NCBI RefSeq assembly: GCF_900258035.1
Contig: NZ_OGTP01000001.1
Span: forward strand, 310,001 to 374,000
Length of the DNA stretch: 64,000 bases
Direction of reading: 5' to 3'
DNA from: Caballeronia novacaledonica
GTDB taxonomy: Bacteria > Pseudomonadota > Gammaproteobacteria > Burkholderiales > Burkholderiaceae
Shown here: piece by piece, positions 1 to 64,000 of the stretch
Layout of the letters: every line of letters starts with the position of its first letter
How positions within the stretch are numbered: the stretch's first letter is position 1
The notes under the pieces: generated by a model
The model's input: only the letters and a program-made list of their open reading frames with translations
Databases searched by the model: none
What the model was told of the DNA's origin: nothing
Position numbers and translations under genes: made by a program

Positions 1-1122
1 GTCGATGCGCAATGCGATTGCTACATTATCTGGTCGCTCGCTCAGCAATTTGCGATGCGCCAGCTTGTGACGCATGCGCCGACGCACGATCACATGCCGG
101 ACTATCGCGAAGGTGATCCGCATGTCTCGAATCGACAGATTGAGAAAGCAACGCCTGAATTCATAAGCAATTACGAGCTTCGGGCGCGACGCATTGCAGC
201 TGCGTATGCGCGTGTATATCTTGAAGACTTCCATCTCGGCGACACGAAAAAGATCGGTCGCTTCTATTGGTTGGGGCTGGGCGCATTTGCTTCAAAGCAG
301 GTCGCTGCAACGCTTCATCAATGGCAGGTGAAGTACGCGGCGCGCTGGTCAGTATTGATCGAGGGATTGGGGCGAGGAAATCTATGGCTCTTCAACGACG
401 TGTTGGCGTGGTTTTATGCTTATGCGGCAGGTAGCGACACGTTCAAGAAATGCGCAGGATCCCGCAATAGCAACGACTTCGTTGAGCAAGTCAAGAACAA
501 TTTCACGCGGCAGAAGGATCATGCCACGTCGATTGATAAAGTTCCGTACGTGGTTAACGGCGAGACGGGTCAGAAAAAAGAAAAGAAAGGTTATCTGCAA
601 TTGACACCTCTTGTTGACGATGGTTTCAAGAAAGTCGCCTCTTGGGAGATGGCGAGCGAAATGGATAAGCCATCTATTGCGCTTAGTCATCTGCTATCTA
701 TAGCTCAGCATGAACAAGGGGAAGTGCTGCAGGGTTTGATATACGACGATCGTGATTTCCAATGGTGGCTTGGAAATCAACGAAGTGCGTTGGCGACAGC
801 GGACGACACTGCGATCAAGAACTCCATTGAAATGATGAAGTATGGATTGACCGACGGATCTGACATTGCGCTCTCGCCGGTGATCCGCGCGTTGGTGCCA
901 AACCTCCAGCTTGTCATGACGCCCGACTATGAATCGGATGACATGGAGTTCCGGCCTGATGCGAAGGATCGATTGGTTCTCGAGAATTACAGGCAGCGGA
1001 TGGACTGGATCAAGAATGTCGCGAACAAGTATCACAGACTCATGCAGGGTAATCGGCAGGAGAAAATGCGTAGTTACCTCGAAGTCATAAAGAGCTGGGG
1101 TGACGAACGAATCGCTCCATGA
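1..1122 (+). CDS. Uncharacterised protein, possible type VI secretion cargo (5'-truncated)
   Basis: The reading frame is open from base 1, so the gene probably begins before the window; the first in-frame ATG is at 55. What is visible is a soluble protein of at least 355 residues with no signal peptide. Its middle has a Trp/Phe/Tyr-rich stretch (RFYWLGLGAFASKQV near residues 70-85). This arrangement reminds me of DUF2515-type proteins, but I cannot confirm that. The stop codon overlaps the next gene's start as ATGA (1119-1122), which indicates a tightly coupled pair, and a PAAR gene follows. From that context I infer type VI secretion cargo or an accessory protein. No catalytic motif was recognised. 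Base composition is more AT-rich than in the genes from 2.6 kb onward, which suggests transfer. Confidence 0.6.
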   Translation, partial: VDAQCDCYIIWSLAQQFAMRQLVTHAPTHDHMPDYREGDPHVSNRQIEKATPEFISNYELRARRIAAAYARVYLEDFHLGDTKKIGRFYWLGLGAFASKQVAATLHQWQVKYAARWSVLIEGLGRGNLWLFNDVLAWFYAYAAGSDTFKKCAGSRNSNDFVEQVKNNFTRQKDHATSIDKVPYVVNGETGQKKEKKGYLQLTPLVDDGFKKVASWEMASEMDKPSIALSHLLSIAQHEQGEVLQGLIYDDRDFQWWLGNQRSALATADDTAIKNSIEMMKYGLTDGSDIALSPVIRALVPNLQLVMTPDYESDDMEFRPDAKDRLVLENYRQRMDWIKNVANKYHRLMQGNRQEKMRSYLEVIKSWGDERIAP

Positions 1123-2036
1123 AGAAGATCTCTATCTTCGTGTCGCTGCTTGTAGCAGCGGCACTCATCGCATTCTATGTTCACGCATTTAGTTGGACGG
1201 CTGGTTCAACATCCAATTTTGAGAAAGACATGCCTCAGACTCACTCACTCATTCGACTCGGTAAACCTCAACTCTCCGATCTCAACGGTTCGGGTTCTTC
1301 CATTGACAATCATCCAACCGGCGCTACCTTTTATCAACAAGTGTGGCAGCAAGGAGCACTGGGCACGGTTGAATTCGCTCACGGACCTCACAGTTTCGTG
1401 GTCGAGAACGTCTTATCTATACTTGGATCCGCTGACAAAGATGTGCCTGAGGGAATTTATGATTGGAACATCAACTTCGGCGTGAGTCCGGAAGAGGCTG
1501 ACACCCATGAAGCCGCTCGCGATCGCGTTATGAGGTTCCTCTCACAACTGCGGGCGGCGGGCTGGAAACGCTACATATCAACAAATCGACCCCGTCTCGG
1601 CGGCAAACAAGCTTGGCAATATAATTCGTTGTCCAGTGTCGATGGCATCTATTCGCTGGATTCCACTTATATCCCAACAATTGAAGAATGGAAATCGGCG
1701 GTGAAAAACCGTCCAAAATGGGTTTTCGAGGCAGATGGTGTGTATCTTGAAGTCGTGGTCGACGAGAGCAACATGGGCGGATTCGTCGGGAAGAGTACGT
1801 ATTTGCTTGGCGTCGAAATGAAGAGTGAATACGCCTTCTATGGGGTTGGTTATTTCCCGGGCGACGCAGAAAAAATAGAAAATTGGAAGGAGTTGATCCC
1901 CGCTGAGCTTGCTAAGTATCACCAAGACAGACTAAGAAGGGAGGCTGAACTCAAGGCTGCGGGTTACACGATCGACACAGCTTATCAAGACCCGCCCATC
2001 AAGAGTCTGCAAGATTCCCACGACAGCACGCGCTGA
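1119..2036 (+). CDS. Membrane-anchored or periplasmic protein, candidate immunity partner
   Basis: A 305-residue protein with a short basic N-terminus and one hydrophobic segment (about residues 4-24). This looks like a signal anchor or an uncleaved signal peptide, and the rest is a hydrophilic, probably periplasmic domain. No lipobox Cys was seen. The start overlaps the preceding stop by four bases (ATGA), so the two proteins are probably made together. A PAAR gene follows 11 bases downstream. In type VI cargo modules a small envelope-targeted protein beside a large unknown protein is often the immunity factor; that role is inferred from context only. I did not recognise the family. Confidence 0.6.
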   Translation: MKKISIFVSLLVAAALIAFYVHAFSWTAGSTSNFEKDMPQTHSLIRLGKPQLSDLNGSGSSIDNHPTGATFYQQVWQQGALGTVEFAHGPHSFVVENVLSILGSADKDVPEGIYDWNINFGVSPEEADTHEAARDRVMRFLSQLRAAGWKRYISTNRPRLGGKQAWQYNSLSSVDGIYSLDSTYIPTIEEWKSAVKNRPKWVFEADGVYLEVVVDESNMGGFVGKSTYLLGVEMKSEYAFYGVGYFPGDAEKIENWKELIPAELAKYHQDRLRREAELKAAGYTIDTAYQDPPIKSLQDSHDSTR

Positions 2037-2047
2037 GGATCGTTCAA

Positions 2048-2326
2048 ATGGAAAGAGCAACGATAAACGGCAAAGCGCAGATAGTGGTTGGCGATGTGAC
2101 CAGCCACGGCGGCCGGGTGATTTCAGGCAGTCCATCATCGACCTGGGGGCGAGGCGAAATTCCGGTTGCACGTAAAGGCGATAAGGTCACCTGCCCAAAA
2201 TGTGAGCCTCATTTGTTTGAAATAACCGAAGGGTGCGAAAATAGCTCCGATTTTGGCGCCCCCGTTGCGCTTGAGGGTCATATGACATCCTGCGGTGCCA
2301 CACTGATTGCCCAGGTATTCGATTAA
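2048..2326 (+). CDS. PAAR domain protein (type VI secretion spike tip)
   Basis: A 92-residue protein that is almost entirely a PAAR-like domain. It has an early Gly/Asp-rich turn (VVGDVTSHGGRVISGS, residues 13-28), a central ARKGDKVTCPKC segment and a closing segment with HMTSCGATL. The family forms the conical zinc-binding tip that sits on VgrG and carries effectors into target cells. Three Cys (two in CPKC, one in TSCG) and the His residues are plausible metal ligands. It is the third gene of a compact set with the two genes upstream. No VgrG or sheath gene is visible here, so it would have to work with a type VI apparatus encoded elsewhere. Confidence 0.82.
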   Translation: MERATINGKAQIVVGDVTSHGGRVISGSPSSTWGRGEIPVARKGDKVTCPKCEPHLFEITEGCENSSDFGAPVALEGHMTSCGATLIAQVFD

Positions 2327-2617
2327 ATAATGTCTAAACGGGGCGGTCCGAAAGGCGGTCATGCGCTGGGTGCGGCCGGTTGTTCTCGATGCGGCGCGAG
2401 GTGTTCGATCGGAACGGCCAGTTGTACCGTAACGTCGAACTTCAAGGCGAGGCGAGTGAGCACGAAACGCGCAACGGATGAGGATTCGAACTCAACACGG
2501 CTCGTAGGCGATAGCCCCGCCGGGTGGCCCCCCACGCTGTCCCCGTCTCATTCACACGACACCCCTTGGTGTATATTCATTCTCCTTCGGCAACGGCGAG
2601 GCCCAGTACGCACCCAA
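2327..2617 (+). other. Junction between AT-rich cargo block and GC-rich chromosome; possible gene remnant
   Basis: An ATG at 2330, three bases after the PAAR stop, opens a frame that runs without a stop into the phosphopantetheinyl transferase gene. Its first 25 or so residues are Gly/Cys-rich (SRCGARC) and the rest is low-quality sequence, so a real fusion is unlikely. It may be the eroded start of a further cargo gene. A TATATT at about 2570 may serve the downstream gene. Confidence 0.3.
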
Positions 2618-3319
2618 ATGACGGAATCGACGCTTCCCTTCGACATCCAGCCCATCCCGCTTCCCGCCGACACACCCACCGACGTGCGCGTGTGGCAAGT
2701 TCAAATCGATCTTTCCGCGCCGCTCGACAGCGCGGCCCACGCCGTGATGAACGCAAGCGAACGCGCGCGCGCGGCGCGCTTCCTGCGCCACGCGGATGTC
2801 GCGCGTTTCGGCGTGATGCGTTGCGTGCTGCGGCATGTGCTCGCCGCCGAGACGCATCGCGATGCCGCGAGTCTGATGCTCGAGGCCGACGATCGGGGCC
2901 GGCCGTTCCTCGCGCATCCGGACGCGCCGGACTTCAACGTGTCGCATTCGGGCGCATTCGGCCTCATCGCGATATCGAAGAAAAGGCGCGTGGGCGTCGA
3001 TATCGAAGAAGCCCGCGCAACGTTCGATTGGCGCGAACTTGCGCCCGCCGTGCTCGCGGATGTGGACCGCCGCGAGATCGAAGCGATGCCCGACGAGCAC
3101 GCACGAAGCGCCACGTTCTTCGACTGCTGGACGGCGAAGGAGGCGGTGTTGAAGGCGCACGGCGTCGGCATCGGGGGCGCGGCGATCACGATGACGAGCT
3201 TCCCGGTGCTGCCGCGCGACGGCGTTCGCTACACGCTCACGCGCGAAGGCGGCGCGTTCGACGCAATCGCGCTCGACGCGCCTTCGGGATACGCAGCCGC
3301 GCTCGCCTGGTCATATTGA
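2618..3319 (+). CDS. 4'-phosphopantetheinyl transferase, Sfp type
   Basis: A 233-residue enzyme that moves the phosphopantetheine arm of CoA onto a serine of acyl- or peptidyl-carrier proteins. Three family signatures are present: FNVSHSG near residue 105, VGVDIE near 124 (Mg-binding acidic residues) and FDCWTAKEAVLKAHG near 167-181 (catalytic Glu/Lys). The length fits the Sfp/EntD class rather than the short AcpS class, so likely targets are polyketide, non-ribosomal peptide or siderophore synthases encoded elsewhere. The frame continues upstream to 2330, but ATG 2618 is preferred because homology-like sequence begins there. No biosynthetic cluster lies beside it. Confidence 0.9.
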   Translation: MTESTLPFDIQPIPLPADTPTDVRVWQVQIDLSAPLDSAAHAVMNASERARAARFLRHADVARFGVMRCVLRHVLAAETHRDAASLMLEADDRGRPFLAHPDAPDFNVSHSGAFGLIAISKKRRVGVDIEEARATFDWRELAPAVLADVDRREIEAMPDEHARSATFFDCWTAKEAVLKAHGVGIGGAAITMTSFPVLPRDGVRYTLTREGGAFDAIALDAPSGYAAALAWSY

Positions 3320-3335
3320 TGCAACGCAGCGACGC

Positions 3336-3842
3336 TCACGCCAACTTGGTACGCGCAAGATCGCGCTGCGTGAGATAAAGCCGCAAGTCGAACTCGATCT
3401 GATGGTAGCCCGGCTGCATCAACTCGCACAGCCGATAGAACGCCTTGTTGTGATCGCTTTCCTTCAGATGCGCAAGCTCGTGTACGACGATCATCCGCAG
3501 AAATTCAGGCGCCGTGTCCCTGAAGAGCGATGCGATGCGAATTTCCTTCTTCGCCTTGAGCTTCGCGCCCTGCACGCGCGAAATCGCGGTGTGCAGGCCG
3601 AGCGCGTGACGCAGCACGTCGAGCTTGCTGTCGTAGAAGACCTTGTCGATGGCGGGCGCGACGCGCAGGAACTCCTGCTTCAGGCCCGAGCAATATTCAT
3701 AAAGCGCGCGATCGGACTGAACCGCGTGCTTGTTCGGATAGCGCGCGTCGAGATAGGCGCCCAGTTGTTGCTGGGCGATCAGTCGGCGCACCTTGTCCTG
3801 TAGCGTGTTCGGATAGGCGCTCAGGTATTTCAGGTGTTGCAT
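3336..3842 (-). CDS. YgjP-like zinc metallopeptidase domain protein
   Basis: A 168-residue cytosolic protein carrying the YgjP/DUF45 metallohydrolase signature. HELAHLKESDHNKAFY lies at about residues 122-137 and gives the HExxH pair, the third His and the following Phe. The family is related to wss/M48-like peptidases; E. coli YgjP has been linked to nucleotide (UTP) hydrolysis, so the true substrate is uncertain. It converges with the phosphopantetheinyl transferase gene, with 16 bases between the stops. The ATG at 3842 is the only good start. Confidence 0.85.
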   Translation of the reverse strand: MQHLKYLSAYPNTLQDKVRRLIAQQQLGAYLDARYPNKHAVQSDRALYEYCSGLKQEFLRVAPAIDKVFYDSKLDVLRHALGLHTAISRVQGAKLKAKKEIRIASLFRDTAPEFLRMIVVHELAHLKESDHNKAFYRLCELMQPGYHQIEFDLRLYLTQRDLARTKLA

Positions 3843-4102
3843 GACGGCCGGATTGGAAAGATACGTTCAATGCCTGATGCGCAGGCGGGCGTGGGACGCA
3901 ATCGGCGGCGTCCGCAGCGTGAATTGCGCAGCAATCTACCCATCATTTTAGTCAACGCCGCGCCGCCTCGCCGCCGTCATGACGACAAGCGTGTTTCGAT
4001 GCGCGCAATTCCGTAAGTTTATGTTTCAGCCCGGCTTCGAATGAGCCCGCCGTGCGAACATGCGCGCTCTCAAGAAACGGGTGACAAAAGGCAGGTTTAT
4101 CG

Positions 4103-4618
4103 ATGGCATCGAGTAAGGCGCATCATGCGACCGGTTGGGCGGCGGGCATCATCGCGGCGGCGGTCGTGATGCATCCGATAAAAGCCGCGACCGCGGACAT
4201 GCTGGCGGGCGCGCTGGCGCTGCTCGGGGGCATCGCCGGGGCCACCGCGCCCGACTGGCTCGAAGTCGCGTGGTGGACGCGCGCGCGCAGACTCTGGATC
4301 ACGCATCGCACGCTCACGCACTGGGGCATCGGCTGGGCCGCGCTGTTCGCGCTTTCGTATCACTTTCTCGGGCGGCATCCGGCGGCGTCGGTCGCGTTCG
4401 GCTTCGCGTGCGGCGGCCTCATGCATCTCTTCGCGGACTGGCCGAATCCGCTCGGCGTGCCGTGGATCGCCGGGCGACATTCCCTCAGACTGTGGACGAG
4501 CGGGCATTGCGATCTGATCATCGTCGCGGGTTCGTGGGCTGCGGCGCTTTTCGTCGTCGACGATGTCTGGTTTCATCATGCCTACGGACGCATGCTGCTG
4601 AATGCGCTGCACATCTAG
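4103..4618 (+). CDS. DUF457 (YdjM-like) membrane-bound putative metal-dependent hydrolase
   Basis: A 171-residue inner-membrane protein with several hydrophobic segments. His and Asp residues are placed as in the DUF457/YdjM family: an early HH, a PDW motif near residue 51, HRTLTHW near 72-78, then HLFADWPNPLG near 112-122. The family is annotated as LexA-regulated or phospholipase-like metal-dependent hydrolases, but its substrate is not established. The next gene (a lipoprotein) starts 27 bases downstream on the same strand, so the two may be co-transcribed. No LexA box was seen upstream. Confidence 0.8.
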   Translation: MASSKAHHATGWAAGIIAAAVVMHPIKAATADMLAGALALLGGIAGATAPDWLEVAWWTRARRLWITHRTLTHWGIGWAALFALSYHFLGRHPAASVAFGFACGGLMHLFADWPNPLGVPWIAGRHSLRLWTSGHCDLIIVAGSWAAALFVVDDVWFHHAYGRMLLNALHI

Positions 4619-4645
4619 CACGACATCGCGAGGAGTCACGTTCTC

Positions 4646-5140
4646 ATGCAACCGAATCACACGCGCGTTCGCTTCCTTCTCTTCTTCGCCGCGTTGCTCG
4701 CAATCCTTGCGCTCGATGGTTGCGCAGGCCTCTTCAACCGCGATGCAATGCGCGTGACGGTCGCGGGCATCGAGCCGCTCGAAGGGCAAGGGCTCGAAAT
4801 GCGCTTCGCCGTGAAGCTGCGCGTGCAGAATCCGAACGATGCGCCGGTCGACTTCGACGGCGTCGCGCTCGATCTCGACCTCAACGGCCGCGCGTTCGCG
4901 AGCGGCGTGAGCGATCAGCGCGGGACCGTGCCGCGTTTCGGCGAACTGGTGGTGTCCGTGCCGGTGACGGTGTCGGCGTTCTCGGTCGCGCGCCAGGCGT
5001 TCGGCTTTGCGAGCGGCAACGGGGTCAGCAAGGTGTCGTACGCGGTGCGCGGCAAGCTCGCGGGCGGCGCGTTCGGCGGCGCGCGCTTCTCCGACAGCGG
5101 CTATGTCGATCTTCCCGGATCGGGTTCGTCCGGCTACTGA
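4646..5140 (+). CDS. LEA type 2 (WHy domain) lipoprotein
   Basis: A 164-residue envelope protein. The N-terminus is a lipoprotein signal: basic start, hydrophobic core, then a lipobox ending LDGC with the lipidated Cys at about residue 27. The rest is a single immunoglobulin-like LEA-2/WHy domain, with the VKLRVQNPNDAPVDFDGV core (about 53-70) typical of desiccation-associated LEA14-like proteins. It is preceded by GAGGAG and follows the DUF457 gene closely. Its 3' end overlaps the convergent cupin gene by seven bases. Confidence 0.88.
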   Translation: MQPNHTRVRFLLFFAALLAILALDGCAGLFNRDAMRVTVAGIEPLEGQGLEMRFAVKLRVQNPNDAPVDFDGVALDLDLNGRAFASGVSDQRGTVPRFGELVVSVPVTVSAFSVARQAFGFASGNGVSKVSYAVRGKLAGGAFGGARFSDSGYVDLPGSGSSGY

Positions 5141-5562
5141 GACGCCGACGCTTCCCGCGGATCGTAAGGCACGACGCGATCCGCCTCGTTGGCGTCGTTG
5201 CGGGCGATCACCGCGCGCGCAGGTTCGGTCGCGCTGAGATTGACCGGCTGATGCGGCACGCCAGGCGGAATGAAGACGAAGTCGCCCGGCTCGTTGATGA
5301 CCGACTCCGCCAGTCCCGGCCCATAGCGCGTCTCGATGCGTCCTTCGAGTATGTAGATGCCCGTCTCGTAGCCCACGTGGACATGCGGTTCGCCACGCCC
5401 GCCCGGCGGCACGACGACGAGATGCATCGCGAGGCCGCGCGTGCCGGCCGTCGCCGCCGACAATCCGATGAAATAAGGCAGATGCTGAACCGTCGCGAGC
5501 TTTTCCTGCGGCCGCACGGTAACGACCGTCTGCTGCGCTGTCTCTTGCGTGGTGACCTGCAT
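5134..5562 (-). CDS. Cupin domain protein
   Basis: A 142-residue single-domain beta-barrel cupin. The metal-site motif 1 is present as GEPHVHVGYETGIYILEG (about residues 58-75), and motif 2 as GDFVFIPPGVPHQPVN (about 96-111). The reaction is not identifiable; many small cupins are sugar, phenolic or amino-acid-derivative binders or dioxygenases. A longer frame reaches 5625, but the ATG at 5562 has a strong GGAGGA ribosome site six bases upstream and is chosen. It diverges from the glutamate dehydrogenase gene. Confidence 0.85.
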   Translation of the reverse strand: MQVTTQETAQQTVVTVRPQEKLATVQHLPYFIGLSAATAGTRGLAMHLVVVPPGGRGEPHVHVGYETGIYILEGRIETRYGPGLAESVINEPGDFVFIPPGVPHQPVNLSATEPARAVIARNDANEADRVVPYDPREASASQ

Positions 5563-5786
5563 GGCGATTCCTCCGTCGGCTCGATGCGCCGCTATCGACA
5601 ATAGCCGAATCCCGATGTCGCGCAAAGGTCACGCGGCCCGGCTAAGGTAGCCGAAAGGCGCGCACCGTGTTTGTGCAACCGCACATGCCCGACCCAGGGC
5701 CAAAGGCGCGGGCCGGCGCATAATCGCGTTGACTGATCCGAAGAGCGCCGTAACCGCATCGCAACCGAATGCCTCGGGAGGACACC

Positions 5787-8700
5787 ATGCTGGTCAAGAA
5801 CGAAGCGCGGGTCGAACAGCTCATCAACGATCTCCTCGACTTTGCGAGAGGACGCTTGCCGGAGCCTGCCTTCAAGGTCATCGAGCCGCTTCTTCGCTAT
5901 TACTACGAGCAGGTCGATGTCGAGGACATCGCGAGCCGCGATGTCGCCGATCTCTACGGCGCCGCGATGGCCCACTGGCAGACGGCGCAGAAGTTCGTGC
6001 GCGGGCGCGAGGTGCTGCGCGTCTATAACCCGAATCTGGAGCAGCACGGCTGGCACTCGGATCACACGGTCATCGAGATCGTCAACGACGACATGCCGTT
6101 TCTCGTCGACTCGGTGACGATGGAGTTGAACCGCCTCGGCCTCGCGCTGCATTCGGCGATTCATCCGGTGTTTCGCGTGTGGCGGTCCGGCAAGGGCGCG
6201 CACGCGGGCGAGATCGAGCGGATCGGTCAGGGGCACGCCGAAGCGGGCGACGGCAATTCCGAGCTCGAATCGTTCATCCATTTCGAAGTGGACCGCTGCG
6301 GCGACGGCGAGCGTCTCGAAGAAGTGCGCGACAGCATCGCGCGCGTGCTCGGCGACGTGCGCGCGGCGGTCGAAGACTGGCCGAAGGTGGTCGAAGCGGC
6401 GCGCGTCGCGATCGGCGATCTGAAGACGCGCGACACGACGCCCGACGGCATCGAGTCCCGCGCGTTCCTCGAATGGATGGTCGCGGATCATTTCACGTTC
6501 CTCGGCTGCCGCGATTACGAACTCGTCGAGCACGAAGGCGGTCCCGCGTTGCGCGGCGTGGCGGGCTCGGGCCTGGGCATCTTGCGCGAGACCTTGCGCG
6601 CGCCCTCCGCGAGCGACGTGACGCCGCTGCCGCCGGGCGCCGCCGCGATCATCGAGGGCGCGGCGCCCATCTTTCTGACGAAAGCCAATTCGCGCGCAAC
6701 GGTGCATCGGCCGGGCTATCTCGACTATGTCGGCGTGAAGCGCACGTCGCCCGATGGCAAGGTGACAGGCGAGCGGCGTTTTCTCGGCCTGTACACATCG
6801 ACCGCGTATCTCGTGCCGACGTCCGAAATCCCGATCGTGCGCCGCAAATGCGCGAACATCGTGCGGCGCGCGGGTTTCCTTGAAAAAGGGCATCTGGCGA
6901 AGTCGCTCATCACGGTGCTGGAGCAGTATCCGCGCGACGAGCTTTTCCAGGCCGACGAAGACGTGCTCTTCGATATCGCGATCGGCGTGCTGCGCCTTCA
7001 GGAACATCAGCGCACGCGGCTGTTCGTGCGCCGCGACCGCTTCGACCGTTTCGTGTCGTGCCTCGTCTTCGTGCCGCGCGACAAGTTCAACACCGACCTG
7101 CGCCGCCGCATCGGCCGCGTGCTGATGGAGGCGTTCAACGGCAAGAGCATCGAGTTCACGCCGCTCTTGTCGGAATCGCCGCTGGCGCGGATTCATATCG
7201 TCGTGCGTGCCGACCGGGGCGCGATGCCCGAAGTCGATACGCGCGAACTCGAAGCGCGCGTCGTGCAGGTCGCGCGCCGCTGGCAGGACGATCTCGCCGA
7301 CGCGCTCATCGACAGTCACGGCGAAGAAGCGGGCAACCGTCTGCTGCAGCGCTATGCCGATTCGTTCCCCGCCGGTTATCGCGAAGACTATCCGGCGCGC
7401 ACGGCGGTACGCGATATCGAGTTGATCGAGGCGACGCACACGCGCCCCGGCGGTCTGTCGATGAGTCTGTATCGTCCGATCGAAGCCGGGCGGCGCGCGT
7501 TCCGCTTCAAGGTGTATCGCGTCGGCGATCCGATCGCCTTGTCGCACAGCCTGCCGATGCTCGAACATCTCGGCGTGCGCGTCGATGAAGAGCGGCCGTA
7601 TCTGATCGAGCCGACCGGCGCGCCCAACGCATGGGTCCACGATTTCGGCCTCGAATTGCAGGACGACGTCGAGTTCGATATCGATCGCGTGAAGCCGCTC
7701 TTCGAGAACGCGTTCGCGAGCGTGTGGTCGGGCGAGATCGAGAACGACGACTACAACCGCCTCGTGTTGCGCGCGGAGTTCGGCGCGCGCGACGTGACCA
7801 TCATGCGCGCGTATGCGAAGTATCTGCGACAAGTCGGCTCCACGTTCAGCGATGCGTATATCGAGCGCGCGCTGATCGGCAATCCGCTGATCGCGAAGAA
7901 GCTCTTGCAACTCTTCATGGTGCGCTTCGATCCGGCGCGCGGCGGATCGGCGGAAGATCGCGACAAGGCCGCCGAACGCGCGCTCGCGGATATCGAAGCG
8001 GCGCTCGATCAGGTGCCGAATCTCGACGAAGACCGCATCTTGCGTCAGTTCCTCGGCGTCATCACGGCGACGGTGCGCACGAACCATTTCCATCGCGATG
8101 CGCACGGCCAGCCACGTCCGTATGTGTCGTTCAAGCTCGATCCTTCGAACGTGCCGGGCCTGCCCGAGCCCAAGCCGATGTTCGAGATCTGGGTCTATGC
8201 GCCGCGCGTGGAAGGCGTGCACTTGCGAGGTGGACGTGTCGCGCGCGGCGGGCTGCGCTGGTCGGATCGCCGCGAAGATTTCCGCACGGAAGTGCTCGGC
8301 CTCATGAAAGCGCAGATGGTGAAGAACACGGTGATCGTGCCGGTGGGATCGAAGGGCGGCTTCGTCGTGAAGAATCCGCCGCCGGCGACGGACCGCGAAG
8401 CGTTTCTCAACGAAGGCGTCGCGTGCTATCAGATGTTCCTGCGCGGCCTGCTCGACGTGACCGACAACCGCACGCCCGATGGCATCGTGCCGCCGCCGGA
8501 TGTCGTGCGCCACGATCCCGACGATCCCTATCTCGTCGTCGCGGCGGACAAGGGCACGGCGACGTTCTCCGACTACGCGAACGCGATTGCGCACGAATAC
8601 GGCTTCTGGCTCGACGATGCCTTCGCGTCCGGCGGTTCGGTCGGCTACGACCACAAGAAGATGGGTATCACCGCGCGCGGCGCGTGGGAATCGGTGAAGC

Positions 8701-10652
8701 GCCATTTCCGCGAGATGAACTTCGATACGCAGACGACGGATTTCACCGTGGTCGGCGTCGGCGACATGTCCGGCGACGTGTTCGGCAACGGCATGCTGCT
8801 GTCGCGTCATATCAGGCTGATCGCGGCGTTCGATCATCGGCACGTGTTTCTCGATCCCCTGCCGGATGCGGCGACGAGCTTCGAAGAACGCGCGCGTCTC
8901 TTCGCGCTGCCGCGTTCGAGCTGGGCCGACTACGACGCCGCGCTGATCTCGACGGGCGGCGGTGTCTATCCGCGCACGGCGAAGTCGATTCCGATCTCGC
9001 CGCAAGTGCAGGCCGCGCTCGGCATCAGCGCCTCGGTGCTCGCGCCGAACGAGCTCATTCGCGCGATCCTGCTCGCCGAAGCCGATCTGCTCTATAACGG
9101 CGGCGTGGGCACGTACGTGAAATCGAGCGCGGAGACACATCAGCAAGTCGGCGACCGCACCAATGACGCCGTGCGCGTGAACGGCGCGGAACTGCGTGTG
9201 AAGGTCGTCGCGGAAGGCGGCAATCTCGGGTTCACGCAACTGGGGCGCATCGAGTTCGCGCAGCACGGCGGACGCATGAATACGGATGCGATCGACAACT
9301 CGGCAGGCGTCGATTGTTCGGATCACGAAGTAAATATAAAGATTCTGCTCGGGCTCGTCGTCGCGGATGGCGAGATGACCGAGAAGCAACGCAACGCGCT
9401 GCTCGCCGAGATGACCGATGAAGTCGGCCTGCTCGTGCTCAAGGACAACTACGCGCAGACGCAGGCGCTCTCGATCGCGAAGCGTCACGAGGCCGAGACG
9501 CTCGATGCCGAGGCGCGCATGATGCGCTTCCTCGAGCGCGCGGGCCGCCTGAAGCGCAGGATCGAGTTCCTGCCTTCGGATGACGAGATCAACGAGCGCG
9601 CGGCCGCGAAGTCGGGGCTGACGTCGCCCGAGCGCGCGGTGCTGCTCGCGTACGGCAAGATGTGGCTCTACGACGAACTGCTCGAATCGAACGTGCCCGA
9701 AGATGCGCTCGTCGCGGACATGTTGCCCGACTATTTCCCGAAGCCCTTGCAGCAGCGCTATAGCGAGACCATGCAGCGCCATCCGCTGAAGCGCGAAATC
9801 CTCGCGACGCATCTGACCAATGCGCTCGTCAATCGCGTGGGCTGCACGTTCGTGCATCGGCTGATGGAAGAAACCGATGCGTGCCCGAGCGATATCGTGC
9901 GCGCGGCGCTGATGGTGCGCGACGTGTTCGATCTCGACGATCTGTGGCGCAGCATCGACGGGCTCGACAATATCGTCGCGGATGAAGTGCAGGCGCGCAT
10001 GTTCGTCGATGTCGTGCGTCTGCTCGACGATACGTCGCTCTGGTTCCTGCGTCATCTGAAGCACAACGGCTCCGCTGCCAACGAAGCGCGAGGCGTGCTC
10101 GCGCGCTGCCGCGAGGCGGTGCACCGGCTCGCGCCGCAACTGCCCGCGCTTCTGCCCGCGACGCAACTCGACGCGTGGTATGCGCGCCGGCGCGAACTGG
10201 AAGATGCGGGCGTCGAGAGCAGCCTCGCGGCGCGCGTCGCGAGCGGCGAAATCGCGACGGCGGTGCTCGACAGCGCGGAAGTGGCGGCGTGCTCGGAGCG
10301 CAGTCTCGAACTCGTCGCGAGCGTGTATTTCGGCATCGGCACGCTGCTCGACTATCGTGGCATCGCCGAACGGGCAATGGCGCTGCCGATCGCGACGCAC
10401 TGGGATTTGCTCGCGCGCGCGGCGGCGCTGGAAGAGCTCGCGCGATTGAAGCGTGCGCTGACCGTGAGCGCCCTCGAACAGTCGCGCGGCATCGATGCGC
10501 CCGACGTGATCGTCGAAAGCTGGCGCGCGAAACGGCAGGACGCGCTGGATCGCTATACGCGGCTCTTGGCGGAACTGCGGGCGAGCGGCGGGGCGAGTCT
10601 TTCCATGTTGCTGGTAGTGGTGCGGGAGATGGCGGTGCTGGAGCGGGCTTAG
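5787..10652 (+). CDS. NAD-specific glutamate dehydrogenase, large (180-kDa class)
   Basis: A 1621-residue enzyme that oxidatively deaminates glutamate to 2-oxoglutarate and ammonium with NAD. Length and sequence match the large bacterial class (Streptomyces, and Pseudomonas GdhB). The N-terminal ~700 residues form the ACT-like regulatory part. The catalytic core has [20 protein letters not shown] followed by KAQMVKN and GSKGGFVVK (about residues 820-870), the counterpart of the Lys-containing substrate site. Later comes [17 protein letters not shown], the dinucleotide fold (about 985-1010). An upstream in-frame ATG exists at 5769, but 5787 follows a GGGAGG site at proper spacing. It is monocistronic, with an intrinsic terminator 25 bases after the stop. 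Likely role: glutamate catabolism and nitrogen/carbon balance. Confidence 0.96.
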   Translation: [1621 protein letters not shown]

Positions 10653-10677
10653 GTGCGTTGCGCCGTGATGCAAGTGG

Positions 10678-10707
10678 ACGGGCGTCGCGAGACGCCCGTT
10701 TCGTTTT
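10678..10707 (+). terminator. Intrinsic terminator of the glutamate dehydrogenase gene
   Basis: A perfect 9-bp stem, ACGGGCGTC / GACGCCCGT, with a GCGA tetraloop (10678-10699), followed by TTCGTTTTA. Confidence 0.88.
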
Positions 10708-11053
10708 ATAAGTAAGCAGCGTGTCCTTAATTAAATTAAGTAAATCAGTGATCCGAAACAAATTCGTGAAGCGCTAAATTCGTTAGCGAGCCTGTCGGAA
10801 ACTTTGTCCGATACATGCTATATCGCATGCGCGATTTGACGGGTCGGGCGCTTTACATCGCGTAAGCCGAAGCATTAAATAACGAGCGGACGCAACGTCC
10901 GCTCTTCGCATTTCATTCCCGTTCTCGCGATCCATCCGGTGTGCATCCGATCGACATGCCACGCGCGATCCGATGGCGGGTTCCTTGCGCTTTCGCGTAC
11001 CAACTGGCAGGGTCGGAAACGTCGCAGCGCTCACTTAGCAGCGAGGTCTCACA
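10708..11053 (+). other. Gene-free gap with orphan terminator hairpin; possible small RNA
   Basis: No supported ORF. An AT-rich stretch at 10725-10745 is followed by a small hairpin, TCGGA(7 nt)TCCGA at about 10795-10811. Next comes a perfect 9-bp stem GAGCGGACG-CAA-CGTCCGCTC (10884-10904) followed by TTCGCATTTC. The glutamate dehydrogenase transcript already ends at 10700, so this second terminator-like hairpin has no obvious gene. A 150-nt small RNA starting in the AT-rich segment would explain it. Confidence 0.35.
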
Positions 11054-12442
11054 ATGATCAACATCTCAGGCGAAGCGATCGACACCCTCAAGGCGTCGGT
11101 GAGAGGCAGGGTCATCTCACCGTCGGAAGCCGACTACGACGAAGCACGCAAGGTCTGGAACGCGACCATCGACAGGCGTCCCGCGCTCATCGTGCGCTGC
11201 GCGGGCACGGCCGACGTGATCGCCGCGCTTGCGTTCGCGCGCGATAAGGGCTTGCTGGTTTCGATTCGCGGCGGGTCGCACAACATTGCGGGCAGCGCAG
11301 TCAGCGACGACGCCTTGATGATCGATCTCTCCGCGCTGAAGTCCGTGCGGATCGATCCGCAAGCGAAGCGTGCTTATGTCGAACCCGGCGCGCTGCTCGC
11401 CGACTTCGATCACGAAGCGCAGGCATTCGGTCTCGCGACGCCGCTCGGCATCAATTCGACGACGGGCATCGCGGGCCTCACGCTCGGCGGCGGCTTCGGG
11501 TGGATCAGCCGCAAGTTCGGCGTGACGGTCGACAATCTCGTCGCGGCGGAGATCGTCACGGCGGACGGCACTTGGCGGCGCGTGAGCGCGGACAGCGAGC
11601 CCGATCTCTTCTGGGCATTGCGCGGCGGCGGCGGCAACTTCGGCGTCGTGACGCTGTTCGAATATAAGCTGCACGAGCTCGGTCCGCAGATCTATGGCGG
11701 CCTCGTCGTGTATCCGCTCGAACAGGCGGACGAAGTTCTGCCGAAATATCGCGAGTTCGTGGCGCAATGCCCCGACGAGCTGACCGTGTGGGCCGTGCTG
11801 CGTCTCGCGCCGCCGTTGCCGTTCCTGCCCGAAGACGCGCACGGCAAGCCGGTCGTCGTGCTGGCGAGCTGCTATGTCGGGCCAGTCGAAAACGGCGAAA
11901 GCATGCTTGCGCCCGTGCGCCGCTTCGGCACGCCGTATGGCGAGCATCTCGGCGCGATGCCGTTCACCGCATGGCAGAAAGCGTTCGATCCGCTGCTGAC
12001 GCCAGGCGAGCGCAACTACTGGAAGTCGCACAATTTCGCGAGTCTCAACGACGAAACATTCGGCATCCTGACGAATGCGGTGAAGACGCTTCCGTCGACG
12101 CAATGCGAAGTATTCATCGGCGCGATGGGCGGTCAGACGAACCGCGTTCCCGTCGATGCAACGGCTTATGCGAATCGCGATTCGATTTACACGATCAACA
12201 TTCACGGCCGATGGAGCGACGCCGCCGACGACGAGAAGTGCACGAAGTGGTCGCGCGACATGTTTGCCGCAATGACGCCGCACGCGATCGGCAGCGTGTA
12301 CGTGAACTTCATGACGGGCGAAGAGGGCGATCGCGTGAAGGCGGCGTATGGCCCGAATTACGAGCGGCTCGCCGAAGTGAAGCGTCGTTACGATCCGGAC
12401 AACGTGTTCCGCAGCAATCAGAACGTCATGCCCGCCGCGTAA
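11054..12442 (+). CDS. FAD-binding (PCMH/BBE-type) oxidoreductase
   Basis: A 462-residue flavoprotein of the berberine-bridge / hexose-oxidase-like family. The N-terminal FAD domain contains RGGSHNIAGSAV (about residues 72-83), where the His after GGS is the usual 8-alpha covalent FAD attachment. Next are TLGGGFGWISRKFG (about 142-155) and a second Gly-rich GGGGNFGVVT motif (about 194-203). The C-terminus ends with NYERLAEVKRRYDPDNVFR, the BBE domain. No twin-arginine or Sec signal is seen, so it is probably cytosolic. Substrates in the family include sugars, alkaloids and phenolics; nothing here fixes the choice. The position in the cysteinyl-FAD motif holds Ala/Val, so FAD is probably singly linked. 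Confidence 0.9.
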   Translation: MINISGEAIDTLKASVRGRVISPSEADYDEARKVWNATIDRRPALIVRCAGTADVIAALAFARDKGLLVSIRGGSHNIAGSAVSDDALMIDLSALKSVRIDPQAKRAYVEPGALLADFDHEAQAFGLATPLGINSTTGIAGLTLGGGFGWISRKFGVTVDNLVAAEIVTADGTWRRVSADSEPDLFWALRGGGGNFGVVTLFEYKLHELGPQIYGGLVVYPLEQADEVLPKYREFVAQCPDELTVWAVLRLAPPLPFLPEDAHGKPVVVLASCYVGPVENGESMLAPVRRFGTPYGEHLGAMPFTAWQKAFDPLLTPGERNYWKSHNFASLNDETFGILTNAVKTLPSTQCEVFIGAMGGQTNRVPVDATAYANRDSIYTINIHGRWSDAADDEKCTKWSRDMFAAMTPHAIGSVYVNFMTGEEGDRVKAAYGPNYERLAEVKRRYDPDNVFRSNQNVMPAA

Positions 12443-12449
12443 TGCATTG

Positions 12450-12489
12450 CGCGCCGTTGCGCTTCGCGGGCAACGGCGCGTCTTGCATG
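12450..12489. terminator. Bidirectional terminator-like hairpin between convergent genes
   Basis: An 11-bp perfect stem CGCGCCGTTGC / GCAACGGCGCG with a 9-nt loop (12450-12480), between the stops of the flavoprotein (12442) and the host-attachment gene (12494). The following TCTT is a weak T tract. Confidence 0.7.
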
Positions 12490-12493
12490 ATGT

Positions 12494-12850
12494 TCAGGGG
12501 CGGTCGAGTTGACGGCGCATGTCGCGCGTGTCCGTGTTCGGCACGTCGCCGTTGACGTCTTCGTACACGAGCTTGAGCGTTTCACCGCTCAGATAATTTC
12601 GCAACATGCCGAGAAACTTGGGTTCGACCGCGAGGCGCAAGCGATCGAATCGTTGATGCAGGCGGCTTTGTTCGAGATACTCGCCGACGGTTTTCGCGAA
12701 TGCTTCCCGGTCCCTTTCCGCCGTTTCCGCCGCACGCGGAGCCGGATTCCTGATGTCCTCGACTTGCCGCAGGTCGAGCTTCAATCCCTGCGTTTCGAAG
12801 ATCCGGGCACGGCTGGCATCGGCGGCAAGAACCCAGGTGATGGCGGTCAT
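12494..12850 (-). CDS. Host attachment protein family (baeRF-like)
   Basis: A 118-residue protein of the family named for an Agrobacterium locus needed for attachment to host cells. The start MTAITWVLAADASRARIFE is diagnostic for the beta-strand/loop of this fold, which is related to archaeal release-factor-like baeRF domains. The C-terminal half has the conserved pattern FLGMLRNYLSGETLKLV (about residues 78-95). It lacks a signal peptide, so the 'attachment' name may not describe the direct function. It stands alone, convergent with the flavoprotein, with GGAGGA upstream of the ATG. Confidence 0.85.
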   Translation of the reverse strand: MTAITWVLAADASRARIFETQGLKLDLRQVEDIRNPAPRAAETAERDREAFAKTVGEYLEQSRLHQRFDRLRLAVEPKFLGMLRNYLSGETLKLVYEDVNGDVPNTDTRDMRRQLDRP

Positions 12851-12973
12851 GATCCTCCTCCTGTTCGCCAGCCCAAGCAGGCTCCCGCCATTGTGCGCCT
12901 AATCTTCGTGCAGCGGCTTCGTAATCGCGCGGCATTCGCTTTCGCGGCGCAGCATAACGCGCGCGACGAGTCG

Positions 12974-14470
12974 TCAGGGCATCATCGAACCGTTCGCTGC
13001 AAAGCGCGTGTGAAACGAAAATGCCTGATCCAGACGATGCGGCGTGTGTCCGCCGAGCGCTGCTGCATCGCGGTAATAGTCGAGCAACAGATCGCGATAA
13101 AGCGGATGCGCGCAGTTCCGGATCACGCTCATCGCGCGTTCGCGTGGCGCGAGGCCGGTGAGATTGGCGAGCCCGCGCTCGGTCACGACGATATCGACAT
13201 CGTGCTCGTTGTGATCGCAATGGGGCACCATCGGCACGATGCTCGAAATGCGTCCGTCCTTCGCGACCGATTTCGTTGCGAACACCGCATAGGCCGCGTT
13301 GCGCGCGAAATCGCCCGAACCGCCGATGCCGTTCATCATGTGCGTGCCGCCGACGTGCGTCGAATTCACGTTGCCGTAGATGTCGGCTTCGAGCGCCGTG
13401 TTGATCGCGATGAGACCGAGACGCCGGATGACCTCCGGATGGTTGCTCACTTCCTGCGGCCGCAACACGAGCCGGTTGCGATAGCGGTCGATATCGCCGA
13501 ACACCTTCTTCTGGCGCGCTTCGGACAGCGTGATCGACGCGCCCGATGCGAACGTGGCCTTGCCGGAATCGAGGAGATCGAAGGTCGAGTCCTGGAGCAC
13601 TTCGGAATAGATCGTCAGCGCTTCGAACGGCGACGCGGCGAATCCCGACAGCACCGCATTCGCGATCGTGCCGATGCCCGCCTGCAGCGGCGGCAATTGT
13701 TTCGGCAGACGCCCGCGCGAGACTTCATGCTGAAAGAACTCGATGAGATGCCCGGCGATCAGCGCAGTGTCTTGATCGGCGGGCAATACGGTGGACGAAC
13801 TGTCCGGCGTGTCCGTGATGACGATGGCGGCGATCTTGTCGATCGGAATATCGATGGCCGTCGCGCCGATCCTGTCATGCGCACGCACGATCGGCAGCGG
13901 CTCGCGTTGCGGCCGGCGCTCGGGAATCCAGATGTCGTGCAGCCCTTCGAGCGCGGCCGGCTGCGCCAGATTGATCTCGACGATCACGCGTTCGGCGAGT
14001 ATCGCGAAGCTCGCGGAATTGCCGACGGAAGTCGTCGGCACGATGCCGCCTGTCTCGGTGATCGCGGCGGCCTCGATGATCGCGAGATCGAGTTTGCCGA
14101 GGCGATTCGCGCGCAGCAGTTCGACGGTTTCGGACAGGTGCTGGTCGACGAACATCACGTCGCCGCGATTGATCGCGCGGCGCAGCGTCGTATCGACCTG
14201 AAACGGCAGGCGGCGCGCGAGCACGCCGGCTTCGGTCAGGATGCGGTCGGTGTCATGTCCGAGCGACGCGCCCGTCATGAGCGTGATGCGCAACGGCTCA
14301 CTTTCCTCGCGGGCGCGGCGCGCTATTTCGAGCGGCACGGCCTTCGCGTCGCCCGCGCGCGTGAAGCCGCTTGCGCCGACGGTCATGCCGTCGCGCACGA
14401 GCCGGGCCGCGTCGGCGGCCGAGGTGATCTTTCCGCGCAAGGCGGCACAGCGAATACGGTCTTCGTACAT
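12974..14470 (-). CDS. Acetyl-CoA hydrolase/transferase family (succinyl-CoA:acetate CoA-transferase type)
   Basis: A 498-residue cytosolic enzyme that moves CoA between acyl groups, probably succinyl-CoA and acetate, through a glutamyl-CoA thioester. The length and whole-protein layout match AarC/Cat1/ScpC. GIGTIANAVLSGFA (about residues 265-278) is the CoA-loop region. The catalytic Glu is expected in the segment LTIYSEVLQDS (about 284-294), where AarC has TEVIQD. NSTHVGGTHMMNGIGGSGDF (about 365-384) is the Gly-rich C-terminal signature. It could hydrolyse acetyl-CoA instead. A truncated LysR gene lies divergently upstream, which may once have regulated it. Confidence 0.92.
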   Translation of the reverse strand: MYEDRIRCAALRGKITSAADAARLVRDGMTVGASGFTRAGDAKAVPLEIARRAREESEPLRITLMTGASLGHDTDRILTEAGVLARRLPFQVDTTLRRAINRGDVMFVDQHLSETVELLRANRLGKLDLAIIEAAAITETGGIVPTTSVGNSASFAILAERVIVEINLAQPAALEGLHDIWIPERRPQREPLPIVRAHDRIGATAIDIPIDKIAAIVITDTPDSSSTVLPADQDTALIAGHLIEFFQHEVSRGRLPKQLPPLQAGIGTIANAVLSGFAASPFEALTIYSEVLQDSTFDLLDSGKATFASGASITLSEARQKKVFGDIDRYRNRLVLRPQEVSNHPEVIRRLGLIAINTALEADIYGNVNSTHVGGTHMMNGIGGSGDFARNAAYAVFATKSVAKDGRISSIVPMVPHCDHNEHDVDIVVTERGLANLTGLAPRERAMSVIRNCAHPLYRDLLLDYYRDAAALGGHTPHRLDQAFSFHTRFAANGSMMP

Positions 14471-14693
14471 CGACGTCTATCTTCCAAATGCTTCGTTTAA
14501 CCGAAGGCGATTATAGGTAGCGCGTTTTGCCGTAGAGATCGCAACGTTGCAAGACATTGTTCCAATGCACTACCACTTTGCGCTTGATCGAACCGGATGC
14601 ACATTCGCGCGTCTGAACCCGCTGCGAACGTGCGGCAAATGAGCGCGGACGATGAATCGACTCCACTATAGGTCGCGGGATGCCGTGAATTAA

Positions 14694-15242
14694 TCGCTGC
14701 GTCAGGAAGGCACATTTGCATGCGGCGGAAGGATCGACGGGCTTAGGCCGCGACCCATGACGTCAGCGCGAGTGCGTGGAGTTCTGCCTGCTGCAGGCGC
14801 GTCGTCGGATTCGGAAGTGATCTCGCACAAGCTGGGCGAGACCTTCAGCATTCTGTGCGCATCGCCGGACTATATTCGCGCGCGCGAATGGACGTTCGAA
14901 GGGCCCGCGGGCCGCGAGACCTTGCAGATCAGCGGAACGGTGCAGGTGAATATCGCCGAATCGCTCGTGGTCGCGATCCGCGAAGGCATGGGCATCGGCA
15001 TGTTGCCGCTCTATGCCGCGATCGAAGGGCTGCGCAATGGCTCGCTCGTGCGCGTGTTGCCGCGTCACACGTTGCAGCGCACGAATCTCTATGCGCTCTA
15101 TGCGTTGCGCAAATTCGTCGATGCGAAGACGCGCACGTGGGTGGAATTCCTGCGCGCGCATCTGCCGGACGTGATCGCGCGCGACGAAGCATGGCTCGCG
15201 CAAGTGACGCAGACGCCTTCGAACGTCCTGCGCGCGGCGTAA
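14694..15242 (+). pseudogene. LysR-family regulator remnant (effector domain only)
   Basis: The frame is open from 14694, with its first ATG at 14757. It encodes only the C-terminal part of a LysR effector-binding domain: SSDSEVISHKLGETFSILCASPDY, a Gly-rich VAIREGMGIGMLPLYAA (about residues 75-91 of the 161-residue ORF) and NLYALYALRKFVDAKTRTWVEFL near the end. A complete LysR is about 300 residues with an N-terminal winged helix-turn-helix. No such helix-turn-helix is encoded in any frame between this remnant and the CoA-transferase gene. The 5' half is therefore deleted. It may still be transcribed but cannot bind DNA as a normal LysR. Confidence 0.8.
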
Positions 15243-15243
15243 C

Positions 15244-15927
15244 TCACGTATCGCTCCACATGCGCAGCAGGTTGTGATAGCAGCCGACGAGCGAGCGCTT
15301 CGCGGCTACGTCGCCGTTGGTCGCGTTCAGGCGCTGTATGGAATTGTCGAGATCGAAGAGCAGGGCGCGTTGAGCGTCGTCGCGCACGAGGCTCTGCGCC
15401 CAGAAGAAGCTCGATACGCGCGCACCGCGCGTGACGGGCCGCACCTGATGCAGACTCGTCGCGGGATAAACGATCGCATGGCCGGCGGGCAGCTTCACTT
15501 CCTGCACGCCGAAGGTATCTTCGATAACGAGTTCGCCGCCGTCATACTCGTCGGGCGGCGTGAGAAAGAGCGTGATGGAGACATCGGTGCGCACGCGCGC
15601 GCCATGACCGGGCACGATGCGAATGGCGCCGTCGACATGACTGCCGAACTGCATGCCGCCTTCATAGCGGTTGAAGAGCGGCGGATAAACGCGATTCGGC
15701 AACACGGCGCTGATGAAAAGCGGATGACGTTCGAGCACGGCGACGATCGCGTCGCCCATTTCGAGCGCGACCGGCGAGCCTTCCGCGATCTGCATGTTGC
15801 GCTTGACCGGCGCGCCCTGATAGCCGGCGGTCGCGCGGCCATCGACCCAGGAGTCGCTGGCTTCGAGTCGCGCGCGCATCGTGGCGGCGTCTTCCTGGCT
15901 CAGCACGTTCGGTATCGAGAGGATCAT
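15244..15927 (-). CDS. piuC: PiuC-type Fe(II)/2-oxoglutarate-dependent dioxygenase
   Basis: A 227-residue PKHD-type hydroxylase. The iron-binding facial triad is visible as HVDGAIR (His/Asp, near residue 96) and the later His in [13 protein letters not shown] (near 158), whose Arg binds 2-oxoglutarate. It starts 55 bases after the TonB receptor stop and is therefore likely in the same transcript. This pairing is typical: PiuC is co-encoded with a TonB-dependent siderophore receptor and is iron-regulated, although its substrate is not settled. A longer frame to 15981 exists, but the ATG at 15927, with AAGG upstream and the standard MILSIPNVL start, is chosen. Confidence 0.92.
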
Positions 15928-15982
15928 TGTTCTTGCCTTCGCGAACGCGCGCCGCATGCCGCACGGCGCGCTCGCAATCACA

Positions 15983-18208
15983 TCAACGGAAGCGGTAATT
16001 CAACGTCGCGATGAACGTGCGGCCAAGACCCGGCACCGCGCGTCCGCCGTCGGACGGAATCAGGGCGTCGTAGTACTTCTTGTCGAACATGTTCTGCACG
16101 TTGAACTGGATATCGTAGCGCTTCTGATGATACGCGGCCATCACGTCCCAGCGCACGTAGCCGCCCACTTCGACCAGATTGTTGTTCGCCGCATAGCGCG
16201 ACGACACATACGACGGCCCGCCGCCGACCTGCCATACCGGCGTGAAGTCGTACGTGGTCCACAGCGTGAGCATGTGATGCGGCGTGTTGGCGAGCTGGTT
16301 GCCCGTGGTGCCGTCGAAGGCCTTCTGCACGGTGCCGTCCATGTACGTGTAGCCGCCGAACATCTGCCATTGACGCGTGATGTGGCCCGCGACGCCCAAC
16401 TGATAGCCGCGCACGCGCACGTCGCCGTCGAGCGTATAGCTGCCGTCCGATGCCAGCGTGCGCGCATTGGTCTTGTCGATATTGAAGAGCGACTGCGTGA
16501 CCGACAGCCCGCCGTTCAGCAAGTCCCACTTCGAACCGATTTCGTACGAGCGGTTGTGTTCGGGCGGCGTGTTTTGCTGGCCGTTGGTGAGCGTGAGCGC
16601 TTCGAGCGACGGATTGAACGACGTGCCGTACGAAACGTAATACGACTGCCAGTCCGCCGGCTGCCACACGACGCCCGTGCGCACGCTCGTGAAGTAGTTC
16701 GTCTGCGTCGCGTAGCCGGGCTGGTTGATCGAGTTGTGAATCGCCGCCTCGTAGCGGTCCCAGCGCACGCCGCCGACCCACTTCCAGTGCTCGCCGATCG
16801 AGATCGTATCGTTCAAATAGAGACCGATGCCGTTCGCGCTCGATTCCGCGAGATTGGTCGCCACCTCGCGATAGTTCGCAGGACGCGGCACGTACGGCGG
16901 ATCGACGAGCGGCACGATCGCGAGCGTGTTCGACGGCAGGCCCGGCGTGGTCGCGGTGAAGCTCTGGTTGCTGTACGTTTCGTGGCTCAGATCGACGCCG
17001 GCGAGCATGTCGTGCTTGAGGAAGCCCGTCGCGAACTTTCCCTGCAGGTCGGTCGTGTTGTAGACCGAGTGATCGTTGATGTTGCGGTCCTTGCCTTGCA
17101 GACGCACGAACAGCGACGACAGCGGCAGCGTCGTGTAGTTGCCGTTCGAGAGCGCGGGCGATGAGCCGAGCGGGCCCGTCAGCACGGCCGCGGCGTTGGT
17201 CGCGCGCGCCTCGGTGCTGTAGTGGCTGAACTGCGTCTGGTTGCGCAGCGTGAACATGTCGTCGAAGCGATGCTCCACGCGCGCGTTCACCGTCTGCACG
17301 TCCTGGATCGTGCGGTCGTCGGTGAAGCCGTAGAACGTCTTCGTGTCGACGGGCGCCGGGTGGCCGTTCAACGGCGGAATGCCGTAGTCGGGCTGGTCGC
17401 GGTTGTGCTGGATCAGCGCGGACAGCGTCACCTGCGTCGGCGTGCCGATACCGAACTTCACCTCCGGCGCGATGCCGTAATCCTTGTTGATCATCTCGTC
17501 GCGCGTCGAGCCGAGCGACTGGCCGAAGGCGTTGATGCGGAACGCCGAGGTCTCCGTCATCGGCTGGTTGATGTCGACCGTCGTGCGATAGCGGTCATGC
17601 GTGCCCGCCTGCAGCGTGACATCGGCGCGCGGCTTCAGGCTCGGCTGCTTGCTGACCTGATTGATCACGCCGCCCGTCGAGCCGCGTCCGAAGTACAGCG
17701 ACGACGGGCCGTACAGCACGTCGATCGATTCGAGATTGAAGGTGTCGCGATAGTACTGGCCGCGATCGCGGAAACCGTCGAGATAGATGTCCGTACGCGC
17801 CGAGAAGCCGCGCAGATTGATGTTGTTGCCGATCTGGCCGCCTTCGGCCGCGCCGAGCGTGACGCCCGGCACGTTGCGCAGCGCATCGGAGAACGAGCTC
17901 ACCGCTTGCGAATTCAGCACCGCTTTCGGCACCACGACCACATCCTGCGGAATGTCGCGCAGCGCGGTCGGCACCTTCGCGCCGACGCTCGACGTCTCCG
18001 GCTGGAAATCCGGCGCGTCCGCCTGTCCCGTCACGTTGACGGCGGGCAGCGAGGCGGTTTCGGGAGCGGTGTCGGCGGGCGCGCCTGGAGCTTGCTGCGC
18101 GATTTGCGATGAAGCCTTTGGCGATGCGGTCTGGGCGTAAAGCGGCGCGGCCATAGGCGCCGCGACAATAGTGACCAGTGCCGCGGCGAGCGGCGTCTTT
18201 CTCAACAT
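15983..18208 (-). CDS. TonB-dependent siderophore receptor (PiuA/Fiu-like, catecholate type)
   Basis: A 741-residue outer-membrane ferric-siderophore transporter. It has a Sec signal peptide (about residues 1-25, ending LYAQ), an Ala/Pro/Gln-rich linker and the plug domain. The plug carries [14 protein letters not shown] (about 85-98), [22 protein letters not shown] (about 128-149) and [25 protein letters not shown] (about 165-189). The 22-strand barrel ends in the aromatic C-terminal Phe-Arg (ATLNYRFR). The sequence style resembles PiuA/Fiu, which take up catecholate-type complexes. piuC follows directly. A Fur box lies about 200 bases upstream, and the start is preceded by GGGGAA. Confidence 0.93.
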
Positions 18209-18671
18209 GTCGTTTCCCCGATGCTTGTTAGTGAAATCCGAATCGGCAGCGAAGCGGGTTTTCGCGTGCCGACGTTGATCGAGCCGAATCGAGGCCGGAT
18301 CAAAGCGCGCGGGCGACGTCGTCGAGTGAGTACCGGCGGCGGCGCCCTGTCAGCGCCCGTTGTTCGCGACGGGCTTCATCGAGTGAGCCTATCGTCGCGA
18401 TTCGTTAAATGCGAATCAGTATCATTACATGCCGCAGAAACATTTGGAAAGAAACACTTGAAGGGGATGGGCTTTTTTTCCGTCTTCCGTGACGTCCGTG
18501 CAACGGAGAGGCTGTGGCTTCCGGCGCGGCGTGAAAGTTCGACGAGCCCCGCGCGATAAGGCTTCGAAGGGCACGCGCGTGCAAAGTGAAAGGTTGCGCC
18601 GATTCAATCCGCGCGCATTGCGGACAAAAAGTGGCGGATTACCTTTTTACCGCCCGTCATTCGCGACGACG
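18209..18671. other. Gene-free region upstream of the siderophore receptor
   Basis: 463 bases between the receptor start and the LysR stop. It contains the Fur-box-like site at 18407-18427. Short open frames here lack ribosome sites and coding character. The stretch 18430-18490 has runs of T and A but no clear terminator. Confidence 0.6.
18407..18427 (-). promoter_or_regulatory. Fur box upstream of the siderophore receptor operon
   Basis: Read on the receptor strand the site is TAATGATACTGATTCGCAT followed by TT. It matches the Fur consensus (GATAATGATAATCATTATC) in the ATGATANTGATT core. It lies about 200 bases before the receptor start codon, in a region otherwise free of genes. This supports iron repression of the receptor and piuC. 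Confidence 0.72.
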
Positions 18672-19625
18672 TCAAAACCCGGCCACGCCGGACGTAACGA
18701 GCGCGTAAGGACCGTTCGTCAGTTGCTGTCTGAGAAAGTCGATGCACACGCGGATCTTCGCGGAATGCGACGAGCGCGCCGACGTCACCGCCCACACGTC
18801 CGCGCGCTGCCGGTAGGCGGGCAGCACCGGCACGAGCCGGCCGTCCTGCAGGCTGGCGGCGACGTCCCAGATCGAACCCATCACGATGCCGAAGCCTTCC
18901 TCGGCCCATTGCCGCACGATGTCGCTATGGTTCGAGGCGATCGGTCCCGTCACCTTCACGCTTTCCTCGCCGTTCGGACCGGAGAGCCGCCAGACGCCGA
19001 AGCGCTGATCGCGTCCGCGAAAAAGCAGGCAGTCGTGCTGCGCGAGTTCGGCGAGCGTTTTCGGCGCGCCGCGCCGTTCGAGATACGCGGGCGCGGCGGC
19101 GAGCACGCGAAAGCTTTCGACGATCTTGTGCGCGATCAGATGCGGCTCCAGCACTTCGCCGACGCGAATGTCGATATCGAAGTTGTCGCCGAGAAGATCG
19201 ACGCGCCGGTCGAGCAGTTCGAGCCAGATTTCGAGGCCCGGATGACGCCGCCTGAGCATGGTGAGCGCGGGCGAAACGTGCTCGCGCCCGAGACGCAGAC
19301 TCGTGCCGATGCGCAGCAGCCCGCGCGGATCGTCGAGTCCGGCGAAGGCATCGGCCATGCCTTGCACGTCGTCGAGAATTTTTTGCGCCCACTGGAAGGC
19401 CGCTTCGCCGTCGCTCGTGATCGAGACGCGGCGCGTCGTGCGCATGAAGAGCTTGACGCCGAGCGCCGTCTCCAGCATCGCGATGCGCTTGCTGACGTGC
19501 GCGGGCGAGATGCCCGTCTCGGTGGCCGCGGCGATGAAGCTCGAACGCCGCGCGACGATGCAGAACAACTGCAGGTCGCGCAGGAACTGATCGTTGTTCG
19601 CGACGAGCGCGCTTTGCGTTTTCAT
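18672..19625 (-). CDS. LysR-family transcriptional regulator
   Basis: A 317-residue regulator with an N-terminal winged helix-turn-helix: FCIVARRSSFIAAATETGIS then VSKRIAMLETALGVKLFMRTTRRV (about residues 20-68). A LysR substrate-binding domain follows (about 95-300). A longer frame continues upstream into bcsC antisense-type sequence; the ATG at 19625 is the LysR-like start. It lies 37 bases downstream of bcsC on the same strand, so it might be expressed with the cellulose operon, although nothing proves a functional link. The inducer is unknown. Confidence 0.9.
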   Translation of the reverse strand: MKTQSALVANNDQFLRDLQLFCIVARRSSFIAAATETGISPAHVSKRIAMLETALGVKLFMRTTRRVSITSDGEAAFQWAQKILDDVQGMADAFAGLDDPRGLLRIGTSLRLGREHVSPALTMLRRRHPGLEIWLELLDRRVDLLGDNFDIDIRVGEVLEPHLIAHKIVESFRVLAAAPAYLERRGAPKTLAELAQHDCLLFRGRDQRFGVWRLSGPNGEESVKVTGPIASNHSDIVRQWAEEGFGIVMGSIWDVAASLQDGRLVPVLPAYRQRADVWAVTSARSSHSAKIRVCIDFLRQQLTNGPYALVTSGVAGF

Positions 19626-19662
19626 TCGGCCGATCCTGGTTGTGCGTGGGCACGCAACAGAA

Positions 19663-22600
19663 TCAGTTCGACAGCGACAGATACGGCGAGCTGAACGCCT
19701 GCGGCGGAAACACCGGCGCCGCGCCGCTCTGACGCGTGAAGCTGTAGCGCACGTAGACGGCGGCGAGCCACTCGCGATACTGATACGCGTTGCCGAACGA
19801 TGCCGTCGCGCCAAAGGCGAGCTGCGGCGCGAGCTGGTATTCGCCCGTCGCGCCGAGCGAGTACGACACGCCTGTCTTGCTCTGGCCGGGATACACCGCG
19901 CCCGCGTCCGGCGTCGCGCCGGAGTTCGCGGCGATCGTCTGATACGTCGAGTTCGTCGGGAAATAGTTCGACGCATCCTGACGATAGTGCTGCACGCCGA
20001 TCGAGCCCTTCAGGTCGTAGGTGAACAGGCCCGTGCGTCCCGCGTATTCGACCGGGAAATTCAGGATCACGTACTGCTGCGGGCTGAAGTAGCCGCCTTG
20101 CCCGTACGTGAAGTACGACAGGTTCTTGTCGTAGTGCATCAGCGTGGTGTTCGCGCCGACGGTCAGCATCTGGTCCGCATCCTTAAAGATGCGCGTGTAG
20201 ATGCCGCCGCCGCCCTTCACCGCGTTGTTGGTCGCGACCTGCTTGCCGTCGAGGAACTGATACGCCGCGTTCAGGTAGACGCCGCTCGTGCCGTCGTCCC
20301 AGCCGAGGTCGGCGCGCGCGCCCGTCGATGTCACGCCGCCCCATTCGAGGCCCGCGCCCTGATCGCGCGCGCCCGCGTAGGAGAGCAGGCTGTCGGTGAC
20401 GGCGCGGCGGGCGACGGCGAGCGAGTACGAGACCTTGTCGCTGATCGCGTTCTGATACTGCAATCCGCCGACGACATTGGTTTCGCGGAAGCCGAGCGGC
20501 GTCGTGCCGACATCGCCCTTGAAGTTGCGATTCTCATAGCCGACCGAGAGGCCGACGCCCGTCGCCGTCTGCGAGCCGTAGTTGTTCGTCGGCGGCGTGG
20601 CGGTCGCGCCGAGGCCCGAGCCGAAGCGCGCGAGCGTGTTGGGCTGGCTGCTCGCGGTGCCGGCATCGAGCGTGACGGGCGTCGCGCGCACGATCACGTG
20701 CCCGTTGCCCGCCTTGATGCGGCCTTCGATGGGCGCTTCGATATCGGTCAGGTTGGAGAGGCCGTCCTCGCCGTCGCGGCTGCGGAAGATGAGCCCGCCG
20801 GAAATCGTGCTCGCCTGCTCGCGATTGATCTGCGCGAGTTCTTCCGCGACGCCCGCGGTCTGCGAATTCGCGACCGGAACGGGAACGCCGCCCGCGCTCA
20901 TCGTCGCGGCCGCCGCGGCGCGCTGAGACGGCTGCGCCTGCGTTGGATAGTAAGGCTGCGCATAGCCCGCCGGCGGCTGCGGGATATACGGCTGCTGCGC
21001 GTACTGTTGCGGCGGCGCGTAGTAGGGCTGCTGGCCGTACGGCGCCTGCGCGTATGGCGGCTGTTGTGGCTGTTGCGGCGGCGCGCCGTAGGCGTAGGGA
21101 TCGGCGGGACGCGTCGGCGCCGGCTTGCGCGATGACGCCTGCTTTTTCTTCGTCGTCGCGGCTGCGGGCGGCGGGGCGTAGGCATTCGACTGCGCGTCGC
21201 GCGCGCCGGGCGACATCGGCCAGGGCTGCGCGTACGGATCCTGTGCGGCGTAGGGCGCTTGCTGCGGATACGCCTGCTGCTGCGGATAGCCTTGCTGCTG
21301 CGGATAACCCTGCTGCTGCGGATACGGCTGATACGCCGGCGCTTGCTGATAACCCGCATCCTGTCCCGGATAAGGCTGCAACGGCGCGCCCGATTGCCCC
21401 GAGCCGTACATGTCCGGGCCGTATCCGCCGCTCGAAGCCGAACGCGGCGCGGCGTTGGGCATCGCCGGCGGAGCGGAGGAAGGCGCGACATACGGCGTCG
21501 TATAAGGCGCGGGCTGAGGAGGCGGCAGATAGTTCGGCACGGGCTGCGAATAGCTTTGAGGAAGAACCTGACGATAAGACGCGCCCGAAGCGAGCGCCGG
21601 ATTCGACGCCGTATCGACGGCCGTCTTGCCTTCGAACGGATTGGTGCCGGGCAGCGGATTCGAGCCGATGCGGCTCATCGCGCTTTCCCAGCCCGGCGGA
21701 ACATTGCCGCGTCCCTGCGCCGGCGCCACCGGCGCCGGCGTGTTGGCGGCGAGGAGCGAGCGCTGCAGGAACTGCGCGGCGAGATCGAGCTTGCCTTGCG
21801 CGCGATACATCCGCCCGATCGCGGCGAGCACGCCCGGATCGTTCGGCGCGGCCTGATAGGCCTGATTCGCGTAGGTCTCGGCGAGCTTGAAATCGCGCAC
21901 GCCGCTCGCGGCGGACATCGCGGCCGTCTGCAGGCCGATGTCCTCGGGACGGCGCGACAGCGCGTTCTGATAGCAGGTGAGCGCATTGCGGTCGTCGCCC
22001 GCCGACGTGTACATGCGGCCGAGCGCCGCCTGCAGATCCGCGTTGTCGGGCATCGCGGCGAGCCACGGCGAGATCACGTCGTAGGCGGCGGCGAGATCGC
22101 CTTGCCTGCGCACGACATCCGCCCGCGCCACGACGATCCCCACGTTCAGATTGTTGAAGTCCGCACGCTGCTGCGTGGTCAACGGCATCGACTGAAGGCG
22201 GCGCATCACGGAGCCGAGCTCGGCGTCCTGCTGCGTCGCCGACAGAATGCCCGCGTATTGCAGCAGCAGGCCGGTGTCGTTCGGCGCATTGGCGATCGCC
22301 CCGCGCACGAGCGACAGCGCCCGTTGCGGATCGCCCGCCTTCACATACGCCGACGCCACCGCGCCCATCAGTTCCGCGTTGCCCGCGGCGACCGGCTCGG
22401 CGCGGCGCAGGATCGCGAAAGCCTGCTGGCGCTGGCCCGCGGCGGCGGTGCGCGTCGCGAGTTCGGCTTGCTGTTGCACCCACAGACGATGCTGCAACGC
22501 GGTCATCGCCGGCGTGCGCTGCGCGGCGGGAATGCGCTCGAGTTGCGCAAGGCCCGCCGACCAGTCCTGCGTTTCGGCGGAGAGCAGCGCGCTCGCGTAG

Positions 22601-24213
22601 AGCGCGTCGGTCATGTCGGGATGCGTGGCGAGCAGGCCGTCCATCATGCTGCGCGCATTGCCGACCGCGCCCTGACGCACGTAGATGCGCGCGAGGTCGA
22701 GCCGCAGCCACGGATCGTCGGGATTGTTGAGCAGCGCGTCTTCGAAAAGACTGCGCGCCGCGCCGAGATCGCCGCGCGCTTCGGCGGCGCGCGCCTGAGC
22801 CGCCTGCGCTTCGCCGCGCAGCTTGTTGATGCCGCCCGCTTTTGCCTGCTGCTCCGTATTCAGCCGATTGGCGAATTCGAGCGCTTCGTCGCCGCGACCT
22901 TGCGCGGCCAGCGCGCCGACGAGCCCGCGAATCGCATCGGGATTGTCGGCCTGACGGCGCAGCGCCATGCGATACGCCTGTTCCGCGCCGCGCGGATCGC
23001 CGTTTGCGAGCAGCATTTCGCCGAGCAGCACCTGAGCGGTGACATCGGACGGATTGATCGCGATGGCGCGCTCGAAAAGCGCCTTGGCCTGCGCGATCTG
23101 GCCGTTGCTGCGCGCGCCGATCGCGTCGCTCGTATAGGTCCAGTAGGTCGCGCTCGTGAGCGCGTCCTTCCAGCGTGCCGGATTGCCCGCGCGCGACGCG
23201 CGTTCGAGATACGTGCGCGCCTCCGCGAAACGCTCCTGTTTGAGCGCCGCGACGCCCATGCCGCCGAGCGCGTCGGCGTCGTTCGGATCGCTCGCGAGCA
23301 CCGACGAAAAACGTGCGCGCGCCGTCACGAGATCGCCGCGATCGAGCGCGGTGAAACCTTCCGCGACGGTGCGTCCGCGCGCATCGACGGCGGCGCCGGC
23401 CTGCGCGCGTTCGCGGGCGGACTTGTCCTGCTGGACCATCGAATCGAAGCGCGCTTTCACGGCGGCGTCGTCCGGCGAAACTTGCAGATAAGCCTGATAA
23501 AGCGGCGCATCCGATGCGCGCGCGCCCAGCCACAACAGCGCCTGCCGCCAGCTCTTTTTCGCATCCGTGCCGACGGAACTGTCGCTCGAAAGCTTCGCGA
23601 GCCGTGCGATGCCGTCGCGCCGGGTCGTGTCGCGATACGTCAGATGCTGCGCATACGCAAGCTGATAGCGCGGATCGTCGGGATTCTGGCGCGCCAGTTG
23701 TTCGAGACCGCGGCGCGCTTCGTCCCAGCCTTGCGGCGTGGCGGCGAGCGCCTGGTAATACTCGAGCTGAAGCTCGGGCGTCGCGGGCTTGCCTTCGATC
23801 GCGCGTTTGTATTCCTGCACCGCCGACGCGCTTTGTCCGCTCTGCGCGAGACGCCGCGCGTCGTTGACGGTCTGATCGCGCGAACTGGTTTCGCCCAGAC
23901 GCCGGCCGAGTTCGTCGATGTTCGGATAGTTCGGCGCGACCTGCCGCAACTGCGCGAGATACTGCTGCGCGCCGCTGCCGTCCTTGCGGTCGGCGAGCAC
24001 CATGCCCATGCCGAAGAGCGCGTCGGGCTGCTTCGGATTGATGCGCAGCACCTTCTGCCACGCCTGCTCCGCGAGATCGCCGCGCTTGTGCGCCTGCCAG
24101 TACTTGCCCTGATCGATGAGCACCGTGAGCGGATCGGCGGTCTGCGCGAACGCGATTGCCGGCGCGGCGCAGAGCAGCGCCGCGATCACGCGTTTCTTCG
24201 TCTGGATCAGCAT
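19663..24213 (-). CDS. bcsC: BcsC, cellulose export TPR/outer-membrane subunit
   Basis: A 1516-residue subunit that forms the periplasmic scaffold and outer-membrane channel for cellulose. It has a signal peptide (about 1-23, ending AFAQ) and a long TPR array (about 25-820, with repeated NPxDPxxxxxLG-type helices). Next is a Pro/Gln/Tyr/Ala-rich linker (about 835-1110) containing tandem YPQQQG units, then the C-terminal BCSC barrel domain (about 1125-1516) ending in LSLSN. E. coli BcsC is about 1157 residues, so this one is unusually long because of the linker. Its start overlaps the bcsZ stop by seven bases, and it is the last bcs gene of the operon. Confidence 0.95.
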   Translation of the reverse strand: MLIQTKKRVIAALLCAAPAIAFAQTADPLTVLIDQGKYWQAHKRGDLAEQAWQKVLRINPKQPDALFGMGMVLADRKDGSGAQQYLAQLRQVAPNYPNIDELGRRLGETSSRDQTVNDARRLAQSGQSASAVQEYKRAIEGKPATPELQLEYYQALAATPQGWDEARRGLEQLARQNPDDPRYQLAYAQHLTYRDTTRRDGIARLAKLSSDSSVGTDAKKSWRQALLWLGARASDAPLYQAYLQVSPDDAAVKARFDSMVQQDKSARERAQAGAAVDARGRTVAEGFTALDRGDLVTARARFSSVLASDPNDADALGGMGVAALKQERFAEARTYLERASRAGNPARWKDALTSATYWTYTSDAIGARSNGQIAQAKALFERAIAINPSDVTAQVLLGEMLLANGDPRGAEQAYRMALRRQADNPDAIRGLVGALAAQGRGDEALEFANRLNTEQQAKAGGINKLRGEAQAAQARAAEARGDLGAARSLFEDALLNNPDDPWLRLDLARIYVRQGAVGNARSMMDGLLATHPDMTDALYASALLSAETQDWSAGLAQLERIPAAQRTPAMTALQHRLWVQQQAELATRTAAAGQRQQAFAILRRAEPVAAGNAELMGAVASAYVKAGDPQRALSLVRGAIANAPNDTGLLLQYAGILSATQQDAELGSVMRRLQSMPLTTQQRADFNNLNVGIVVARADVVRRQGDLAAAYDVISPWLAAMPDNADLQAALGRMYTSAGDDRNALTCYQNALSRRPEDIGLQTAAMSAASGVRDFKLAETYANQAYQAAPNDPGVLAAIGRMYRAQGKLDLAAQFLQRSLLAANTPAPVAPAQGRGNVPPGWESAMSRIGSNPLPGTNPFEGKTAVDTASNPALASGASYRQVLPQSYSQPVPNYLPPPQPAPYTTPYVAPSSAPPAMPNAAPRSASSGGYGPDMYGSGQSGAPLQPYPGQDAGYQQAPAYQPYPQQQGYPQQQGYPQQQAYPQQAPYAAQDPYAQPWPMSPGARDAQSNAYAPPPAAATTKKKQASSRKPAPTRPADPYAYGAPPQQPQQPPYAQAPYGQQPYYAPPQQYAQQPYIPQPPAGYAQPYYPTQAQPSQRAAAAATMSAGGVPVPVANSQTAGVAEELAQINREQASTISGGLIFRSRDGEDGLSNLTDIEAPIEGRIKAGNGHVIVRATPVTLDAGTASSQPNTLARFGSGLGATATPPTNNYGSQTATGVGLSVGYENRNFKGDVGTTPLGFRETNVVGGLQYQNAISDKVSYSLAVARRAVTDSLLSYAGARDQGAGLEWGGVTSTGARADLGWDDGTSGVYLNAAYQFLDGKQVATNNAVKGGGGIYTRIFKDADQMLTVGANTTLMHYDKNLSYFTYGQGGYFSPQQYVILNFPVEYAGRTGLFTYDLKGSIGVQHYRQDASNYFPTNSTYQTIAANSGATPDAGAVYPGQSKTGVSYSLGATGEYQLAPQLAFGATASFGNAYQYREWLAAVYVRYSFTRQSGAAPVFPPQAFSSPYLSLSN
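21266..21319 (-). repeat. 18-bp tandem repeat inside bcsC linker
   Basis: Three consecutive 18-bp units (21266, 21284, 21302) of the form GGATA(n)CC/GC(n)TGCTGCTGC on the plus strand, encoding YPQQQG-like hexapeptides on the minus strand. Degenerate copies flank them. The unit is in-frame, so copy-number change would alter only linker length. Confidence 0.85.
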
Positions 24214-25349
24214 GCGCTTCTCCAGTTCGGCGCGAGACGGCCGTTTTCATCGAAGCGATAATGCCCGTCGACGAAACCGCCGCCGAACAGGCCGAGCACG
24301 CGGTCGTAGTAGACCGGCTCGCGTCCCGCGCCCGGCGGCGCGACCAGCGCTTCGAGATGCGTGCGCGCGAGGCCGAGGCCGCGTTCGTCGTTCAGCGCCT
24401 TGAAGTACGGCGCGAGCGCGCCCCAGTACGACAGCGGACCTTCGCCGCTCGCCGCGCCGCTGATGGTCGATACCTTCTCCGGCGGGAAACCCGTCTGCGC
24501 GACGCTCTGGCGCATGCCGCCGAGCGCGTCGAGCCACGGGCGCGCGAGCGGATCGCTCATCGGCGTCATGCCGGCCCACAGATAGACGCGGATCGCGTCG
24601 TAGCTGCCGATATCGCCGTTCTTCGGATCGACGACGAACTGGCCGTTCTGATACGCGGCCCAGTCCGGCGCGTAGCCGCGCGGCGACGTGACCTTGATCA
24701 TCTTCGCGGCGTTCTGGGCGAGCTTCGTCCACGGACCGTCGGGCATTTCGTGCGCGAGGCCGCGCAACACCGGCAGCGGCAGATAGCTCGGATTCAGACG
24801 CGTGACATCGCCGACGCGAAAGCCTTGCGGACCCGGCAGCAGCATCGGACCGAGGCCCGGCAGATCGACGATTTCCTGCTTCACGATCTGCGTCGCGAGC
24901 GCATAGGCGAGCTTCGTGTACATCGGCTCCTTCCACAGACGGCCGGCCTGAAAGAGGTCGTAGGCGATCCACAGATCCGAATCGGAGGCCGGGTTCGGGT
25001 CCATCACGCCGAACGAGCCGTCCGGCTTCTTGCCCCATTGCCACGCGGGCAGGCGCAGGTTGGCCGCATCGAACTGGCTGGCCGACAGATTCGTGCGCGT
25101 CCAGTTGAGCAGACGGTCGAACGTCGCGCGGTCGTTCGCGGCGAGCGCGAAAAACATCGCATACGACTGGCCTTCGGACGTGGTTTGCTGCGCTTCGGTC
25201 GAACGGTCTACGACGCGGCCATCGGCCTGCACGACACGCTCGACGAAGAGGCGATACGCCGGCCAGTCGCATTGCTGCGCCGCCTCGGCGCCCGCCGCCG
25301 AAGCGGCGATGACTGCACCGGCGAAAATCTTGGCGGTGGATACCCGCAT
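24207..25349 (-). CDS. bcsZ: BcsZ, periplasmic endo-1,4-beta-glucanase (GH8)
   Basis: A 380-residue secreted cellulase with a signal peptide (about 1-23, ending AEAA). The mature enzyme starts with CDWPAYRLFVERVVQADGRVVD, as in E. coli BcsZ. The acid catalyst is expected in TSEGQSYAMFFAL (Glu near residue 57) and the base Asp in IGSYDAIRVYLWAGM (near 245). It trims or releases nascent glucan chains in the periplasm and is needed for normal export. It sits between bcsB (one-base gap) and bcsC (seven-base overlap). Confidence 0.95.
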   Translation of the reverse strand: MRVSTAKIFAGAVIAASAAGAEAAQQCDWPAYRLFVERVVQADGRVVDRSTEAQQTTSEGQSYAMFFALAANDRATFDRLLNWTRTNLSASQFDAANLRLPAWQWGKKPDGSFGVMDPNPASDSDLWIAYDLFQAGRLWKEPMYTKLAYALATQIVKQEIVDLPGLGPMLLPGPQGFRVGDVTRLNPSYLPLPVLRGLAHEMPDGPWTKLAQNAAKMIKVTSPRGYAPDWAAYQNGQFVVDPKNGDIGSYDAIRVYLWAGMTPMSDPLARPWLDALGGMRQSVAQTGFPPEKVSTISGAASGEGPLSYWGALAPYFKALNDERGLGLARTHLEALVAPPGAGREPVYYDRVLGLFGGGFVDGHYRFDENGRLAPNWRSAC

Positions 25350-25350
25350 A

Positions 25351-27840
25351 TCAGTCCCTCAGGCGCCGCGCGGCGATCGAGCGCAGCGCGCGGTAGAACA
25401 GGGCGGCGATGACGAGCGCGGCGAACACGCCGCCGAGCACCAGCAAAAGCGGATGCGACGACAGCGCCCAGCGCATGTAGTGCATCGGCGAAAGATGGCC
25501 GACGTAATACGCCTCGCCGTTCGATGTCACCGTCACCGTGCGGCCGTGGATCACGGCCATCGCGCCTTGAATCGACGGCAGCAAATCGTTGTCGAGCAGG
25601 GCGGCGGACAGGTCGGCGTCGGACTGGCCGGCCGCGCTGATGAGCGCCACCGCGCTGCGTCCGCTCTTCAGCGGCGATTCGAAGCCGGTCAGGAGCGCGT
25701 CGCCGTTGGCGCTGACGAGCGAGAGATCCGCCCGCGCGGGCGAGCGTTCTGGACCTTGCTCGCCATGCCACCAGTCGACGAGCTTGAACGCGACATCGGA
25801 GAGCTGGAAGGTGCGCGCGTCGCCGTCGCCGGAGAAGGGCATCTGTTTGGCCCAGCGCTGCAACAGCGGCTGACGGCCCGGCGAGCCGAGGATCAGCAGG
25901 TCCTTGTCGGCGAAACGGTCGACATCGCTCGCGCTCGTCACGGTGACGCCCGTCACCGGATAGCCCGTCGATGCGCCCATGCGGCCCATTTCCAGCAGAT
26001 ACAGGCTGTAGTCGGCGGAATTCGGCTCGTTCGGCAGCACGACCGCCGTCTGCGAAAGATCGGCCAGGCGCGTGAACGGGAAGCCGCCGTTCGCGAACGC
26101 GGCCAGATCCGGCAACGCCATATAGTGCGGGAAGCCCGAAAGATCGATGGTCGAATTCGGATCCACCGCGCCGACGACGTTATCCAGCACGCGGCCCTGG
26201 CATTCGCCGGTCTTCGGGATGTCGTAGTAGAAGTGCAGGCGCAACTGCGCGCGCGGCGTGATGAGCAGCGGCGGCAAGTAGATCTCGCGGCGCGCGGCGA
26301 CGGTCTTGTCCGGCATCACGCGGCTGAAGTACGTGCCGAGATCGAACGTCGATGTCGATACCGCCGGAATGCGCAGCGACTGCACGAAGCCGTTGTTCAC
26401 GCTGATGTTGAGCGACGAGCGGTCCGGCGCCGGGCGCACCGTGTAGCGATAGCCGAGGTCGATCGGCACGCCCTTCGTCTGCCACATGAAGAGATCGGGC
26501 GGCACGCGCAGATTCACGCGCACGGCGTCGGCGTCGTAGCCGTGGGCGGTCAGGTCGCGCGCTTCCGCGAGTTCGCCGAAACGCACGGGGCGGTCGGTCG
26601 GCAGCCAGTTCGGCGCGTCGTACGGGCGGCGCGGCTGCAGGTCGTTGAACTGCGTGATCGTCGCGCTCGTGCCGGACAGCGTGTTCTGGCCGACGCCGAG
26701 CGCCTTCGCGGCGAGCTTCAGTTCGTTGTCGTCGCGGCCGAGCACGAGCAGGAGGCGGCCACGCGCGTTCGCGTCGCGTTCGACGAGCGCGATGGTCGGA
26801 CCGGAGACCGGCGGAATATCGACGCCCGCGACCTTCGCATCGCCGACGGCGAACACCACGGCGTTGCCCGACAGCGGCACGTTGTCGGTCTGCGCCGGGA
26901 AGATCGCGCCGCGATAGCCCGCGAGCGAGCCGAAATACGACGCGACCATGCCCGCGGATTCCAGCGCGGCGAGACTCGGCTTGCCCGCGAACACGAACGG
27001 CAGTTCGAGGCGGCGCACGTCGCGGCGGTCGAAGAACGGCTGCGGCAGCGCGGCGAGATCGGGCTTGTTGGCGATCGACGCATACGTGAGATCGAGCGAG
27101 CTCGCGTTGCTGACGGTCGCCCAGAGCGTCGAGCTCGACGGGTCTTCGCATTGCTGCGTGTAGTGCCCGATCAACTGCACGTTGAGGTGATTGAACTCGG
27201 TGATGAAGCGCGGATCGATCGCCACGTCGCGCGCGACCAGCACGCCGGCCTGATCGCGCGGCACCGGCAGCGTCGCGGCCACTTCGCCGTTGATGAGCAC
27301 CTTCAGTTGCGAGATCGACGGCAACAGCGACGGCGAATAGCTGTAGATGAGATGCAGGATCGCGCCGGTCACGACTTCGTCGCCACGCACCGAGAACGCG
27401 ATGCCGTTCTGGCCATCGGTGCCGCGCAATTGCAATGGATCGAGCGCGCCGTAGTCGGCGAAAGTCAGCGTCTGGCGGCGTCCGCCGGGCACGAGCGTGC
27501 CGGGATCGGCGGTCGTCGGGATGCGCGACGTGAGCGGCTTGTCGGGCTTGCCGGAAAACGCGGGAACGGGCATCGCGAGCGCCGGCTGCTGGATCGCGGC
27601 GGCGTTGTACACGACGGCCGGACTCGGCGCGGGCACGGCGCCGACGCCGGTCGCCTGCTGCGTGCCGCCCGCCGGCGCATTGGCTTCCGCCGCCGCCGCG
27701 ATGGAAGCGAACGGCGCCGCGAACGCGGTCTGCAAGGCCATGAAAGCGGCCAGCGCGCGGCCCAGCGGTCTTTCGCAAAAACGCGGCGCGCGCTCGCCCG
27801 TTTGTTTTTCAACGCGCAACTTCGACATACCCGTGCCCAT
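25351..27840 (-). CDS. bcsB: BcsB, periplasmic cellulose synthase subunit
   Basis: An 829-residue protein that guides the glucan through the periplasm and anchors to the inner membrane beside BcsA. It has an N-terminal signal segment (about 25-50) and an Ala/Pro-rich stretch, then the carbohydrate-binding and flavodoxin-like domains. The C-terminal transmembrane helix HPLLLVLGGVFAALVIAALF lies at about 790-809. The start overlaps the bcsA stop in TAATG, so translation is coupled; a second Met four codons later (27828) is an alternative. The c-di-GMP sensor is in BcsA, not here. Confidence 0.94.
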   Translation of the reverse strand: MGTGMSKLRVEKQTGERAPRFCERPLGRALAAFMALQTAFAAPFASIAAAAEANAPAGGTQQATGVGAVPAPSPAVVYNAAAIQQPALAMPVPAFSGKPDKPLTSRIPTTADPGTLVPGGRRQTLTFADYGALDPLQLRGTDGQNGIAFSVRGDEVVTGAILHLIYSYSPSLLPSISQLKVLINGEVAATLPVPRDQAGVLVARDVAIDPRFITEFNHLNVQLIGHYTQQCEDPSSSTLWATVSNASSLDLTYASIANKPDLAALPQPFFDRRDVRRLELPFVFAGKPSLAALESAGMVASYFGSLAGYRGAIFPAQTDNVPLSGNAVVFAVGDAKVAGVDIPPVSGPTIALVERDANARGRLLLVLGRDDNELKLAAKALGVGQNTLSGTSATITQFNDLQPRRPYDAPNWLPTDRPVRFGELAEARDLTAHGYDADAVRVNLRVPPDLFMWQTKGVPIDLGYRYTVRPAPDRSSLNISVNNGFVQSLRIPAVSTSTFDLGTYFSRVMPDKTVAARREIYLPPLLITPRAQLRLHFYYDIPKTGECQGRVLDNVVGAVDPNSTIDLSGFPHYMALPDLAAFANGGFPFTRLADLSQTAVVLPNEPNSADYSLYLLEMGRMGASTGYPVTGVTVTSASDVDRFADKDLLILGSPGRQPLLQRWAKQMPFSGDGDARTFQLSDVAFKLVDWWHGEQGPERSPARADLSLVSANGDALLTGFESPLKSGRSAVALISAAGQSDADLSAALLDNDLLPSIQGAMAVIHGRTVTVTSNGEAYYVGHLSPMHYMRWALSSHPLLLVLGGVFAALVIAALFYRALRSIAARRLRD

Positions 27841-30056
27841 TATTGGTCTTTGGTTTTCAGCTTCTTCACATCGACTGGGCGCTTGTTCATCCAGGTACGA
27901 AGGTCGCTGTACAAATGCTCGAACAAACCTGCAATGCCGCGCGTGCCCACCAGCAGCACGTGCGACAGGCCGCGCAGCGGCGTATCCGGGCGGCGTCCCT
28001 CGGACCAGCCGGTCCAGGCATCCGCGCGCGCGAAAGTCGTCTTGACGAAGTCGTATTCCTGCTCGCGCGTGAGCTGCGAGAAACGCAGGCCGACGCGGCC
28101 CGGCTCGGTATAACCGACGGTCGCCGGGAACGCGTATTCCTCGTCGCCGCGAAAGAGGGAAACGGTGACGCGCTCGTGCATCGGCACTTCGATCTTGCTC
28201 GGCAGCGCGACGCCGACGCCGCCCTCCGAGTAATCGATGGTCTCGCACGCGAGCGTGCGGCCGGTCGAGAACTTGAGCATCACCGGCATTTTCATGGTCA
28301 CGCGATGCGTCGCGCGCACCTGCTTGCGCTCGCTCGCCGCCGCCACCGACGCGCCGAGAATCAGCATGTTGTAGACCGTCCAGCAGAGATTGAGGATGGT
28401 CGTGTTCACTTCGCTGCGAACGTGCCAGTACATGACGATATGCACGATGCCCGCGACGAAGCCGAGCAGGTTCAGCAGCAGCAGGAACAGGTAAGGCCGC
28501 GAGATGTACCAGTCGAAGTAATCCTTCGCGATCTGGCCGCCCTTGGCCGTCACGTTGAACTTGCCGAGCTTCGGGTTGATGACCGCGAGCAGCGTCGGCG
28601 CGGTGATGTACGACGCGAGCACGGACTCATACACTTCGGCCCAGAACGAATGGCGGAAGCTGCGCTGCATGCGCGAATTGGTGATGCTCGCGTGCATCAT
28701 GTGCGGCAGCGCGAAGATCGCGATGGTGCTCGCCGCCGCTTCGATCACGTGCGCCCCGAAAAACAGATACGACAGCGGCGCGGTCAGGAACACGAGACGC
28801 GGCACGCCATAGAAGAAGTGCAGCATGCCGTTCAGATAACAGAGCCGCTGGCCGATCTTGAGGCCCTTGCCGGTCAGCGGATTGTCGATCCGGAAAATCT
28901 GCGTCATGCCGCGCGCCCAGCGGATGCGCTGGCCGATATGCCCCGACAGACTTTCCGTCGCCAGGCCCGCCGCCTGCGGAATCGCGAGATACGCGGTCGT
29001 ATAGCCGAGCCGATGCAGCTTGAGCGCGGTGTGCGCGTCTTCCGTCACCGTCTCGACCGCGATGCCGCCGATCTCTTCCACCATCGAGCGGCGCAGCACC
29101 GCGCACGAGCCGCAGAAGAAGGTCGCGTTCCAGAGATCGTTGCCGTCCTGCACGAGGCCGTAGAACAGCTCGCCTTCGTTCGGCACCTTGCGGAACGTGC
29201 CGAGATTGCGCTCGAACGGATCGGGCGAGAAGAAGTGGTGCGGCGTCTGCAACATCGACAGCAGCTTGTCGCGCAGAAACCAGCCGAGGCAGATTTGCAG
29301 GAAGGAGCGCGTCGGAATGTGGTCGCAGTCGAAGATCGCGAGGAATTCGCCCTTCGTGATCTTGAGCGCCTCGTTGATGTTGCCGGCCTTCGCGTGCCGG
29401 TTGTGCGTGCGGATCGTCCAGTTGACGCCGATTTCCTCGCAGAACGTCTTGAACTCGGGGCGGCGGCCGTCGTCGAGCACGTGGATGGCGAGTTTGTCGG
29501 ACGGATAGTCGAGCGCGAGCGCCGCGTAAATGGTCGGCTTCACGACCGAGAGCGGCTCGTTGTAAGTCGGGATGAAGACGTCGACGGTCGGCCACTGGCT
29601 GCGATCGGCGGGCAGCGGCAGCGGCTTGCGCTTCAAGGGCCACGCGGTCTGGAAGTAGCCGAGCAGGAGCACGAGCGACGCGTAAACTTCGGCCACGACC
29701 AGCAGGAGGCCCCACGCGGCGTCGAGCGGACGTTCCCAATAAGTCGTTTCGGTGAGACGCCAGAACATGTAGCGGCCCGACGCGACGATCGACAGCATGA
29801 TCATCACGAGCGTCGCGTACTGGCCTTGCAGGCGCCGGAAACCGAGCGCGCACACGAAGCAGATCGTCGCGAAGGCGAGCTGCTGACCGAACGCGAGCGG
29901 CACCGTGACGACGAAATACAGCGCGAACGCGGCGAAGATCGTGAGCAGAATCACGACGACGCGGCTGCCCCAGATGCCCGCATCGACGAAACGTTCGAGG
30001 CGCGAGGTCGCGACGCTGACCTCGGTTTCGGGCGACGGGATCTTGGCGGAACTCAT
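27840..30056 (-). CDS. bcsA: BcsA, cellulose synthase catalytic subunit (UDP-forming)
   Basis: A 738-residue inner-membrane GT2 enzyme that polymerises UDP-glucose into beta-1,4-glucan. The catalytic motifs are in order: DDGRRPEF (about residue 193), DCDH (about 241), TEDAHTALKLH (about 335) and the QRIRW acceptor motif (about 374). Transmembrane helices flank the glycosyltransferase domain. A C-terminal PilZ domain (about 575-680) has RATHR and DYSEGGVG, the full c-di-GMP binding signature, so synthesis should be switched by c-di-GMP. The start overlaps the bcsQ stop (ATGA); a longer frame to 31148 is a shadow. Confidence 0.96.
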   Translation of the reverse strand: MSSAKIPSPETEVSVATSRLERFVDAGIWGSRVVVILLTIFAAFALYFVVTVPLAFGQQLAFATICFVCALGFRRLQGQYATLVMIMLSIVASGRYMFWRLTETTYWERPLDAAWGLLLVVAEVYASLVLLLGYFQTAWPLKRKPLPLPADRSQWPTVDVFIPTYNEPLSVVKPTIYAALALDYPSDKLAIHVLDDGRRPEFKTFCEEIGVNWTIRTHNRHAKAGNINEALKITKGEFLAIFDCDHIPTRSFLQICLGWFLRDKLLSMLQTPHHFFSPDPFERNLGTFRKVPNEGELFYGLVQDGNDLWNATFFCGSCAVLRRSMVEEIGGIAVETVTEDAHTALKLHRLGYTTAYLAIPQAAGLATESLSGHIGQRIRWARGMTQIFRIDNPLTGKGLKIGQRLCYLNGMLHFFYGVPRLVFLTAPLSYLFFGAHVIEAAASTIAIFALPHMMHASITNSRMQRSFRHSFWAEVYESVLASYITAPTLLAVINPKLGKFNVTAKGGQIAKDYFDWYISRPYLFLLLLNLLGFVAGIVHIVMYWHVRSEVNTTILNLCWTVYNMLILGASVAAASERKQVRATHRVTMKMPVMLKFSTGRTLACETIDYSEGGVGVALPSKIEVPMHERVTVSLFRGDEEYAFPATVGYTEPGRVGLRFSQLTREQEYDFVKTTFARADAWTGWSEGRRPDTPLRGLSHVLLVGTRGIAGLFEHLYSDLRTWMNKRPVDVKKLKTKDQ

Positions 30057-30841
30057 GCGAGCTTCCTCGACGAGGCGGCCATCGCGTCGACGGCGGAGAG
30101 GAGCCAGTCGCCGCACGCACGCAGATCGGCGGCGGCTTGCGAAAGCGGATCGTAATGAATGAGCGTCGTGTCGCACGCAAGCGACTCGGAAACGCCTTCG
30201 TCCTGATGGATCACGCCGGGGAACAGCTTCGTGCCGAGCATGTTGCGCAGCACCTTCAGCACGTCTTTGGCCAACTGGCGCGACTGATCGACCTGATTCA
30301 CGACGTAGCCCTGGCCGCCGAAATCCGGGCGCGGCGCGGCGTAGGCGTCGATCATGCGCTCCATGCCGGGGATCGCGGCGTAGGACGCGGCGTCGGCCAG
30401 CACGACGTTCAGCGCGAAGTTCGCCGCCGTCAGCGCGGTGCGCGTATAGACGGACGAACCCGGCGGCGTATCGACGATGACGATGTCGCCGGCGTCGAGC
30501 GCGAGCGACTGGAGCGAGTGGGCGAGCCACGCGGGATCGCTGTCGACGAGCGCTTCGAAGCGGCGGCGGTCGTCCTCGATCACGGCGCCGTAGGGCAGCA
30601 CGGTCACGCCGTCGACGCCGTCGAACATCACCGTTTGCCACGGGTCGCCTGCGAGCGTCGCGCGCGAAATGCCGTCGATGCTGTCGAGCGGAATGCCGAA
30701 ATGCAGGCGCAGCGCGTTCTGCGGATCGAGATCGAGCACGATCACGCGACGATTGCGCGCGGCGAGCACCGAAGCGAGATTGGCGGCGAGCGTCGTCTTG
30801 CCGACGCCGCCCTTCGCGGAAACTACCGTGATGACTTTCAT
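30053..30841 (-). CDS. bcsQ: BcsQ, ParA/MinD-like ATPase of cellulose synthesis
   Basis: A 262-residue ATPase with a deviant Walker A KGGVGKTT at residues 10-17 and a switch region VDTPPGSSVYTRTAL near 128. The family localises the cellulose machinery to the cell pole in E. coli. Both ends overlap neighbours in ATGA arrangements (bcsP upstream, bcsA downstream), which implies fixed stoichiometry. Confidence 0.93.
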   Translation of the reverse strand: MKVITVVSAKGGVGKTTLAANLASVLAARNRRVIVLDLDPQNALRLHFGIPLDSIDGISRATLAGDPWQTVMFDGVDGVTVLPYGAVIEDDRRRFEALVDSDPAWLAHSLQSLALDAGDIVIVDTPPGSSVYTRTALTAANFALNVVLADAASYAAIPGMERMIDAYAAPRPDFGGQGYVVNQVDQSRQLAKDVLKVLRNMLGTKLFPGVIHQDEGVSESLACDTTLIHYDPLSQAAADLRACGDWLLSAVDAMAASSRKLA

Positions 30842-31584
30842 GAGCGTGAGTGACGGCTTGCGTGAGCGGCGTGGCCGGCGCCCGCTTGCGTGTTCGTGGA
30901 TTCGTCGTCCTGCGAACGGGCGTGGCGCAGGCGCTCGAACATGGCGTCGAGCGAGCCGGCGGGCGCGCCCGGGACGTTTTGCACCGGCTGCTTGAAGAGC
31001 TTGCCGAGAATCGACTGAGGCGCGGCGGGCGCGGGTTCGGGCGTGCGAGGTGTCTTGACGGCGGGCGGTATCGGCACGGCCTGAGCGGGCGTGCGGCGCG
31101 CCAGAAAGTTCGAGCCGAACGTGGCCGGCGCTTGCGTGCCGACGGCATTCGCCACGGGCTTCGATTCGGCCGGCGCGGCGGGCGCGGGAGCCGGATCCGC
31201 GGTCGTTCCGGTTTCGTTCGACGCCGCTTCGCCGAGCACCGAAAAGCGCAACGCGCTCAGCGACGCCGCAGCGGGCGGATTGACGGCCGGAATCGTGCGG
31301 CGATGCGGCCGCGTGAAGAGCGGCTGCTTGCCGCGATGAATCGGCGTCGGCTTGTCGGCCGGCTCGTCGGGCGTTTCGCTCGAACGTGCGCGCGAGGCGT
31401 TCAGTTGCGCGTCGCGGCGCGGCGCGATTTCGGGAATCGCCGGCTGTGCGAAGTCGAGCGTGGCGAGCAGCGGCCAGCGGGTGCGCGCCGTCGTGGCCTC
31501 GTTCTCCCGGCCGATTTCCTGATAGTTGCCTGCATTGCCGCCGAAATGATCGAACAGCTTCTCGATGTCGCGCGAAGTATTCAT
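30838..31584 (-). CDS. bcsP: BcsP, Pro/Ala-rich cellulose operon protein with BcsR-like N-terminus
   Basis: A 248-residue protein with no transmembrane segment. The first ~25 residues (DIEKLFDHFGGNAGNYQEI) resemble the small BcsR/BcsP motif. Then comes a long disordered Pro/Ala/Thr-rich region and a C-terminal segment GSLDAMFERLRHAR (about 210-224). BcsP is found in betaproteobacterial bcs operons between bcsD and bcsQ; it may be a scaffold for BcsQ/BcsD, but the role is unproven. The ATG at 31584 is chosen over the longer frame because the conserved motif begins there. The stop overlaps the bcsQ start (ATGA). Confidence 0.82.
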   Translation of the reverse strand: MNTSRDIEKLFDHFGGNAGNYQEIGRENEATTARTRWPLLATLDFAQPAIPEIAPRRDAQLNASRARSSETPDEPADKPTPIHRGKQPLFTRPHRRTIPAVNPPAAASLSALRFSVLGEAASNETGTTADPAPAPAAPAESKPVANAVGTQAPATFGSNFLARRTPAQAVPIPPAVKTPRTPEPAPAAPQSILGKLFKQPVQNVPGAPAGSLDAMFERLRHARSQDDESTNTQAGAGHAAHASRHSRS

Positions 31585-31706
31585 GATGCCGCTTCCTCGT
31601 CGTGCCTGTTTCCTGATGCCTGGCCGATGCTGCTCGTCTGGAGTCGCCCGCCGGAACGCTCGATGCCGCCGCATCGAGGCGGCGGTCGAATAACGCTAAA
31701 AACGCT

Positions 31707-32207
31707 TCAGGCCGCGACGCGCGCGAGCCTGAATTCGATGGCCGCGTCGTCGCCGAATTCGCTCGCCTGACGGATCGCCAGTCCTTGCGCGCCGAGCGCG
31801 GCGAGCCACTGCTGATACGCCCCTTCGAGAAACGCGGGCGTCCACGCGAGCGCGCTTTCGCCGAAGGCGGGCAGCGGCGCGCAGTAATGCACGATGCTCA
31901 GATAGTCGCGTTCGTCGGAGAGTTCGACGAAACCCCAGTCGGTGTCGTGCCATAACGCGTTGAGCGCGTCGGCGAGCGCCGATGTCGAATCGCAGGGCGG
32001 CAGCGGCCGGGCCTCGGCGAAGCGGCTGCCCACGCGATGCATCAACTGACGCAGTTCGTTACGGCCGATCTGCGCTTCGAATTCGTCCGCAAGGGCGGCC
32101 AGCAGGCCACGCCATTGCCGGGAAATCTGGCTGTCCAACAGGTAATTGAAAATAGCGGCCATGTTTTGGGTTCGGCAGGGCGCGAGCCACAGCGCGTGGT
32201 TGAACAT
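31707..32207 (-). CDS. bcsD: BcsD, cellulose crystallisation subunit
   Basis: A protein of up to 166 residues. It matches BcsD in length and in the pattern LRQLMHRVGSRFAE, then LADALNALWHDTDWGFVELSDE (about 75-96), then WTPAFLEGAYQQWLAALG near the end. BcsD forms octameric rings that order glucan chains in Komagataeibacter. The first Met (32207) has GAGGA about 11 bases upstream. An internal Met at 32162 gives a 151-residue protein closer to the classical length and cannot be excluded. It is the first gene of the bcs operon; a 122-base gap separates it from bcsP. Confidence 0.88.
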   Translation of the reverse strand: MFNHALWLAPCRTQNMAAIFNYLLDSQISRQWRGLLAALADEFEAQIGRNELRQLMHRVGSRFAEARPLPPCDSTSALADALNALWHDTDWGFVELSDERDYLSIVHYCAPLPAFGESALAWTPAFLEGAYQQWLAALGAQGLAIRQASEFGDDAAIEFRLARVAA

Positions 32208-32656
32208 TCTTGTTTACGTCCTCGCCGGCCATCCCTTTAACCCGCGAGCATTGATCCGGACGTTTGTCCAGGCGCTATTACACGTCTGAACTTACTTCAA
32301 TGCGATTGTTTTCGCCAGTGGAAAGACTATCAGCGGAATTTCGCGTTGGATCGGGTGAACAGGACGTGGCGAACGACCCAATTCGGAGGTTCGGCGCCCA
32401 CGGGGATGGACGAAGGTTCGACACGCGCGCGCCTGTCGCGAAATCCCGGTGCGGGCCGCCCGGCGCGGCGGAGGCGGCAGTGTACCATCTCGTTAATGCG
32501 ATGAATCGACGTGTTGTCTCTGATTCGCACCGATTGACTTCCGGCGGAATCGTATGATCTTGTCACTCGGCAAACGTTTGATTGGTCGTACTAAAGTAGC
32601 AGTAATTACTTGCCGTCCGGCAGAAGACTTTTTGCTTCGAGCGACGGGCGAGGTCG
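32208..32656. other. Gene-free region upstream of the cellulose operon
   Basis: About 450 bases. It holds a 10-bp palindrome CAAACGTTTG (32571-32580) and AT-rich segments at 32295-32345 and 32590-32615 that could hold the bcs promoter. A 97-codon frame at 32264-32557 has no ribosome site and no recognisable product. I see no riboswitch-like fold. Confidence 0.5.
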
Positions 32657-32682
32657 AAAAAAAAGCGCCCCGAGTGGGGCGC
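32657..32682 (-). terminator. Intrinsic terminator after the 65-residue ORF
   Basis: On the minus strand: GCGCCCC-ACTC-GGGGCGC stem followed by an unbroken run of eight T. It directly follows the small gene ending at 32704. Confidence 0.92.
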
Positions 32683-32703
32683 CTTGCATGGAAACTGGAA
32701 CGT

Positions 32704-32901
32704 TCAGGGATTCGCGCGCACTGCGTCTCTGACTGCGTCCATCACAATGCCGTAATTGAGCGGGATGTCCAGCGAATCGGAGTAGCCGGGTTCGTCGGCG
32801 GACTCCTTTTGGACTGCGCGAACCGGAATCGATTCGTAGGCGGTTTCGCCTGCCGGATTGTCGCGTCCTTCGATGGCACCCTGCAATTGCGGATTCTTCA
32901 C
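32704..32901 (-). CDS. Small uncharacterised protein
   Basis: A 65-residue hydrophilic protein that starts with GTG. It is supported by a strong AAGGAG ribosome site six bases upstream and by the perfect intrinsic terminator just after the stop. No transmembrane segment or motif was recognised; the C-terminal half (SDSLDIPLNYGIVMDAVRDAV) may be helical. It forms its own short transcription unit. Function unknown. Confidence 0.75.
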   Translation of the reverse strand: MKNPQLQGAIEGRDNPAGETAYESIPVRAVQKESADEPGYSDSLDIPLNYGIVMDAVRDAVRANP

Positions 32902-33100
32902 GATTAACTCCTTCCGGTAATGGAGCGGCGAGGAACTGCAATATAAACCAATGTCATGACATTTTGGCGACTTCGATTTGGGAACTCGCTCTGAAACCGC
33001 TGCGCGCGGCGCGCCGGTAATCGCCGCAATGTTGCGTTTAGAGAGAGTGCGGGGCCTCTAGTGTAACGGCAGCGTGCGCGTCCGAAAGCGCAGTTTGATT

Positions 33101-33286
33101 ATGACAGTGATGTGTCGATATTGCGGATCGAGACTGGAATCGGCCCGAAAATTGCATGATCATATGTCTATTACGTATGCTTTTACAAATGACCGTGCGC
33201 TAATTGATTCTCCGTTTTCGTCTGATGTAGAAATGCGCGCTCTCGAAAGCGGCGGCGGTGCGACGGTTTATTTCCCTTTAACATGA
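33101..33286 (+). CDS. Possible small zinc-finger-like ORF
   Basis: A 61-residue frame starting ATG ACA GTG. It has a Cys-x2-Cys...His-x2-H arrangement (CRYCGS, later KLHDH) within the first 22 residues, spacing that could hold zinc. Base composition is AT-rich compared with neighbours and the ribosome site is poor, so it may be non-coding promoter sequence of the next gene. Confidence 0.3.
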   Translation: MTVMCRYCGSRLESARKLHDHMSITYAFTNDRALIDSPFSSDVEMRALESGGGATVYFPLT

Positions 33287-33341
33287 ACCGGCTGTTTCGA
33301 CGACGCCGGTGCGACGCCATGAAAGGAAAGGAGGACGTGGC

Positions 33342-33956
33342 ATGAGCAAAATCGCGATTATCGGAGCGACGGGCAATGTCGGCAGCCGTTTGCTGGAGGA
33401 AGCGTTGCGGCGCGGGCACACGGTCACCGCAATCGCGCGCCACGCTTCCGCGCTCGAAAAGCGGGAGGGCGTGCGCGCCGAGGACGTCGATGTGCTGGAT
33501 GCGGACGCGCTGGCATCCTCGCTCGCCGGACACGACGCGGTGTTCAGCGCAACGCGCTTCGCGACGGTTCCGGAAAGCGCGATCGTCGAGCCGATGAGGC
33601 GCGTCGGCGTGCGGCGACTGCTGGTCGTCGGCGGTGCCGGCAGCCTGTATGCGGCGCCTGGCCAGCGCGTGCTCGATTTGCCGGGTTTCCCCGACGCGTA
33701 CAAGCCCGAAGCCACGGCAGGCGCGGCTTTTCTCGATGCGCTGCGTCGCGAACGCGATGTCGACTGGACTTTCGTTTCGCCGTCGGCGGAGTTCGTGCCC
33801 GGTCCGCGCACGCAAAAATTCCGCCTGGGCGTGGATGAATTGCTCGTCGACAGTACCGGCCGGAGCTGGATTTCCTTCGACGACTACGCAATCGCCTTCT
33901 TCGACGAATTCGAGCGCGGCGCGCATATCCGGCAGCGCATCACGGTCGGCTATTGA
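33342..33956 (+). CDS. NAD(P)-binding atypical short-chain reductase (NAD(P)H-binding family)
   Basis: A 204-residue Rossmann-fold protein. IGATGNVGSRLLEEALRRGH (residues 6-25) is the dinucleotide-binding GxTGxxG motif. The family (NAD_binding_10, YwnB/flavin-reductase-like) lacks the classical SDR Tyr-x3-Lys pair and its substrates vary. An AAGGAGG ribosome site upstream of 33342 selects this start over the in-frame codon at 33309. Confidence 0.88.
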   Translation: MSKIAIIGATGNVGSRLLEEALRRGHTVTAIARHASALEKREGVRAEDVDVLDADALASSLAGHDAVFSATRFATVPESAIVEPMRRVGVRRLLVVGGAGSLYAAPGQRVLDLPGFPDAYKPEATAGAAFLDALRRERDVDWTFVSPSAEFVPGPRTQKFRLGVDELLVDSTGRSWISFDDYAIAFFDEFERGAHIRQRITVGY

Positions 33957-33993
33957 GCGAACGCGTGCGGCGGCGCATGCCGCCGCTTTCGCG

Positions 33994-34503
33994 TCAGCTT
34001 TCCAGATCGACTTCCATTTCCTCGGCGTTTTTGGGCATCGCGGCGGCGAGGATCATCGCCGCCGCATTCTGCGGCTTCGGATCGCGCTGCGACGGCCGAT
34101 AGACCTGATCGCCGCGATGAACCGGCATTCCCGATAGCGAGCACACGCCTTCGGCCGTCGCCGTGGTGGCGCGCCAGCCCTGATAACCGTAATGGCAGGT
34201 GCCGGGATCGGACCAGTACACGAGCGCCGTCGCGCTGCTCGGACGCTCGATCACGCGGACGATCGCCTGCGGGAACGGCAACCGGTCATTCGAATGATGC
34301 GGGTGCGTGCGATTCCAGTCGCGCGTCAGACGGTCGAGAAACGCGCTCTCCGCGCGCGCGGATTTCTGGGATGGAGCTGTGCGAGCGATGTCCGTGGGCA
34401 TCGCTTCGAGCAGGTGAACCGTCTGTGACCACGGGTCCGCTCTTTTCGTAAAAGCTGTCATGGCATTGTTCCAGGCTTTGACTCGACCTAGAACGTACGT
34501 CAT
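33994..34503 (-). CDS. DUF3331 domain protein
   Basis: A 169-residue protein of unknown function with the DUF3331 core. VYWSDPGTCHYGYQGWR (about residues 94-110) is followed by GVCSLSGMPVHRGDQVYRP (about 119-137). The Cys/His residues in this core could bind metal. The domain is known mainly from Burkholderia-type bacteria, often in many copies per genome. A second Met at 34461 is an alternative start. No operon partner. Confidence 0.85.
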   Translation of the reverse strand: MTYVLGRVKAWNNAMTAFTKRADPWSQTVHLLEAMPTDIARTAPSQKSARAESAFLDRLTRDWNRTHPHHSNDRLPFPQAIVRVIERPSSATALVYWSDPGTCHYGYQGWRATTATAEGVCSLSGMPVHRGDQVYRPSQRDPKPQNAAAMILAAAMPKNAEEMEVDLES

Positions 34504-34736
34504 TAAGCATATTCCGATAAATACTGCATCAGTGAATACACTATCCCGCTCTTACGAATAATCGGGCGAGGAGCGTGGAGAACCTGCGTAGCGCCTTGAC
34601 TGGCGGGCGTTCAGGCGATTCGTAAGGCAGCTTGCGGACCGACGCTGACGGCGCTATCGGCCACAATCACCCAGTTTCACGATGGATTTGTTCGAGATTT
34701 CCGCGAATTGTCCGGCAAAACGCGCCGGCGTGCTCG

Positions 34737-35573
34737 TCAGGCCACCGCGCGCGCCGCCGCACGTCCACGCAACCATTCAAGCGCAAGCAACAAACTCGTC
34801 GAAAACACGATGAGGATCGTCGCGAGCGCGGCGATCGTCGGACTGATGTTTTCGCGGATGCCGGTGAACATCTGCCGTGGCAGCGTCGTCTGATCGGCGC
34901 CGGCGAGAAAGAGCGTGACTACGACTTCGTCGAAGGACGTGGCGAACGCGAACAGCGCGCCCGAAATCACGCCCGGCGCGATCACCGGCAGCGTCACGCG
35001 GAAGAACGTCTTTAGCGGACTTGCGCCGAGCGACTGACTCGCGCGGACGAGGTTGTAGTTGAAATTCTGCAGCGTCGCGCCGACGGTCGTCACGACGAAC
35101 GGCACGCCGAGCGCCGCGTGCGCCAGAATCAGCCCGAAATACGTATTGGCGATGCCAAGCGGCGCGAAAAACAGATACATGCCGACGCCCACGACGATCA
35201 CCGGCACGATCATCGGCGAAATGAGCACGGCCATGAGCACGCTCTTGCCGAGAAAATTCGCCTTCGTGAGGCCGACCGCCGCGAGCGTGCCCAGGATCGT
35301 CGCGACGAGCGTCGCGGAAGGCGCGACGATGAAGCTGTTCTTCGCGGCCATGCGCCACTCGTCGGACATGACGAGGTTGTGATACCAGCGCATCGACCAG
35401 CCGGGAATCGGGTAGACCAGGAACGTGCTCGACGAAAACGACAGCGGCACGATGGCGAGCACCGGCAAGATCAGATAGAGCAGCGTCAGCACGCAGATGA
35501 TGCGCAACGCGAAATACCAGACGCGTTCGATGGCGGACGTGTGCGGCGCGAACATCGGTTTGGCGAGTTTCAT
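34737..35573 (-). CDS. ABC transporter permease, PotC/YdcV-like (polyamine type)
   Basis: A 278-residue inner-membrane permease with six predicted helices. The cytoplasmic EAA loop appears as LVRASQSLGASPLKTFFRVTLPVI (about residues 175-198), which docks the ATPase. It is the last gene of a four-gene importer (ATPase, binding protein, two permeases) and starts three bases after the other permease's stop. Family members import putrescine, spermidine or related amines. Confidence 0.92.
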   Translation of the reverse strand: MKLAKPMFAPHTSAIERVWYFALRIICVLTLLYLILPVLAIVPLSFSSSTFLVYPIPGWSMRWYHNLVMSDEWRMAAKNSFIVAPSATLVATILGTLAAVGLTKANFLGKSVLMAVLISPMIVPVIVVGVGMYLFFAPLGIANTYFGLILAHAALGVPFVVTTVGATLQNFNYNLVRASQSLGASPLKTFFRVTLPVIAPGVISGALFAFATSFDEVVVTLFLAGADQTTLPRQMFTGIRENISPTIAALATILIVFSTSLLLALEWLRGRAAARAVA

Positions 35574-35576
35574 TCT

Positions 35577-36848
35577 TTACCCCAGGCTCACGTTTGAGCG
35601 GGTGAAGCGGCCGTAGACCACGTAGAGCAGCAGCGTCGCGGCGAGCAGCAGCGCGCCGAGCGCGCACGCCATGCCCCAGTTGATCGTCACGTTCGTGAAA
35701 TAGGCGATGTAATAGCTGACCATCTGATCGTTCGGCCCGCCGAGCAGCGCCGGCGTGATGTAGTAACCGATCGCGAGAATGAACACGAGCAGCACGCCCG
35801 CGCCGATGCCCGGATAAGTCTGCGGCACATACACGCGCCAGAACGCGGCGAACGGATGACTGCCGAGCGAAACGGCCGCGCGCTGATAGGTCGGCGGCAC
35901 GGACTTCATCACGCTGTAGAGCGGCAGGATCATGAAGGGCAGGAGAATGTGCGTCATCGAGATATAGACGCCCACGCGGTTGAAGAGCAGCGCGAGCGGC
36001 GAGCCGATCAGCCCGCTGCCGAGCAGCGCCTTGTTCACGAGCCCTTCGCTTTGCAGCAGCACGATCCACGCGGCGACGCGCACCAGCACCGACGTCCAGA
36101 ACGGAATCAGCACGAGCACCATCACGAGATTGGCGCGGCGTTCGGGCAGCGTCGAAATCCAGTAGGCGAGCGGATAGCCGAGCAGCAGCGCGAACAACGT
36201 CACGCCGAAGCCGATCACGAAAGTGCGGCTGAAGACGTTGAGATAGATCGATTGATCCGGATCCGCGTGAACGATATTGCCGAAGCCGTCCTGCTTGTGA
36301 TCCAGCGACGCGAGGACGTAGAACGGCGAATAGCGGCCCGCGTTCTTCGCGATCGCCTGCCAATAGGCGGGGTCGTTCCAGCGGTCGTCGATGTCGAGAA
36401 TCTTCGCCTTGATCTGCGCGGCGGGCAGCGGCTTGCCGTCGTCGCCGGTGAGCGGCATCGCGCGAGTGGTTTTCGCGACGAGCGAGCGGTAGCCCGGAAT
36501 TTCGGTGTTCAGGCGCCGCGCGAGCGCGCCCATCGAGTCGCCGTCGGAGATCGCGGTGAGGTCTTGCGCAAGCGCTGCGTAAGCTTCGTCCGATGGCGGC
36601 GCCTTGCGGTCCCATTTCGCGAGCGCCGCGCCGGTGTGCGGCAGCGCGTTTGCGACTTCGGGATTTTCGATCGCACGCGTGAGCAGCGCGCCGATCGGCA
36701 CCACGAAAATCAGAAACAGAAAAATGGCGAGCGGCGCGATGAGCATGAGCGCCATGGCGCGCTTTTTCGCATCGGCGATCTTCAGTTCGCGCTTCAGACG
36801 CGCGCTCGATTCGCGCGATTCATCCGCGGGGATCGTCATGGTGTTCAC
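35577..36848 (-). CDS. ABC transporter permease, PotB/YdcU-like with large periplasmic insert
   Basis: A 423-residue permease. The first helix (about 31-53) is followed by an unusually long hydrophilic region of about 140 residues before the remaining helices. The EAA-like loop is YQRAAVSLGSHPFAAFWRVYVP (about 305-326). A GTG at 36848 with AAGGAGA seven bases upstream is chosen as start; an ATG three codons later is the alternative. It pairs with the PotC-like permease downstream. The extra domain probably contacts the binding protein. Confidence 0.9.
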   Translation of the reverse strand: MNTMTIPADESRESSARLKRELKIADAKKRAMALMLIAPLAIFLFLIFVVPIGALLTRAIENPEVANALPHTGAALAKWDRKAPPSDEAYAALAQDLTAISDGDSMGALARRLNTEIPGYRSLVAKTTRAMPLTGDDGKPLPAAQIKAKILDIDDRWNDPAYWQAIAKNAGRYSPFYVLASLDHKQDGFGNIVHADPDQSIYLNVFSRTFVIGFGVTLFALLLGYPLAYWISTLPERRANLVMVLVLIPFWTSVLVRVAAWIVLLQSEGLVNKALLGSGLIGSPLALLFNRVGVYISMTHILLPFMILPLYSVMKSVPPTYQRAAVSLGSHPFAAFWRVYVPQTYPGIGAGVLLVFILAIGYYITPALLGGPNDQMVSYYIAYFTNVTINWGMACALGALLLAATLLLYVVYGRFTRSNVSLG

Positions 36849-36913
36849 GCTTGAGTCTCCTTCTTTGCGGTCGCGCTTCGACAAGCGCGACCGTCTCGCT
36901 GCCTGTGATGCGC

Positions 36914-37948
36914 TTACTTCGACGCCCACGCGGTGAAGCGCTGCTCGAGCTCGTCGCCGTGATCGGTCCAGAACGCCATGTCCTGCAGCACCGCGTTCTT
37001 CGCGTTCTCCGGCGAATTCGGCATGTCGGCCTTGGTCTTCGCGTCGAGCGCGGAGATCGCGGACTTGTTCACCGGGCCGTACGCGATGTTCTTCGCGTAG
37101 ACTTCCTGCGGCTTCTGCGACACCGAATACGCGATGAACTGCTGCGCGACGTCCTTGTTCGGCGAGCCCTTCGGAATTGCCCAGTAGTCGAGGTCGTAGA
37201 TGCTGCCGTTCCACACGACCTTCAGGTTCTTGCCTTCCTTGCGCGCCGCGTCGATACGGCCGTTATATGCGGTCGACATCACGACATCGCCCGCGACGAG
37301 GAACTGCGGCGGCTGCGCGCCCGCTTCCCACCACTGGATATTCGGCTTGAGTTCGTCGAGCTTCTTGAACGCGCGGTCCGCGCCGGCCTTCGTGCCGAGC
37401 ACCTTGTAGACGTCCTTCGGCGCGACGCCGTCGGCCATCAGCGCGAATTCGAGGTTGTAGCGCGCGCCCTTGCGCATGCCGCGCTTGCCGGGGAATTTCT
37501 TCGTGTCCCAGAAGTCCGCCCAGCCCGCCGGCGCGCTTTTCAGCTTGTCGCCGTTGTAGGCGAGCGCCGTCGACCACACGAAGAAGCCGACACCGCAGGT
37601 TTGCGGCGATTCGGGCACGAGGTCCGACTTCTTGCCGATCTTCGACCAGTCGAGCTTTTCATAAAGACCTTCGTCGCAGCCGCGGCCGAGATCGCCCGAT
37701 TCGACTTCGACCACGTCCCAGTTCACGTGCTTCGCTTCGACCATCGCCTTGACCTTGGCCTGCTCGCCGTTGTACTCGACGGCCGTGACCTTGTTCTTCG
37801 ACGACTGCTCGAACGGCTGATTGAACGCGACTTTCTGCGCGTCGCCGTTCGCGCCGCCGAAATTGACGACGGTGATTTCCGCCGCGCCCGACGCCGCCGA
37901 CATGCACGCGAGCGCCGCCGCCATGGAACACAGTGCGAACTTCTTCAT
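36914..37948 (-). CDS. Periplasmic substrate-binding protein, PotD-like
   Basis: A 344-residue binding protein with a Sec signal peptide (about 1-22, ending SGAAE). ITVVNFGGANGDAQKVAF follows at the mature N-terminus. The body fits the spermidine/putrescine-binding family (TCGVGFFVWSTALAYNGDK near 115-133; two-lobed class D fold). It lies between the ATPase and permease genes. The ligand is inferred to be a polyamine or similar amine; GABA or related compounds are also possible given the regulator next door. Confidence 0.9.
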   Translation of the reverse strand: MKKFALCSMAAALACMSAASGAAEITVVNFGGANGDAQKVAFNQPFEQSSKNKVTAVEYNGEQAKVKAMVEAKHVNWDVVEVESGDLGRGCDEGLYEKLDWSKIGKKSDLVPESPQTCGVGFFVWSTALAYNGDKLKSAPAGWADFWDTKKFPGKRGMRKGARYNLEFALMADGVAPKDVYKVLGTKAGADRAFKKLDELKPNIQWWEAGAQPPQFLVAGDVVMSTAYNGRIDAARKEGKNLKVVWNGSIYDLDYWAIPKGSPNKDVAQQFIAYSVSQKPQEVYAKNIAYGPVNKSAISALDAKTKADMPNSPENAKNAVLQDMAFWTDHGDELEQRFTAWASK

Positions 37949-38017
37949 GATGGTTTCCTCTCTTCTTTGACTTGGTTTTGTCAGTGGAACTGCTGCCGAT
38001 AAAGGCGAACGCGTGTT

Positions 38018-39115
38018 TCAGGCGAACACACGCAGATGCTCCGGCGCGAATTCGAGCGCGACGGGCGCGCCGGGCATGAAGCCGTCGAGCGCGGCGGTGC
38101 CGAGCGGCACCTTGACGAAGCATTCGTCCTGCTCGCGCACGCCGCAGCGCATGCGCACGTGATCGCCGAAATAGATGAGGCTCTTCGCTTCGCCCGCGAG
38201 CGCGTTGACGTTGCCGTTCGCGTGGCCGTTGCCCTGCGTGAGCTTCATGCGTTCCGGCCGGATGCACGCAATGGCCGGCGCACCCGGTTTCGCGTTCGCG
38301 ACGTTGAGCCCGGACAGACGCGTGCCGTCGGCGAGACGGAGATCGCAGAAGTCGCCCTGAATCTGCTCGATGGTGCCGCGCAGCCGGTTGCTGTCGCCGA
38401 TGAAGTTCGCGACGAACTCGTTGCAGGGCGCTTCATACAGGTGATCGACGGTGTCGAGCTGCTGCACGATGCCCTTGTCGAACACCGCGACGCGGTCGGA
38501 CATCGTGAGCGCTTCGCCTTGATCGTGCGTGACGTAGACGAAGGTGACGCCGAGTTTTTCGTGCAGCGCCTTCAGCTCGATCTGCATGTGCTCGCGCAAT
38601 TGCTTGTCGAGCGCGCCGAGCGGCTCGTCCATGAGCACGAGCTTGGGCTCGAACACGAGCGCGCGCGCCAGCGCGATACGCTGCTGCTGGCCGCCGGAAA
38701 GCTGCGCCGGATAACGCTTCGCGAAGCTCTCCATGCGGACCATCTTGAGCGCGTTGTTCACGCGATGCGCGCGCTCTTCGGCGGACATCTTGCGCACCGT
38801 CAGCGGATATTCGACGTTCTGCTGCACCGACAGATGCGGAAAGAGCGCGTAGTTCTGAAACACCATGCCGATGTCGCGCTTATGCGGCGGCACCTTGTTG
38901 AGGAGCTTGCCGTCGAGCCAGATTTCGCCGCCGGTGGGGAATTCGAAGCCCGCGAGCATCATGAGGCAGGTGGTCTTGCCGGAGCCGGACGGCCCGAGCA
39001 GCGTGAGGAATTCGCCCTGATAGATATCGAGATCGAGCGATTTGACGACGAGCGTTTCGCCGTCGTACGTCTTTCGCACGCCGCGAAAGCTGACGATCAC
39101 CTGATCGGATTTCAT
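38018..39115 (-). CDS. ABC transporter ATP-binding protein, PotA-like
   Basis: A 365-residue ATPase. It has Walker A GPSGSGKT (41-48), the signature LSGGQQQR (about 139-146), Walker B LVLMDEPLGALD (about 158-169), the switch His in THDQGEAL, and a C-terminal TOBE domain (about 280-360). It is the first gene of the importer operon. ATG 39115 has AAGGAGA eight bases upstream and is chosen over a longer frame to 39235. It diverges from a MocR-type regulator. Confidence 0.94.
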   Translation of the reverse strand: MKSDQVIVSFRGVRKTYDGETLVVKSLDLDIYQGEFLTLLGPSGSGKTTCLMMLAGFEFPTGGEIWLDGKLLNKVPPHKRDIGMVFQNYALFPHLSVQQNVEYPLTVRKMSAEERAHRVNNALKMVRMESFAKRYPAQLSGGQQQRIALARALVFEPKLVLMDEPLGALDKQLREHMQIELKALHEKLGVTFVYVTHDQGEALTMSDRVAVFDKGIVQQLDTVDHLYEAPCNEFVANFIGDSNRLRGTIEQIQGDFCDLRLADGTRLSGLNVANAKPGAPAIACIRPERMKLTQGNGHANGNVNALAGEAKSLIYFGDHVRMRCGVREQDECFVKVPLGTAALDGFMPGAPVALEFAPEHLRVFA

Positions 39116-39209
39116 CTTCCGTGTCTCCTTCGGAAAACCCTGATACTGCCGACCGCCTCGCGGCGCCCGGAAATTATTTCCACTGCTCGCGATAACTATA
39201 GCCCGCCAC

Positions 39210-39274
39210 GGTTCTACAATGGGGAGCCATTTCAATATTCAAAATAGAACCACTTGGGCGCTACGGACAAGTGG
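39210..39274. promoter_or_regulatory. Nested inverted repeats in the importer/MocR divergent promoter
   Basis: A perfect pair GGTTCTA (39210-39216) / TAGAACC (39245-39251) and an adjoining pair CCACTTG (39250-39256) / CAAGTGG (39268-39274) lie between the divergent genes. A TACAAT at 39214-39219 could be a -10 element. They are good candidates for the MocR-type regulator's operator. Confidence 0.55.
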
Positions 39275-39294
39275 CTCCGAGCGATGGGAGACTC

Positions 39295-40785
39295 ATGGAT
39301 ACCATCATCCTGGCCGACTGGCTGAGCGCGCGGCTCGACCGTTCCGCCGCCGAGCCGATGTACCGGCAAGTGCTCGAACTCATGCAGCAGGCCGTTCTGA
39401 CGGGCCAGCTCGCGCCGGGCACCAAGCTGCCGAGTTCGCGGATGCTGGCGACGGATCTGGGCATCGCCCGCAATACCGTGCTGCATGTCTACGATCAGCT
39501 CACCGCCGAAGGCTATGTCACGTCGACGACCGGCAGCGGCACCTATGTCGCCGACACGGCGCCGCGCGATGGCGCCATCGGCGCGAAAGAGCAAGCCGGG
39601 GAAGCGAAGGCGCCGTGCACGATCTCGCGCCGCGGCGAGCGTCTGATCGCGCAGGCGGGCGTGTCGCCGAAGCAGTGGGGCGCGTTCATGCCCGGCGTGC
39701 CGGACGTCGCGGAATTTCCCGCGCGCACGTGGAGCCGCCTGCAGGCGCGCCTGTGGAAGCGCGCGAGCCCTGAACTGCTCACGTACGCGCCGGGCGGCGG
39801 CTACCGGCCGCTGCGGCGCGCGCTGTCGGATTATTTGCGCGTCGCGCGCTCGGTGAAGTGTCAGCCGGACCAGATCATCATCACGACGGGCATTCACCAG
39901 TCCATCGATCTCGCCGTGCGCCTGCTCACCGATTTCGGCGATCGCGCGTGGGTCGAGGAACCGTGCTACTGGGGCGTGCGCAGCGTGCTGCAGTCGTCGG
40001 GGCTGACGCTCGTGCCGATTCCCGTCGACGAAGAAGGACTCAATCCCGCCGCGCGCGACATGGCGGAGCCGCCGCGCATCGCGCTCGTGACGCCGTCGCA
40101 TCAATATCCGCTCGGCATGGTGATGAGTCTCGCGCGACGCCGCGCGCTGCTGGAGTTTGCGCGCCAGCACAAGGTGTGGATCATCGAGGACGATTACGAC
40201 AGCGAGTTCCGCTATGGCAGCCGGCCGCTGTCATCGCTGCAAGGGCTCGACGACGCGGGACAGGTCATCTATGTCGGCAGTCTCGGGAAGATGCTTTATC
40301 CGGGGTTGCGCATGGGCTATATGGTGGTGCCGGACAATCTCGTCGATTCCTTTCGCACGGGCGTCGCCGAGCTCTATCGCGAGGGGCAGTTGATGCAGCA
40401 GGCCGTGCTCACCGAGTTCATTCTCGACGGCCATCTGACGTCGCATGTGCGCCGCATGCGCGGCCTGTACGGCGAGCGGCGCGAACTGCTGATCAACGCG
40501 ATCCGGGCGCGTTTCGGCGATTCGCTGTCCGTGCGGGGCGATGAAGCCGGCCTGCACTTCGTGCTCGATCTGCCCGATTTCGCCGACGACCGGGCGATCG
40601 CCGCGAGCGCGCTTTCGGCCGGCGTGGTCACGCGGCCGCTCGACAACTATTACCTGAACCGGCTCGCGGCGAGAAAGGGTTTGATGCTCGGCTACGCGTG
40701 CGTGCCGAACGATCAGATCGCGCCTCATTTTGCGAGGCTCGCGGATGTCGTCGAACAGGCGATATCGCCGGTTGCGGTCGTGTGA
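39295..40785 (+). CDS. MocR/PdxR-like GntR regulator with aminotransferase domain
   Basis: A 496-residue chimera. The N-terminal GntR winged helix (about 22-90) contains LPSSRMLATDLGIARNTVLHVYDQL. It is followed by a fold-type I PLP domain (about 125-490). The PLP-binding Lys is in YVGSLGKMLYPGLRMGY (about residue 330), and EDDYDSEFRY (about 302-311) supplies the cofactor Asp. Such regulators sense PLP or amino-compound aldimines. Its divergent position suggests control of the polyamine-type importer. ATG 39295 has GGGAG close upstream; the in-frame GTG at 39271 is less likely. Confidence 0.93.
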   Translation: MDTIILADWLSARLDRSAAEPMYRQVLELMQQAVLTGQLAPGTKLPSSRMLATDLGIARNTVLHVYDQLTAEGYVTSTTGSGTYVADTAPRDGAIGAKEQAGEAKAPCTISRRGERLIAQAGVSPKQWGAFMPGVPDVAEFPARTWSRLQARLWKRASPELLTYAPGGGYRPLRRALSDYLRVARSVKCQPDQIIITTGIHQSIDLAVRLLTDFGDRAWVEEPCYWGVRSVLQSSGLTLVPIPVDEEGLNPAARDMAEPPRIALVTPSHQYPLGMVMSLARRRALLEFARQHKVWIIEDDYDSEFRYGSRPLSSLQGLDDAGQVIYVGSLGKMLYPGLRMGYMVVPDNLVDSFRTGVAELYREGQLMQQAVLTEFILDGHLTSHVRRMRGLYGERRELLINAIRARFGDSLSVRGDEAGLHFVLDLPDFADDRAIAASALSAGVVTRPLDNYYLNRLAARKGLMLGYACVPNDQIAPHFARLADVVEQAISPVAVV

Positions 40786-40796
40786 ATCCGGCGCCG

Positions 40797-41381
40797 TTAC
40801 GGATTGCCCCGTTGCGCCGCCGCGACCGCCCGCACCACGCGTGCAAGCGCTTTCAACGCATCCGCGGGCGACTCGGCGAATTGCGCGGCGACGATCGCGC
40901 CATCCACCGCCAGCGCGAGTGCCTGCGCGTCTGCTTTCGCCGTGCGCGCACCCGGCATCAGCGTGCGGATCGCCGCGGTCATGTCGCGCTTGTGACGCCG
41001 CGAAATATCGACCGCTTGCGGCAACGTCGCGCCGACTTCGACGACCGAATTGATGAACGCGCAACCGCGATAACTTTCGCCGCCGAACCATTCCGCCAGC
41101 GCGGGCACGAGCGCATTGAGCGTGCCGCCGTGGCGCGCGAGCGCATCGCGGAACCACGTCATCCAGTTATCGTGACGGAATTCCAGGAACGCGACGATCA
41201 GATCGTCCTTGCTCGGAAAGTAGCGATAGAACGTCTTCTTCGCGACGCCCGATTCGGCGATCACGCGATCGATGCCCGTTGCGCGAATGCCGTCCCGATA
41301 GAAGAGATCGTGCGCGGTATGCAGAATGCGCGCGTCCGGCGCGAGCCCGGAGAGATCGAATGGAGAAGCCAGAGTATTCAT
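40797..41381 (-). CDS. TetR-family transcriptional repressor
   Basis: A 194-residue repressor. The N-terminal helix-turn-helix is intact: ILHTAHDLFYRDGIRATGIDRVI then SGVAKKTFYRYFPSKDDLI (about residues 19-62). A C-terminal ligand domain includes GCAFINSVVEVG (about 106-117). Two copies of the dyad GTAGAC-N6-GTCTAC lie just upstream, the nearer one 11 bases from the start codon, so strong autorepression and control of the divergent NTF2-like gene are likely. No ribosome site is seen, so the mRNA may be nearly leaderless. Confidence 0.92.
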   Translation of the reverse strand: MNTLASPFDLSGLAPDARILHTAHDLFYRDGIRATGIDRVIAESGVAKKTFYRYFPSKDDLIVAFLEFRHDNWMTWFRDALARHGGTLNALVPALAEWFGGESYRGCAFINSVVEVGATLPQAVDISRRHKRDMTAAIRTLMPGARTAKADAQALALAVDGAIVAAQFAESPADALKALARVVRAVAAAQRGNP

Positions 41382-41391
41382 GCAATCGATT

Positions 41392-41446
41392 GTAGACAGG
41401 TTCGTCTACCTGCGCTAGAGTGCGTCCAGTAGACAGACCTGTCTAC
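41392..41446. promoter_or_regulatory. Tandem TetR operators
   Basis: Site 1 is GTAGACAGGTTCGTCTAC (41392-41409). Site 2 is GTAGACAGACCTGTCTAC (41429-41446), an 8-bp-arm palindrome. Centres are 37 bp apart and lie between divergent tetR and the NTF2-like gene. Confidence 0.85.
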
Positions 41447-41478
41447 CTATTTCATCGCTTGATAGAAGAGGAATCGCC

Positions 41479-41946
41479 ATGGAATCCAAGCCGCCGTTTC
41501 CGCCGTTCGATGAAGCATCCGCCACGCTCAAAGTCCGCCTCGCCGAAGATGCGTGGAACACGCGCGAACCCGAGCGCGTATCGCTCGCGTACAGCGTGGA
41601 CACGCGCTGGCGCAATCGCGCGGAGTTCGCGAACGGGCGCGAGGAAGTGGTCGCGTTCCTGCGCCGCAAATGGGCGCGCGAACTCGACTATCGGCTGATC
41701 AAGGAGCTATGGGCGTACAAGGGCAATCGCATTGCCGTGCGCTTCGCTTACGAATGGCACGACGACGCCAACAACTGGTACAGAAGCTTCGGCAACGAGA
41801 ACTGGGAATTCAACGAGGCGGGACTGATGACGCATCGCCATGCGTCGATCAACGATCTGCCGATCAAGGAAGCGGATCGCAAATATCACTGGCCGCTCGG
41901 CCGCCGGCCCGACGATCATCCGAGCCTGAGCGACCTGGGCTTCTGA
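41479..41946 (+). CDS. Nuclear transport factor 2-like protein (DUF1348)
   Basis: A 155-residue single-domain protein of the DUF1348/SnoaL-like fold: [20 protein letters not shown] (about 22-41), [27 protein letters not shown], then [19 protein letters not shown] (about 93-111). The function is unknown; relatives are small-molecule-binding or isomerase-like. It has an AGAGGA ribosome site. It is divergent from tetR and under the same operators, so it is probably induced by the TetR ligand. Confidence 0.87.
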
Positions 41947-41969
41947 AGCTTTGACGCCGGGCGCAGCGC

Positions 41970-42149
41970 TTACTTCTTGATGCGGCGCGCGGCGTCGACT
42001 GCCGCGCCCAGCTTGGCTTGCATCTTGCCCGCTACTTTTTCGGCGGTGCCGCGCATTTGCGTGCCACGGTTGCCGGTGGCCTTGCCGACGGCCTCGCGCA
42101 CGATGCCTTTCATCTGGCGAGCCGTACCTTCGATGCGGTTCTTGTCCAC
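41970..42149 (-). CDS. CsbD-family stress protein
   Basis: A 59-residue very hydrophilic protein. VDKNRIEGTARQMKGIVREA and GTAEKVAGKMQAKLG are the two CsbD-like repeats, which are predicted helical and often induced by general stress. The start is GTG at 42149 with GGAGGA four bases upstream; a longer frame to 42200 lacks such a site. Convergent with the NTF2-like gene. Confidence 0.85.
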   Translation of the reverse strand: MDKNRIEGTARQMKGIVREAVGKATGNRGTQMRGTAEKVAGKMQAKLGAAVDAARRIKK

Positions 42150-42221
42150 GATGTCCTCCGACGTTTGGCGAGGCACGAGCCTCGTCCGGGAACTTCGCAT
42201 CGTTCATGCCCGCCGGCTTCG

Positions 42222-43244
42222 CTACATGTCGCGGCGGCGGCGGAATGCCCACCATCCGGCGAGCACGGTGAACGTCGCGACGATCGCGACCAGCAGCCAG
42301 AAGCCGTGATGATTCTCCGCGAGCGGAATGCCGCCCACATTCATGCCGAAGAAACCCGCGATGATGTTGATCGGCAGTGCGAGCACGGTGACGAGCGTCA
42401 GCGTGAACAGCGTGCGGTTGCTTTGCTCGTCCATGCGCGTCGCGATTTCTTCCTGCAGGAGCTTGATGCGCTCGACGAGTCCCGCGAGATCGTTGAGCAC
42501 GAGCGAAAACTCTTCGGTCGCGTCGCGCAGATCCTGAATGTCCTGCGAATGAAGCCAGCGCGGCGGCCGCGCGAGCAGACGGAACACGGAGCCGGGCTCG
42601 GGTGCGAGCAGACGCTGCAGTCTCACGAGCACGCGCCGCAGGCCGCCGAGATCGCTGCGGGTCGCCGCGCCGCGCATCGAAAGAAAACGATCCTCGATGC
42701 CGTCGACCTCGACGCTCGTGCGCCGCACGATATGCACGAGCAGGTCCGCCTGATCGCGCAGGAGGTGCGCGAGCAATTCGGCGGGCGAGCGGAATATCTC
42801 GCCGCGTCTGACCGATTCGCGCAGCGAGTCGATCGAACGCAAGGGCTTGAGGCGCGCCGTGACGAGCAGTTTCTGATGCGTGTAGACCCACAGCGTCGCG
42901 ATTTCGGCGGGCGTCAGCTCGAAGTTGAACATCACGTCGTTGATGACGGCGAAAAGCGCGCCTTCCTGGTGCTCGATGCGCGTCGAGTGCGAACCGTCGT
43001 TGAGCGTCTCGAAGAAGGCGTCGGGCAGGCCGAGGCGTCCGCGCATCCAGCGCTCGCAGGCGCTGTTCGCGAGATCGAAGTGCAGCCAGACGAATTCCCG
43101 GGTCGTGTCGTCGCGGGCGAGCCATTCGCTCGCGGCTTCGGCGTCGATCGGCTCGCCGGGCTGATCGACATGAAACCGGAAGCCGCAGACGAGGCCGGAG
43201 AAATCGGAGCCGTAAGGCGATCTTTGCAAGGTAGCGGGATTCAT
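42222..43244 (-). CDS. CorA/ZntB-family divalent metal transporter
   Basis: A 340-residue protein with a large cytoplasmic N-terminal funnel domain and two C-terminal helices. The pore signature is GFFGMNVGG (Gly-Met-Asn near residue 303), and a basic C-terminus FRRRRDM ends the chain. The soluble part (FVWLHFDLAN, FFETLNDGSHSTRIEHQEGALFAVINDV) is closer to ZntB than to CorA, so zinc or Mg/Ni transport is likely. ATG 43262, six codons upstream, is an alternative; neither has a strong ribosome site. Confidence 0.9.
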   Translation of the reverse strand: MNPATLQRSPYGSDFSGLVCGFRFHVDQPGEPIDAEAASEWLARDDTTREFVWLHFDLANSACERWMRGRLGLPDAFFETLNDGSHSTRIEHQEGALFAVINDVMFNFELTPAEIATLWVYTHQKLLVTARLKPLRSIDSLRESVRRGEIFRSPAELLAHLLRDQADLLVHIVRRTSVEVDGIEDRFLSMRGAATRSDLGGLRRVLVRLQRLLAPEPGSVFRLLARPPRWLHSQDIQDLRDATEEFSLVLNDLAGLVERIKLLQEEIATRMDEQSNRTLFTLTLVTVLALPINIIAGFFGMNVGGIPLAENHHGFWLLVAIVATFTVLAGWWAFRRRRDM

Positions 43245-43525
43245 GCGGGCATTCGGTTGCATTCTGGGATGTCGGCGTGTCTGCTGTCGATGCGGGCTTC
43301 GACACTGTGCGCGCCGCCACGCGGTAGTGTGCCATCGGTCGTGCCCCGAATCGCGATCGTAACGCGCAAACGAAGTGTAACGAATGCCACGGGCGCGTCG
43401 GCGTGTGCAAATATGAATGTCATATTGTCGGCGTATGATCGCGCCACGCAAGAAGGGCGCATACGCGGCGCCCGCATCGAATCGGCCGCCCGCGCGGCGT
43501 CGCGTGCCAACCTTGGGAGAACGCA

Positions 43526-43870
43526 GTGGAAGACCGTGACGATCTGGACGGGGCGACGCAAACCACGGCGGGCGGGCTGATCCGTCTCGCGTCGTTGATC
43601 GCGGGGCTCGCGCGCGAAGGCGTGGTGGATACCCGCTTCGGCGCGAAGCTTCTGAAACGGCTCGACAAGGAAGCGCGCCGCATCTCCGGGCCCGACGCGG
43701 CGCCGCTGGACGACGCCGAGCAGGCCGCGCTTTTCGGCGCAATCGGGGAAGTGGATCTCGCGTTGCGCCAGTGCGACGCGGCATCGCTCGTCGAGGCGAA
43801 CGCGCGCCTGCGCGAGACGGAAGGGGCGTCGGGAAAGCGTCGCAAGGGCAAGAAAGACGGCGACGCGTGA
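43526..43870 (+). CDS. Uncharacterised 114-residue protein
   Basis: A small mainly helical protein without membrane segments, starting at GTG with GGGAGA five bases upstream. It has a Lys/Arg-rich tail (KRRKGKKDGDA). A receiver-domain gene begins 42 bases downstream on the same strand, so the two may be co-transcribed. Family not recognised. Confidence 0.7.
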   Translation: MEDRDDLDGATQTTAGGLIRLASLIAGLAREGVVDTRFGAKLLKRLDKEARRISGPDAAPLDDAEQAALFGAIGEVDLALRQCDAASLVEANARLRETEGASGKRRKGKKDGDA

Positions 43871-43912
43871 GTTTCGCGGGAGCGCAGGCGCAGAACGTGC
43901 TGCAACGCCGGC

Positions 43913-44368
43913 ATGTGCTTTCGGTCAGTGCCCATGCCTGTCTCCCCACATTCCTCTTCTCACTGCTCCCTGTGGACCGACCGTAGCGTCGACATCGACC
44001 GCGACCCGTGGCGCATTCTCGTCGTCGATGACAACGTTCACAGCGCCGAAGCGCTTTCGGCCGCGCTCGAATCGGACGGTTTCGACACGCGCTTCGCGCT
44101 CTCCGGCGTCGATGCGCTGCGCGCGGTCGATGGCTGGATACCGCACGTCGTCATTCTCGATATCACCATGCCGGAGCACGACGGCTTCGCGACCGCGCGC
44201 GTGCTTCGCCGGATCGCACGCACGCGCGACGCGGTGATCATCGCGTTCACGGCGCTCGGCGAGGAAACCGTGCGGCGCGAAGGCGTCCATTCCGGTTTCG
44301 ACGGCTACTGTCAAAAGGGCAACCCGCCCGCCGCGCTCGTTCGCCTGATCGGGAAGCTCGTGCATTGA
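43913..44368 (+). CDS. Stand-alone response-regulator receiver protein
   Basis: A single REC domain of up to 151 residues, preceded by about 30 poorly conserved residues. RILVVDDNVHSAEAL gives the acidic pair, VVILDITMPEHDGF the phospho-acceptor Asp (about residue 82), FTAL the switch Thr, and CQKGNPP the conserved Lys. There is no output domain, so it acts through protein contact, as CheY or Spo0F do. A kinase partner is not adjacent. The exact start is uncertain; Met at 43931 is possible. Confidence 0.85.
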   Translation: MCFRSVPMPVSPHSSSHCSLWTDRSVDIDRDPWRILVVDDNVHSAEALSAALESDGFDTRFALSGVDALRAVDGWIPHVVILDITMPEHDGFATARVLRRIARTRDAVIIAFTALGEETVRREGVHSGFDGYCQKGNPPAALVRLIGKLVH

Positions 44369-44664
44369 GCGCGCGAATATCGAACGTTCGTTCGACAATC
44401 AATTGTTCTGTCCCTGGGAAGCAGCGCGTTCCGTCAAGTTGCGGCGCAACACGCGCGATCGCTTGCCGGGCGTGCATTTGGGACAAATCCGCACATTCGT
44501 GCGGCCAGCGATTGTTGGCGCACGGCGAAAACTGAATTGAAATTAATGGAGATAAAAAAGCGATAGTAGGGGTATACACTGCGCTTCATCGACGTAGCAG
44601 ACAGTTTCTCGCAAGACCGCTGCGGCGCTTTCTGACCGAACGTCAACCGTCTTTGGAGCACACC
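44369..44664 (+). promoter_or_regulatory. AT-rich upstream region of small secreted protein
   Basis: No gene. A TATACACT at about 44571-44578, in an AT-rich run from 44530, is the best -10 candidate for the downstream gene. No convincing -35 was found at 16-18 bp. Confidence 0.4.
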
Positions 44665-44943
44665 ATGAAACGCAATCTCATCGCTACCCTTCTGATCGCC
44701 GCTTCCGCCACGCTCGCCGCTCCCGCTTTCGCAAGCGGCTACGGTCCGGCTCCGTTCTACCGTCCGGCAGTTGGCGCGCCGGCTTCGCAACAAGGCCCGA
44801 GCGCACAAACGATCGCCGCTGAAGAACACGCCAACGGCACGAACTCGACCGCTTTCGGCGGCTCGCGCGACACGCTGTCTCAATCGGGCAACCGTGCGGC
44901 GCAATCGAGCAACAACCCGCAATCGGTCTTCTTCGGTCACTAA
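44665..44943 (+). CDS. Small secreted protein, unknown function
   Basis: A 92-residue exported protein with a clear Sec signal peptide (about 1-23, ending AFAS). The mature part is short and rich in Gly, Ser, Asn, Gln and Ala, with a Phe-rich end (NPQSVFFGH). No Cys. ATG 44665 has GGAG six bases upstream. It has its own promoter region and a hairpin after the stop. It resembles the many short Burkholderia periplasmic proteins with no assigned role. Confidence 0.78.
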   Translation: MKRNLIATLLIAASATLAAPAFASGYGPAPFYRPAVGAPASQQGPSAQTIAAEEHANGTNSTAFGGSRDTLSQSGNRAAQSSNNPQSVFFGH

Positions 44944-44955
44944 TCGAATCGGCTG

Positions 44956-45043
44956 GCCCGGCTTATCCGCCGGGCGTATCGGTTGAAAGAGCGCTTCGGC
45001 GCCCGCCGACACGGACTCAAAAGGTCCGCGTTCAGCGGGCGCC
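44956..45043. terminator. Hairpins between convergent genes
   Basis: GCCCGGC-TTATCC-GCCGGGC (44956-44975), and a longer stem GGCGCCCGC (44998-45006) / GCGGGCGCC (45035-45043) that encloses a nested CGGAC/GTCCG stem. They lie between the secreted-protein stop and the cheV stop. T tracts are weak. Confidence 0.55.
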
Positions 45044-45052
45044 GATCGCTTT

Positions 45053-46006
45053 TCAGGCAGCGAGCGCGCCGCGCATCACATTGGCGAGTTCCGACGCCTC
45101 GAACTTCGAAACATACGCATTCGCGCCGACCTTGCGCACATGCTGCTCGTTCGCCGATCCCGACAGCGACGAGTGAATCACCACCGGAATGTGCATCAGC
45201 CCCGTTTCCGCCTTGATGCGGCGCGTGAGCGTGAAGCCGTCCATTTCCGGCATTTCCAGATCGGTGAGCACGAGCGCGATATGATCCGCGACCTCCGTGC
45301 CTTCCTTCTGCGCTTTTCTCAGCGCGGCTTCCAGCACGTCCCATGCTTCCTGGCCCGTCTTGGTCATCACGAAGGGCACGCCCATCGCGGTGAGACTTTG
45401 CTCGATGAGCGCCCGCGCGACGCCCGAATCGTCCGCCGCGAGCACGCGCGCGCCGGGTTTCAATTGCAGACGCCCGGTGTTCGCCTCGGTGATATCGGTT
45501 TCCTGCGACGGCAGCACGTCACGCACGATGCGCTCGACATCGAGCACCTGCGCGAGCCGCGAGCCGTCGACGTTGCCGTCGAGCCGCGCGAAGCTCGTCA
45601 CGGTCTTGCCGCCCGAGTGCGATTCCGCCGACAACACCTGATTCCATTCGAGCCGCACGATATCGTCGACTTCCTCGACCGCGAAGCCTTGCGTGGTGCG
45701 CGCGAACTCCGTGACGAGGAGGATCTTCGGCCCGTTTTTCGGCCGGCAACCGGTGATGCGCGCGAGGTCGATCACGGGAATGATCTGTCCGCGGATATCC
45801 GCGACGCCCAGAATCTCGTCGCTCGATCCGGCCACGGCCGTGATCGTCGGCATCGCGAGAATTTCGCGCACCTTGAAAACGTTGATGCCGTAAAGCTCGC
45901 GCTGTTCCGAGCCCGGCGCCTCGCCGAGCCTGAACAGTAGCAATTCGAACATGTTGCTGCCCGCGAGCCGCACGCGCTGCTCGATATCCTGTTGTGAACT
46001 GCTCAC
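45053..46006 (-). CDS. cheV: CheV, chemotaxis coupling protein with receiver domain
   Basis: A 317-residue CheW-REC fusion. The CheW domain spans about 15-165 (FRLGEAPGSEQRELYGINVFKVREIL; ILGVADIRGQIIPVIDL). The REC domain spans about 185-315, with DDSGVARALIEQSL, phospho-acceptor in LVLTDLEMPEMDGF (about residue 251) and the conserved Lys in YVSKFEASE. It couples chemoreceptors to CheA and adapts their output when phosphorylated. It is isolated from other che genes here. Confidence 0.94.
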   Translation of the reverse strand: MSSSQQDIEQRVRLAGSNMFELLLFRLGEAPGSEQRELYGINVFKVREILAMPTITAVAGSSDEILGVADIRGQIIPVIDLARITGCRPKNGPKILLVTEFARTTQGFAVEEVDDIVRLEWNQVLSAESHSGGKTVTSFARLDGNVDGSRLAQVLDVERIVRDVLPSQETDITEANTGRLQLKPGARVLAADDSGVARALIEQSLTAMGVPFVMTKTGQEAWDVLEAALRKAQKEGTEVADHIALVLTDLEMPEMDGFTLTRRIKAETGLMHIPVVIHSSLSGSANEQHVRKVGANAYVSKFEASELANVMRGALAA

Positions 46007-46264
46007 CTCGTTCTCCCTCTAAGCGGTGCGTCGCGCCGCGTTGCCGTCGTGTATGTGCCTGTTAGCGGCATCCGTCGGCGAAACTGAAGCTGAAACAGAA
46101 GGCGCGCAGAATGCAGGGCGCGTGCGGCGTTCGCCTATACTTTTTCGAATGGTCGGGTTAATGCCTATGAAGGCGGGGCGCGCAAGGCTTTACGCTCCAC
46201 TAAGGCGCAAGAAAACCCGTCGCCCAGGCGCAACAACGTTCCCCGCTCATAACGGAGGCGCTCG

Positions 46265-46705
46265 ATGGCAACAGTCGCACAGGTTCTCAACTCGAAACCC
46301 GACCACACGGTCTATACGATTGCCGCAACGGCGTCGGTCTTCGATGCGATCAAGATGATGGCCGACAGGCAGATCGGCGCGGTGATCGTCACGGAGGGCG
46401 ATGAAATCGTCGGCATCATGACCGAGCGCGACTATGCGCGCAAAGTCGTTCTGATGGACCGCGCGTCGAGGCAGACGCCCGTGCGCGACATCATGACCTC
46501 GCAGGTGCGCTACGTGCGCCCCGATCAAACCACCGACGACTGCATGGCGCTCATGACCGACAAGCGCATGCGCCACCTGCCGGTGATCGACGGCGGCAAG
46601 CTCGTCGGCATGATCTCCATCGGCGATCTGGTGAAGAACATCATCTCCGAGCAGCAGTTCACCATTCAGCAGCTCGAGTACTACATTCGCGGCGAGCATA
46701 CGTAA
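46265..46705 (+). CDS. Tandem CBS-domain protein
   Basis: A 146-residue protein made only of two CBS domains: about 8-65 (VFDAIKMMADRQIGAVIVTEGDEIVGIMTERDYARKV) and about 75-130 (TTDDCMALMTDKRMRHLPVIDGGKLVGMISIGDLVK). CBS pairs bind adenosyl ligands (AMP, ATP, NAD) and often act as regulatory modules. It has a GGAGG ribosome site. There is no fused enzyme, so its partner is unknown. Confidence 0.92.
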   Translation: MATVAQVLNSKPDHTVYTIAATASVFDAIKMMADRQIGAVIVTEGDEIVGIMTERDYARKVVLMDRASRQTPVRDIMTSQVRYVRPDQTTDDCMALMTDKRMRHLPVIDGGKLVGMISIGDLVKNIISEQQFTIQQLEYYIRGEHT

Positions 46706-46739
46706 GCGCCGGTCGGCGTTCCGGCTGTAAGCATTTCGT

Positions 46740-46745
46740 TATAAT
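46740..46745 (+). promoter_or_regulatory. Candidate -10 element of the lipid-kinase/phosphoesterase pair
   Basis: A perfect TATAAT 77 bases before the ATG at 46822. The upstream GTTCCG at about 46708 is a weak -35 at roughly 16-17 bp spacing above it. Confidence 0.5.
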
Positions 46746-46821
46746 CGGCTGACTTTGCGCGCGAGCGCGGAGTCCGCCGCGCCGCGCATTTTTGCGCGCG
46801 GATAACGAAGGAGCGCCGCCG

Positions 46822-47811
46822 ATGACCCCGACAGCCGCATCCGCCGAAACAGCAAAGACGCTTGCCGCAGGCGCGCCGTTCCTCATCGTGATGAACGCGG
46901 GCTCGGGCCGCCGTCAGGCCGACGCGACACGCGCCGTGCTCGAACGCGAACTCGGCGCGGCGGGCAGGCGTTTCGAGTTGCGCGTCGTCGACGATCCGCG
47001 CCGCCTCGTCGGCGTCGCCCGCGAAACCGCGGCGGCGGCCTGCGCGCAGGACGGCGTGCTCGTCGGCGCGGGCGGCGACGGCACGCTCTGCACGGTCGCG
47101 CACGCCGCGCACGACGCCGGTTGCCCGTTCGCGGTGCTGCCGCGCGGCACGTTCAACTACTTCAGCCGCGACCACGGCATTCCCGCCGACCTCGACCAAT
47201 CGACGCAACTCCTGCTCGACGCGCGCGCGTATCCGGTGCAGGTCGGCTTCGTCAACGGGCGCATGTTTCTCGTCAACGCGAGTCTCGGCCTTTATCCGCG
47301 GCTGCTGGAAGATCGCGAAATCTACAAGCGGCAATTCGGACGCAGCCGGCTCGTCGCGCTGTGGTCGGCGCTGTTCACGCTGCTGAAGCCGCATCGGCAC
47401 TTGCGTCTGCATATCGATCACGACGACGGCAGCACGACCGACATTCGCTCGTCCACGCTCTTCGTCGGCAACAACCGGCTGCAGATGGAGCAGATCGGCA
47501 TGCCGGACGAAGCGCGCGCGCTGGAACAGGGCTTGCTGGTCGCGATTGCGCCCCGTCCGGTGGGGCGGCTCATGCATCTGTGGCTGTCGCTGCATGGCGC
47601 GGCGGGGCGCTTGTCGGATTCGGATCATGTCGTGAGCTTCACGTTCGAGCGCATCACCGTGATGCATCCTTCCAAGCGGCGCAGGCCGGTCAAGATCGCG
47701 ACCGATGGCGAGATCGCGAAGCTGAAAATGCCGCTCGAATTCCACGTGTCCGACAAGCCGCTTCTTCTGCTCAAGCCCGAACCGACGGTGGCCGAAGCGA
47801 ATCGCTCATGA
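46822..47811 (+). CDS. Diacylglycerol kinase catalytic-domain (DagK/YegS-like) protein
   Basis: A 329-residue lipid or sphingosine kinase-like protein. The N-terminal domain has MNAGSGRRQADATR (phosphate loop) and VGAGGDGTLCTVAHA (the GGDGT nucleotide-binding motif, about residue 84). PRGTFNYFSRDHGIP (about 109-123) is the lipid-kinase signature. GAAGGAG precedes the ATG at 46822. Its stop overlaps the phosphoesterase start (ATGA). The lipid substrate is not established. Confidence 0.92.
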   Translation: MTPTAASAETAKTLAAGAPFLIVMNAGSGRRQADATRAVLERELGAAGRRFELRVVDDPRRLVGVARETAAAACAQDGVLVGAGGDGTLCTVAHAAHDAGCPFAVLPRGTFNYFSRDHGIPADLDQSTQLLLDARAYPVQVGFVNGRMFLVNASLGLYPRLLEDREIYKRQFGRSRLVALWSALFTLLKPHRHLRLHIDHDDGSTTDIRSSTLFVGNNRLQMEQIGMPDEARALEQGLLVAIAPRPVGRLMHLWLSLHGAAGRLSDSDHVVSFTFERITVMHPSKRRRPVKIATDGEIAKLKMPLEFHVSDKPLLLLKPEPTVAEANRS

Positions 47812-48659
47812 CCTTGCTGTTGCAGATTTCCGATACGCATTTCGGCACCGAGCGGCCGCAGGTCGCCGCCGCGCTCCTGCGTCTCGCCGGTGCGCTGTCG
47901 CCCGATCTCGTCGTGCTTTCGGGCGACATCACGCAGCGCGCCCGCAGGCATCAGTTCGACGCGGCGCGCGCCTTCGTCGATGCGCTCGGCGCAACCCCGA
48001 CGCTCGTCATCCCCGGCAATCACGACATTCCGCTCTTCGATCCGCTCGCGCGGCTGTGTTATCCGTATGCGAACCATCAGCGCGCGTTCGGCGCCGATCT
48101 CGAACCGAGCTTCGAATCGGCCGAACTGCTCGTGCTGGGCGTGAACACGACGCGCGCATATCGTCACAAGGACGGCGAAGTGTCGATGCGGCAGATCAGG
48201 CGCGTCGCCGCGCGTCTGGAAGCGGCGGGCGCGGCGCAACTGCGCGTCGTGGTCACGCATCAGCCGGTGGCGGTCACGCGCGCGCAGGACGAAAAAAACC
48301 TGCTCCACGGACGCGAGCGCGCGGTGCAGCGCTGGGCGCGCGCGGGCGCGGATCTGATTCTCGGCGGGCATATCCATTTGCCGTACGTGCTGCCGCTGCA
48401 CGATACGTTCGCGGGCGTCATGCGCCGCATGTGGGCGGTGCAGGCGGGAACGGCGCTGTCGCGGCGCACGCGCGGCACGATCGACAATTCGGTGAACGTG
48501 ATTCGCCACGACGCGCGCACGGGCGACGGCGGCGCGCGGCAAACCACGGTCGAGCGCTGGGATTATTCGGAGACGAGCGAAGCGTTCGAGATGATCGCGC
48601 GCCACGATCTCGTGCTCGACGGCGCAAAGCCCGAGATCGCGCTCACGCTGTCCGGATGA
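47808..48659 (+). CDS. Calcineurin-like metallophosphoesterase
   Basis: A 283-residue dinuclear-metal phosphoesterase. The motifs are in order: DTHFG (residue 9), SGDITQ (about 43), GNHD (about 74), THQP (about 150) and GGHIHLPY (about 185). This is the CpdA/cyclic-nucleotide-phosphodiesterase-like class. The start overlaps the lipid-kinase stop in ATGA, so the two are translated together; the phosphoesterase may act on the kinase product or a related phosphate. The 3' end overlaps the convergent PPC-domain gene by 17 bases. Confidence 0.92.
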   Translation: MTLLLQISDTHFGTERPQVAAALLRLAGALSPDLVVLSGDITQRARRHQFDAARAFVDALGATPTLVIPGNHDIPLFDPLARLCYPYANHQRAFGADLEPSFESAELLVLGVNTTRAYRHKDGEVSMRQIRRVAARLEAAGAAQLRVVVTHQPVAVTRAQDEKNLLHGRERAVQRWARAGADLILGGHIHLPYVLPLHDTFAGVMRRMWAVQAGTALSRRTRGTIDNSVNVIRHDARTGDGGARQTTVERWDYSETSEAFEMIARHDLVLDGAKPEIALTLSG

Positions 48660-49038
48660 CGAGTTCCGCGAAGCCCGTCGCGGCGTCGTGCTCGCGCGTG
48701 TAGCGTTCGTCCGGCAGGTTCGCGACGACGATTTCCGCCGTCGTGCGCACGATGCAGCCCGGCGCGACGTGGCCGCCGGTCACGCGGCCGTCGGCGTCGG
48801 AGAGGCTCGTGTGCAGGTGCGGACCTTGCGCGGACAAGCTGCCGGCGAGTGTCAGGATTTCGAGGTCGCCGCGCAGTTCGGCCGCTTCCTCGCGGCCCGC
48901 GAACCGCAGCCGCGCGACGCTCAGGCTGCCGATTCCCTGCAGCACGAAAGCCGCCGAAAGTCCGTGCGTGCGGAATGCGTGGTCGAGCGCGGCGCGCAGG
49001 TCGTCGCCGGGTGACAGACGTAGGGTCATCGCATGCAT
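48643..49038 (-). CDS. PPC (DUF296) domain protein
   Basis: A 131-residue trimeric PPC/DUF296-fold protein. The pattern is MTLRLSPGDDLRAALD, FVLQGIGSLSVARLRF (about 40-55), LEILTLAGSLSAQGPHLHTSLSDADGRVTGGHVAPGC (about 68-105). The His-x-His and GGH residues suggest metal binding. In plants the domain is found in AT-hook proteins; the bacterial role is unclear. ATG at 49038 has GGAG upstream; a second Met three codons later is possible. Confidence 0.88.
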   Translation of the reverse strand: MHAMTLRLSPGDDLRAALDHAFRTHGLSAAFVLQGIGSLSVARLRFAGREEAAELRGDLEILTLAGSLSAQGPHLHTSLSDADGRVTGGHVAPGCIVRTTAEIVVANLPDERYTREHDAATGFAELVIRTA

Positions 49039-49142
49039 GAATGAAAGACTCCGGGCGGATCGCATTCAAGACTACACGCTCGCGAATCGTGATGGCATCA
49101 TGGGCGCGACCCGAAGTGGCTATATCTTTCCATGGAGACGCC

Positions 49143-49532
49143 ATGAGTTTCGAACTGACGATGCTGGCCTGGACGCTCGTGCTCGCGCTGGTGCAAGTGT
49201 TGCTCCCGGCCGTAGTGCGCAATCGCGAAGTCGGCCTGCGCTATCAGGCCGGCCCGCGCGATGCCGCCACGCCGCCGCCCGGCAGGCTTTCCGGCCGCCT
49301 GATGCGCGCGCAGTCGAATCTGTTCGAGACCTTGCCGATCTTCGCCGTCGCGGTGCTGATCGTGCACGTGACGGGGCGCGAGAACCCGCTCACGCATTAC
49401 GGCGCGCTGGCGTATTTCGTCGCGCGCGTGGTTTATGTTCCGCTCTACGTGGCGGGCGTGCCGTTCGTGCGAACGCTGGTGTGGCTGGTGTCGGTCGTCG
49501 GCATCGTGCAGATTCTCGTTCCCATCATCTGA
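49143..49532 (+). CDS. MAPEG family membrane protein
   Basis: A 129-residue inner-membrane protein with four predicted helices. RAQSNLFETLPIFAVAVLI (about residues 56-74) is the MAPEG signature, including the RxQxNxxE motif. The family covers glutathione S-transferase-like membrane enzymes and eicosanoid enzymes; bacterial substrates are mostly unknown. GGAGA lies six bases upstream of ATG 49143. An esterase gene follows 18 bases later. Confidence 0.9.
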   Translation: MSFELTMLAWTLVLALVQVLLPAVVRNREVGLRYQAGPRDAATPPPGRLSGRLMRAQSNLFETLPIFAVAVLIVHVTGRENPLTHYGALAYFVARVVYVPLYVAGVPFVRTLVWLVSVVGIVQILVPII

Positions 49533-49550
49533 CGAGAGGAGTGAAAGGCA

Positions 49551-50225
49551 ATGACCGATCAACCTTCGACCATCGAGATCGAAACCGCGCCGAATCCCGA
49601 ATTCGCCGTCATCCTGATGCACGGCCTGGGCGCCGACGCCAACGACTTCGTGCCGCTCGTGCCCGAGTTGCGTCTCGCCGATGCCCCCGCCATCCGCTTC
49701 GTCTTTCCGAATGCGCCGGAGATCGCCGTCACCGCCAACAACGGCTACGTGATGCGCGCGTGGTACGACATTCTGTCGTTCGAGGGCATCAACCGGCGCG
49801 TGGACGAGGCGGGCATCGTGAAGTCGGTGGAGCGCGTGCGCGCGTTCATCGCGGAACAGAACGCGCGCGGCATTCCGAGCGAGCGCATTTTCATCGCGGG
49901 CTTTTCGCAGGGCGGCGCGATGGCCTATCACGCGGGCCTCACGCATCCGGAAAAGCTCGCCGGGCTGATCGTGCTGTCGGGCTACATTCCGTCCGAAGGC
50001 GTGATCGACGAATCGCTCTCCGACGCGAATCGCTCCATTTCGATCTTCGCCGCGCACGGCAATTTCGACGACGTGCTCAACGTGAGCCTCGGCGAGCAGG
50101 CGTGCGAATTCGCGCGCGCGCAGGGCTGCGACGTCGAATGGCACACCTATCCGATGCCGCATTCGGTCTGCATGGAAGAAGTCGAGGCGCTGCGCCAGTG
50201 GCTCGGCGCGCGGCTAGTTGCTTAG
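49551..50225 (+). CDS. Alpha/beta-hydrolase carboxylesterase (EstB/YpfH-like)
   Basis: A 224-residue phospholipase/carboxylesterase-like hydrolase. LMHGLGADANDF (about 18-29) is the oxyanion region, GFSQGGAMAYHAGL (about 120-133) holds the nucleophile Ser, and PMPHSVCMEEVEAL near the C-terminus holds the catalytic His. No signal peptide, so it is cytosolic. It lies in probable operon with the MAPEG gene, and its 3' end overlaps the nucleoside hydrolase gene by 12 bases. Confidence 0.93.
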   Translation: MTDQPSTIEIETAPNPEFAVILMHGLGADANDFVPLVPELRLADAPAIRFVFPNAPEIAVTANNGYVMRAWYDILSFEGINRRVDEAGIVKSVERVRAFIAEQNARGIPSERIFIAGFSQGGAMAYHAGLTHPEKLAGLIVLSGYIPSEGVIDESLSDANRSISIFAAHGNFDDVLNVSLGEQACEFARAQGCDVEWHTYPMPHSVCMEEVEALRQWLGARLVA

Positions 50226-51173
50226 GGTTCGGGCGAAGAGATCGAGCACGGCGTCCGCATCCACGCCGATGCACACATCGCAGGCGGGGCGCGTGTCCCA
50301 GTCGGGCGCAGTTTCGGGCATCGACAAGGGTTTTTGTATCGTCAAACCCGTCGCGATGCCTTCGGTGAGCACGCGCACCGGGCCGCGGCGCGTTGTGTAG
50401 AGTTCGCGCGCGACGACGAACGCCGCCGCCGAATAATCGTGCGCGTAGATGCCGCGCGACATGCCGCCGTGCGCGTGAAACCGCTCGTAGAAGCGCGACA
50501 CGTCCCACACGAAGCGGCCCGCAGCGCCCGCTTCGTCGCGCAGGGATGCGAGGAACGCCGTCGTCATGACGGTTTCGTGCGTGACGTCGAGGCCGACGAT
50601 CGACATTTTCCACGGCGCGCCGAAGACGATATCCGCCGCGTGCGGATCGGCGTGCATGTTGGCTTCGGCGGCGGGCGTCGCGTTGCCGAGCGTGCCGTGA
50701 AAGCCGAACGCGCCGCCCATCACGACGACTTCACGCACGAGCGTGGCGATTTCCGGATCTTCCTTTAGCGCGAGCGCGAGATTGGTCATCGGGCCGACGG
50801 CGAGCAGCGTGATCTCGCCGGGATTCGCCCGCACCGTATCGACGATGAAGCGATGCGCCGCGCGCCCGTCCGTCTGCTTGTCCACGCGACCGATGCGCTC
50901 GACATCGCCGAGCGCATCGTTGCCGTGGATGTGCGCGATCGGCTCCGGCGCAGGCTGTTGCAACGGCGCAGCCGCGCCGCGCGCGACCGGCACGTCCGGC
51001 GCGAAGCGCGACGCCAGATACAGCGCGTTCGTGGTCGTCGTGTCGATGCCTGCATTGCCGAACACGCTCGTGATGCCGGCGAGTGCGATATCCGGATGCC
51101 GCGCCAGGAACAAGAGCGCGAGGGCGTCGTCGATGCCCGGATCGGTGTCGTAGAGGATCGTGTGCTTCGTCAT
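50214..51173 (-). CDS. Inosine/uridine-preferring nucleoside hydrolase
   Basis: A 319-residue hydrolase that cleaves the N-glycosidic bond of ribonucleosides. ILYDTDPGIDDALAL (about 5-19) is the Ca-binding Asp cluster, HGNDALGD (about 82-89) a second site, and LLAVGPMTNLALAL (about 122-135) with AEANMHADPHAADIVF (about 170-185) complete the IUNH fold. ATG 51173 overlaps the stop of the histidine-kinase gene (ATGA), so it is translated from the same message. A longer frame to 51479 is a shadow. Confidence 0.93.
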   Translation of the reverse strand: MTKHTILYDTDPGIDDALALLFLARHPDIALAGITSVFGNAGIDTTTTNALYLASRFAPDVPVARGAAAPLQQPAPEPIAHIHGNDALGDVERIGRVDKQTDGRAAHRFIVDTVRANPGEITLLAVGPMTNLALALKEDPEIATLVREVVVMGGAFGFHGTLGNATPAAEANMHADPHAADIVFGAPWKMSIVGLDVTHETVMTTAFLASLRDEAGAAGRFVWDVSRFYERFHAHGGMSRGIYAHDYSAAAFVVARELYTTRRGPVRVLTEGIATGLTIQKPLSMPETAPDWDTRPACDVCIGVDADAVLDLFARTLSN

Positions 51174-53182
51174 GCGATCGCGGTGCAAACGCCTGCGATC
51201 AGCGCGAGCATGCCGCGCCGCAGGTCCGCCGGGCTGACCGGCTTGGAGAGCACATCCTGCTCGCACGCGAGCGGCACGATGCTCGCCGCCGGTTCGCCCG
51301 TCACGACGAGACACGGACACGGCCGCCCGAGCCGCGCCGCGCCGAGCATCGCCACTTCGCGGGCGGTGGCGTCGCGCAGCCGGAAGTCCGTGATGATGAG
51401 ATCCGGGAAGCGCTCGATGTCGCCGAGAATCGAACGGAATTCTTCGAAGCTCGCGGCGGAGTCGTAGAGCACGCCCCATTGCGAAAGCAGCGCTTCGGTG
51501 GAGGCGCGCACGAGGCCGTCGTCTTCCACGAGCAGCACGTAGCGCCCCTTGAGCTGCGCCATTTCATCCGCGTCGGAACGCGCCGGCGCGCGCGCCGACG
51601 GCTTGTCGGGCGACGGCCCGCACAGCGGCATTTCGAGCGAGAAGCGCGAGCCGCGCCCTTCGGTGGACTTCAGTTCGATGCGATGCTGGTCGAGCATCGA
51701 CATCACCGCATTGACGATCGACAGCCCGAGGCCCAGCCCCTTGTCGCGATCCTGCTCGGGATTGTCGACCTGAAAGAACGGCTGGAAGATCGCATCGAAA
51801 TAATCCGCCGGAATGCCGATGCCGTTATCCAGCACGTCGATGCGCGCGCGCGTCGCGGAACGCACCACGCCGACGATCACCGTTGGCTTCGACGACTTGC
51901 TCTGATCCGCGTACTTGATGCCGTTCGACACGAGATTCGCGACCGCGCGCCCGAGCCAGTGCGCGTCGCTGCGCACGCAGACCACGTCTTCCTTCGGCAG
52001 CCGCAGCCGCAATTCGACGCCCCGGCTCATTGCGAACGGACGCAACTGCTCGGCGGCTTCCTCGACGGTCTGCCGCACGTCGAACACGTGATAGCGCGGC
52101 ACGACGCGGCCCGATTCCAGCCGCGACAGATCGAGCACCGCGTTCAGAAGCCGCGCGAGAATCACCGACGAGCGCCCGCATTCGTTGATGAGCCGCTCGG
52201 CCTGATCGAATTCGCCGTTGCGGATGGCTTCGGCGGCGGCCTGCAGAAACAGGTTGAGCGCGTGCATCGGCTGGCGCAGGTCGTGCGTCGCGGCGGCGAG
52301 GAAGTTGGACTTCTCGCGGCTCGCCGTCTGCGCGGCGATCATCTGCTGTTCGCGCAGCGCGAGCAGCGCGTTCGTCTTGTTCTCCTGATCCTTTTTCGAC
52401 ACTTCGAGCTCGCGATTCTTGCGTCCCAGCGAAACGTTGGCGGCGCGCAATTCGTCATTGAGCGACGCGAGCGCGCGCTCCGAACTGTAACGCTCGCGCG
52501 AAACGCGTTCGGCGTGCGTGCAGACGCCGTGCCCCACGACCACGACGTTGAACATATAGAACAGCCCGGCGAAAAAATCCTCCGGGTTGAGCAGATGAAT
52601 GATGACTTGCAAAACGACGATCGACGCCAGCGTGATGATCCCGGCGGTCAGCGCGACGCGCGAACGCAGGTAGAAGAAGCTGAACTGGAAGAAGAGCGCG
52701 AGACACAGCCCGATGAAGTGCTGCGTGTAGTTATAGGGCGCGGGCGTGATCGCGACCATTGCGAGAATCAGGCAGAGCAGCCCGTAAATGCCCGTGAGAA
52801 TGATGCGCTGCGAGCTCGCGTGCGAGCGGAACGACGGCCGCAGCACCAGCACGCCGACGAAGAACAGCAGCGCGATACCCGCGAAGCGCAGCGCGAGGAT
52901 ATCGGCGAGGCGCGAGTCGAGCGCCTGATTGCCGCGCGCAAAGCTGAAATCCCACCAGAGAAAGCACGTCCAGATGGCGAGCGCAAGCAACGTCGACGCA
53001 CGCCGGAACGCGCAGAAACGCTGACTGTGGTCTTCGAGGAACTGCGCCTCCAGCGCGGGATCGGAAAACGGCGCCGGAATCGAGAGATTGCGCACCAGAC
53101 TCGCGCCGGCCTCACGGGCGGCCGCGAGAAGCATTCCTGAATTGCGCACGCGGGCGGCGCGTTGCGGTACGGCCATCTTCAT
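51170..53182 (-). CDS. Hybrid sensor histidine kinase with C-terminal receiver
   Basis: A 670-residue membrane kinase. About six to seven transmembrane helices (60-230) are followed by a coiled-coil linker (about 230-285). The HisKA dimerisation domain has its phospho-His in ATHDLRQPMHALNL (about residue 297). A HATPase domain follows (NGIKYADQ; DNGIGIPADYFDAIF; GLGLGLSIV, about 410-520). The C-terminal REC domain (about 548-665) has LLVEDDGLVRASTEALL and acceptor Asp in ITDFRLRD (about 596). The type resembles sensors with a membrane-integral input. It is the first gene of a pair with the nucleoside hydrolase; no separate DNA-binding regulator is adjacent. Confidence 0.92.
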   Translation of the reverse strand: MKMAVPQRAARVRNSGMLLAAAREAGASLVRNLSIPAPFSDPALEAQFLEDHSQRFCAFRRASTLLALAIWTCFLWWDFSFARGNQALDSRLADILALRFAGIALLFFVGVLVLRPSFRSHASSQRIILTGIYGLLCLILAMVAITPAPYNYTQHFIGLCLALFFQFSFFYLRSRVALTAGIITLASIVVLQVIIHLLNPEDFFAGLFYMFNVVVVGHGVCTHAERVSRERYSSERALASLNDELRAANVSLGRKNRELEVSKKDQENKTNALLALREQQMIAAQTASREKSNFLAAATHDLRQPMHALNLFLQAAAEAIRNGEFDQAERLINECGRSSVILARLLNAVLDLSRLESGRVVPRYHVFDVRQTVEEAAEQLRPFAMSRGVELRLRLPKEDVVCVRSDAHWLGRAVANLVSNGIKYADQSKSSKPTVIVGVVRSATRARIDVLDNGIGIPADYFDAIFQPFFQVDNPEQDRDKGLGLGLSIVNAVMSMLDQHRIELKSTEGRGSRFSLEMPLCGPSPDKPSARAPARSDADEMAQLKGRYVLLVEDDGLVRASTEALLSQWGVLYDSAASFEEFRSILGDIERFPDLIITDFRLRDATAREVAMLGAARLGRPCPCLVVTGEPAASIVPLACEQDVLSKPVSPADLRRGMLALIAGVCTAIA

Positions 53183-53439
53183 GCTCGCTCACGGAATCGG
53201 GATATCTACTTTAGGCCAATGCGGTCATACAAATACGCCTTTTTTTAGCCATCAGCCGTTATATCCGGAAATATCGCGTCTTTTTCGAGGCGTGTTCTGG
53301 CGGTATGCGGGAAGGCCCAGCGGAGGAGGGAGGAGATCCGAGCCGATCGGCGAGCGAGTGATTCGCGCCCGCCGATTCGAAGGACAGCCACATCAAATGC
53401 CCCCCGCACGATGACGAGGGCGAAACTTCGGATGGCCGT

Positions 53440-53598
53440 TCAGCTTTTCGGCTTGGCCTTGGTGCTGCGCTTCGTGACCTGCATTTCCTTCGCGCCTGCA
53501 GCTTTCGCGGGCGATGCCTTGCTGCCGGCCGTTTTCTTGCGGCTCGACATTTCGGTTTCGGCGGGTTGGCTCGCTTGAGCCTTGCGTGGGGATGGCAT
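53440..53598 (-). CDS. Small Lys/Ala/Ser-rich basic protein
   Basis: A 52-residue highly basic, low-complexity protein (SSRKKTAGSKASPAKAAG; KRSTKAKPKS) with no Cys and no membrane segment. The ribosome site AAGGAGG five bases before the ATG at 53598 makes it very likely translated. The composition resembles histone-H1-like nucleoid-binding tails. Function unknown. Confidence 0.72.
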   Translation of the reverse strand: MPSPRKAQASQPAETEMSSRKKTAGSKASPAKAAGAKEMQVTKRSTKAKPKS

Positions 53599-53765
53599 GC
53601 TGACCTCCTTCAGTGTGTGTCCATATCGACACACTGATAACCATAGGATGCGCTCAGCCGGTATTCAAGAGCCGGCGGGGCGTGCGCGCAACGCTTGCGC
53701 CAAAAAAACTTCTGAGGACGAAGCATTTCGATGCGATGCGATGCGATGCGCGGCGCGTCTCGTGG

Positions 53766-56552
53766 TCAGCGGATGAGCTTCAATCCCGCAGGCAGCGTTT
53801 CGCCGAAGACGCGGCCTTCGTCGGCGCGATCGAGTTCGACGGTCTCGCGGACCATCGCGATCCACGCCTGCGCCGCGCCTATCGTTTCGAGGCGTTGCAC
53901 GACGGCCGCGCGCGCCTCGCCGGGCAGGTCGCGCGAGCGGTCGCCGGTCATGCGCGCGATCTGCACGGCGGCGAACGCGGCGGGATCGACTTTCTTCCAG
54001 TCGAGCGCGAGAATCGAATCGAGCCACATGACGGCGACTTCCGGCGGCACGACGCCGTGCGCGCTGCCATAGAAGGGCGCGCGCGCACCGATGCGGCCGA
54101 CCGCCCACCAGCTCTGCACGTTCTCCGAAGGCTTTTTCAGGCGCGTGAGCAGCCACTCGCCGACTTCGATCTTGCGCTCGACGGGCACGCGCTCCAGCGA
54201 CGCCGCGAGCCGGACCATGTCCTCGTAGCCCGCGCGCGCCGCGCCCGCCGCCTTCCGATAGCGGCTGGTTCCCGGCGGCTGGAGCACGAAGGCCATGTCG
54301 TCCAGGAGGCGCAACTGCGCCGCTTCGGGAAGACCGCCGGCGGCGCGGCGCCACAGCGTCCACCATTCGGACCAGATCTGGCTTTCGTTGCTGTACTGGA
54401 TGCCCTGATCGAAGAGCGTCCACAACTGCTCGACGCGCCATTCGTCGAGCGGATGCCCGAAGCCCGGCCGCATGCAGTAGCCCGCGAGATTGAGCCACAG
54501 GCGCTCGTGATCGGCGCTTCGGCGGCGCTTCTTCGCGCGCTCGAACAACGCGCCGAACAGTTCGCGCAAAAGCGCGATGTCCCACGTGTCGCGCGCGCCG
54601 AGCGTCTGTTCGAGCTGCGCGCGCAGGCGTTTGGCTTCCTTCGGGCCGACGTCGTGCGATTTCGCGCCGAACGTGCGGTCGATGAGTTCGACGGCTTTCG
54701 GCAGCGCCGGATGCGATTCGCTCGCGGCGTCGTCGCTTTGGGGCGCTTCGCGGCGTAGCTGAAATTCGAGCAGCCAGCGTTTCGCGGGATCGTCGACGGC
54801 GATGCAATGCATCTCCAGCGTGCCGACTTCCGTGAGCGATGTCGTCAACTGAACCGCGGTTTCGCGCGCTTTGCCTTTGTCGGCGGCGTGCGGATCGACC
54901 ACGGTCGCGACCGGCGGCAGACGCACGAAATCGCCCGATGCGGCCGCGAGGTCCGCCAGTTCGCCCGCCGCGAACGCCGTTTCCGTCACCGACGACGCCA
55001 GGTGAAAGCGCACCGGCGCGCCGAGCGTGAGCGCGAAAGTCCGGTCGGCGAGATGGATCGGCTGGCCTTCTTCCGTGCCGCGCGGCAGGACGCAGACGCC
55101 GCGCATCGCGGCGTCGTCGTCTTCGAGCAGCAAAAAGAAGCTGCGCGCCGAGCCGCCGCCGATCTTCGGCGCATGGCCCGCGCGCGCGAGCGCATAGGCG
55201 ACCGCGCCGCGCGCGACCGCGACATCGGGATCGCCGTTCGCGAGCACGTTGACCGCTGCGCCGCGCCAGCCGGAAAGCGTATCGGCGATGCGGCGCGCGA
55301 GCGGTGCGGCGCGAAACACGCCGCCGTTCAGCAGCAAGGTGTCCGGAATGGCGATCGTTTCATCGCTCGCGCCGAGCGCCTTGCGCGCCTCGCCCGCGTG
55401 CTGGCCGAGAAAGGCCGCGATGTGCCGCGTGATGGCCGGGTCGCTCGCATACGGCAGCCCGAATTCGACGATGCCGCCGCGCGCACGGCCCGGCCGGTCG
55501 CTCGCGGACACCATCGGAAAGAAGCCGTCGACGATGATTCGCTCGATTTCGTCGCGCGTGACATCCGCCGAACGCGCGCCGCCGACGAGCTTCGCGCCCG
55601 CGCCGAGCAGCGTGATCGACGCGGAATCCGGCGCGTTTGCGCCGAGCAACTGCTCTTTCGCGGCGCGGCAGCGCTCGACCAGTTGCGACAGGCGCGCGGC
55701 GGACAGGCGCGCGTCGCTGTCCGCGAGACGCCGCTCGACGAGATGCGCGAGCGCGAGATCCATGTTGTCGCCGCCGAGCATCAGATGGTTGCCCACGCCG
55801 ATGCGCGTGAGCACCGGCTCGCCGTTTTCCATCGCGACCTGGATGAGCGTGAGGTCGGTCGTGCCGCCGCCGACATCGACGATCATCACGAGCCGCGTCG
55901 CGGCCAATTCGCCGGCGAGCGTCTCGCGATGGTGAAACAGCCAGTCGTAGAACGCGGCTTGCGGCTCCTCCAGCAGCCGCAGCGATTCGAGCCCCGCCAT
56001 GCGCGCCGCTTCGAGCGTGAGGGCGCGCGCGCCTTCATCGAACGAGGCGGGAACGGTCAGCACGACGTCCTGCGCGTCGAGCGGCGCGTCGGGAAAGCGC
56101 TCGTTCCACGCGGCGTGCACGTGCGCCAGATAGCTTGCGCTCGCGATCACGGGCGAGATTTTTTCGACGTCGTCGCCCGCGCCCCACGGGAGAATGGGCG
56201 CGAGGCGATCGACCGCCGCATGCGACAGCCAGCTCTTCGCGCTCGACACGAGCCGTCCCGGCACATTCGCGCCGAGCTTGCGCGCGAAAGTGCCGATGAC
56301 GGCGGGCGCTTCCATCTCGCCCCACGGCAATTGCAGATCGGCGGATTTGAGTTCGCCGGGCGCGAAGTGATAGCGCAGCGAAGGCAGCAGCGGCCGCGCG
56401 GCGACTTCGCCCGCGCCGACGAGCTGGTCGATCTCGAACACGCGGATATCGCTCGATCCGGCCGGCGCATACGCGACGACGGTGTTGCTCGTTCCCAGAT
56501 CGATGCCGACGCTGTACCGCGCGCCCGAGACCTTTTTCTTGCGCGCGGACAC
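53766..56552 (-). CDS. Divergent Hsp70 protein with extended C-terminal domain (DUF3731-like)
   Basis: A 928-residue Hsp70-like ATPase. GIDLGTSNTVVAYAP (about 16-30) is the phosphate-1 loop, LLEEPQAAFYDWL (about 193-205) the connect region and DVGGGTTDLTLIQV (about 227-240) phosphate-2. The C-terminal ~330 residues are not a normal DnaK substrate-binding domain; they are helical, Trp-rich and lack EEVD, and resemble DUF3731. It starts with GTG immediately after the TAA of the other Hsp70 (zero gap). Its function is not known. It is clearly not the housekeeping DnaK, since no dnaJ or grpE is nearby. Confidence 0.9.
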   Translation of the reverse strand: MSARKKKVSGARYSVGIDLGTSNTVVAYAPAGSSDIRVFEIDQLVGAGEVAARPLLPSLRYHFAPGELKSADLQLPWGEMEAPAVIGTFARKLGANVPGRLVSSAKSWLSHAAVDRLAPILPWGAGDDVEKISPVIASASYLAHVHAAWNERFPDAPLDAQDVVLTVPASFDEGARALTLEAARMAGLESLRLLEEPQAAFYDWLFHHRETLAGELAATRLVMIVDVGGGTTDLTLIQVAMENGEPVLTRIGVGNHLMLGGDNMDLALAHLVERRLADSDARLSAARLSQLVERCRAAKEQLLGANAPDSASITLLGAGAKLVGGARSADVTRDEIERIIVDGFFPMVSASDRPGRARGGIVEFGLPYASDPAITRHIAAFLGQHAGEARKALGASDETIAIPDTLLLNGGVFRAAPLARRIADTLSGWRGAAVNVLANGDPDVAVARGAVAYALARAGHAPKIGGGSARSFFLLLEDDDAAMRGVCVLPRGTEEGQPIHLADRTFALTLGAPVRFHLASSVTETAFAAGELADLAAASGDFVRLPPVATVVDPHAADKGKARETAVQLTTSLTEVGTLEMHCIAVDDPAKRWLLEFQLRREAPQSDDAASESHPALPKAVELIDRTFGAKSHDVGPKEAKRLRAQLEQTLGARDTWDIALLRELFGALFERAKKRRRSADHERLWLNLAGYCMRPGFGHPLDEWRVEQLWTLFDQGIQYSNESQIWSEWWTLWRRAAGGLPEAAQLRLLDDMAFVLQPPGTSRYRKAAGAARAGYEDMVRLAASLERVPVERKIEVGEWLLTRLKKPSENVQSWWAVGRIGARAPFYGSAHGVVPPEVAVMWLDSILALDWKKVDPAAFAAVQIARMTGDRSRDLPGEARAAVVQRLETIGAAQAWIAMVRETVELDRADEGRVFGETLPAGLKLIR

Positions 56553-58439
56553 TTACAGGCCCATGCCCTGATCCGCGCTCACGCCGCCGCGCACGTCGAA
56601 CTCGACTTTCCAGCGCTCGGACGAACCGCGCGGAATCGCTTCGAGTTCGAGCGTGCCCGCTTCGGTCACGCGCGCATGCAGCTTGACGGGCACGACTTCG
56701 CCGGGCGTGCGGCCTTCCGGCGGCAGCGACGCCTCGATCTCCTCCAGTTCCTGCAATTCGTCCGGCTGCCAGTAGTCGAGAAGCGTGCCGACCTGATCCT
56801 GCCGCCGCACCGACGAGCCGAAGAAGCGGAAATGCACCGGCTCGCCGACGACGAGCCCGAATTCCTGCGCGGGCAACTCGGCGTCGGTGCCTTCCTCCAT
56901 GCCGAACGGCGCGACACACAGCGCCTGGACGGGCGGCTCCAGTCCGGGCACGGCGGGCATCGCCGATTCGACCGCGACGTAATACGCGCGCGCCGTGCCG
57001 CCGCGAATGCGCACGCCTTTGCCGCGCCGCACGTAACCGTAATAGGCCGCGCCGCGCGCGACGGCGAGATCGAGGTCCGCGCCTTCGAGCAGACGCGCGG
57101 GCGGCGCGTTTTCGGCGGCGAGCCACGAGTTCAGCGTCGACATCACGCGCTCGACGAGCAGCGGCGACTTGAAAACGCCGCCGTTGAAGAGCACGACGGT
57201 CGGATGCAAAAGCGTCGCGCCCGGCGGCGTTTCGTGCCGCAAGCCTTCGACTTCGGCGAGCGCGTTGACCTGACGGCCGAGGAACGCGGCGAGATGGCGC
57301 GTGACGGCGGCGTCCTGCGCGTAGGGCAGACCGAGTTGCGTGAGACCGACGCGCGCGCGCGAAACGGGCCGCGCCGATGCATCGACTTGCGGAAAAAAGC
57401 CTTCGAGCAGGATTTGCGTGAGTTCGGCGCGCGTAAGCTCGGTGCGCAACGAACCGCCGATCAGCTTCGAGCCGCGGCTCGGCACGACGAGCGGCACGGC
57501 GTCGGCGGACGGATCGGAAAGCAGCGTTTCCTTCGCCGCGCGGCACGCGTAGGTGAGGGCGCGCAACTGCCACGGATCGGGCTGCGTGCCCGCTTGCGCG
57601 AGCTTGCGCGCGACCGTGTGCGCGAGCGCGAGATCCATGTTGTCGCCGCCGAGCAGAATATGTTCGCCGACCGCGACGCGATGCAGTTCCAGATTGCCTT
57701 CGCGCTCGACGACCGCGATCAGCGACAGGTCGGTCGTGCCGCCGCCGACATCGACGACGAGAATCACGTCGCCCACGTTGACCTGCTTGCGCCAGCCGCC
57801 GCTCGACTTCTGGATCCAGCTATAGAGCGCGGCCTGCGGCTCTTCGAGCAGCGTCATGCGCGTGTAGCCGGCGGCCGCGGCGGCTTCGGCGGTGAGTTCG
57901 CGCGCGGCGGGATCGAACGACGCGGGAATCGTCACGGTGACGTCTTGCTGATCGAACGGCGCGTCCGGATGCGCGTGATTCCACGCTTCGCGCAAGTGCG
58001 TGAGATAGCGCACCGAGCTTTCCATCGGCGACACGCGCTCGACTTCCTCGGGCGCGTCGGACGGCAGGATCGCCGCGCGCCGGTCGACGCCCGGATGGCA
58101 CAGCCAGCTTTTCGCGCTGGAGACGAGCCGGATCGGCGTGCCCGCGCCACGGCTTCGCGCCAGCTCGCCGACGATGAACTTGCGTTCCTGCGTCCACGGC
58201 AGCGTCAGATCGCCGGGCGCGAGTTCGTTCTCGTGCGGCAAATAGAGGAACGAGGGCAGCAGATCGCGCTCTTCGGCGGCGCCGGGCGCGGTCAGTTGCG
58301 AGATCGGCAGCACGCCTTGCGCGGTCTTTTCGCCGTCGCTCGCGCTCATGTCGACGTAGGAGAGCGCGCAATGCGTCGTGCCGAGATCGACGCCGATGGA
58401 GTAGCGCGCGTGGTTTTCGTTGCTGTCGATATCGCTCAC
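56553..58439 (-). CDS. Divergent Hsp70-family protein
   Basis: A 628-residue Hsp70-like ATPase starting with GTG. GVDLGTTHCALSYVDM (about 17-32) and DVGGGTTDLSLIAV (about 230-243) form the ATP-binding site. LLGGDNMDLALAH (about 262-274) and FNGGVFKSPLLVERV (about 415-429) complete the actin-like fold. The C-terminal ~110 residues form a short beta-rich domain, and the classical lid is absent. The start overlaps the DUF2760 stop (GTGA). With the neighbouring Hsp70 it forms a conserved-looking three-gene unit of unknown role. Confidence 0.9.
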   Translation of the reverse strand: MSDIDSNENHARYSIGVDLGTTHCALSYVDMSASDGEKTAQGVLPISQLTAPGAAEERDLLPSFLYLPHENELAPGDLTLPWTQERKFIVGELARSRGAGTPIRLVSSAKSWLCHPGVDRRAAILPSDAPEEVERVSPMESSVRYLTHLREAWNHAHPDAPFDQQDVTVTIPASFDPAARELTAEAAAAAGYTRMTLLEEPQAALYSWIQKSSGGWRKQVNVGDVILVVDVGGGTTDLSLIAVVEREGNLELHRVAVGEHILLGGDNMDLALAHTVARKLAQAGTQPDPWQLRALTYACRAAKETLLSDPSADAVPLVVPSRGSKLIGGSLRTELTRAELTQILLEGFFPQVDASARPVSRARVGLTQLGLPYAQDAAVTRHLAAFLGRQVNALAEVEGLRHETPPGATLLHPTVVLFNGGVFKSPLLVERVMSTLNSWLAAENAPPARLLEGADLDLAVARGAAYYGYVRRGKGVRIRGGTARAYYVAVESAMPAVPGLEPPVQALCVAPFGMEEGTDAELPAQEFGLVVGEPVHFRFFGSSVRRQDQVGTLLDYWQPDELQELEEIEASLPPEGRTPGEVVPVKLHARVTEAGTLELEAIPRGSSERWKVEFDVRGGVSADQGMGL

Positions 58440-59029
58440 AGTTCCACCTCCGCCGGCGCGACGATGCTTGCATCATGGGACGGCGCGAGCTTCGGCAGGC
58501 GCGTGTCTTCGACCTTCCAGCCGCGATGGCTGACGTTGCCGCTGAAGGGCGGCTTGCCGACGACATTGCCCGTCAGACGGACAGCGGCCGCATCGAAGCC
58601 TTCCTGCAATGTGACGCGGCTGCCTTCGGCTTCCGTGCGCACGGGCTTGATCGTGAAGTGTTCGCGCAGCACCGCGCGGCAGCCGTCGTGCACGAGGCGG
58701 GCGGCCGCGCCGATATCGGCATCGCTGTAATTGGCGATGTCCTCTTCGACGAAATCGATGAAACGCGCATCGCGTTGCAGAAGGCCGAGCAACTGAAGCG
58801 CGGCGACCGGGCTTGCTTCCTTCAGCACGGACGGCGCGGGTGCGGGCGCGGGCGCCGGCTGCACGGGCGCGGCGGCGGGCTTCGGCGCTTCGGTCGTGAA
58901 ATCGGGCGCTTCGGGCGCTTCGCGCAGGCGCTGCACGCGGCCCGCGAACGCTGCGTTGCCCAGAACGCCGAAGAAGACGCCGAAGGCAATGCCTATCCTG
59001 CCGAAAAAGCCTGGATTCATGTCGGTCAT
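58436..59029 (-). CDS. DUF2760 protein, first gene of Hsp70 pair operon
   Basis: A 197-residue protein. The N-terminal hydrophobic segment (about 8-28, RIGIAFGVFFGVLGNAAFAG) is a possible membrane anchor. Next are a Pro/Ala-rich linker (about 45-68) and the DUF2760 core (about 75-195: LLGLLQRDARFIDFVEEDI; GAAARLVHDGCRAVLREHF; VSHRGWKVEDTRLPKL). It overlaps the following Hsp70 by four bases. It may recruit the two Hsp70 proteins to the inner membrane; this is inference. Confidence 0.88.
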   Translation of the reverse strand: MTDMNPGFFGRIGIAFGVFFGVLGNAAFAGRVQRLREAPEAPDFTTEAPKPAAAPVQPAPAPAPAPSVLKEASPVAALQLLGLLQRDARFIDFVEEDIANYSDADIGAAARLVHDGCRAVLREHFTIKPVRTEAEGSRVTLQEGFDAAAVRLTGNVVGKPPFSGNVSHRGWKVEDTRLPKLAPSHDASIVAPAEVEL

Positions 59030-59282
59030 GTGATGCTCCTGTAGGCCGCGCGAGGACGACCCTATCCTCGGGCGGCGCGGGTGGCCGGTGTTCGGTGCCG
59101 TGTCGGCGGGGGTGAAGCCGGGAATGCTGCAGGTGAACGCTAACGGCGTTTATACCGTATCCCGGTATTTTCCATGATGTCGCGGCCCGGCCGGAAAAAA
59201 CGCGGGCGCGGCGCGCGGCGGCGGGCCACATTCTCGCGATTTGCGCCGCCAAGTCAAGGCGCGGCGCGGGTTTCGGGGGCGC

Positions 59283-59768
59283 TCAGGCCTTGTAGCCGAT
59301 CTTGCGCAAGAGGTCCTTGCGCCACTGGACGTCTTCGGCGGTCTCCACGCCGAGCGGCGGCAGGCCGTCGACCACGCCGACGATCCCGCGCCCCTGATCC
59401 GTCTGCGCGACGAGCACCTGCGTCGGATTGGCGGTCGCGCAGAAGATGCGGCAGACCTCCGGCACGGCCTTCACCGTATTGAGCACGTTCACGGGAAAGA
59501 AGCCGTCGCCGAGCACGATGATGAAACTGTGCCCCGCGCCGATGCTTTGCGCATTGCGCGCGGCCATCTCGACGAGCCCGTCGTCGGTGCCCGACGTGCG
59601 CACGAGCCGCTTGCCCGACGCCTCGCAGAACGCGAGCCCGAAGCGAATGCCCGGCACCGCGCCGACGAGCGCTTCGTGCAGATCCTCGACCGTCTTGATG
59701 AAATGCGACTGGCCGAGGATGAAGTTGGTGTCCTCGGGCTTGTCGATGGCGATGGCGAGCAGTTCCAT
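59283..59768 (-). CDS. Adenosine-specific kinase family protein
   Basis: A 161-residue protein that is a complete adenosine-specific kinase (DUF355/Adenosine_kin) domain. MELLAIAIDKPEDTNFILGQ at the start, SGKRLVRTSGTDDGLVEMA (about 51-69), GHSFIIVLGDGFFPVNVLN (about 79-97) and VGVVDGLPPLGVE (about 128-140) are typical. The annotation comes from structure-based work; the physiological reaction in proteobacteria is uncertain. It stands alone between the nas genes and the Hsp70 operon. Confidence 0.9.
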   Translation of the reverse strand: MELLAIAIDKPEDTNFILGQSHFIKTVEDLHEALVGAVPGIRFGLAFCEASGKRLVRTSGTDDGLVEMAARNAQSIGAGHSFIIVLGDGFFPVNVLNTVKAVPEVCRIFCATANPTQVLVAQTDQGRGIVGVVDGLPPLGVETAEDVQWRKDLLRKIGYKA

Positions 59769-59813
59769 GGCGAATCTCCGGTGCGCGCTGGAGATTCCAT
59801 GGTAGGCGCTTTT

Positions 59814-60935
59814 CTACGCGCGCATTTCGAAGCCCGCGAGATACGCCGCCGCATCGCCGCCGTCCCAGACGCGGGCATCGCAGAACGTGGCTGCGTGCCG
59901 CTCGGCGGGCAGCGCGACGCCCGCCGCCTGCGCCGCGTCGCGGTACAGCGCCGTCTGATTGACGCTCGCCGCGATGCCCGCATCGTCGATATCGGCGTCG
60001 AGCAGGCCCCAGCGCCGGTATTGCGTGATGAACCACAGTCCGTCCGATACGCGCGGATAGTTGACCGCGCCGCCATCGAAGAAGCGCACCGGCAGCGCGC
60101 GCGCAGCGCCGCCGTCCGCGGCGACGAGGCGCGGTTCGATCAGTCGAGACGGCACGCCGAGCAACGTTTCCGACGCCAGCGCCTGCACGATCTCCGTGCG
60201 ATGCGCGGTCGAATCGAGCCATGCGCACGCGTCGAGCATCGTGCGCACGAGCGCGCGCGCCGTCGCCGGATAGAGCGCCGCGAAATCGCGCCGGCACGCG
60301 AGCACTTTTTCCGGGTGATCCGGCCAGATCTCGCTCGTGTACGCGACCGTTCCGCCCGCATTGCGCGCCTCGGCGACCGCGTGCCACGGCTCGCCCGCGC
60401 AGAAGCCGTCGAGCGCGCCTTCGACGAGCGCATCGGCCATGCGCGGCGGCGGAATCACGACGCTCTGCACGTCGCGCAACGGATGCACGCCGTGCGCCGC
60501 GAGCCAGTAGTAGAGCCACATCGCGTGCGTGCCGGTCGGAAACGTCTGCGCGATGACGGGCTTGCGTTCGAGCGTTCGCAGCGCATCCTTCACGCTCGCG
60601 CCGCCTCGAATCGCATCGGCGAGCGGACGCGACAGCGTGATCGCCTGACCGTTGCGATTGAGGACCATCAGCACCGCCATGTCCGCTTGCGGCCCGCCGA
60701 TGCCCAGTTGCACGCCGTACACGAGCCCATAGAGCGCGTGCGCGGCGTCGATTTCGCCGGAGAGCAGCTTGTCGCGCACGGCGGCCCACGACGGCTGGCG
60801 GCACAGTTCGATCGCGATGCCGTGCCGCGCGCCGAGTTCGCGCAACGCGGCGACGGCGAGCGGCGCGGCATCGGAAAGCGCGACGAAGCCGAGCCGCAGA
60901 TGCGTGCGTTCGGGCGGGGAAGAAGTGATGTTCAT
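59814..60935 (-). CDS. nasS: NasS, nitrate-sensing NrtA-like protein
   Basis: A 373-residue protein of the CmpA/NrtA nitrate-binding family but without a signal peptide, so it is cytosolic, as NasS is. Features include LRLGFVALSDAAPLAVAAL (about 13-31), AVLMVLNRNGQAITLS (about 85-100) and VIPPPRMADALVEGALDGFCAGEPWHAVAEA (about 157-187). In Azotobacter and Pseudomonas NasS binds NasT and holds it inactive until nitrate releases it. It lies 15 bases downstream of nasT on the same strand, which supports the assignment over a transporter subunit. Confidence 0.9.
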   Translation of the reverse strand: MNITSSPPERTHLRLGFVALSDAAPLAVAALRELGARHGIAIELCRQPSWAAVRDKLLSGEIDAAHALYGLVYGVQLGIGGPQADMAVLMVLNRNGQAITLSRPLADAIRGGASVKDALRTLERKPVIAQTFPTGTHAMWLYYWLAAHGVHPLRDVQSVVIPPPRMADALVEGALDGFCAGEPWHAVAEARNAGGTVAYTSEIWPDHPEKVLACRRDFAALYPATARALVRTMLDACAWLDSTAHRTEIVQALASETLLGVPSRLIEPRLVAADGGAARALPVRFFDGGAVNYPRVSDGLWFITQYRRWGLLDADIDDAGIAASVNQTALYRDAAQAAGVALPAERHAATFCDARVWDGGDAAAYLAGFEMRA

Positions 60936-60950
60936 AAGATGTCGAAAAAG

Positions 60951-61523
60951 CTAGAGCAAGTCGGACAGCGCGAGCAGTTGGCGCGCGATCTCCGCGACCT
61001 TCACGCCCTGATCCATCGCGCGCTTGCGAAGGGCCGCGTAGGCATCGTTTTCGGACATGCCGCGCTTGTCCATCAGCAGGCGTTTTGCGCGATCGATGAC
61101 CTTGCGCTGCGCCAGTTCATCCTCGACTTGCGCGAGACGCAGACGCAATTGTTCTTCATGCGCGAAACGCGCGAGCGCGACTTCGATGATCGGCGCGAGC
61201 CGCGCGGGCGCGAGCCCTTCGACGGAATACGCGGTAACGCCCGCGCCGACCGCCGCGCGGATGAATTGCTGATCCGCGTCGTTGCTGAACATCAGCACGG
61301 GACGCGGCGCGGCCTTGTTCATCACGGCGAGTTGTTCGAGCGTGTCGCGCGAGGGCGATTCGGTATCGATGATGACGACATCGGGCTTCTGGCTCTCGAC
61401 GGCCTCGTGCAAGGCCGAAGGCGCGGCGACTTCGGCGAGCATGTCGTAGCCCATGCGCGCGAGTTGCTCGCGCAGATCGCCGATGGGCTTGTCGGTGTCG
61501 GTGACGAGAAGTACGCGCAGCAT
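60951..61523 (-). CDS. nasT: NasT, ANTAR-domain transcription antiterminator
   Basis: A 190-residue protein with an N-terminal pseudo-receiver domain (VLLVTDTDKPIGDLREQLARMG; Asp in VVIIDTESPS) and a C-terminal ANTAR domain (about 120-185). The ANTAR includes VEDELAQRKVIDRAKRLLMDKRGMSENDAYAALRKRAMDQG, an RNA-binding three-helix unit. It stabilises a two-hairpin leader RNA and prevents termination of nitrate-assimilation transcripts. Such a leader is present upstream of the divergent nitrate transporter (62769-62887). ATG 61523 is used; the in-frame ATG at 61553 would overlap the cobA stop. Confidence 0.92.
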   Translation of the reverse strand: MLRVLLVTDTDKPIGDLREQLARMGYDMLAEVAAPSALHEAVESQKPDVVIIDTESPSRDTLEQLAVMNKAAPRPVLMFSNDADQQFIRAAVGAGVTAYSVEGLAPARLAPIIEVALARFAHEEQLRLRLAQVEDELAQRKVIDRAKRLLMDKRGMSENDAYAALRKRAMDQGVKVAEIARQLLALSDLL

Positions 61524-61542
61524 GCGGGACGCGGAACCCGCT

Positions 61543-62310
61543 TCATGCGGCATGAGCGAAGCCTTTGGCGCTTGCCGCGCGCGCCGCGAATTCAGCCGCT
61601 TCTCCGATCGCGCCGCCGACGAGAATCACCGCGGGACTGCCGAGCCCGGCGGCGACGGCTTCATCGGCGAGCCGGCCGAGCGTCGTGGCGAGCCGCTTCT
61701 CTTGCGGCGATCCCGCGTTCTGCACGACGGCGGCGGGCGTGTTCGAAGGCAACGTGTCCATCAACGATGCCGTGAGGCTCGCGATACGGCTCATGCCCAT
61801 GTAGATCGCGAGCGTGGTGCCGGTGGCGGCGAGCGCGGCCCAGTCGGGCTGACTGTGATCCTGCATGTGCGCGGTGACGAAGGTCACGCCCTGACAATGA
61901 TCGCGATGCGTGAGCGAGATGCCGAGACCCGCAGCCGCCGCGAAGCCCGACGACACGCCGTTGACGATATCGACCGGGACATGCGCTTCACGCAATGCGG
62001 CGATCTCTTCGCCCGCGCGGCCGAAGAGCAGGGCGTCGCCGCCTTTCACGCGCACCACATGCAATCCCTTCTTCGCGTAGCGCTGCATGAGGCGCTGAAT
62101 GAACGCTTGCGGCGTCGACTTGCAGCCGCCGCGTTTGCCGACGCGAATCACGCGCGCATGCGGCGCGAGCGTGACGATGTCGGCGTTGGCGAGATCGTCG
62201 AGAAGCAGGATGTCGGCGGACGCGAGCGCTTTCGCGGCGCGCAGGGTCAGCAGGTCGATATCGCCGGGACCCGCGCTCAATAGAGTGACTTTGCCTTTGA
62301 TGGTGTTCAT
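61543..62310 (-). CDS. cobA: Uroporphyrinogen-III C-methyltransferase (SUMT)
   Basis: A 255-residue S-adenosylmethionine-dependent enzyme that makes precorrin-2, the precursor of sirohaem for nitrite and sulfite reductases. VTLLSAGPGDIDLLTLRAAKAL (about 9-30), VRVGKRGGCKSTPQAFIQRLM (about 57-77), VRVKGGDALLFGRAGEE (about 87-103) and SLTHRDHCQGVTFVTAH (about 132-148) are SUMT signatures. It heads the leftward unit with nasT and nasS, which suits supply of sirohaem for assimilatory nitrite reductase. Confidence 0.94.
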   Translation of the reverse strand: MNTIKGKVTLLSAGPGDIDLLTLRAAKALASADILLLDDLANADIVTLAPHARVIRVGKRGGCKSTPQAFIQRLMQRYAKKGLHVVRVKGGDALLFGRAGEEIAALREAHVPVDIVNGVSSGFAAAAGLGISLTHRDHCQGVTFVTAHMQDHSQPDWAALAATGTTLAIYMGMSRIASLTASLMDTLPSNTPAAVVQNAGSPQEKRLATTLGRLADEAVAAGLGSPAVILVGGAIGEAAEFAARAASAKGFAHAA

Positions 62311-62602
62311 CGTTGCTTACCTGTCCTGTGGGCGCATCGGCGCGGCAAACGCCGATAGCGTCCGCTCGTGTCGCTGCACGATGGGGACGCCTTTGTCCTT
62401 GCTCTTCCGATTCGAGAGGCCGCGAACGCCGTTGCCCGCAGTGCTTTTATCAATGCAATAAGCGGGCCATTGTGCGAAAACGGTTGCAGAAGCGATGTTC
62501 ATCGCACCGCCCTTGTGCGCGAACGCGGCATACGGCACCGCTTCGGCGCGAGCGTGCGTCGTTCGAGTGACGAAGGGATTAACCGGTTCGTACAGAACCC
62601 GC
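62311..62602. other. Gene-free part of the cobA-narK divergent region
   Basis: About 290 bases between the cobA start and the NtrC-like dyads. A short minus-strand frame (62317-62538) lacks a ribosome site and product similarity. It presumably holds the cobA-nasTS promoter; a further imperfect GCACC-GCTTC-GGCGC dyad lies at 62535-62549. Confidence 0.5.
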
Positions 62603-62638
62603 GCACGTCAACAGTGCTGCGTCGCACCATCGCTGTGC
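62603..62638 (+). promoter_or_regulatory. Tandem NtrC-like enhancer sites
   Basis: GCACGTCAACAGTGC (62603-62617) and GCACCATCGCTGTGC (62624-62638) both fit the NtrC pattern GCAC-N7-GTGC. Their centres are 21 bp apart, two helical turns. They lie about 130-155 bp before the predicted start site of the sigma-54 promoter, the usual enhancer distance. Confidence 0.7.
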
Positions 62639-62738
62639 CCGTCTGCATCGAAACGCGCCGCGATGCGCGTGCGCACACGTAGTGCATGTATTCCGCAAAG
62701 CCATATGCATCGGGGATTTCAAGCCGATGCGCAATGCA

Positions 62739-62754
62739 TGGCACAGCCCTTGCC
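62739..62754 (+). promoter_or_regulatory. Sigma-54 (-24/-12) promoter of the nitrate transporter
   Basis: TGGCAC-AGCCC-TTGCC matches the sigma-54 consensus TGGCAC-N5-TTGCW, with GG and GC separated by exactly 10 bp. Transcription is predicted to begin near 62764, five bases before the first leader hairpin. Confidence 0.82.
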
Positions 62755-62768
62755 TTATGTCTCGCCAT

Positions 62769-62887
62769 CGGATCAACGGCGATCCGCCCTGAATACAGCG
62801 CCCGGCACGTGAATATGTGCGGGCATCGGACAACGGCGTCCCCCGCATCGGCTTCCCGGTCGAATGCGCGGGACGCCTTTCTTTTTT
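62769..62887 (+). ncRNA. ANTAR-type leader RNA with overlapping intrinsic terminator
   Basis: Hairpin P1 is CGGATC-AACGGC-GATCCG (62769-62786). Hairpin P2 is GCGGG-(CATC bulge)-GGAC-AACGGC-GTCC-CCCGC (62819-62846). Both hexaloops are AACGGC, with A at position 1 and G at position 4, the hallmark of ANTAR target RNA. The terminator stem (62835-62848 / 62864-62877, 14 bp with one mismatch) uses P2's loop and 3' arm, and ends in TTTCTTTTTT (62878-62887). P2 and the terminator are therefore mutually exclusive. NasT binding should favour P1/P2 and allow read-through into the nitrate transporter. Confidence 0.88.
62835..62887 (+). terminator. Regulated intrinsic terminator in the nitrate transporter leader
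   Basis: Left arm GGCGTCCCCCGCAT, right arm ATGCGCGGGACGCC, 15-nt loop, then TTTCTTTTTT just 11 bases before the transporter ATG. It is placed to stop transcription before the gene unless the overlapping P2 hairpin forms. Confidence 0.9.
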
Positions 62888-62898
62888 GCGGAAAGACG

Positions 62899-64000
62899 AT
62901 GGACAAAGCCACCCGGATCGATCTCTTCAGCATGCGCAGCGCGCCGATGCGCGCCTTCCATCTCACGTGGATGGCGTTCTTCGTGTGCTTCTTCGCGTGG
63001 TTCGCCTGCGCGCCGCTGATGCCGCTCATCAAGCGCGAGTATGGCCTCACTGCGGATCAGGTCGCCAACATCAACATCGCGGCCGTCGCCGTGACGATTC
63101 TGGTGCGCCTCGTCGTCGGTCCGATGTGCGATCGCTTCGGACCGCGCAAGGTGTACAGCGCGCTGCTGCTCGCCGGTTCGGCGCCCGTGCTCGGCGCGGC
63201 GCTTTCGACGGGCTACGACAGCTTCCTCTGGTGCCGTCTCGCGATCGGCGCGATCGGCGCGAGCTTCGTCATCACGCAGTACCACACGTCGGTGATGTTC
63301 GCGCCGAACGTCGTCGGCACCGCGAACGCGACGACCGCCGGCTGGGGCAACGCTGGCGCGGGCGCCGCGCAGGCGATCATTCCGCTCTTCGTCGCGGCCG
63401 CGATCGCGCTCGGCACGGGCGAAGCATCGGCATGGCGCGTCGCGCTCATCGTGCCGGGCATCGCGATGCCGGTGATGGCGTTCTTCTACTGGCGCTATAC
63501 GCAGGACTGTCCGCAGGGTGATTTCGCGACGCTGCGCCGCGCGGGCATCGCCATCGACGGCGGCAAGAAGGGCGGCTGGCAGAGCTTCCTCACCGCATGC
63601 GCGAACTATCGCGTGTGGATGTTGTTCGTGACGTACGGCGCGTGCTTCGGCGTCGAAGTGTTCATCCACAACATGGCGGCGGTGTACTACGTCGATCACT
63701 TCAATCTCACGCTCGGTCAGGCGGGCATGGCGGCGGGCAGCTTCGGCCTGCTCGCGCTCTTCGCGCGCGCGCTCGGCGGCTGGCTTTCCGATAAAGCGGC
63801 GGCGAAGAAAGGCCTCGATATCCGCGCGACGCTGCTCTTCGCGCTGATCGCGGGCGAAGGCATCGGTCTCTATGCCTTCGCGCATGCGTCGAGCGTCGTG
63901 CTCGCGATCGTCGCGATGCTGACGTTCGGTCTCTTCACGCATATGGCGTGCGGCGCGACGTACGCGCTGGTTCCGTTCATCGATCGCAAGGCGCTCGGCG
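62899..64000 (+). CDS. Nitrate/nitrite transporter, NarK/NasA-type MFS (3'-truncated)
   Basis: At least 367 residues of a major-facilitator protein that continues past the window. AFHLTWMAFFVCFFAWFACAPLMPLIKREYG (about 18-48) and VGPMCDRFGPRKVYS (about 74-88, the MFS loop-2 motif) mark the NarK family. The nitrate signature follows in helix 5 as GWGNAGAGAAQAIIPL (about 150-165), and the substrate Arg is expected in helix 2 (ILVRLVVGP). Expression is predicted to need sigma-54/NtrC (nitrogen limitation) and NasT antitermination (nitrate). Assimilatory nitrite and nitrate reductase genes probably follow outside the window. Confidence 0.92.
   Translation, partial: MDKATRIDLFSMRSAPMRAFHLTWMAFFVCFFAWFACAPLMPLIKREYGLTADQVANINIAAVAVTILVRLVVGPMCDRFGPRKVYSALLLAGSAPVLGAALSTGYDSFLWCRLAIGAIGASFVITQYHTSVMFAPNVVGTANATTAGWGNAGAGAAQAIIPLFVAAAIALGTGEASAWRVALIVPGIAMPVMAFFYWRYTQDCPQGDFATLRRAGIAIDGGKKGGWQSFLTACANYRVWMLFVTYGACFGVEVFIHNMAAVYYVDHFNLTLGQAGMAAGSFGLLALFARALGGWLSDKAAAKKGLDIRATLLFALIAGEGIGLYAFAHASSVVLAIVAMLTFGLFTHMACGATYALVPFIDRKALG

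Follow-up and report, generated by a model that had tools for sequence, protein, structure and literature searches.

Leaders read by NasT are reportedly present upstream of nas genes in Azotobacter vinelandii and upstream of nirBD in Pseudomonas aeruginosa. Together with Paracoccus denitrificans nasA and Bradyrhizobium nosR, these systems resemble the locus described here in that all of them combine nasS-nasT, a hairpin leader read by NasT, and nitrate-assimilation or nos genes downstream. The Klebsiella nasF leader is likewise controlled by nitrate-responsive ANTAR antitermination, but its reader, NasR, is a one-component NIT-ANTAR sensor, whereas the present genome encodes NasS and NasT, and no further ANTAR protein was found in it. 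For Paracoccus, two reports describe binding of NasT to the nasA leader, nitrate-dependent release of NasT from NasS, and the loss of growth on nitrate in a hairpin mutant (PMC3795266, PMC5424462).

ANTAR leaders operating by such a logic are already known (PMC3369931, PMC3369936). Specifically, the two-hairpin motif of Ramesh et al. 2012 shares with our locus the A1/G4 hexaloops and a second hairpin (P2) overlapping an intrinsic terminator, and matches to it in Pseudomonas and Burkholderia were reported there (PMC3369931). In addition, sigma54 promoters upstream of nasT have been predicted (PMC12316311).

A predicted ANTAR attenuator upstream of narK

The window, that is, the whole stretch of 64,000 nucleotides of Caballeronia novacaledonica DNA analysed here, ends inside a nitrate/nitrite transporter gene, narK. 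Its product scored 268.7 bits against TIGR00886 for the part lying in the window and 286.8 bits for the entire gene, both below the cut-off of 311.7; nirB (TIGR02374, 1125.6 bits) and a nasA-like gene follow downstream. On the opposite strand lie cobA, nasT and nasS (Table 1). As in the NasS-NasT layout, the receiver-ANTAR protein adjoins an NMT1/NrtA-like sensor, which found no NasS-specific family match in the protein family scan and is named from its neighbourhood and the literature. An adenosine-specific kinase gene comes after nasS (59283-59768, - strand), here and at many Caballeronia loci, and at 53766-59029 on the same strand two neighbouring Hsp70-like proteins (one with DUF3731) and a DUF2760 protein are encoded in one apparent operon.

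Table 1. Features of the narK/cobA region, in positions of the window. Sigma54 and NtrC sites were called with consensus sequences drawn from general knowledge.
Feature	Position	Strand	Details
nasS, NMT1-like, presumed nitrate/nitrite sensor	59814..60935	-	PF13379
nasT, receiver + ANTAR protein	60951..61553	-	sole ANTAR protein found in the genome
cobA, uroporphyrinogen-III C-methyltransferase (siroheme)	61543..62310	-	NF004790 and TIGR01469, above cut-off
Extra hairpin immediately 3' of the terminator-like hairpin, second leader	62336..62356	-	-11.6 kcal/mol; equalled by 3/200 shuffles
Terminator-like hairpin overlapping P2, second leader	62357..62391	-	-18.9 kcal/mol; 0/200 shuffles as good
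P2, second leader	62385..62398	-	loop AAAGGC
P1, second leader	62420..62441	-	loop AACGGC
Predicted sigma54 promoter, cobA-nasT-nasS leader	62454..62469	-	TGGCCCGCTTATTGCA; 36 bases 5' of the P1 loop
NtrC-like palindrome	62670..62686	.	TGCGCACACGTAGTGCA; 69 bases 5' of the sigma54 element of narK; 1 mismatch to consensus
Predicted sigma54 (-24/-12) promoter, narK leader	62739..62754	+	TGGCACAGCCCTTGCC; starts 36 bases 5' of the P1 loop
P1, narK leader	62769..62786	+	6 pairs; loop AACGGC at 62775-62780 (A1, G4)
Linker hairpin between P1 and P2, narK leader	62800..62824	+	-15.3 kcal/mol; 2/200 shuffles as good
P2 (proposed antiterminator), narK leader	62828..62841	+	loop AACGGC at 62832-62837
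Predicted intrinsic terminator, narK leader	62835..62887	+	overlaps P2; U-rich tail
narK, nitrate/nitrite transporter	62899..64000, continues past the window	+	TIGR00886

The original prediction had placed a NasT-type ANTAR switch before narK, made of two hairpins with identical AACGGC hexaloops, the second overlapping the 5' arm of a strong terminator 11 bases before the ATG, with a NasT-type gene encoded divergently nearby. Each of these elements was recovered: the bases common to P2 and the terminator arm are 62835-62841, the T-rich tail stops 11 bases short of the start codon, and nasT starts 1.2 kb from P1. The switch is supported by its anatomy and synteny, by covariation, and by the detection of a single ANTAR protein in the genome. 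Neither the sigma54 promoter nor the second leader, described below, had been part of the original prediction. The complete + strand layout runs from a predicted sigma54 promoter through P1, a linker hairpin and P2 to the overlapping terminator, and in other narK leaders the sigma54 element begins at a similar distance, 35-36 bases 5' of the P1 loop. An NtrC-like site with at most one mismatch is present in 18 of 32 divergent regions, the window included (0.9% in shuffles), and 13 of the 18 share the offset of 69 bases.

When the leader was folded, as had been suggested, the stretch 62740-62900 proved more stable than 198 of 200 shuffles. The terminator hairpin (62835-62877; -31.8 kcal/mol) was equalled by 0/200 shuffles, and P1 and P2 taken singly are of ordinary stability, with 23/200 and 22/200 shuffles as good. 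The linker measures 41 nt, longer than the approximately 32 nt first estimated. The stem that it was said to hold does exist, with CCCGGCAC (62801-62808) as its 5' arm and GTGCGGG (62817-62823) as its 3' arm; the two arms pair with each other and not with the base of P2. The proposed third, anti-P2 conformation was rejected, since 3 nt separate the linker stem from P2 and the minimum free energy (MFE) fold holds the two apart.

The position of the narK tail, near the presumed ribosome-binding site, is what might be expected of hairpins whose effect is on translation or on the stability of the RNA and not on transcription. Such a role is hardly credible, given that a strong terminator followed by a U-rich tail (8-10 T per 12 bases) is found in 35/35 narK leaders.

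A second, divergent leader upstream of cobA-nasT-nasS

A scan for two hexaloop hairpins with an overlapping terminator returned two matches in the window, each directly 5' of a nitrate-assimilation operon. The same scan gave 29 matches in 10.27 Mb of shuffled DNA, that is, about 0.4 expected per window over both strands, the shuffles preserving the composition of each 50-base block and not dinucleotides. A simple terminator scan of both strands of the window found none, its loop limit of 8 probably excluding such long hairpins. The second match is a further ANTAR leader about 0.4 kb from that of narK, on the - strand and upstream of cobA-nasT-nasS, with a P1-P2 linker of 21 nt (23 nt when P1 is limited to 6 pairs). 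Both leaders show two A1/G4 hexaloop hairpins of at least 3 pairs and an overlap between P2 and the terminator, in a genome that encodes an ANTAR protein. In a search of the whole genome the exact P2 motif occurred twice, both times in the narK/cobA intergenic region.

The terminator-like hairpin of the second leader has no U-tract behind it in this genome (4 T in the next 12 bases). Among 30 of the 32 cobA-side leaders, which could be scored, the tract contains 4-5 T per 12 bases in several close relatives and 6-10 in others, a U-tract thus being present in other Caballeronia. Furthermore, the complete - strand leader is no more stably folded than its shuffles (z -0.80; 37/200); its MFE structure contains P2 and lacks P1 and the terminator, the centroid structure has the terminator, and the folded stretch included untranscribed promoter. 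The cobA-side terminator may be leaky or a relict in this genome.

As cobA is followed on its own strand by nasT and nasS, the regulator pair would come under the second leader. In conclusion, the narK leader adds a member to the known class of ANTAR attenuators, and a divergent pair that probably places the regulator under its own attenuator is the new arrangement. Compared with the NasT-dependent nas leaders already described, two divergent leaders are present here, one of them before the operon encoding NasT and NasS; the available text on Paracoccus and Bradyrhizobium describes no such self-leader on the regulator operon.

Distribution of the paired leaders

Among 80 named NasT loci, the closest relatives being from Caballeronia, 34 hold narK beside nasT, and all 34 have the narK leader. 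At these same 34 loci the cobA-side leader was located by script in 31 and by eye in two more (L014, L015); the exception, in Caballeronia glathei (L026), has lost cobA and the cobA-side hairpins and has kept a sigma54-like site on the nasT side. At that locus narK lies close to nasT (5560-6010). Two further loci without narK on the stretch (L016, L021) have a cobA-side leader visible by eye. The remaining 44 loci come mostly from Paraburkholderia and Pandoraea, and the script detected no leader on the stretches examined there. As it had missed the cobA-side leaders of L014, L015, L016 and L021, its negatives are no proof of absence. It also gave seven matches off any true P2, five distant from leaders and two (L006, L012) in which P1 was mistaken for P2. 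A1 and G4 are built into the leader scans as a requirement, for P2 of the P11-type loci discussed below as well; less biased are the 34/34 loci, whose choice was based on gene content, and the P11-type loci, which were picked with an Rfam model.

Within the genus, the exact P2 motif is present in 51 of 58 genomes and a close divergent pair, counted by eye, in 47. The seven genomes without the motif (G003, G005, G009, G015, G025, G026, G044) are all small (2.4-5.1 Mb; G026 is 60% complete), which suggests that nitrate assimilation was lost in them during genome reduction. Some equally small genomes of the genus (G019, G050) retain the divergent pair.

The exact P2 motif is carried by 94 of 150 genomes sampled more widely across the family. 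Of 18 motif-bearing stretches from other genera, 16 are located at genes of nitrate assimilation, nasT/nasS or cobA, and two (L150, L152) are not. The leader is followed by cobA together with nasT and nasS in L135, L141 and L142, and by cobA, with no nasT on the stretch, in L136-L140.

Covariation of the helices

The covariation check proposed with the original prediction was carried out on all 35 narK leaders, 34 distinct sequences being used for P1 and P2. In these two helices 99.4% of the cells are paired, and the covariation score was matched by 0/500 shuffles. The signal comes from P1, in which three of six pairs have changed on both sides; in P2 none of the four pairs has done so and three are invariant, so that covariation hardly tests this helix. 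Similarly, six of the outer eight pairs of the terminator, most of them common to P2, are invariant (14/500 shuffles scored as high), and both-side changes appear in the inner pairs. The outcome that would have counted against the prediction, an absence of covariation, was not observed for P1 or for the linker stem; the inner terminator pairs covary as well, and P2 and the pairs that it shares are scarcely informative.

With regard to the linker stem, 17 distinct close relatives, the window included, have both-side changes in three of its ten pairs, four pairs being invariant and one unpaired in 15 of the 17. The suggestion that this stem is a lineage-specific elaboration is not supported, because a hairpin at the equivalent place covaries in Pseudomonas-type relatives, where 29 distinct leaders show both-side changes in four of five pairs and 85.7% of the cells are paired.

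The cobA-side alignment comprised 30 of the 32 leaders, all distinct; L033 and L040, whose terminator end was not located, were omitted, as were the four leaders found by eye. Overall, 98.2% of the cells are paired, and 34 cells have changed on both sides compared with 12.2 in shuffles. The strong covariation of P1 suggests that NasT probably controls its own operon.

These data bear on a rival and, in our judgement, unlikely explanation, in which only the narK leader works, the - strand leader is a decaying, non-terminating copy, and nasT is controlled by sigma54/NtrC alone. The poor U-tract of the window and several close relatives and the unremarkable fold of the entire - strand leader would both be accounted for in this way. 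For Paraburkholderia, such control of nasT is suggested by two loci (L043, L060), where inspection by eye revealed a sigma54-like site for this gene and no hairpins. A decaying copy, however, is hard to reconcile with an inner P1 helix and two terminator helices that are 100% paired in the 30 aligned leaders, with many compensatory changes in P1 even in rows with a poor U-tract, or with a terminator hairpin far stronger than shuffles (Table 1).

A model for the divergent control unit

Building on the anatomy, conservation, covariation and gene content reported above, we propose that the two divergent ANTAR attenuators form a single control unit, a reading to which we assign a probability of about 85%. 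Judging from the sites, under nitrogen shortage NtrC and sigma54 polymerase would fire both promoters, and both transcripts would start almost at P1. Without nitrate, NasT would be held by NasS, the terminator would form, and transcription would be expected to end with a leader some 120 nt long. In the presence of nitrate or nitrite, NasT would be set free by NasS and could then bind the A1/G4 loops of P1 and P2; the 5' terminator arm would stay with P2, and polymerase would continue into narK, nirB and the nasA-like gene, presumably as one transcript. The second leader would impose the same control on siroheme synthesis (cobA) and, as a putative feedback, on the NasT/NasS pair itself. Its terminator, having no U-tract, is probably leaky and would thus maintain a basal pool of NasT and NasS. 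The nitrate regulator would then probably be subject to its own attenuator and form a pair with its target over a distance of a few hundred bases. Besides the missing U-tract and the unremarkable fold of the - strand leader and the long linkers discussed below, a published observation counts against the model: in Bradyrhizobium, where a NasT hairpin is predicted before narK, expression was higher, not lower, in a nasT mutant (PMC6759348).

Relationship to the P11 and narK RNA families

In an Rfam cmscan both window leaders matched P11 (RF00625) and narK RNA (RF03032), all four matches falling below the gathering scores (E 0.0001 to 0.051). For RF00625 the scores were 27.4 and 24.3 bits against a gathering score of 70, so far below that the window leaders are not formal members of P11; for RF03032 they were 37.0 and 25.5 bits against 43.2. 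A third P11-like match elsewhere in the genome has a terminator-like hairpin and no P1/P2 pair visible by eye. The two families have no common clan in Rfam. The P11 consensus nevertheless has the same order of parts as the narK leader, namely sigma54 boxes, P1 with loop AACGau, a linker hairpin, GGAC-AAAGGC-GUCC and a terminator. That of narK RNA comprises sigma54-like boxes, P1 with AACGGC, and CGAC-AAAGAC-GUCG, which is drawn unpaired and reads as P2; its model stops before the terminator.

Searches with RF00625 matched 28 of 58 genomes of the genus at E 0.05, none above the cut-off. Within the class 15 of 369 genomes, including that of the window, were matched at E 0.01, one of them above the cut-off, and for the Pseudomonas-type family 36 of 59 were matched, 29 of them above it. 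Neither family matched any of 14 control genomes. Examination of 43 P11-type loci revealed P2 and a terminator in 41, the exceptions being L103 and L100, from two P11-matching genomes (G114, G348, respectively) that have no NasT match at E 1e-6. Of these 41 loci, 39 have a sigma54-like element, and an A1/G4 P1 is present with at least three pairs in 35, with two pairs in four and not at all in two. All 41 are followed by a match to a NirB, NasA or NasS-like protein, the NirB proteins being 29-36% identical to that of Caballeronia.

NasT (E 1e-15) is encoded in 34 of the 59 Pseudomonas-type genomes, every one of which has P11, and 23 of the 25 genomes without NasT are also without P11 (Fisher 2e-14, phylogeny ignored). 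As for the two that have P11 and no NasT, G471 encodes a NIT-ANTAR protein of the NasR type, and G464 (78% complete) gave only a weak ANTAR-like match, in a scanned open frame without a Pfam match. The P11-type leader of G471 (L129), a genome with NasR and without NasT, is one of the two leaders with no A1/G4 hexaloop in P1. NIT-ANTAR proteins of the NasR type (L159, L161-L164) occur in genomes with P11-type leaders, G280, G394, G110 and G184 among them, and in G280, G394 and G184 the gene lies directly 5' of the leader. From the presence of such proteins in P11-leader genomes, NasT and NasR seem to be interchangeable readers of one leader class.

Taken together, these results make it likely that P11 and narK RNA are a single class of RNA, namely ANTAR attenuators that follow sigma54 promoters and are read by NasT or NasR. 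In Burkholderiaceae such a switch would also be placed on the operon of the regulator, and NasT would bridge linker lengths that abolish the response of EutV. If this holds, the P11 RNA of Pseudomonas would be the prematurely ended leader of the nitrate-assimilation operon, more abundant under nitrogen limitation and less so with nitrate, and P11 deletions should act in cis on the operon. The joining of two clan-less Rfam families under ANTAR control would be the most useful by-product of the analysis.

From the name and the papers, we take RF00625 to be the PA14 RNA of the work on worms. One paper presents the PA14 P11 as an sRNA that regulates the nitrogen assimilation operon and whose level depends on growth conditions (PMC12080996), and inherited pathogen avoidance in worms carried by P11 is disputed in another (PMC11942167). 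The sRNA description, which is the usual one for P11, together with the listing of P11 under type Gene in Rfam, would suit a terminated leader that acts chiefly as a small RNA in trans and only secondarily as a switch. We consider that very improbable, as the loops, the overlap of P2 with the terminator, the nitrate genes 3' of 41/41 P11-type loci and the co-occurrence with NasT or NasR fit a cis-acting switch. For the disputed experiments, in which growth conditions are said to be decisive, the attenuator reading predicts that ammonium or nitrate supply sets the amount of P11. A literature search of incomplete coverage found no paper tying P11 or narK RNA to ANTAR or NasT, which is weak evidence of absence.

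Linker length and the EutV spacing rule

In eut leaders the P1-P2 linker is 5-12 nt long and its lengthening abolished the response to EutV, according to two papers (PMC3369931, PMC8934654), the first of which leaves the linker variable in its definition of the ANTAR motif. By comparison, both leaders of the window lie outside this range, established for EutV, and one of them contains a hairpin of its own in the linker. When P1 was limited to 6 pairs throughout, the linkers of NasT leaders spanned 12-73 nt, in conflict with the EutV spacing rule. This broad natural range provides a test of how far the rule reaches.

The idea that a linker hairpin restores a fixed spacing was unsupported, as the unpaired remainder of the linkers was close to that of shuffled ones in all four sets (11.5/12.1, 11.1/10.1, 10.0/8.3 and 11.2/11.4 nt, real/shuffled). 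Nor did linker length predict foldedness, whether over all leaders (Spearman -0.16, p 0.10) or over the P11-type ones (-0.17, p 0.31). Seven long cobA-side linkers (L033-L036, L038-L040) have an MFE hairpin just 5' of P2, the mean z of the entire cobA-side set being -0.23. Finally, most of the narK linkers of L031, L033-L036 and L038-L040 (about 4340-4590, - strand) contain a GCCC..GGGC hairpin and then a T run before P2, a combination resembling a further small intrinsic terminator placed between the two hairpins.
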